Assembly: GCA_036784855.1 (NCBI GenBank)
Contig: JAZDSV010000094.1
Span: 1 to 34,122 of the forward strand
DNA: 34,122 nucleotides
DNA from: Aphelidium insulamus
Taxonomy: Eukaryota > Aphelidiomycota > Aphelidea > Aphelidiaceae
Direction: 5' to 3'
Part shown: positions 1-34,122 of the stretch, piece after piece
How the letters are laid out: each line of letters begins with the position of its first letter
Numbering within the stretch: the stretch's first letter is position 1
The notes under the pieces: generated by a model
The model's input: the letters and a program-made list of their open reading frames with translations, nothing else
Databases searched by the model: none
What the model was told of the DNA's origin: nothing
Position numbers and translations under genes: made by a program

Positions 1-1006
1 GCTCTTTCACTATTGGAAGCAGTGTTTTTAAATCAGTGAACACGACATTCACATTGGCCAGGCCATTGAGGTCTTCTGGATTCAATACAGTGTTGTCAGC
101 GGACTTGTGAATCTTGACTACATCAGACTTGCCTTTTGTTGTGAACTTGGAGTTGTTTGTACTCGCAAAGATACTTTTGCGTAGTGACTGGTCTACAACT
201 GGGTACATGTGATTATTGGCGACGACATACACCAATGAAGTCAACTTGTGGCTGCGTTCAGCTGGTGCATAATGATAAAACACATTGTAGTCCATGTCCA
301 ATGCGTACAATGAAATACAGAACCGCTTACAGAAACCCGCTACTTGTTTTGTTGACACGCCTGCAGCGGCACTGGATTCGCCAAAAATTTCCAATAAAGT
401 GCGCATAGTGATACTCTCGTACGTATCGAGCAGAAACTGATAAACACAGTCATTATCAACAGCTACATTTGGCTCTGCTTTCAAATAGTGATAATTCACC
501 ACTGTGCCAAACATCCTCTCACGCTCCAATGGCTGTGGATTGCTGGGTACATTCTCAGTGGTGTATACTATGCGTTTAGTACGCGTTCGATACGCCTGCC
601 TTCTACAATATTCCTTGCTAACAGCTTCGAGATGAGATTGGACGTCAAGAAGCCCAATATCTCGTATAAAGCCACCATGGTCACGTTCCTGTTCACTATC
701 ATCACAGTGAGTAACATACGAAATATTGTAGTGAACATTGACTAAATCAATGCATGGGTCTTCCATTTCAAATCTTTTAGGAGGTGCATTGTCACCTTCC
801 CTGGTGTCTGAACGTCGGCGTTTGCGAACAATTCCCCCTTGTACATAGTAACCACCACGCTCCATTTGCTCAATGACCCGCGGAGTGGCCTTGATGAAGT
901 CGTTGCTCTTGGTGAGAATGAACCTTGCTTTGCGGCATGCGCCTGCACTCTACAATATACCGATAGATGGCTCATCGCCTGCTCTATCCAATAAAAAATA
1001 GTTCAT
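1..1006 (-). CDS. Uncharacterised protein, 5' part of a gene running off the left edge
   Basis: An ATG at 1006-1004 opens a minus-strand frame that, apart from one TAG at 952-950, stays open for about 316 further codons to the window edge. The product is soluble, with a basic patch near residue 60 (RKRRR) and a well-ordered later half containing GVSTKQVAGFCKRF, LYALDMDYNVF and VVANNHMYPV. The last element recalls large uncharacterised or DNA-polymerase-associated proteins of protist viruses and mobile elements, but that is a weak impression and no polymerase motif is visible in this portion. The start codon overlaps the TGA of the upstream gene as ATGA, which is unusual for a nuclear gene. 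The TAG lies inside an 18-nt stretch (960-943) that begins GT and ends AG and whose removal keeps the frame, so it could be a tiny intron, a nonsense mutation or a readthrough site. Long open length and protein-like composition support real coding. Confidence 0.55.
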
Positions 1007-1473
1007 GCACAGAGCGGTCTTGGCGGCGGACTTATGGCGATTTTAGTGCCAATCGCCACCGAATATTTGTAACTTGGTGATAGGTATATGTACTTTATTT
1101 TTGGACCTGAGACACGCGCGACTCGGCGAACAGGAGTATAGCATGCACCCGTGGCTTTGCTGTGCTTCGTACCCTTTGGACAACGCGCTTGCTTCGGTCC
1201 TTGCTTAACATCTTTACAGCCCTTGGCTTTGGCGTTATAACGCTGTCCAGAAGGACATGGATGCGCTGGAGGTTTGCGTACACGTGCCTTGCGGACCTTT
1301 AGAACGTATCGTCCAGTAGCCGGGTTGATGGTGTAAGCTGGGTCAGATGCTCGCTTGTTGACAATCTTGACCGTATTGACACGAGCAGCAGCCTTGGGCT
1401 TGGAAGGGACAGCGCGAGTGGAAGGTTTTACACAGACTCCCTTGGGTTGCGAACAGTTCCGACTTTCTTGCAT
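1003..1473 (-). CDS. Basic protein with 2-cysteine adaptor-type motifs
   Basis: Unbroken 156-residue frame with an ATG start at 1473. It is strongly basic and contains NPATGRYV (residues 50-57), then two Cys-bracketed units, CPSGQRYNAKAKGC (73-86) and CPKGTKHSKATGAC (98-111). The NPxTGR signature with nearby paired cysteines is characteristic of the 2-cysteine adaptor domain, a small module known mainly from nucleocytoplasmic large DNA viruses, where it is fused to peptidases or kinases or stands alone in basic proteins. No enzymatic domain is visible here. The gene abuts the next one with an ATGA overlap (1003-1006), a compact arrangement typical of viral genomes. The upstream 380 bases are AT-rich. 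It could be an endogenised viral gene or a host gene using the same motif. Assignment of the motif is fairly confident; its origin is inference. Confidence 0.6.
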   Translation of the reverse strand: MQESRNCSQPKGVCVKPSTRAVPSKPKAAARVNTVKIVNKRASDPAYTINPATGRYVLKVRKARVRKPPAHPCPSGQRYNAKAKGCKDVKQGPKQARCPKGTKHSKATGACYTPVRRVARVSGPKIKYIYLSPSYKYSVAIGTKIAISPPPRPLCA

Positions 1474-1654
1474 GGCTTGGCCAGGAGTTCTAAAATTGAT
1501 TTCCGCATTTTTTGTATTGGATAACTTTAGAGAATATTAAAATATTAAAATTAAAAGTGTATCTTCACCGCCGAGGTCCTCCATTCTCCATTCAGAAAGA
1601 TAGACGGGTACCTGTTAATGACAAGAATCACCTTGTTCAATCGGTGAAACATTG

Positions 1655-1854
1655 CCAGATGTATGAAACAGCGACCTTACATACTCTGAGACGACCTTCA
1701 TTTCCTGAATGATGTATGAGTCATTGCGAGGGTCGGTGTAAACAGTGTGCAACGGGGATTTCGTGAGTAGGCAGACCAGACGGTGGTGCATGGAATAACT
1801 GTCCGCATGAATAAGAGAGTGGGTGTATATCGTTAAAAAACATAATATTCGTAA
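1655..1854 (-). other. Short open stretch between two minus-strand genes
   Basis: A minus-strand frame continuous with the end of the zinc-binding-like gene, but separated from it by that gene's TGA at 1855, remains open for about 60 codons. It includes an internal Met and runs of protein-like composition (for example SYIIQEMKVVSEYVRS). It may be a further exon reached by splicing that I could not place, or a small separate gene. The remainder of 1474-1854 is AT-rich and promoter-like for the 2-cysteine gene, with ATATTAAAATATTAAAATT just upstream of it. Confidence 0.25.
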
Positions 1855-4109
1855 TCAATGAACATTAAGAGTCTCGTTGAATTGACGGAACTGAACCAAG
1901 TACTCCTGCATAATCAAGATAGCGACGTCCCTGTCATCGACGTCAAGCAACCCACGACGTCGTTTCTCCTCGTCGAAACTTATCCTCGTGCTGAAACAAC
2001 TTTTGCGAATACCTTTGGCATGGTTCAACCAGGTGTGGGTAGGTAGGCAGTCAATGACTCGATATTGTCCAACCTCATCCACAACTCTATGCATAATCAT
2101 GAGTCATTGTTATCATCAAATGACTAAAGTACCGGTCAGTGGAAAACTCCGATGCTGCAAACGGAATGCCCAGAATAGGGTCAATTCCACGCAACAGAAC
2201 AATATACTCTTCCAACTCCTGTAGAGTCCAGACCCGAATATCGTCAGTTATCACGCGTCGTCGTTTGGATGCAGACGCATCCGACAGTTGTTGGCGACGT
2301 TCAATGCTCTGGCTGACCCACAAGTTCTTGACCGCGCTTCTTCATTGAAGCGGATAGACGGAAGTTTTTGTCGACGTTGACCGGCCTTGTAGTCACTCCA
2401 GACTTGACGAGCCACTTCAAATTCATCGACAGAATCTTGTCCTTGACAATATCTCTCTCTTCCGGAGTCTTCTTCTTCATCATGCTGCACACGTAAGCAA
2501 TGTGTCAATATCAGGCTGACTTACGAGTTGTACCAATACTGATACTCTTTGGATGACTTGCCCAGGCTCGTCGACAGCCCTGGAGGCGAACAATTTGTCC
2601 GGTGAGAACTTAGGCATACCGTCTCACTGAAGAATTTCAGGACGGTGCCGGAGCAGGATACATCTGAAGAGCTCCATCTTGTTCTTCAATCCAGGCAAGA
2701 GTCTCTTGCACAGTTTCATCGGACCATTCGACGTGAGCATCATCCTGAAGAAAGACCGTCACGGCGCCGTATCGAATCACCGAGAGAATAAGCGAGAGCG
2801 CCCCCCTTTTAGTCGGGCATCGACGCCACGGCTCATTGTGAATGAAGCTATTGACCAGAGCGTCTACAAATGCTGAGACTTCGATTTTCTTCTTTTCTTT
2901 AGCCTAAACAAAGTGTCAGTAAAAGATATCAGATATCAAGCACCAGCCACCACCACCCAACTGATGAAAATACCGCAATCAGGCGGGTGGGTGGTGGCGA
3001 CGATGTGAGTGAGTGATAAGTTACCTTTTGAGCATTAGCAAACACCGACGACTCCATCAGTTTCTGTCGTTTCAACTCAGGCTCGGCAATGCTCTCGGCT
3101 TCCGCCTTGATTGCACGATGCTTGTCCATTTTCTACAAAAAACGGTGTCAGTCAATTAATCAAAGATATCAATAACCCGCCACCACCACCCGATTGATGA
3201 CAATACCGCAAATCAAGCGGGTGGGTGGTGGCGATGATGTGAGATAGTGATATGTACCTTGGCGTTGCGCACCTTGCGAACCTCTATGTGTTGTAGGCAG
3301 TACCAATACTCCCCGACTTGTGCCAATCCAACCGATGCCGCACAGTCAAAGCACTTCTTGCCTTCTTTCGATGCTTCCATTTTCTACAAAAAAGAGTGTC
3401 AGTAAATGTATCAAAGATATCAATAACCGCCACCACCACCCAACTGATGATAATCCCGCAAATCAGGCGGGTGGGTGGTGGCGATGATGTGAGATATGTA
3501 CCTTGGCGTTGTTCTACACAAACAGTGTCAGTCAATTAATCAAAGATATCAATAACCCGCCACCACCACCCAACTGATGATAATCCCGCAAATCAGGCAG
3601 GTGGGTGGTGGCGATGTCGTGAGATATGTACCTTGGCATTTGAGACTGGATTTTTTGCCTGAGTGTGTTCACGGCAACCATCACACTCAGCGTAGAACTT
3701 TCCATTTGGCTTCGTGGAAAACTTAACGATTACACCCTTTTTCACACATCCCTCCTGGCACTTGCTCCTGGAGCAACGTCGAATGGCTAAATCGATTAAT
3801 CCAAATTAAAAATCAGGATAAAAGATCCACCTACCAGTTGCCGCTGGTGATGATGGAGGTGAAGGTGGCAATCGATGTCCAGATGTTGCATTATAGTAGG
3901 CCGCGCCACCATCATCTACATCGTTATATCGACGCCTTCCACTACATTTCATACTTTTTGAAGAAGAGAAGGAACGGGAACCGTCGCCGGCAACATCTAT
4001 AGAGGATAAGCTCTGAGCAATCTGACCAATAGGAACTAACCCGATGAGCCACTAGAATCACCACCAGAATCACGACTTGAAACAGCACTTGTAACCAAAG
4101 GCGAAGAGT
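1855..4109 (-). CDS. Unrecognised zinc-binding-like protein, multi-exon gene carrying four introner-like introns
   Basis: I do not recognise the family. Coding exons on the minus strand are 4109-4041, 3996-3835, 3786-3632, 3513-3502, 3383-3258, 3132-3025, 2903-2644, 2608-2525, 2484-2382, 2326-2133 and 2086-1855. Every junction has GT and AG and all phases fit, giving about 500 residues without the first exon. The N-terminal part is Ser-rich. It is followed by CSRSKCQEGC...YAECDGC and CFDC...YWYC, which look like zinc-binding clusters, then a Lys/Glu-rich helix, an acidic compact region (EWSDETVQETLAWIEEQD), a Ser/Pro linker and a basic-to-acidic C-terminal half. The first six exons and their phases are the best supported. 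From 2644 downwards alternative frames exist: a stop at 2637 if no splice is used, and an ATG at 2617 opening another reading of the same exons. The first exon, probably around 4240-4470 (a protein-like frame starts with ATG at 4470), could not be joined with certainty. Confidence 0.6.
2904..3024 (-). repeat. Introner-like intron, copy 4 (most diverged)
   Basis: A 121-nt minus-strand intron beginning GTAACTTATCACTC and ending ACTTTGTTTAG. The paired arms, the loop and the TACTGACAC element are retained, but the 5' end and the GATATC region differ from the other three, so it is the oldest or most altered member. It follows an AAG codon and is phase 0. Confidence 0.8.
3133..3257 (-). repeat. 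Introner-like intron, copy 3
   Basis: A 125-nt minus-strand intron. It matches copies 1 and 2 but has a small insertion just after the donor (GTACATATCACTATCTCAC) and a few substitutions in the loop and left arm. The flanks are again AACGCCAAG upstream and AAAATGGA downstream. Phase 0. Confidence 0.85.
3384..3501 (-). repeat. Introner-like intron, copy 2
   Basis: A second 118-nt minus-strand intron, the same length as copy 1 and differing from it at only a few positions, mostly near the 3' end (CTCTTTTTTGTAG). It has the same GTACATAT 5' end and the same inverted arms. Upstream it is flanked by AACGCCAAG and downstream by AAAATGGA. Phase 0. Confidence 0.85.
3514..3631 (-). repeat. Introner-like intron, copy 1
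   Basis: A 118-nt intron on the minus strand running from GTACATATCTCAC to TGTTTGTGTAG. It shares almost its whole length with the next copy, including an inverted pair of CCACC-rich and GGTGG-rich arms around a short loop, the GATATCTTTGAT block and a TGACTGACAC branch-site-like element about 20 nt before the AG. It sits in phase 0 after an AAG codon. Confidence 0.85.
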
Positions 4110-4602
4110 CTAAAAAGTGAGTTCAAACAATATTAAAATAAAAATTGGCTTAGCGTTATCCACGGCGCAATCTTCTCGTTCAGTAATAAACTCGCGTCCA
4201 AATGCCAGGCCATTCCAGTGTCAGTTCACAAACAACCAGCCGCTACCCCCGCGGAATCACGTTCGATGCCGCAAGCGGCGATTGGTCATCGTATGGGGGC
4301 AGTAACGCAGTCTCCTTCGTGCAGCATACACTGCGGACTAGGGTGTGTTTGATAGTCGAGGGACTAGAGGGACTCCCAGCGGACAGTGTTCCGTCCAGCG
4401 TCAACCGGCACAGCTTCAGCACGCGCCCACGCGCGCACGGCATACCAGCAGACAGCCTCATGCGCTTCATCTCTGAGTTCACCTAATATGGCGTGTTAGC
4501 CGGTACTTCCACTCGGTATTCACGCTACCGAATTCATCGATTTCCAGTAGCTGATCTGCTCTTGTGTGTAGCGCGCTCGGAACATTTTGTGAGAAAGGAA
4601 AA

Positions 4603-4609
4603 TATAAAG
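4603..4609 (+). promoter_or_regulatory. TATA box of the SAP-domain gene
   Basis: TATAAAG lies 40 nt before the ATG at 4643. With the usual TATA-to-start spacing this leaves a very short leader, and it argues that the ATG at 4643 is the true start although the frame is open further upstream. Confidence 0.5.
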
Positions 4610-4642
4610 TGGCGTTCCCAGGGTTATCTCCAAACTTCAGAA

Positions 4643-5263
4643 ATGTCGACGAATCAACAAGAAGCCGCTGATGAGCCAGAAAGGGCCAGGGACGCCACCT
4701 CACACCCGCGCTTCAGCACTTTGAACGGGCACAATTATTTCGTGGCTCCCGGCGCGACATTCAGCAACAACCATTCGTTCTTCTTTGGCTGTCGCAATCC
4801 TGTCGATGTCATGGAATTCCAGCGTCAACTGGGTGACGTTTACCCGCAACAACATCAGCGACACGATGCAGCCACCACTCAGCCTGATGCAACTGCCACT
4901 GTACCAGCGAATATTGATGGCTTGTTTCGTACCGAGAATGGCAGCAACGTCTATGTCAGCCAGGGTGCTACTGTCACCAACAACCACTCGTTCTATTATG
5001 GTTATCGCAATGCCGAGGAGTTTATTCAACTCCACAACCAGCTCGCGGTTCCAGCCAATGAAGAAGTCCGCGCGCCTGCATCACAAGAGCCAGTGCGTCC
5101 GCCTCCCGCTGCCTCATCATCGTCCCAGCTGGTATCACCGACCCCGACACAGAAGCCGCAAGTACGCGTCACAGACTTGAAGACAGAGCTGTCGGCACGT
5201 GGTCTGCCAACTGGTGGTACCAAGAAGGAGTTGGAAAAGCGCTTGCAGGATAGCGAGAAATAA
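4643..5263 (+). CDS. SAP-domain protein with a duplicated N-terminal module
   Basis: Single-exon gene of 206 residues starting at the ATG just after the TATA box. Two copies of a roughly 36-residue module are visible (about residues 28-63 and 99-134), each matching the pattern VxxGATxxNNHSFxxGxRN followed by a QL-ended helix. A Pro/Ser-rich linker leads to a C-terminal SAP motif (about 176-206: VTDLKTELSARGLPTGG then a KKELEKRL helix). SAP motifs bind AT-rich or scaffold DNA, so a chromatin or nuclear role is likely. I do not recognise the repeated module. SAP proteins occur both in hosts and in large DNA viruses, so its closeness to the 2-cysteine gene is suggestive only. The stop codon overlaps an AATAAA (5259-5264), a possible polyadenylation signal. 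Confidence 0.75.
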   Translation: MSTNQQEAADEPERARDATSHPRFSTLNGHNYFVAPGATFSNNHSFFFGCRNPVDVMEFQRQLGDVYPQQHQRHDAATTQPDATATVPANIDGLFRTENGSNVYVSQGATVTNNHSFYYGYRNAEEFIQLHNQLAVPANEEVRAPASQEPVRPPPAASSSSQLVSPTPTQKPQVRVTDLKTELSARGLPTGGTKKELEKRLQDSEK

Positions 5264-5604
5264 ATCCGAGACAGTATAGGAGTTTTAGAATGAATATATG
5301 TTCCCATTTTCCGCTGTAAATAGTGCGTGGTATCCAGGCGTGTCACTAGTAAAAAGCGGGATAGAAATCCCGACAGCATTTTAGCCTAAGAGAGTAATTG
5401 GGAGACTAAAGGTGGCAGTAATAGTAGCGACTATAAAACCGGGGGCGTGTATATGGGGGGGGGGGGGGGGGGGTAAATTGTATAATGCGCAAATGGAGAC
5501 AGACCGAGGACCGCCTAAATAGCTTTGTCGCGGGATCTGTTGCTGGGTAATTAAATATGCTGTATAGAGTTTTATATACATATTTATGCACTGAACACAT
5601 TCAG
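5264..5604. other. Non-coding spacer with a 19-G run
   Basis: No gene is evident. The stretch contains TATAAAA at about 5432 and an uninterrupted run of 19 G at 5455-5473, which is able to form a G-quadruplex. A splice acceptor-like TTCAG at its end precedes the first visible exon of the TMEM135-like gene. Confidence 0.5.
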
Positions 5605-6474
5605 GTTGGCGTTGTTGATCGACGAAAAGAGTCGCCGCCCGGCTGTCATGCTGTATCTGCTTGCCCGAGCGTTGCAGAGCGGTGCATATGCAATGCAGAA
5701 GCGCGGCCTGATTCCAAACATCCCCCACGGGCCCGTACTGCTGATGGGCATTCTCAATTCGCAGATTATATACGCATTCATGTGCCGGCCAACAACACTT
5801 GCTGTAAGAATACTGCGATTCTCTGCCGCCTTAATACCGCGCAGAAATCCTACCAAAAGTGGATATACGACCTGGCGGACTTGCAGCATTATTTTGGCGC
5901 TGCCCAGGCCAAAACAGTGATGCGGTGCTTGACGCAAACTGCGAACGGAGAGACACCGAATCCGGATGTCATTGGTCCTCTGCTGGCGAAGAGTCAGGCA
6001 ATATTGGCACTTAATCAGAGTGCACATTCTGTAGAAGCATTCGAGCCACACAAGCACATCGCTTGTGCGCTAGTCCACCCTGAAACACTGCACGTTCAAT
6101 TCAACTATATGTCTAATGTTTGCTTACAAACCACCATGCAGGTCGTGCACCATGGGATCGGTCAATTACGCACAGCGAGTGTTTCCTAAAGCGTTGAAAA
6201 TGTACTTGCCACTCAACGTGGCCGTCATGATTATTTGGCGCCTGAAGCTGCTTCGCCACGAGTAAGTATATAATTCTTTCTTTTTATTCACCACGATAAT
6301 AACAACCACGACAGCCCACTTGATTTCTTGCGCCGACTTATCAAGTCATCGCTGCGTTCCAGTGCCTTCATTACCTGCTTTGCAGCGCTAGCCTGGCTGC
6401 CTCCGTGCTACTTTCGAAATATTGTTGGCCGCGAGTGGCACCCGGCGTACGTTTTGTGTCTCCTTACTTACTTG

Positions 6475-6512
<38 letters not shown>

Positions 6513-6805
6513 GATGCAGATACATGATCAATGGTTTGCTGTCTGGCACCACGGTGATGATGGAGAAGCCGCATTCGCGACGCATCGAGCTGGCCATGTA
6601 CTGCTTGCCGCGTGCACTAGAATCACTGTTCAACCTGGCCGTGCTGGACAAGTGGCTGGGTGGCCGGATCAGACGGGTACAGCACGGCGAAGTGATCTTG
6701 TTTTCACTTGCCATGGGCTGGCTGATGACAGTGTACCAGACAGAGGATGACTTGCTGCCCGACAATGTACGTCCCATATTCGCCCGCCTCTTTGGCGTGA
6801 ATTGA
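5605..6805 (+). CDS. TMEM135-like multi-pass membrane protein, 5' end missing
   Basis: Exons 5605-5803, 5845-6110, 6142-6261, 6315-6446 and 6520-6805 join in frame to about 333 residues. The first exon reads LLIDEKSRRPAVMLYLLAR and then IPHGPVLLMG. The last repeats the same design (MMEKPHSRRIELAMYCLPRA then RVQHGEVILFSLAMGWL). Such internal duplication, a C/HP motif (CALVHPETLHVQ) and a KALKMYLPLN segment fit the TMEM135 family, whose members act in peroxisomal, mitochondrial and lipid metabolism in animals. The gene must start upstream of 5605 because no ATG is in frame there. The missing part should contain the first half of the repeat. Introns are 41, 31, 53 and 73 nt; the last holds a CA microsatellite. 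Either the 5' exons are distant or they have been lost. Confidence 0.7.
6476..6510 (+). repeat. (CA)n microsatellite inside an intron
   Basis: About 17 CA units in the fourth intron of the TMEM135-like gene, immediately before the acceptor ATGATGCAG. It is a length-variable element within a 73-nt intron. Confidence 0.9.
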
Positions 6806-6850
6806 CGTATTCAACATTCAACAACAACAATATAATGGGATCTTTATACA

Positions 6851-6892
6851 TGCACACACACACATACACACACACATATATATATATACATA
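6851..6892 (+). repeat. CA/TA simple repeat upstream of TRAPPC4
   Basis: A compound run of ACACAC, then TATATATATA, in the short spacer between the TMEM135-like gene and TRAPPC4. Confidence 0.8.
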
Positions 6893-6978
6893 CGCACTCA
6901 GACACTGAGACAACGGTTGTATCACTAAGACAGCCACGATATTCGTACAGCTCTCTTCTTGGCAGCACTCGCGCCCCC

Positions 6979-7629
6979 ATGATATACTCCCTGTTCATCA
7001 TCAACAAGGCTGGCGGCCTGATATATCACACAGACTTCCCGCTGCCTGTGCCGGCGTTGGTGGCCGGCAATGCCGCGGTTGCTGACTCGCTGCCGTCACA
7101 GTCGCTCACGGCACACCCGAAACTCAGTTCCAACGAGTACTTGGTGCTGGCGGGAACCTTTCACGGGTACATAGGCAGTGTGTGTACGCACACACGCACC
7201 CACGCACTTACTCATTCACTAGCATCCACGCCATAACGAGCAAGATTGCCCCGCCAATTGCCAGTGCGGCGACCGCGGCAGACTCACTGCCCACACCGCA
7301 AGAACCCTGCTCCGGTATACAGGTGCTGGAGACGGACTCATTCCGGCTGCACTGCTACCTCACACTGACGGGTATGTGGGCGCAAATGGAGAGAGATGTC
7401 TGGAGTGGCACAGCTCCGACTCACTACCGCAGGCATAAAGTTCATCATGACTGGCGCGCCGGCCGAGTCGTCTGCCCCGCTGCTGGAGACGGCGCTGCGA
7501 CGCACCTACGACCTGTACGCCGACTACGTGATGAAGAACCCGTTCTACACGCCCGAGATGCCCATTCGCTGCGAACAGTTTGACGCACAACTGTTGCGCA
7601 CCATGAAAACCATGCAGCCAGCAGTGTAA
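6979..7629 (+). CDS. TRAPPC4: TRAPP complex subunit 4 (sybindin/Trs23 family)
   Basis: Exons 6979-7166, 7223-7371 and 7433-7629 give 177 residues. The N-terminus IYSLFIINKAGGLIYH is the typical longin-like strand pair of TRAPPC4/Trs23. Further family blocks are LSSNEYLVLAGTFHGIHAI, the block VLETDSFRLHCYLTLTGIKF and the C-terminal KNPFYTPEMPIRCEQFD. TRAPPC4 is a core subunit of the TRAPP tethering complexes that activate Rab1/Ypt1 in ER-Golgi traffic. The protein is shorter than the roughly 220-residue animal form because the PDZ-like insertion between the first strand pair and the LSSNE block is reduced, as in other protists and fungi. Splice phases reproduce conserved sequence at both junctions. 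It lies 173 bp after the TMEM135-like gene, and its promoter region contains CA/TA repeats. Confidence 0.92.
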
Positions 7630-8396
7630 TACATTGTTGGCGATTGCTTTCCCACTGGCTGTCCCGGTTGCTGCTGCCGGTGTTGGTGTTGCTGGTGGAG
7701 AGTAGTTATCGGTGGCGGCGGCGCTGTCGAGAGTAACAGGTCAAAGTCTCCGCCGGCCATCATTGACACGCGCCGCCACTCCATTGCAATGGCGGCATGC
7801 AGCGCCCAGAGCACGGTTGCCGCGACCAGCACCGTCACAACCAGCAGCGGCGATATCATCCAAGACTTGCATCTCGATGATTCCTTGTGCACGCGGTCAT
7901 GTTGCCGTTGCTGCAGCTGACATGTGAGCAGTTTGGCGCGCTCGGATTGCAGTCGGGACCTCTCGGCTCTGAGATGGTGTAGTTTCTCCTCGTCCGTGCT
8001 ACTGGCGTGTAAGGTTTCCACTAAACGCCGCGCTTCCACTAGCTACAGCGCGGCGGAGATTAGTCCTGAGCGGTGTAAGTCCACCGTACAACCTTTTGTC
8101 TGGCACTGTCCACATGCAGCACTGCTTCCACTGACGGAGTGGTAACGCGCACCAGACGGGCGGCACGTTCACACACACGACTCTTGTAGTCTTGTCTGTC
8201 TTGCGCCACTTGCCGCAGCGCCCCATCCATCCTTGACCACTCCAGTGACAGCTGTGCGTGTCAGGAGAGCTGAGTGATGTGCACACTAATCAGTACCAAC
8301 CATCTCGCCGCCTTTTTCGTCTTCACTGCACAGTGACTGGCCTGACACCCCGCCAACAGTGTCACGGACGTGGGCGCGTCCATTGACAGCTGCCAT
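7545..8396 (-). CDS. Coiled-coil protein with one C-terminal-half membrane segment
   Basis: Exons 8396-8301, 8251-8093 and 8042-7545 join in phase 0 to 250 residues. The ATG at 8396 starts a short hydrophilic segment. Residues 33-140 are charged and heptad-like (for example HLRAERSRLQSERAKLL) and should form a coiled coil. A hydrophobic segment follows (MISPLLVVTVLVAATVLWAL), then a Gln/Pro-rich tail. The plan, coiled coil plus a single late membrane anchor, suits a tethering or scaffold protein of the ER or nuclear envelope, but I do not recognise a family. The last 28 codons overlap the TRAPPC4 coding region in antisense, so the true C-terminus may be shorter through another splice. Both introns (49 and 50 nt) have good GT-AG ends. 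Confidence 0.55.
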
Positions 8397-9171
8397 GTAA
8401 GCGGCGACGTGAAGTCTGTCACTCCGGCTATTTGGATATATGTATATGTATATTTGTTGGTCTGGCGTTGGTCCCGTGTAATAAATAATTCCTTGCGATG
8501 GCATATTCTAGCGGCCCTGTAATAAACTTCAATGCCGCCATGAAGCAGAGAGTGCCTACTCCACAAGCGTCCTCGAGTATCATTGCTCAAGATTAAATAT
8601 TCTTCCAGGTCTAACCCACTGATAATCGCGTGAGCTAGCACTTTAATCAGCCTTCATTTGCAAGGGGCTATTTAGTATTACTAGCACGCTATCTGCACTG
8701 TGCATACATGTATAGTGCAACTTAATTAACAAACCAATGAACATTATTTACTATAGGTACATGCAATCGAATGTCCATTCTAGTTGAGAGCATCAGAACC
8801 AATGTGCTGTAGAATATTCACATGTCCACATATCATATTGGTAAAGTTAATCAGAATTTATGAAACAGCTGGACGTGCCAATATATTTACCTCCATGCAC
8901 AACCATCCATGATATACGGCGCGGATATTACCGCAGCGGAGCCACTGTAACTGCCAGTGGATGGAACGACTTTGAGTAGGCGTACACACGAGTAAAGAAA
9001 TAGTTCCATCAGTACATAAATATGACAGCGGCAATGCAAGTGTGAAACACGGCAAGAAAATTCAACAAGCAAAACTTATCGACCGCTGCGCCACATCGAT
9101 TGTGTTTGACGTTGGCGCCGGTTGCTTGCCGTTTCTGCTCCCGGTTTCATTGGCATTTTACCGCGCTCAAC
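8397..9171. other. Divergent intergenic region
   Basis: This separates the coiled-coil gene (minus) from glutamine synthetase (plus). It is AT-rich in the middle and contains a short TATATGTATATGTATAT repeat near 8434. I see no supported gene. Confidence 0.5.
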
Positions 9172-11800
9172 ATGTCCTCCATGCAGCAGGCTCGCATCTC
9201 CGCCGTCCTGGACCAGGTCGTGCGCCCCGCTCGCTCCACGCAGTACCCGCTCGATCCGTCCAGCAAGCGCCCGCTCTACGTGTCGGAACTATTCGCACAG
9301 AATGTCTTCTCGCTGCAGGCCATGCAAAAGTGTCTGCCCAAGCCCGTATTCAGCGACTTTATGAAGCAGGTGCGCGGCCGCAAGTCTCTTGACCGCGCCA
9401 CTGCCGACGCCATTGCGCATGCTGTCCGTGTGTGGGCCATGGACCGGTAGGTGGCTTCTACTAAGGCTTCATACTGACTACCTGGCCTGACCTGTATGTA
9501 GTGGCGCCACTCACTTCACCCACTGGTTCCAGCCGCAGACCGACACCACGGCCGAGAAGCACGACACCTTCCTGACCCTGAAGAGTGGCAGTGACGGTGT
9601 ATGTGCAGAGTTGCATATCAGCGCGATCAGTCGATATATGTTTTGCTCACCTCATAGCAATACATGGCCGTGGATGCCTTCTCTGGCGGCCAGTTGATGC
9701 AGGCCGAACCCGATGCCAGCAGCTTTCCCAACGGTGGTACTCGTGCCACCTTTGAGGCCCGTGGCTACACCGTCTGGGACACTACCAGGTATTTAGATCA
9801 TATTCGCGTATATATTGGACATTAATATCTGTCAGCCCAATGTTCCTGCAAGAAGGCGCGAATGGAACGTACATTTTATACATTCCGTCCGTTTTTATCT
9901 CGTACAACGGTGATGCGTTGGATGAAAAGACGGTACTCCTTCGCTCGGTGGAGGCAATCAGCGACAGTGCGACTCAGTTGATGAATGTTCTGGGGCACAA
10001 GGATGTCACTCGTGTCAGTGCCACACTTGGCACTGAGCAAGAGTACTTTCTGCTCGACCGTGGACTATAGTATGTTTTGACGAAGTTCTCCTTTGCAGCT
10101 GGTAACCTGTTTAGTGCTCTGCGCCCCGACTTGAAGATTTGCGGCCGCACTCTGCTGGGCAGTCTGCCGCCCAAGCATCAGCAGATGGAAGACCATTACT
10201 TTGGCCGTATTCCGTCGCGTGTGCTGGCTGCCATGTCTGAGGCCGAGTTGGAGCTGTTCAAGCTGGGAGTCCCGGTCAAGACGCGCCACAATGAAGTTGC
10301 GCCGGCGCAGTTTGAACTGGCGCCCATATTTGAGGATGCCACCGTGGCTGTTGACCACAATTTGCTCACCATGGATGTGTTACATCGTGTTGCTCACCGT
10401 CACAAGTTGAAGGTGTGACAGCATGAACAGCTATGATCAGACTGACTCGATTGCAGGTGCTGTTCCATGAGAAGCCGTTCCATGGGATCAACGGATCGGG
10501 CAAGCACTGCAACTGGTCCATGTCCACTGACACCGGCGTGAATTTGCTGGAGCCTACTGCCAAGCCGGAGAGCAACCCGACGTTTCTGCTATTTCTGGTG
10601 GCTGTTATCAATGCCGTGTACAAGCATAGCGCTCTGCTGCGCTGTGGTATTGCATCTGCAAGCAACGATCACCGCCTGGGTGGAAACGAAGCGCCGCCCA
10701 GCATCATTTCCGTTTTTCTGGGTGAGCATTTGTCTGATGTGTTGGACTCGATTGAGACTGGTCGCCCCGTGAAGACCAACACGGAGCCCAAGTTCCAGAG
10801 CATCAAGGTGGAATACATATTACGATGCATCAACTGTATAACTGACCTCACATTTTCAGGTCGGAGGTACCGTGCTGGACGTGAAGGTGTCGACGCTGCC
10901 CGAGATTTCACGCGATTTGACTGACCGCAACCGCACATCGCCGTTTGCATTCACTGGCAACAAGTTTGAATTCCGTGCCGTGGGTGCAAAGCAGTCGCCA
11001 TCGTTCCCTGTGACCCTCCTCAACGCCGCTGTCGCCAGTTCTATTTCAGAGATTACGCAGGCATTGAAGGTATTTAAGGACTATCGGGTGTCTGCAGTCC
11101 AAACTTACCTCTTGCAAACAGACCAAGATGGGTAAGAAGGCCGAGCCATCGCTCGAGGACTCCATGGCCGTTATCAAGGAGTACATTGTCAAGACCAAGA
11201 ACATTCGCTTTGAAGGTGATGGCTACTCGGCCGAGTGGCACGCTGAGGCGCTCAAGGTTTGTCACACTAAGCTTTGGTGCATTCAATACTGACGGTTAGC
11301 GTGGTCTCCCGAACGCACGCAACACACCTGAGGCCATCAAGGCCTTGACTGACCCGGTGCACCAAAAGATGCTGACCAAGGATATCTTCACGCCGGGAGA
11401 GTTGGAGGCGCGCTACCACGTGCTCAGCGAGCGTTACACCAAGGACATTCTTATTGAGGCCAACACCTTGCGCTCAATGATCTTTACCGCGATCTTGCCC
11501 GTGGCGTACGATGTGCGCAAGTCGCTGGCCGACACTGTGACCAGCCTGAAGGCGGCCGGTGTTCCATTTGAGCCTGAGCTGGCTGTGCTGAAGAAGGCTG
11601 GAGAATTTGTGGCCGGCCTGCAAGAGCACGGCGACAAGTTGATCAAAACCATTGAGCAGGTGGAGAAGGAGGATGATCACGCGGTGGATCTGCTGCCCAT
11701 CATGCAGAAGTTGCGTGATCTCGGTGACGGTCTGGAGAAGATTGTGCCGGACAAGCTGTGGCCGTTCCCCAAGTACTCGGAACTGCTGTTCTCGATCTAG
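9172..11800 (+). CDS. Glutamine synthetase type III
   Basis: Nine exons (9172-9446, 9502-9598, 9658-9788, 9836-10069, 10115-10412, 10457-10807, 10860-11069, 11122-11256, 11300-11800) close in frame to 743 residues, the size expected for GSIII. The enzyme makes glutamine from glutamate, ammonia and ATP. Family blocks are [11 protein letters not shown] (about 93-103), [39 protein letters not shown] (302-316), [14 protein letters not shown] (354-367, the ATP/glutamate-binding core) and [12 protein letters not shown]. The C-terminal extension is helical and typical of type III rather than type II enzymes. There is no transit peptide, so a cytosolic location is likely. Introns are 43-59 nt. An AATAAA lies 63 nt after the stop. 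Type III enzymes are known in diatoms, haptophytes, some amoebae and many bacteria. The dense introns exclude recent bacterial contamination. Confidence 0.95.
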
Positions 11801-11862
11801 TGTCGCCATAATGTGGAGAGGGTGCGGACTATGATGGTCTGCAAATGTTATCAACGATTGTC

Positions 11863-11868
11863 AATAAA
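11863..11868 (+). terminator. Polyadenylation signal of the glutamine synthetase gene
   Basis: AATAAA 63 nt downstream of the TAG stop, in a suitable position for 3' end formation. Confidence 0.5.
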
Positions 11869-11904
11869 AACGTTGACAGAGACGTTGAAAGTGCAGAAGT
11901 GGTG

Positions 11905-13530
<1,626 letters not shown>

Positions 13531-13790
13531 CGAGAGTTGTAATGTGACGACACCGGTTGGGCAGCTTTGTGATGTCCTCTTTTGTCCAGGTGCCCGTTTG
13601 TGACTTTACGGCGTGGCCACTGCCGCAGTGTCCAGGTGGACAGATTGTTGCACATCGCTCGACTGCCTGCTCTCACACTCCGCCCAGTTGGTAGCGCCAT
13701 GGCAGCACTGTTCCCAAGGCGGCGCAAGCTTGGAACGGCTTCAGGGTGAACCGGAGCCGCACCAGTGGCGATGGAGATAGAGGCGACAGA

Positions 13791-14198
13791 TCATCCCGTG
13801 CCGGCCTGGAACAGAGACGGCATCCGCCTGTAGATCATAGTCGCCGCCAGTAGGAATACTTTAGCAAGGACTGGCCCAGCCGGGAGCATCAGACGCTTCC
13901 AGGCGACGTCCCGTCGCCAACAAACGATACCGCAGTTGCGCGCGTGCTTGTCATTGTCCACATACGCCGTCCGGCACATAGTCAGCACCACCAAGCGGCG
14001 CAGCGCAGACTGCGTGTCTGAGATAGCTGAACGCTCGGCGGCCGTGACAAAGGCGACTGACGGCGGCGGCGAAATCAGGCTCGCGACCACTTCGTCTGGA
14101 CTGTGCGAGTGGCCAGCGCCATTCTTCTCTTTCTGGCGCTGATTGGCTTGATCGGTACAATGACGAGTTTTCGAGATATTTCTGCCTGCCACTTTCAT
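13791..14198 (-). other. Unassigned open frame upstream of the mannosidase
   Basis: An open 135-codon minus-strand frame with a hydrophobic stretch near its end (AGPVLAKVFLLAATMIY). It could once have encoded the N-terminal membrane anchor of the mannosidase, but no splice connection is clear. Confidence 0.2.
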
Positions 14199-14478
14199 GG
14201 TTGAAGCCCTTTCATGGCCTTTGCAAGTTGATGGTTCTGTAAGATAAATCCCAACCTTTGGCCAGGATGGGCGGCGTTAAAATTTCTCAGTGGTGAGCGG
14301 TAATCTCGTGGCAGCTTTTTTTCTGGTAAGAGCTTCATGTGACGAAATGATCAGCAACTTTCAATAACCGATTGATTCAATTCTTCAGCCGCTACTGCCA
14401 CGCCACGGGCAGGTGAATTTGCACAAAACCAGCTTGCTGGAGCCGTACGTGATTGTGGAGGTGCCTGGTCACGGTCTA

Positions 14479-15100
14479 AATATGGCCCTGCCGCTGCTGC
14501 CGAGAACCGGAGTTGCGGCGCGAGCATAGTTCTTTTTTCCACTTTAGGAACTCAGAGGCCATGTCGCGCGATTCCTGAGCACTTAGCGTGGTCAATCGAA
14601 ACCCGACCACGACTTTGTAGTTACGGATAAACCATCGCAGATCTTCGATAATGAACCGCGGGAAGGGCGGCGGTTCAATATTGCAGGTCGCGTCAGCGAG
14701 AGCAGACGGTGATTTATCGTGCACACCAGCTGACCAAGTCCCACAATGTATGCTCAGGAGAGACTCCCAGCTTCCCGAGCAGTCCGTGACAGTCGTCACA
14801 TCAATGACAGCAACCCGCGGATCAGTCTCATAATTGGCGAGCTGGGCGCAATGAGCAGGCCAAAAACTGGCTGTCAAAGGGCTCAAAATCGTAGCGCAGG
14901 AGGTTCGGGTATTTTTAAAATGGGCCGAGCGGTTTCCGTGACAACATCAGACTGTATACACTCAACACCGAGTCGGCAGCGAACCGGCTGAAGGTGTCCA
15001 GACATTGATGTGCGCACAATCTCTGGCCTTTCAGCAGCAATTGCAAAGTCGGCCGTGATTTCCAGATTTAACCCCTTGACCATCACGATTGCCAGCATCG
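14479..15100 (-). pseudogene. Fragmented remnant of an unrecognised gene
   Basis: Three minus-strand frames look protein-like in succession: first AIVMVKGLNLEITADFAIA, then NLLRYDFEPFDSQFLACSL near 14890, then a frame containing NYETDPRVAVIDVTTVTDC and FPRFIIEDLRWFIRNYKVVV. The switches happen within a few bases without a usable intron, which suggests frameshift decay. I do not recognise the product. Confidence 0.35.
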
Positions 15101-16860
15101 TTGCTCAATAACATCACCTTGTCGCGGAGATACCGGCGTTGCTTTCCGTTAACTTGAAGGCGTTCTGCACACCATGCCTTTCCCAACGCTGAAATTCCTT
15201 TGTCGACTCGTCGGCAATGAAGCCACCGGCAGATTCGGTGATGACAGAAAACGTACCCATTATGATACTGCCATGGGCGGCCTCTTCAATTTCACTGCGC
15301 TATTGAGCCCTCGACTGGCTGAAGTAATGCTTCAGAACAGGCGCGACGAGTTCGGCTCCAGTATGGCATTGCGACCTACTACGGTCCTGAACAATTTCAG
15401 TATCGGCTCTCTTTGACAAGCGGTAAATGAAATTAACTTTGATGGGTAGAAAGACCTCATCTGTTTGGTAAGTGGTGTATGTGAACGGGCAAAGGCGATT
15501 ACGACATTCTGCCCAGTCTCCAGCTCGAAATCATTTAGCGAGTTGGTGTCATAATTCCTGTTCCGGCCACATTTTCATTGTAGATATCACCATCAAATCA
15601 GCCATGGTTCGAATAGCGCAAACTCACGTTCATTCATTGCATCCTTCGTCATAAGCAGCCACGTGGGCGACAAGTAACTGGTACGGTTAATGAGCGATAC
15701 GGCACACCATACCTCGGTCATGGCGTATATTGGGCATCGGTCTGCGCGCCATACCTCTGTCATCAACATCACGTTTGTAGTATCCACCGACGTGCTGCCA
15801 GATGCGCCATGCTGACGCCGCTGCCACCTAGACGCCAGACCAGAGCACGCAGTAAGTAGCGCGGTAGCGAAGCAACTTCTGGTGCGGCTTCATCCATTTG
15901 CGATACCTCGCTCAGAACAGGAACAGAGCTTCGAGACGCCGTCACGAGTTTCTCACAAATGGGAACACTGGACTTGTTATTGCATTTGTGTGCGTGCGCG
16001 TCAATTTACCGTTGATGGAAAATTGATCGACTGTCGGCGGCCTGCCGCTCGTGCTCAATTTGTTGGCTGCCGCCGTGTCCATTTGACATCAGCGGCCGGG
16101 CATACGGCCTACAAAGTTCAACACCGTGGCAATGCGGGCCATGCAGTACTGGAGTCGTCGGCTTTTCGTGCTCCTGCTGCTTCGACGTGCGCAGCATCAT
16201 CGCGGTTGAGCATTAATGACGGTGATGCGTTTGCGATTAAATTACCGACACAAATCCAGTCCGCTCTGGCCAGGCGAACTCCAGCTGCTGCTGCCGACGG
16301 ATATGTTGGGCAACCACGCAGGCGATTTCCGAAGGCCATGCGCCGCCTATGACCAACGACATGCAGGCGCTGGCCGCGTGCATGAAGTGGGTCCAGCGTT
16401 GCCATTGAGCAAATTAGTCTGCCTTTGGATACAAATGATGAACGTGTAATTTCGGACCTGAGACGACGAGTCTATCGAAACCACGCGCTCGGTGATACTG
16501 ACGACAGACGGTTTGGTGCGATTGTTCTCTCTCATCAAATGCATATGCAGAATATTCATGTCTTTCTAGATCAGCTACCGGACCTATTCGGTATAAACGC
16601 GTAAATATCAAGGTCGGGCACAAACGTTCAAATGATACTATGTGAATGAAGTCAGAGAGGTGAGACGGATGACGGCGGAGGGCAACTGATTAATGTGATG
16701 AAATGATTTTGGCGCTGAATTGTTCTTAGCGCAAGCTGGGGCTGATTTAATAACACCTTACAGAAAACCCGAATCGTATGGTAATGGTGACCTGGACCGA
16801 CGAAGAGGACATGTTTTGATACATTCGACATGGGCCAGTCTCCCACAATGAAGACAAGTC
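15101..16860. other. No supported gene
   Basis: Short open frames occur on both strands but none shows a recognisable domain, consistent phase or splice structure. The sequence keeps a coding-like GC content, so it probably consists of decayed gene material. Confidence 0.4.
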
Positions 16861-16871
16861 GATGAGTCAGA

Positions 16872-17322
16872 ATGATGCTTTACGACGCTCAAGAATCGGA
16901 CATGCACGATCGATCATCGACTTCCCACTCATCGTCTGTTGCAAAGGATGAAGCTAAAGCAAAGTCGAAAGGATTCAAAGCCGCGGATCAGGCAGTCATT
17001 GATGAAAATCGTAAAATGTATAATGCATACCGCGATGATGTTTTAGACGCGCAGAAACGCATGTTTACCGATTCTCTACCTGTCCGTGCTGGGTGACGGA
17101 TACCGCGTGGTTTTATCACAAATATTCGAGGCCATGCTCTGCGCGCTGTGATTAGCATCGTGATGGACGAGCTCTTTGCCGAGAAGCAGTGGTCCAATTT
17201 TGCTGCGTAAGTTTTGCTATAGTTTATGTACCGATGTGAGTAATAATTAATGTTAATAATTCATACAGACGCATGTTGCCCGACAAAATCAATTTGATAT
17301 ATGAGCGAAACTGGTTGATTTA
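16872..17322 (+). pseudogene. Remnant of an unrecognised gene with one recognisable intron
   Basis: A plus-strand frame starting at 16872 encodes a Ser/Lys-rich start and a helical segment (VIDENRKMYNAYRDDVLDAQ). It is interrupted by a TGA near 17095 and continues in the same frame through RAVISIVMDELFAEKQWSNF. A typical intron (GTAAGT...ATACAG, about 17208-17270) then joins in frame to RMLPDKINLIYERNWLI. The intact splice signals with an internal stop suggest a once-functional gene. No family is recognised. Confidence 0.4.
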
Positions 17323-17878
17323 GGTGACATCTGACGAACCTGTAATCAACTTGAATTTCGACAGAGCTGCCAGGGGGATGACTCAGCTTGCCGTCGTTCC
17401 TTGTTGACATCCAGTAACTACCGGGCTATCACGTTTGCGGCTACGTTACACTGAGTTGATATTGCCTGGAAATCGATATGTAAATCGTTCAATTTCAGTG
17501 CATTGGTGGTGCGCGTAGCGCCGCACCCAGAAGGACAATTTAGGCGGAACTTTTGATCAAATGAGGGGTAGACTGATGCAGGACGTTGACTTGCAACTGG
17601 AAGACACATCAATAAACACAGAAGTTTCTCGGTAACCTTTATGGGTGCGCGACCGTCTGTGGAGTGGTTGCGCAAATTTAGCGTATCTACGCTCAGTTTC
17701 GTTACCCGAAAAAGTTACGCGAAGGTAATACGAAGTGGTGAAGAAACGCTTAAATTTGGACAAACTCTTTCTGGAATCATACGGACTGGACGAGCTGCAC
17801 GAGAACCGGCGTGTCAGCCACTGTGCAGGTGTTAATGATGAGTCTGATACCGACAGTGATCTGTTCTGAGTGTTATTA

Positions 17879-18180
17879 GGCCGCTGCCTACCGATGCCGA
17901 ATGGGAAGAGATATTTGCCGCCGATGGCGATGCTGAACCATGGGATTATGAACGGCCATCTGAACCGGGATGAACTGCGTCAGATCCGCCACCCGCACAG
18001 CGCATTGGATATCTGACTGGATTGTGGAAGAAATTTCAGCATCGATGGCTGCACCGCAGCGGCAAGAAGGCGCAGGAATACCGGCGCAAAGAGCAGCGAC
18101 GACAGCGGGAATCGGCCGGAAAGAAGGTCACGCAAAACAACACCGCCGTCAAACCCCGGCGAAGCGACGCGTCTTCGTGA
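17879..18180 (+). pseudogene. Basic protein remnant
   Basis: A plus-strand frame reading LPTDAEWEEIFAADGDAEPW, then one TGA, then a strongly basic helix (GLWKKFQHRWLHRSGKKAQE) before a stop. The coding-like composition around a single stop suggests decay of a real gene. The product is not recognised. Confidence 0.3.
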
Positions 18181-18411
18181 ACAGATCCTGTCTGAACGTC
18201 ATAGCGGTGTTGAAGAATCGCAGACCATTCCGACGTACTGCCCATTACCACTACCGCGCATTAAAACTTTCTTGGGTAGCGTCGGTTGCAACTGGGTAAG
18301 CACTGCGTGAGCGCAGAGGTGCTCTGATGTTCAGAAGATGATTCCTGATAATGAAGACGGTACGCGGTCACCCGCAAGTTCCCATCGAAGATAGATCCGA
18401 GTGAGCCACAG

Positions 18412-18425
18412 GGCTATAATTAGAC
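18412..18425 (+). promoter_or_regulatory. TATA-like promoter element of kelch-kinase copy 1
   Basis: GGCTATAATTAGAC stands 31 nt before the ATG at 18456. The identical 14-mer lies before the second copy of the gene at 20799. Confidence 0.55.
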
Positions 18426-18455
18426 TGCATGCACATTAATATTACCTCGTCCTCC

Positions 18456-20806
18456 ATGTACCGCGCCCTTAATCTGGTAGCAACAACGGCCCTGTTAACT
18501 GCCGGGACCACCGTTGCAATGAATGTTAGCGCCACATGGCTTAGCGGTAATTCAAGCTACTCTGCGAACGGCGTATACGGAGTGAAATTCAACGCGGCAA
18601 ATTGATTTTCCACTCGTATAATGGCCAACGCGACAAATTATCGGCGCAGGCGTATCAAGTATGCAGGTGTTGCAGCATCAAATGGAGTGCCGCTTCGGTG
18701 ACTAAACTGCAGAATTTGTGCCGGTGAATGATATCTGGTCATTCCAATCCGCAGTTAAAGTCGTGGAGAATTGGCTATGGCGACGCTGCCTTAAATACCG
18801 CCACCGGGGTGAACCTGCAAGATTGGTGTGGATTCCTAGTACCAACATGCCGTACTAGTCAGGTGGGCATATATTCATTCATCCGACTGTCCTCATCTTT
18901 GTATTCGGAAAGCCACGTAGGTCAACTACGCATTTCCTGTGCTGCCGTAATAACAAATTATGCGCTAAGTCTACTGTGCCCCAGTATTGATGGCGCTACA
19001 ACGCAGCAATAATATGCGGGCGCGATGACGGCAGCATAAGTAACAAACCAGATGCCGGATGTTGTCGGCAAAGTTGTTGGAACAAGTCAGCCCACAGCGC
19101 ATATCTCGGGCGGTGGCTGAACTGGTAGGTACAGCGATAAATGGTAAAACAGGTACCGATCCGGCTATTAGCGAGTATGGTGACAGCAGCGGTCTGGTTA
19201 CTGGACAACGCTGGGTTTGACCTTCCGGCGTGGCTTTACAGCTATCAAGGCTGACGGCGTCACAGCCATCGGCTAGGGTTTTTGATGAGACCGTGTGCCA
19301 ACAAACGGGCGCGCCATACAATGACTGGCAACGCGAATATGCCATTGCGTACTATGGAGATCAATGTAACGTCCCGCGATTAACGAAGTTTCTTCCTTCT
19401 TGATCTGTATTCCGCCAATAAGACAAATCCAGTGTCAGAATGAAGTGGCTATACGGCCTTCGTCGATCACAATGGGGCGTTACAAGCACGTCACTGGCGC
19501 CACTATACGGCTGCGAGAAATGTAATAACGACCTCGCATTGGTCCTCGCCGTGACCACTGCCGTGATTCGGCTCGGATCATTGTACGTGTTTGACGGCGA
19601 CATAACTCGTTCAATGCCGCCTCAAATCCCCACGATACCTGCTCTGATATGTGGCGCTACCAGTTTCAGCAGTTATGCTTCAGCAATATTCCACCTTAGT
19701 TCAGGGACAGCATGACAACTGCAGATATAGGTAGTGATGTCTTCAATGGGTTTGCTCACCGTGATTGGCAACCTCCACAATTATCATCCATTACAGCATC
19801 GTTCGACGCAGGCGTCATTGGGTTCGATGGATGGCGGCAACAGCGGTAATATTGTTATCGGTCATCTGCGTGGACGACGCAACAAGCGTGGACGTTTCTC
19901 TGTCGCTGACCTAGTCAGCCACCAATAATTGCGGAAGAGCAAATGTAGCCGTGTAAGCACTATCAAATTCTCATCATTATCGCGGCAGCCGCGAGTAAGC
20001 ATTATGTTGGCAGGATCAGCCAACCATAGGATGGAAGCCCCAGCCGCCAGCAGCCATCGATTTTACAAGACCGGCTATATTAACGGCGGCAAGTTCGGCA
20101 GTTTGTGATGCGGCGGGTAACGCTGCGCCGCCAGATCAGCCCGGTCAGTCAACGCTCTCAAGTGTCGGATCGAATGGAAATGTCGGTCATGCCACCTCCT
20201 GAACACAGCGCAATATACCAGCTCAAAATGGCATGAAGCCATTGAAACCACCGTTTGCAATTGCAGACCCAACAGAGCTGCCGCAGAACCGGCAGTTGCC
20301 GGTCGCCCTGGCTGTACCTGGGCCTGGCGGTGCCGGGATTTCTTCGCGTATCACCCAGAAAGGGCGTTCAATGGCCAAACTCCTGGTGCAGAACAGGACC
20401 ATATACGTTTATTTTGAATTTGAATGCTTCCGACATCAACGTCAAAGTATCGGACAAAATTATAGTCAAAAAGATTGCCGACAGCTACGCGACGCATGTT
20501 CAGACAAATGCCGCATATTCCGTCAAGAACTTGTCGTTGATGTACTCTGGGCAGGCACAACATGGTGAAACTGACCAATTTTGGTCCAGTGAGCCGCTGG
20601 TGATGCTGCTGCGATTCTATCCCAATGGCTCGCTGGACGACTGGGTGCGTCGTGGCAAGCTGAACAAGTGCTCAATGTTGTTAAGATTTGCTGGGGACAT
20701 TTGTCGCGGTCTGCAGTTTATGCACGTCAAAGAGTCGCAGTTATCAGTCTCTGGCAAAGACTCTCATAGCATCTGTCGAAGCGCATTTATTAGCGTGCGG
20801 CTATAA
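18456..20806 (+). pseudogene. Kelch-repeat ectodomain kinase, copy 1, broken
   Basis: The frame opens with a signal-peptide-like start (YRALNLVATTALLTAG) followed by TWLSGNSSYSANGVYG, a kelch-type repeat junction. Further kelch marks are scattered in different frames: GVAASNGVP near 18670, VNDIWSF at 18720-18740, LYVFDGD at 19581-19601 and SDMWRYQF at 19643-19666. Near 20590-20760 comes part of a protein kinase: LLRFYPNGSLDDW (hinge and start of the C-lobe) and FAGDICRGLQFMHVKE, the helix that should lead to the HRD catalytic loop. The HRD and DFG motifs are absent. The domain order, secreted kelch propeller then tyrosine-kinase-like domain, suggests a receptor kinase. Stops and frame changes between every block show that this copy is dead. 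The segment from 19930 to 20230 has no identifiable content. Confidence 0.6.
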
Positions 20807-20812
20807 TTAGAC
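20799..20812 (+). promoter_or_regulatory. TATA-like promoter element of kelch-kinase copy 2
   Basis: GGCTATAATTAGAC, identical to the element at 18412, followed 12 nt later by the ATG at 20824. Confidence 0.55.
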
Positions 20813-20823
20813 GCTCATTGTAA

Positions 20824-21802
20824 ATGTGGGCACTGTTAATATTCACGGCACTGTTTATCGCCACGGTGCCGCGGCAATGCGCCGCCACGGCTCTCATCGC
20901 CCGGCTTCTGGGTGACAATGCAACTGCACAGGGAAATCTGGCTGGTGTGTACGGTCCCGTTGGTGCCTCGGGTGGTTCGCATTACGCATTGCAAGACACG
21001 CTCAATACTGTGGCACCTTTCTCGCTTAACACCGCATATTCGGCGGCCAGGGTGGTCAGCCTTAACGGTTCGGTGGTGGCCGCAACGCTCATCGACTTGT
21101 GGGAGTACAATGTTCGGGCGGCGCGAGGTGGTCATGGCTAGCAGGATCTAACGCGTCTGGTGTGGCAGCTATACCAGCTAGCTGGCGGCGCTGGATGGCG
21201 CCTATCAGCGTCATGGTAAACCGGCATGCGTAAAACGCCGTGACGGGGCAATCTACGTGTTTGGCGGCGAGAAGTATCAATGATCAGTACCGGCCGTATT
21301 GGGCCTGTTTTGTAATCCACTCCGCAGGTATAGTTGAATAAACCCACCGGTGAACCCGTTTTCCCAAATAATGACACTCAACAGTTCTATTAATGTTTAC
21401 AATCATCTATGCGCACTTGTGCCGCCAGCATTGCCTGGCACCATTTGTATTCTCGTTTTATCGTGGAAGACTCCGAAGGAAGAGCCAGACTCAGGCTGCT
21501 GAACGCATCAGCTGCTCCGGTACTTTTAGTTTGGCATAACACAAGTATTCTCAGCGCAAGTCATGCTGGTGCAAGCATTTGATGTGATTAGCACGCATGG
21601 ATTCTCACTACAATACGCTGCTCCAGAAGTTCTACGCCGTTTCTCACGTCGAACTCCGTTGCTGGACCGCGATGAGGGGTTTGCTGGTGACATCTATGCC
21701 ATTGGAATGATTTTCTACGAAATGATGATGGAAACTATTCCGTGGAGTCCCATCAAGGCATATCTGCCACCTACAACAGATACGGAAAAGAGTTTGCATT
21801 AG
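20824..21802 (+). pseudogene. Kelch-repeat ectodomain kinase, copy 2, broken
   Basis: This starts with a signal peptide (WALLIFTALFIATVPRQCAA) and goes on in the same frame for 105 codons through GNLAGVYGPVGAS and LIDLWEYN, both kelch-repeat marks. After the stop near 21139, other frames carry SWLAGSNASGVAAIP and, at 21251-21271, IYVFGGE. At 21611-21770 a kinase C-lobe appears: YAAPEVL (the APE motif), then FAGDIYAIGMIFYEMM and a short stretch ending TIPW, which is typical of tyrosine-kinase-like proteins. The N-lobe and catalytic loop are missing. The layout mirrors copy 1, but the kinase portion retained is the complementary half, so unequal recombination or deletion between tandem copies is likely. 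It ends 20 bp from the INTS6 stop. Confidence 0.6.
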
Positions 21803-21821
21803 ACACCTACAAGTTCCATTC

Positions 21822-24800
21822 CTATGTTCCATTAGCCAGACTTTCCATTTCAGCTGCCAGCGCGTTCTTGCGAAACCTTTTTGCTTGCATGCCCAATTCG
21901 GATGCTAGCTTGCGCTCGGCAATGTCGGTGAGATGCAGCTGCCGAATCTTTTCTGTCAAACTGCCAGGCTGTACCGTTCCCCTCTTCTTCACAATTGCCA
22001 GCAGTTCCTTCATGGCGTCTTGCTCGACAGTGTGACGTAGAGGGATTTCTTCAGCTTGATCTTCAGTCACAGCAGGAGGTGGCTGCTGCTGCGTCCGAGT
22101 TCTCTTCGCAGTTTCCTCTTCCATTGAATCATTTACAGATGGAGGGCGCTTGCTGCCTGGATTTGACTCGAGCATTGGATCTGGTTCAACTGTTGACGGC
22201 GCGGATTCTACCACCGATTTCACGGGCTGCTCTTCCCGTTGCAATGCGCGCAGAAAGGAGAATGTAGCGCCGCGCACCATCTCACGCGCAGATGATGGAC
22301 TGAGCATGGCGGCGTTGAAAGGCGCTTGAGCAAGCGAAACAAGAACGGGAACACTCTCTGAACGACGCTCGGTCGATAGCGGGTATGCCGATGCTAATCT
22401 GTTGCGCAATGGCTGCGGCGGATTGACGGCCTTTGTCGGTGCTTTGTCGGATAGTACAAGTGCCGCTCGTTGCACCAAGTATGGCTCGAAAGAGCTTGTG
22501 CTGTCATCGTCGCTTAATGGAGGACAATCCGCGAGCCGCTTAAAGCCGGAGCTATTGGATGACGAGTCGGATTCCGTATCAGAATTGTTTTGCGAAATGT
22601 TGTCCCCGTTTTCGGAGACGAAAATGTCCTCCTCCTCATCGGAGTCGTCGATGCGATCTTCCGTAACCATTTCGTGGATTGTCGTCAATTCGTTGAATTT
22701 TTTCATTTCCTGTTGCATCGTTGCGTATGGATATATCTGCAACCAATTATGGTCCTGTGGTAGTAACAGTGTGACACTGACGTACAATGTAAGGATTGTG
22801 TTTACGCTTGACGTAGCTGTCAAACAGCTGTGCCTCAATAGTAGGAAAACGTCGCTCTACCATGCGCGCAGATGCGTCGGTCATGGTCTTGATCATTGTG
22901 TTGTGCTCGGGACTCTTGTCCACTTCACGCTGGGCATCGGTTCTTGGCGCAAACAGCCTGTTGAGACAAGATCCAAATGACTGCGCAATGAGGCCCTCGA
23001 AGGACTTGGCTGCTGGCTGCAACGATATCCGCAACAAGGGCCCTTCAGTGCCCGACAGGAGCTCCCACGTAGCGAGCAAATCATTGCGATCGATGTCAAA
23101 AACGTTTGTGGGCCGAGATTTAGTGGTGTTGAGCGTTACTAGCGCAGCCTCTGATGGTGATGTAACAGCGGATGAATTTGACGTGGCCAAAGTGTCACGA
23201 GCTTGGATTTCGGTCTTGGCATCCCGCATCGCGCGATGGAGATGATCCACTGCAGCCTTTTGAACCTTACCCATGAATACAGAGTCAAATGATGCCGGGA
23301 GGGGCAGGCCCGTGCGGCCGGAGCGAGATTTAACATTTTCAAGCGCGCGTTTGACCGGCCAATGATAGTAAGCAGGAAGTGATGACAGATACTTTGTAAG
23401 GTCGTCGAACCACTCCATGGACGGTTTGCCGTCATTAAAGCGCTTGAACGTTTCTGACATATTGTGAATGATATACCGGGTACAAAGAGTAACGTTGTGA
23501 ATTTGACTTACCGAGCAGTCGGCACAGGTAGGGGAAATTGTACGGGAGCACCCAAAGCACAACGTCGCGACGTGAACCACTGCGAATAAAACCAAACGGC
23601 CGATTGTTGGCCATATCGGCTTCATTGGCATAACACTACACAATATAAGTACCCGACGAACGAACACAGCAATATGCACACAACTACATACCATCCAGCA
23701 TGTGCCCAGCGGCATCGAAAGCAACCGAGCACAAATCATGTATGTAGATGGTATCAAATATTTCTTTGCCGCCAGCTGGGCCGAAATGGTGATACGTTGC
23801 CAATCTTTCGAAAGCGAACTGTTCATGCTTGCAGCAACATAGATGTTGGGAAAGGGGAACTGTGGAGGCTGTGCACGTATAAGTTAGTACCAGACATTAA
23901 GCCTGGTATGTAGCGTACAAATTTTTCTGCATCCGCGCGCTTCACCGCTGCATGATCAGCCACCGGAATCGGATAGAGTCCCCATTCATCAACGGTTTGG
24001 CGGTCCAGCGGATTCCCAATTTTGTGGCCGCGGCCTTTAATTGGAATGTCAAGATGCAAAATATGGGACGACAACTCTTACTCGCAGCGGGACGTTCTAC
24101 AACAAGCAAGCACAGCTCCGGTCTGGCTGGCGGAACCTTGTCCTCTGCACTAGATTCCGCGGCGGAATAGCGTGCCGTGAACAGCACGGAAACACCGCTG
24201 GGAAACAGACACTTTGTCGCGGGATGCAGGTCACGCACCACACGCGACCCCACGCGCACATCAATGCCGACCAGCTCTGCTATGCACGCCTTAATATCCG
24301 CCTCGGCCGCCACTTCAAACACCACCCCGTTCATCTCACGGCTCATGCCTTCCAGGTCGCGGCGCGCGGCCGTGCGTAGTGCAGAGGTGCGCGACGCGGC
24401 GAACAAGCGGTCCTTGCTGGCTATATCATTGAAAATCATGGTGAACATGCGTTGGTCCCAGCGGAACGGCGTGAAATAGTAGCCGCTGCCTGGCACTTGC
24501 AGTCCGGGCACCTCGAGTTTGGGGCAGAGTTGCAGCGTAGTGTTTGGTGGTGAAGCATCTGCAGCAGCGCCTGCCGCAAACAACGGCCCACCGTCAGTCA
24601 AGCACAGGATGGCCGTGGACTCGGACAATTGTGGATACCATCCCTGCGCAGAGAGTTATACAATTTGATATGTAATACAGTGAACATGAGATAAGCAAAT
24701 CACCACGCACATGACCGGGCGTGTCAAAGTGGTGCGACATTCGAAACAGGTGCAGGTACTCAAACATCTGCGCCAGAAGCTGGCCCCATGACAGCGGGCC

Positions 24801-25431
24801 GGTGTGACGCGTAGACTTGTCACCGCCGGACTGCTGCAAGTGCCTGATATTGGCCGGGCTGGCAATCCATCGAAGCGCCTCTTCGCACTGTCTAACCTTG
24901 TCGGTGACGGGCAGCTAGATGTCATAGTGTTAGAGTGCGTAGACGCGCGGACGGCATGCAGCGTCGCACGCACCACCATGCCGCTCGATGTGGTCCACAG
25001 CGTCACGCGTAAGCGCCTATTCTCTTTGGCCGCCCGCTTCTGGCACTTCTGCAGACACACACACACAGAGATGATACCCCATGTAGTTAGAGACACGTGC
25101 CGCGCACCTCAAGAAACAGTTCGCAGGCATAGATGGCCGCGTGCAGACACGTGAAGCTGCTCTTGAATGGATTCTGCTGCGTGTCCAGCCGATTCTGCGC
25201 TCGAGCCGCCCCCGCGGACCCAGGCGCCACGTCCAACAGCTTGCTGGGGAACAGGAGCGGCCGGGGCGTCCAGTGTTCCAGCTCGCTCTTGCGACGCATG
25301 CCGCTGCGTGTGTCTGCCGGCCAGTAGGCTGCGCGCTGGTGTATGGCCTGGTTGTAGCGATCGTGCTGCTTTAGAGCGAACGGCGCCATGGCCATGGACG
25401 GCGACGTGTCCACTACTAGCACCACGAGCAT
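21822..25431 (-). CDS. INTS6: Integrator complex subunit 6
   Basis: Nine exons (25431-25108, 25048-24953, 24914-24711, 24643-24082, 24034-23877, 23818-23692, 23619-23512, 23453-22786, 22754-21822) close in frame to 1059 residues. The protein begins with a von Willebrand A domain whose MIDAS motif is DTSPS (8-12) and whose second loop is LTDGG (223-227), followed by the family signature FRWDQR (268-273). Then come YPIPVAD, RPFGFIRSGS, VVLWVLPYNFPYL and SLPAYYHWPVKRAL, the beta-barrel and following helices of INTS6. An acidic Ser-rich linker leads to the C-terminal INTS6/SAGE1-type helical domain (ELLAIVKKRG...RFRKNALAAEM). INTS6 links the Integrator RNA-cleavage complex to PP2A at paused RNA polymerase II. 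Introns are 31-72 nt; the last is only 31 nt. Apparent frame breaks near 24030 and 23820 disappear when GT-AG introns are applied. Confidence 0.88.
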
Positions 25432-26290
25432 GCTTATTTTACTGGTAACTGTATGTATATATATATATGCAGATATATATGCACAAGTGCAGGTGTGCAA
25501 GGAGTGTGCAAGCGCAGTGAATGGGTGCAAGCGCAGTGAATGTGTTTGCGTGCGTGGCAGTAACACCCAATCAACAGGTAGCATTGCAGGCAAGCAAGGA
25601 TCTATACCCTGAGAGTACATGTGGCTGATGCGGCCGGGACATATTCCGTCCTATGGTGCTTCTTGGTGAATTATAAGGGCATTACATACACGGCAAATAG
25701 ATGGTAGCAAGGTCCCGCGTGGCAAATTTAGTTTGAACTTGCATTAAGGCGATATGTTGTTACTGCTTGAATGGTTTGATATGTGTCCAAATATATCTCT
25801 ACATTGTCTATATATATATGTGTGTATGTGTGTATAGACAAAATGGTTACCAATTATTATCTACCGGAGATAATATCCTCTTCATCTGCCTCACAGATCT
25901 TGAGCAGTTGTTATTACACTTCGTATTAATGGTATGACATACCATAGATGTATAGCTACATAAGTTATATCTGACTGCATACGCTGAACAAATGCTTCAA
26001 ATAAACCTGACACACGCATAATAGTGGCAAGATGTAGTTGTGGAAATGAAGCGGTGAAACCGGGTAAATGCGTAAAAATGGTCACGGATGTCGCTAAATG
26101 TCCCGGATGAACGGATAAATAGATCACCTAACCAATAGTAGGCACATTCTCGTCGAGATTCGTGGTTGCAAAGTTACTGCACTCATACATACCGCAACAT
26201 CTGTCCGTTCTTAAATCCTGCATATCTGTCAAATGCTAACATACTATTGTAGCAACGGCAGAATCTTGTGATTGAGATTTCCATTCCATC
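25432..26290. other. Divergent promoter region between INTS6 and STOML2
   Basis: No gene is seen on either strand. It contains TA and TG/TA simple repeats at about 25453-25482 and 25806-25840. The neighbouring genes start at its two ends and point away from each other. Confidence 0.6.
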
Positions 26291-27733
26291 ATGATTCGAT
26301 CAGCCAGCCGCCCGCCCGTTGAACTGCCATGGCGCCTGCTAGCGCGCCCACTGCACACCTCGATTACTATGCTGTCGCAGCGTCCGCGCCGTCTGCCAGA
26401 CATGACACGTGCCAGGCGTTCCCTGCCGCGGAACACGGCAAGTATCGTGGTAGCAACTGCCTTTTCACGCGTCTGACTCCCTTCCATTTGCAGATTATCA
26501 AGTTTGTGCCACAGCAGGAAGCGTGGATTGTGGAGCGATTTGGCAAGTTTCATCGCGTGCTCGAGGTGGGCGGGACTGGACGCAGTATTCCACTATAGTT
26601 GCACAAACCATTGAATACTTGCACAGCCCGGTCTCAGCATCTTGTTCCCCTTTATCGACCAGGTAAAGTACGTGCAGGGACTGAAAGAGGTCGCGGTGGA
26701 GATTCCCAGCCAGTCCGCCATCACTGAAGACAACGTCACTCTGGACATTGATGGTGTGCTGTATGTGCGCGTGATGGACCCGTACAAGGCATCGTACGGT
26801 GTGGAGGATCCCGAGTATGCCGTACAGCAGCTGGCCCAAACAACTATGCGCGCCGAGATCGGACAGATGACTCTGGACAGGTGTGGTCCAAATTGTAGTG
26901 TGTCTATTGATGCATTGATACATTGTGAAAGGATGCACTCTTACATTACATCCTAATTATGTATCAACTCATTTTTAACTGTGCAGAACTTTGGCGGAGC
27001 GGTCCACTCTGAATGCCAACATTGTGGCCACCATTAATCAGGCGGCGGCCGAGTGGGGGATCACTTGCCTGCGATATGAAATCCGTACGTAGATTGTGTG
27101 AAAGCAATGTCAATTGATTAATGGATGTGCAGGTGACATTCACCCGCCGGACAAGGTGGTGGACTCTATGCACTCGCAAGTGAGTGCGGAGCGTCAGAAA
27201 CGCGCAGAAATTCTCGAGTCAGAGGGTCGACGCCAGGCAGCCATCAACGTCGCCGAGGGTCAAAAGAAGGCCACCATCTTGGCTGCGGAAGCAATGATGG
27301 CAGAGAAGATCAATTTGGCGACTGGTATCAATTATCATTACTAGCTGTACTAAATGTCTCTGACACCACCAACAGGTGAGGCTGAAGCAATATTGCTGAA
27401 GGCCAACGCTACCGCAGCGGGAATTGCACAAATATCCAAAGCAATCCACGACTCGCCGTGCGGGCAAGATGCCGTGTCGCTGCGTGTGGCCGAAAAGTAT
27501 GTGGATGCATTCGCCGAACTGGCCAAAGAGTCCACCACAATGTTGCTTCCCAGCCAGACATCTGATCCAGCTTCCATGGTTGCTCAGGTAGGATATCGCT
27601 GATATGCATTGTGTATTCAACATTGCCAGTTGATTAACACTGACAGGCACTGAGCATATATGGAACTGTGCAGAAGCAGGGCGACAAGGCGGCGGCGGCA
27701 AAGAAATCCTCAGGCACTGCATTCCCCATGTGA
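26291..27733 (+). CDS. STOML2: Stomatin-like protein 2, mitochondrial
   Basis: Seven exons (26291-26437, 26494-26565, 26627-26880, 26987-27084, 27133-27324, 27376-27587, 27647-27733) give 353 residues. The first 48 residues are Arg-rich with few acidic residues, as in a mitochondrial presequence. The band-7/SPFH domain follows: [58 protein letters not shown] and [18 protein letters not shown] coiled coil ([20 protein letters not shown]) and the C-terminal ALSIYG block complete a normal-length STOML2. The protein scaffolds cardiolipin-rich inner-membrane domains and associated proteases. The first intron starts with GC rather than GT (GCAAGT), a known minor donor type that here preserves the conserved RNTI/FVPQQE junction. 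Confidence 0.93.
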
Positions 27734-27807
27734 GCCTACACTGCATACATCCCCATAAAGCATACACACATTTCCCATGAGCTTTTGTGCGGCATGCAGC
27801 ACACATG

Positions 27808-27833
27808 CATATATATATATATATATATATATT
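27808..27833 (+). repeat. (AT)n microsatellite
   Basis: About twelve AT units in the 236-bp spacer between STOML2 and the GRAM/VASt gene. Confidence 0.85.
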
Positions 27834-27969
27834 ATACAGCGTAATTGTACATGTAATTGCGCATTAAGCATGTTTTCCGGCTTCCTACAATTTCCCACAA
27901 TGGGAAATCACCGAGCGACTGTTTCGGCTTACAAAGCAGAATTTTGGCAAGGCACAGTGCGCACGGTGA

Positions 27970-30953
27970 ATGACGCCGCCCACGGTCGATATATACGTGG
28001 CGCCGCAGCAGGAGCAGCAGCAACCGGCACAGCAGACTGACCACTCACACAATGACTACGTGGCATCGGTGCCGAGCGATTCGGGTGCCGCGACCGCCAC
28101 CAGTTCTCCTCGCCGGGATCCTTCATCGTACACATCCGCGCCGTCCACCGCCACTACTACGACTACGCCAGCCACTGCCACTGCCATAACTGCAGCAGTG
28201 CCCGGACTCATGGTGACGGGCACAGATACTGCCGGCAATGCACCCGCGAACACCTCCATATCCGCCGCCAGGGAGCTGTCCAAGGCAGTATCAGTGTCGA
28301 CTGGTGCAGCCCCTGCCCCCGAGCACCAGCAGCAACAAGCATCTACCAACTCCGTGGCAGCAGTCGCCACAGAGCGCCCCGACTACGAGCCTGTACTGCA
28401 ACCAGCACCGGAGCGGCGCAATGCCGACTTTCACGTCTTGTTCCGTAGCGTGCCCGAAACTGACCCATTGATCGACGGTGCGTGCATGTGTGTGCGTGTA
28501 TATATGCTGACATGCCCTTACGCCTACTGCAGACTACACCTGTGCTCTACTGCGTGATATCATGATACATGGCCGTCTGTATGCCACTCGGCGGCACATT
28601 TGCTTCAACAGCAACATATTTGGCTGGGTCACTAATGTGCGTATCCGCTTTCATTCATATCAAACACTCATCATGTTCTTTACATTAACACCTACTTGTC
28701 CTGTTTAATACTCACCCCGTGCAACGTACAGCTTGTGGTGGACTTTGCCGATATTTTGGCCATTGAGAGAAAGATGACGGCGTTTGTCATTCCAAACGCA
28801 ATTCAAATCACAACACTGCATGCCAAATACCTACTGACATCTTTTCTTTACCGCGAACAAGCCTACTCGACTCTCATACGCCTGTGGTACGCCGTGGTGG
28901 GCGTGACTGCAGCATCTCGTCGTGACAGCACTGCCACGTCAATTGGCGCTGATTCTGCATTGTCTGCCGATGTGGCGCCCCCGGCAAATGTCACTGATCT
29001 CTTTAGCGACGATTCGCTAATGGAAACATCAATAGCCGACATTGGAACAGAGAATGCTGCGCCGCCACGGTCCACTCGCGTTAATCGCCAAGTAAACCCC
29101 AAGACTGGTCTGAGGACCCGATCTGTGTCACGAGAGAAACTGTTGGCCCCGCCAAGCGATACTGCAGCCGCCAAACGGGTCGGATCTCTCTCTGACGGCG
29201 GCGTCGTGGATGATGATGCGGATGATGCGGAACGTGGTGCGGACGTTGGCGACGATGCGGGACAGGCGGTTGAAACGAAATCGCCGCTGCGACAGAGCCT
29301 ATCATTCATGAAGTCGGGACAGAAGAAGCGGGCCGCGCGCAACAAGAGCCCTCTTTTTGCTGCAACTGTCATGCGCGCCGACGATGACGCCGGCTACGAA
29401 GAAGATGAAGAGAGCGGCCGCGATGATTTGAGTGAGGCTGATCTTGCCGCTTCCGGGTTTCTGTCGGACGACACCCTGGCCACCGGGGAGCTAAGCGATT
29501 TGAAACCGCCAAGGAAAGCGTCTTCCTCAGCAGCAGCAGCACTATCTAAAGTGAAGCCATTCGTACGATCAATAACTGCGCCGATATCTGCAGCGTTCGA
29601 CGATGCCCGCAGCCGGCGCCCATCATCCGCCGTCAAGTCACCATCGTCGAAGCCTGGCTCAGCAAAGCAAAAGCCGACACGCGATTTAAAACTAGTCACC
29701 GCCGAACAAAATACCCCGGCTTCTGCGGCAAGTAGCTCCGCAGCAACACAATCGTCTACTGCCGGTGAACTACCCGCGCCGCCCATATACTGCAACTGCA
29801 CTGATCACGGAAAAACTGTGCTTTTGGACCGGGTATTCCCGTTGTCTGTGGATACTCTGTGTTCCATACTATTCGATTTACCTGCTATCGCGGAAACAAT
29901 TGGCGTCATGCGAGATTTTCTCACTGTGAAGAAGGAGGTTGCAGATTTGGTAGTTGGTGCGTGGAGCTCGAATTCCGACCTGCCTGCTCCAATTTCTGTG
30001 CTGGCTGCGGGTGCGTCGCGTAAAATTCAATCGGTCCTTCCACTCAAGCATCCATTGGGACCAAAATCTACACGATCCCTGGTCGCTCAGACCGTTGTGT
30101 CGTACGTCTCCGGCGAAAAGGTTTGCGTGCGGGAGATTGCAGCAACGCCAGACGTTCCCAGTGGCACCAGCTTCACTGTAAATACAACCATTTGCATAAT
30201 GCGCGCAGCATCAACTCCCACCGGCACCGCCCAGTGCCGCCTTCTCACAGCAATGGATATCGAGTTCACCAAGAGTTCCTGGCTGAAAAGTTGGTTGGCC
30301 AATTACATCGTATTCCTTTAAATTAACGTGCTACAGGTGCAATTGAAAAGGGTGCTGCAGAAGGCACATTAAAGTTTTGGCAGGATTTCGACTCCTTTAT
30401 CTGCACCAAGTATCCCACACCAGTCACGGAAAAGCGCGCGTCCTCGGTGCCAACCACGCCCACGGCAACAAAAGCACCTCGGCGCATCTCGTCAATAAGG
30501 GCCGGCCATCAGATAGCAGCTCCGCCGATGCAGTCCTACAAAATATCGTTGAGGCAAAGTGCATATGCCGCATTCGCATCTACAGCGGCGTGGATGCAGC
30601 AAAACGTCGAGAAATGCCAGCTCTTTGCCATCGCTTTGTTTTTGCTCTTAACAATGGCGAATTTTGTCGAGTGGAGGTCTCTGAACACAATGCAGGCTCG
30701 CCTGCACACAATCAACAATGGCGACCTTCGACTGACTGAATTAATCGCCGATCATCATAACCAGCCACCGCCGCATTGGTGGTTTGAACCGTCTGCAACT
30801 GACAGCGATGACATGGAGTATGACAGTGGGGACGTGGAAGCAGTTCCACCAGCGCAAATGCTCCAAAACTACGTGGACTTGATTGGGAAGGACGACAACA
30901 CCATTCATCTGGACACCGCGCCGACAGCAGACCGACAAGCAAAAGTAGATTGA
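27970..30953 (+). CDS. GRAM and VASt domain lipid-transfer protein (Aster/Lam/VAD1-like)
   Basis: Exons 27970-28477, 28533-28636, 28732-30309 and 30351-30953 close in frame to 930 residues. The first 145 residues are Thr/Ala/Gln-rich and disordered. The GRAM domain (about 148-290) is clear from FHVLFRSVPETDPLIDDYTC, GRLYATRRHICFNSNIFGW and VVDFADILAIERK. A long Ser/Ala/acidic linker follows. The VASt lipid-binding domain (about 557-735) shows LLDRVFPLSVDTLCSILFD, PLKHPLGPKSTR and a final IEFTKSSWLKSWLANYI. One membrane segment lies near residues 819-838 (LFAIALFLLLTMANF). This domain order is that of ER-anchored sterol carriers working at membrane contact sites. The last intron is uncertain: GT at 30310 with an acceptor at 30350 keeps the frame, while the closer AG at 30336 does not. 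The WFEP and acidic C-terminal tail are unremarkable. Confidence 0.85.
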
Positions 30954-31035
30954 CATTTTAAGCATTTAATTGTAGCAGATAGAGAGATAAATAATGCGAA
31001 GCACGCTGCAAGTGAAGTAGCACGAGGACCGCCAA

Positions 31036-33011
31036 CTAGGAAGTGCAAGACGCCAAGTAGGAGCCAAGGCTGTCCAGCAGTGAGACGTTGCCGCCCGACA
31101 CCCAGTACACGGAGTTCATCTTCAACTGCTCGATGAAGTAGACGTCGTGCGACACAACCAACAATGCGCCAGTGTACGCTTCCAACGCGGCAGCCAACGC
31201 CTCGATCGTCTCCAGATCCAGATGGTTCGTTGGCTCGTCCAGTATGACGCAATGAGGCTTGCGCAGCACAATGCACACAAATGCATAGCGCATCACCTGG
31301 CCACCTGATAGAGAGCTCAGTGGCTGGCGGGACAGAGCACCAGGCAGACCAAACTGTCCCAGATGCGTGTACAGTGCCTGCTCGTCGAGGTCGGGAAACA
31401 GGTCGTGCAGATGCTCCAGCGCCGACTGCTCACACTGACGCAACACGTCGACAAAGTTCTGTTCCAGGTAGGCGATCGACGCCTGTGGATGACGCGATAT
31501 GCGGCCGCGGGTGGGCTGCAGCGTGGTGCCGGCGAGTAACGACATCAGCGTGGACTTTCCCTGCCCGTTTGCACCCACGAATGCGACACGCTTGCCCTGA
31601 TCGACGGCGAGGGACACATTGGACAGTATGGGCGATTTGTCGCAGTTGAATGCAAAAGTCACATTCTCTGCCACCAGAATGGGCCCGGGAGTTCTGAGCG
31701 GCGCGGGGTCCGGCAAGTACCATCGCACTTGTGCGTCGTAGTGCTCGGCCTGCACGTCGGCCAATTTGGAAAAGAAATGCCCAATGCGATCGCGGCTGAC
31801 TTTCAGTCGGAATCCAAGTTCGTTCGACTCCAGGCCAAAGCGCTCTTGCAGTTTGGTGTTGCGCGCGGCCATCTGCGCCTCCTTCTTGGAGTCGGACGCC
31901 CGGCGGGCCTGCGCGAACCCCTCTTGGATGCTAGTTTCAATGCGACTGTGCTTCTTGGCCAATACCTCGCGCTGCCTGGCACGATGCAGTTTCTGCTCGG
32001 CCACAGTCTGGCAGTAGGTGTCGTAGTTGCCAGTGTAGTGCGTAAGCGTGTGCGCCTGGAACAGAATCACTTCGTCGACGGTGGCGTTGAGGAAGGCGCG
32101 GTCGTGCGACACGATCAGCACCGTTTGCTGTGCGAGCGACTCGACGTACTGTTTCAGCCACTCGATGCCCGGCAGATCGAGGTGGTTCGTCGGCTCGTCC
32201 AGCAGAATGATCTGGGCGTCCACGAACGCGGCCTGGGCAAGGGCCACGCGCATGCGCCAACCTCCCGACAGCTCCGCCAATTTCTTCTTGCACTGAGACT
32301 TTTTGAAGCCAAGGTCTGTGAGGATGCGCTGTGCTTTGAGTGTGAGCTCTGCCGTGTTGGGCTCGCGGTCCAGCAGTGACTGCAGCCGCTGCTGAATAGA
32401 ATAGCCAGCATGACGGCCGCGTGGTCGGTGCTGGGTTTGGCGGCTTTCAGCGCCGCATACTCGTGTTCCAGCGCCAAGGCTTTTTTGCGTCCAGCCGCAC
32501 CGCGGGCGCCGCTAGTTCTGGCCGCATAGTCCAATGCGTCAGTCAGTGCCTTTTCCACGTCGGCGCACTGGACTTGGTGGAGGGCCGATGCGCATTCTGC
32601 CGCAGAGTCGGAGGCCAGCGCCGACTTGAGCAGTGCAATCTCGTCCCACACCTCGGTGTCGGCAGGGTTGGCGCGTAACACCGCTTCCAGGACAGTTTGC
32701 TGTTGAGGTGGAGAGTCCGCAGGCTGGTCTACCTGCGCCACGTACATTATGGACACGTCTTTGGGCACACCGGGCAGCCAGTGGTACGCCAGCGTCTTCA
32801 GCAGCAGTGTTTTGCCCACTCCATTCCGCCCAATGACGCCGTAGTGCGTGCCCGCCTCCAAGTGTATCCTGGCGCCCGTCAGAATCTCCCGCGTGCCCAC
32901 TGCAATGTCGACGTCTTGCAGGTCGAGGGTCTGGGCGGAGGATGCTGTCGCCGGCGCATGGAACCGCGACGTCTGGCAGCGCGCAGAGAACTCGGGCGGC
33001 GGCCGTTCCAT
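31036..33011 (-). CDS. ABC-F family ATPase
   Basis: Two exons, 33011-32415 and 32379-31036, give 646 residues. Both ATP-binding cassettes are present and no membrane segments are found. Walker A motifs are GRNGVGKT (61-68) and GANGQGKS (468-475). Signature motifs are LSGGW (236-240) and LSGGQ (556-560). Each Walker B is followed by DEPTNHLDL. A charged linker lies between the cassettes (HRARQREVLAKKHSRIE). ABC-F proteins act on ribosomes or in translation control rather than in transport. The frame changes at about 32400. Removal of a 35-nt stretch that begins GTCATG and ends CTGCAG (32414-32380) restores it, and this size agrees with the 31-nt introns elsewhere in the window. It is convergent with the GRAM/VASt gene, 82 bp apart. 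Confidence 0.88.
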
Positions 33012-34043
33012 GGGAAAGAGGGAGTGACTCCACTAAATTCAAGAGAGTTGGCACTGCGAGCAAGCGTGATATCGTTCTGAGCGCTGAGTCAACGGGCTCG
33101 CTCTTGATTACTCCATGTAGCTATACGCATGTAGCTATGTACAGCACCAGTGCGGTCAGTAGCTGTCTCTCATCCCCTAAGTAGCATCGTCATTAATGTT
33201 TCCAAACTGTTATTGCATTTTCTGGTTGTGCAGAGCGCGTTCTAGTATGATGCTGTGGTGGCAGTAGTAGTAATAGTGATAGTAGCGGTCACTCTCCCGT
33301 AGAAGAGTCTCGTGATAATCACAAGCACACCAGATTACTACAGTGTGTACATTGGCGGAGCCACTGACTTGTGAGGTGAAAGATCACGGACAGCAAGGTG
33401 GAGAGAACCTTGACGGCTCCTATTGCAGAACGAACAGCGACATATCTATACACAAGTGCAATGTGATCTTGAGACACGACTGTTTGACTGGCTAAACACG
33501 GGCCATCCAAAGAGTCGTGCTCAGGGTACACATTACACAATGATGACGGCTGTATGGTTTCAGCTGGCCTTAAAGTACATGAAGTAGAAATGGAAATCTG
33601 CGGGGAGGCCGCTGACTAAATCAGCCGCTGCCAAGCAACGCAATCAGGCGGGTTGCTATGGACGAGCAGTGACGTATAATCAACACAGATATAACAAACC
33701 TCCATTTGCGATGAAGTGATCATGCTGCCGACAGGCCGGTAACAGAAAAAATATATATATCCGTCATCTCCAATTAAAAACAAGTCATAGGCTCACTCTC
33801 ACAACATGACTGTTATGATCGCATGAAAGCTCTTTTCCCCACCAGACCCGCTTCTTTGATGCTGGTAGCAACAGAGTATGCCATTCAGCTCAGATGCATC
33901 CATAGTCGCCAAATGAGACGCGATGCGGACCAGTAGAGGCTACTCTAACATGGAGAGACAGAACGATAAGAGCTGTACAGCGACACCTCCTTGGTATCAC
34001 CTGCTCGACTGACGGTATATGCCTTCCAAATATCATCCTTCAT
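33012..34043. other. Intergenic region upstream of the ABC-F gene
   Basis: No supported gene. A short direct repeat (CATGTAGCTAT) occurs twice near 33113-33140. The stretch is otherwise of mixed composition. Confidence 0.5.
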
Positions 34044-34122
34044 GCCGCCGTGGTCCAAGTGGTTAAGTTACTACACGGTGGCGGCCAGCAGCTAGAGTTC
34101 GAACCCCGGAGTGTGTAGTGCC
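34044..34122 (+). ncRNA. tRNA-like element with pol III A and B boxes, cut by the window edge
   Basis: The last 79 bases carry TGGTCCAAGTGG (A box, from position 8 of the element) and AGAGTTCGAACCCC (B box, from about position 51), the spacing of a tRNA. The stems are poor: the T-arm and acceptor halves do not pair well and no convincing anticodon arm forms. A tRNA-derived SINE head or a decayed tRNA is more likely than a working tRNA gene. Confidence 0.4.

Follow-up and report, generated by a model that had tools for sequence, protein, structure and literature searches.

In this work, we have analysed four near-identical introns of one gene in a window of 34,122 nucleotides from Aphelidium insulamus (the whole stretch presented here; contig JAZDSV010000094.1, assembly GCA_036784855.1). 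Our results show that these introns join the exons of a mosaic gene, that every further copy found lies in the same gene family, and that this gene family is carried by a family of mobile elements bounded by terminal inverted repeats (TIRs). We propose that ectopic recombination and conversion between the homologous introns probably shuffle the cassettes of this modular element gene and homogenise the introns that link them. The pattern from which the original prediction started is true and unusual, and the naming of the introns as introners, which is supported in part, appears to be one step off.

The window gene lies on the minus strand, and its four repeat introns are located exactly where they had been predicted. 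Intron 1 (3514-3631, 118 nt) joins the 5' module A to cassette N, intron 2 (3384-3501, 118 nt) joins N to cassette E, intron 3 (3133-3257, 125 nt) joins E to cassette K, and intron 4 (2904-3024, 121 nt) joins K to the 3' module A3; each runs from GT to AG, and all four are in phase 0 after AAG, as had been claimed. Their pairwise identity is 0.80-0.92, compared with a mean of 0.49 and a maximum of 0.57 when one of them was aligned with 300 shuffles of another, whereas E, K, the start of the 3' module and the end of the 5' module share 0.49-0.54 with each other, which is the shuffle level. The pattern of like introns between unlike exons in the window is real and beyond chance, and it is that of homogenisation of the silk and mucin type. 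One intron used as query against the window gave no match beyond these four. With respect to the exons, module A (3632-3952, with an ATG predicted by eye at 3952) is common to loci L039 and L046, starts with MKCSGRRRYNDVDD, contains PPSPPSSP and Cys pairs, and is interrupted by an ordinary 48-nt intron at 3787-3834, also predicted by eye. Cassette N (3502-3513) is a 12-nt micro-exon coding for NNAK that is also present in L039, L043 and L045, E (3258-3383, 126 nt) bears a CxxC...CxxH pattern and occurs in six copies in five loci, and K (3025-3132, 108 nt) is shared with L041. The 3' module A3 (2637-2903) is open for 88 aa here versus 126 aa in L044 and L050, its frame being lost. The gene had been described as having absorbed its introns without damage; this holds for the joints, at which the frame is kept, but not for the last exon, in which the window copy is frame-broken.

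A BLAST search of the assembly (17.95 Mb, 169 contigs) with one intron as query gave at least 34 matches, all in 13 loci, and a search for the 28-nt core with up to three mismatches gave at least 31, all within the same 13 loci, with none for the reversed-pattern control. The stretch around the introns was read in all 13 loci, and the same kind of gene was found each time. The introner family of the original prediction is borne out by near-identical introns that are alike up to the splice sites, differ from their exons and reach at least 34 copies, but not by their location: further copies at AAG sites in unrelated genes had been named as what would establish such a family, and all 34 BLAST and 31 core matches (both lower bounds) fall in one gene family, with none in a non-paralogous gene. 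As these 13 loci, all members of a single mosaic family, hold every match, there is no sign at this sensitivity of spread to unrelated genes, and we reject a genome-wide introner. Searches with the module proteins revealed three relatives that lack a close copy of the repeat intron, on contigs C86 and C88 and in a fragment on C110. Within the family, all 34 introns are GT-AG and carry CTGAC within their last 30 nt, and AAG precedes 32 of them; retention would bring in a stop in frame in every case, and the length is divisible by three in only seven.

The 13 genes have a common layout: a 5' module drawn from several alternatives, cassettes from a set of five small ones, and one of several 3' modules, all joined in phase 0 by one kind of intron. 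Under the module names assigned in this analysis, and written as 5' module, cassettes and 3' module, the window gene is A-N-E-K-A3, and the others are A-E-N-E-P (L039), B-R-E-V-S (L040), B-K-P (L041), Y-E-G (L042), Y-N-S (L043), T-V-E-A3 (L044), Y-R-N-S (L045), A-R-S (L046), Y-R-M (L047), Y-V-V-V-F (L048), T-G (L049) and B-A3 (L050); the A of the window, the B of L050 and the G of L049 are diverged forms of their types. No two loci have the same order. The internal cassettes are all multiples of three and free of stops (21/21). Two hallmarks of exon shuffling through introns are present, phase-symmetric exons and the same exons in 13 different orders. No blastp-short match at E 10 was obtained between cassettes E, R, V and K, and the exons are here unrelated cassettes, not the copies of one repeat that characterise silk and mucin genes. 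Plain tandem duplication, against which the original prediction had been set, is contradicted by the unlike exons of one gene and by the differing orders in which the same exon occurs between copies.

Exchange is evident from the 5' modules A and B and the 3' modules S and P, which are present in all four combinations (A-S in L046, A-P in L039, B-S in L040 and B-P in L041). Recombination is required, since no tree without it allows all four. Over the 300 nt beside the joint, identity is 0.99 for A (L039/L046), 0.99 for B (L040/L041), 0.93 for P (L039/L041) and 0.81-0.94 for S over six pairs (L040/L046 0.82, L040/L043 0.94). It falls from 0.99 to 0.50 across intron 1 in L039/L046 and from 0.99 to 0.51 across the joint in L040/L041, and between the window and L050 it rises at the last intron from 0.46 (300 nt before) to 1.00 (100 nt after). 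These steps lie mostly close to the splice sites. BLAST alignments over the shared halves extend for 1.1-2.4 kb at 84-93%, some of them continuing through a joint. In L048 a cassette-intron unit is repeated with no exon mismatch and 2/122 intron mismatches.

The introns do not share the history of the exons beside them. The mean identity of the 34 introns is 0.80 counting gaps and 0.843 ungapped, the core being the most conserved part (about 0.90). We compared 11 intron pairs, which overlap and so represent fewer than 11 independent events, in which one flanking exon is 98-100% identical and the opposite one is unlike or too short. In nine of them the intron is back near the family level of identity within about 15-30 nt of the identical exon; only the tandem unit of L048 and the L043/L045 pair, whose members are close relatives, depart from this. 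The two E exons of L039 are identical in 126/126 bases, and their introns differ from the fourth base after the donor and from the fifth base before the exon. Near-identical exons beside introns of ordinary family likeness mean that introns have been exchanged independently of exons. The cassettes have in addition diverged at silent sites (pS 0.29-0.66) more than the introns have (about 0.16-0.20). When the donor part was grouped by the upstream exon and the acceptor part by the downstream exon, the observed difference was reached in 349 and 1057 of 2000 shuffles. Four of the six groupings of an intron part by a neighbouring exon are ordinary in this way (349, 1139, 360 and 1057 of 2000). The other two, in which donor and core are grouped by the downstream exon, deviate weakly (12 and 25 of 2000, with differences of 0.041 and 0.011). 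The expectation of a simple crossover, in which the donor tracks the upstream and the acceptor the downstream exon, was not seen in these groupings, and the two outliers are not ones that this model would single out.

Introns are somewhat more alike within genes than between them (0.826 versus 0.802; 10/2000), and this is weaker when L048 is left out (0.821 versus 0.807; 104/2000). Variants private to the introns of one gene occupy 18 columns against a shuffle mean of 2.4 (0/2000), and 16 against 2.1 when the tandem locus L048 is left out (1/2000). As 14 of the 18 columns belong to two indel blocks, one in the window and one in L042, they correspond to about six independent events in four loci. 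The best candidate for a chimeric intron is intron 1 of L043, which may derive from introns 1 and 2 of L045: its right half is clean (8/8 sites), and in its left half three sites agree with one parent, two with the other and four with neither.

The mechanism that we favour starts from the layout of the element genes, each of which begins with a 5' module and ends with a 3' module, with at most three small cassettes, or none, in between; every joint is occupied by the same phase-0 intron of roughly 120 nt, so that any joint-to-joint exchange keeps the frame. Between introns, both inside one gene and across dispersed copies of the element, homologous recombination and ectopic gene conversion would then add, drop and swap cassettes. 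Conversion would keep the introns alike and detach them from their exons, because it stops where homology ends, at the splice sites, and the crossovers associated with it would rearrange the exons in frame. We infer that recombination at the DNA level is the route. In a toy model in which 34 introns replace one another, an ungapped identity of 0.843 needs about 0.6-0.7% mutation per replacement, and swapped introns are predicted beside exons about 99.3% identical; exons of 98-100% were found. This agreement is a consistency check and not a proof.

Could the intron itself be the mobile unit, inserting at phase-0 joints or replacing the introns there, with the mosaic of exons as a secondary outcome? 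The likeness reaches the splice sites and the introns mostly do not follow their exons, as such an introner would have it, and a stable hairpin is predicted in the four window introns (z -2.80, -3.69, -3.66 and -3.95), stable folding having also been predicted for fungal introner-like elements (PMC3443670). However, no copy was found by either search beyond the 13 loci, and the hairpin arms start by eye about 25 nt from the donor, inside the intron, and are therefore not its ends; inverted repeats at the intron ends, a feature of DNA-type introners, are absent by eye. Furthermore, in the diverged relative on C86 (L068) a homologous, E-like cassette is cut at the same joints by a different pair of introns, which are 81% alike, lack a strong hairpin (z -0.12 and -0.91) and share with the other 34 a mean of 0.53-0.54 (maximum 0.58), the shuffles having a mean of 0.50 and a maximum of 0.57. 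We consider a mobile intron unlikely. Since the C86 joints hold another intron type, the joints look older than either type, contrary to the recent copying that had been suggested. As judged from the sequences, and from one diverged lineage only, in which the introns are alike within the lineage and unrelated to those of the other lineage at the same joints, the joints look old and the intron sequence looks homogenised within lineages. In the relative on C88 (L069), which belongs to the same gene family, a T-like and a G-like module are joined by an intron with a predicted hairpin (z -2.50); this intron is somewhat like the 34, with a mean identity to them of 0.565 and a maximum of 0.618 (shuffles 0.481 and 0.563). 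The hairpin was also considered as an essential feature and rejected, given the C86 introns without a strong one and the lack of compensatory change at any of 15 predicted pairs across the 34 intron sequences. In the same C86 gene, a 41-nt intron (L068 1165-1205) has its first 15 nt in common with 15 nt (1359-1373) of the next, 105-nt intron, as if donor ends alone had been exchanged too.

Precise copying of exons could in principle also proceed through RNA, by trans-splicing or with a spliced cDNA as donor, the copied exon then ending exactly at the splice sites. The drop in identity at the junction on both sides of an exon, as seen with the E exons of L039, would be accounted for in this way, but cDNA templates would remove introns, whereas every joint still has one, the same boundaries follow more simply from conversion between introns, and no reverse transcriptase is present in the 10 stretches scanned with Pfam; a route through RNA is accordingly quite improbable. 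Ordinary duplication of one multi-exon gene, with diverged exons and conserved functional introns, agrees with the paralogy of all the loci, with the 98.7% identity of L043 and L045 over 3.0 kb and with the conserved intron core, but it has hardly any likelihood left, being contradicted by the four 5'/3' module combinations (which would otherwise take the independent replacement of several modules), by unrelated exons at the same position and the same exon at others, and by a synonymous divergence of the cassettes that exceeds that of the introns.

Recombination between introns would operate in a gene family that is carried by a family of TIR-bounded mobile elements. In 11 of the 13 loci the first repeat intron is preceded, at a distance of about 1.6-2.0 kb, by a TIR; on C92 it is on the 3' side instead, and on C108 none was detected within three mismatches. 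The TIR starts with a run of C (7-22 in the ends read) followed by ATATACACGCCCCCGG or nearly so. In the window it occupies 5311-5473 on the minus strand and opens with 19 C (5473-5455), the searched core being 5427-5455; no second end was found in this contig at three mismatches. Genome-wide, the TIR occurs at 27 places, forming seven facing pairs 4.2-11.4 kb apart, with none for the reversed control; the reading of the TIRs covered 20 of these places, those on C14, C58, C76, C85, C92:125803, C110 and C157 lying outside it, and in the C22, C32 and C124 elements it took in the near ends. No target-site duplication was seen by eye at the four elements with both flanks (C1, C42, C86 and C97). 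Just outside the TIR of contig C22 there is a perfect 132-bp self-inverted stretch, probably rich in TA repeats (L039 731-862, in sense coordinates).

In the 10 stretches scanned with Pfam, which are parts of elements, the only matches were to superfamily 1 helicase, to SAP and, below threshold, to RING, and neither a transposase nor an integrase was recognised in these partly covered elements. The large elements read, on C97 and C1, code for a RING-like protein below the Pfam cut-off and for a protein of about 1035 aa whose helicase domain belongs to superfamily 1 (PF13245, 1e-13; PHROG Dda-like, 7.2e-38). Named relatives of the latter are found in Obelidium mucronatum (48%) and Chytriomyces (43%), both chytrids, and the relatives of the element would by themselves suggest a chytrid-like fungus as host. 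An ABC-F protein of the window has, among its named matches, Pyropia (51%), Jaapia (47%) and Gorgonomyces (41%). By eye, the C-terminal stretch of the C1 helicase protein (L067 2412-4415, plus strand) resembles an HNH endonuclease, with no such Pfam match, and two distant relatives, P0007 and P0008, are annotated with PF01844, an HNH family. Among the viral contigs searched, from which records near this genome were possibly left out, there was neither a relative of the helicase nor an exact match to the intron core. The SAP protein of the elements (PF02037, 1.5e-9 and 5.1e-10) is represented in the window by an ORF at 4487-5263 on the plus strand, in divergent orientation, with a C-terminal SAP domain (E 5.1e-10). 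The transcription of this ORF points away from the mosaic gene, and its SAP domain is preceded by a repeated motif (NNHSFFFGCRN / NNHSFYYGYRN). A further ORF at 1003-1536 (minus strand), with INPATGRYV and two CP(S/K)G(Q/T) repeats, lies in the part that the elements have in common, and its copy in L044 gave no Pfam match.

What does the mosaic gene code for? Cassettes E, R, V and K are under purifying selection, with pN/pS of 0.27, 0.20, 0.22 and 0.24, the last value from the single pair of the window and L041; among the modules, S has 0.28-0.30 in three pairs, and Y, for which three of the ten possible pairs were compared, has 0.27-0.56. This selection, together with the in-frame stops that retention would bring to all 34 introns, strongly implies at the sequence level that the repeat introns are spliced, and the gene family looks like a working one. 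In L043 the predicted spliced frame is open for 439 aa across two repeat introns, and the 3' frames of L039 (129 aa) and L045 (98 aa) are shortened. The Cys/His spacing and the basic N-terminus, judged by eye, suggest a zinc-binding nuclear protein as the product. The 3' module of L043 has relatives in P0010 (42% over 53% of the query) and in P0011 from Chytriomyces hyalinus (40% over 35%). We do not claim a nuclease reading of the S module, given its poor model: AlphaFold gave a mean pLDDT of 50.7, and the RNase H-like matches of Foldseek had E of 0.04 or worse. Profile matches to ubiquitin hydrolases of the PDB were likewise discarded, since it is the hydrolase portion of P0011 in the alignment, and not the S module, that produces them. 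P0011 itself combines the 3' domain with a ubiquitin-specific protease in one predicted protein, which may be a fusion or an error of gene prediction. C110 holds, at 96653-97235 on the minus strand, a diverged S-module copy of 38-46% identity, outside the repeat-intron loci and far from the C110 TIR match at 1018; it may be a relic or a host gene.

Previous work has described systems with some of these features. Spider silk MaSp2 genes have nearly identical small introns that are homogenised inside each gene, where they average 97.6% alike, and that diverge from gene to gene, and the intron structure has been proposed to serve homogenisation (PMC9779670); the Flag silk gene is grouped with MaSp2 as an analogue (cited in PMC2576457). 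The near-identical small introns between the exons of one gene are as here, but silk exons are copies of one repeat whereas ours are unrelated cassettes, and the introns studied here are about 80-84% alike, with exchange among dispersed mobile elements. Similarly, SmPoMuc of Schistosoma mansoni is a multigene family with frequent recombination, mosaic genes and concerted evolution of exon-plus-intron repeats (PMC2576457). It resembles the present family in its frequent recombination and mosaic genes; in the same source, however, the break points are evenly distributed along the sequence, whereas here exchanges occur at introns and unrelated exons change their order. Introners, which one screen recognises as groups of at least four introns whose similarity extends to both splice sites (PMC9860276), share with the 34 aligned introns this extent of similarity and, in fungi, the stable folding (PMC3443670), but they lie in unrelated genes, in which none was found here. 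In exon shuffling by recombination within introns (PMC3488318), phase-compatible exons are recombined through introns as in our family, but that paper argues from the domain patterns of old protein families, whereas the combinations found here are recent, because exons 98-100% identical stand in different contexts. Compared with the silk and mucin analogues, unrelated cassettes shuffled among dispersed mobile elements are new; within the scope covered, namely titles and beginnings of abstracts in the open-licence literature, with subscription papers and most preprints outside it, no description of such a system was found.

These results carry a warning for introner screens: the likeness of the introns reaches the splice sites here, and pairs of genes that share no module (such as B-K-P and Y-E-G) might slip through a filter that discards only those pairs whose proteins are similar. 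Exon shuffling through introns has usually been argued from ancient protein domains. With recent combinations, identifiable joints and several recombinants in one genome of 18 Mb, the rate of the process, its break points and the role of intron identity become measurable. We also put forward, tentatively, that the family may be a standing exon-shuffling system, in which a linker intron, maintained by conversion at each joint of an accessory gene, lets any two copies swap protein modules in frame. On this reading, doubtful as it still is, the family would do with introns, in a eukaryote, what cassette shuffling does in bacteria, and would thereby diversify the mobile element's own protein.
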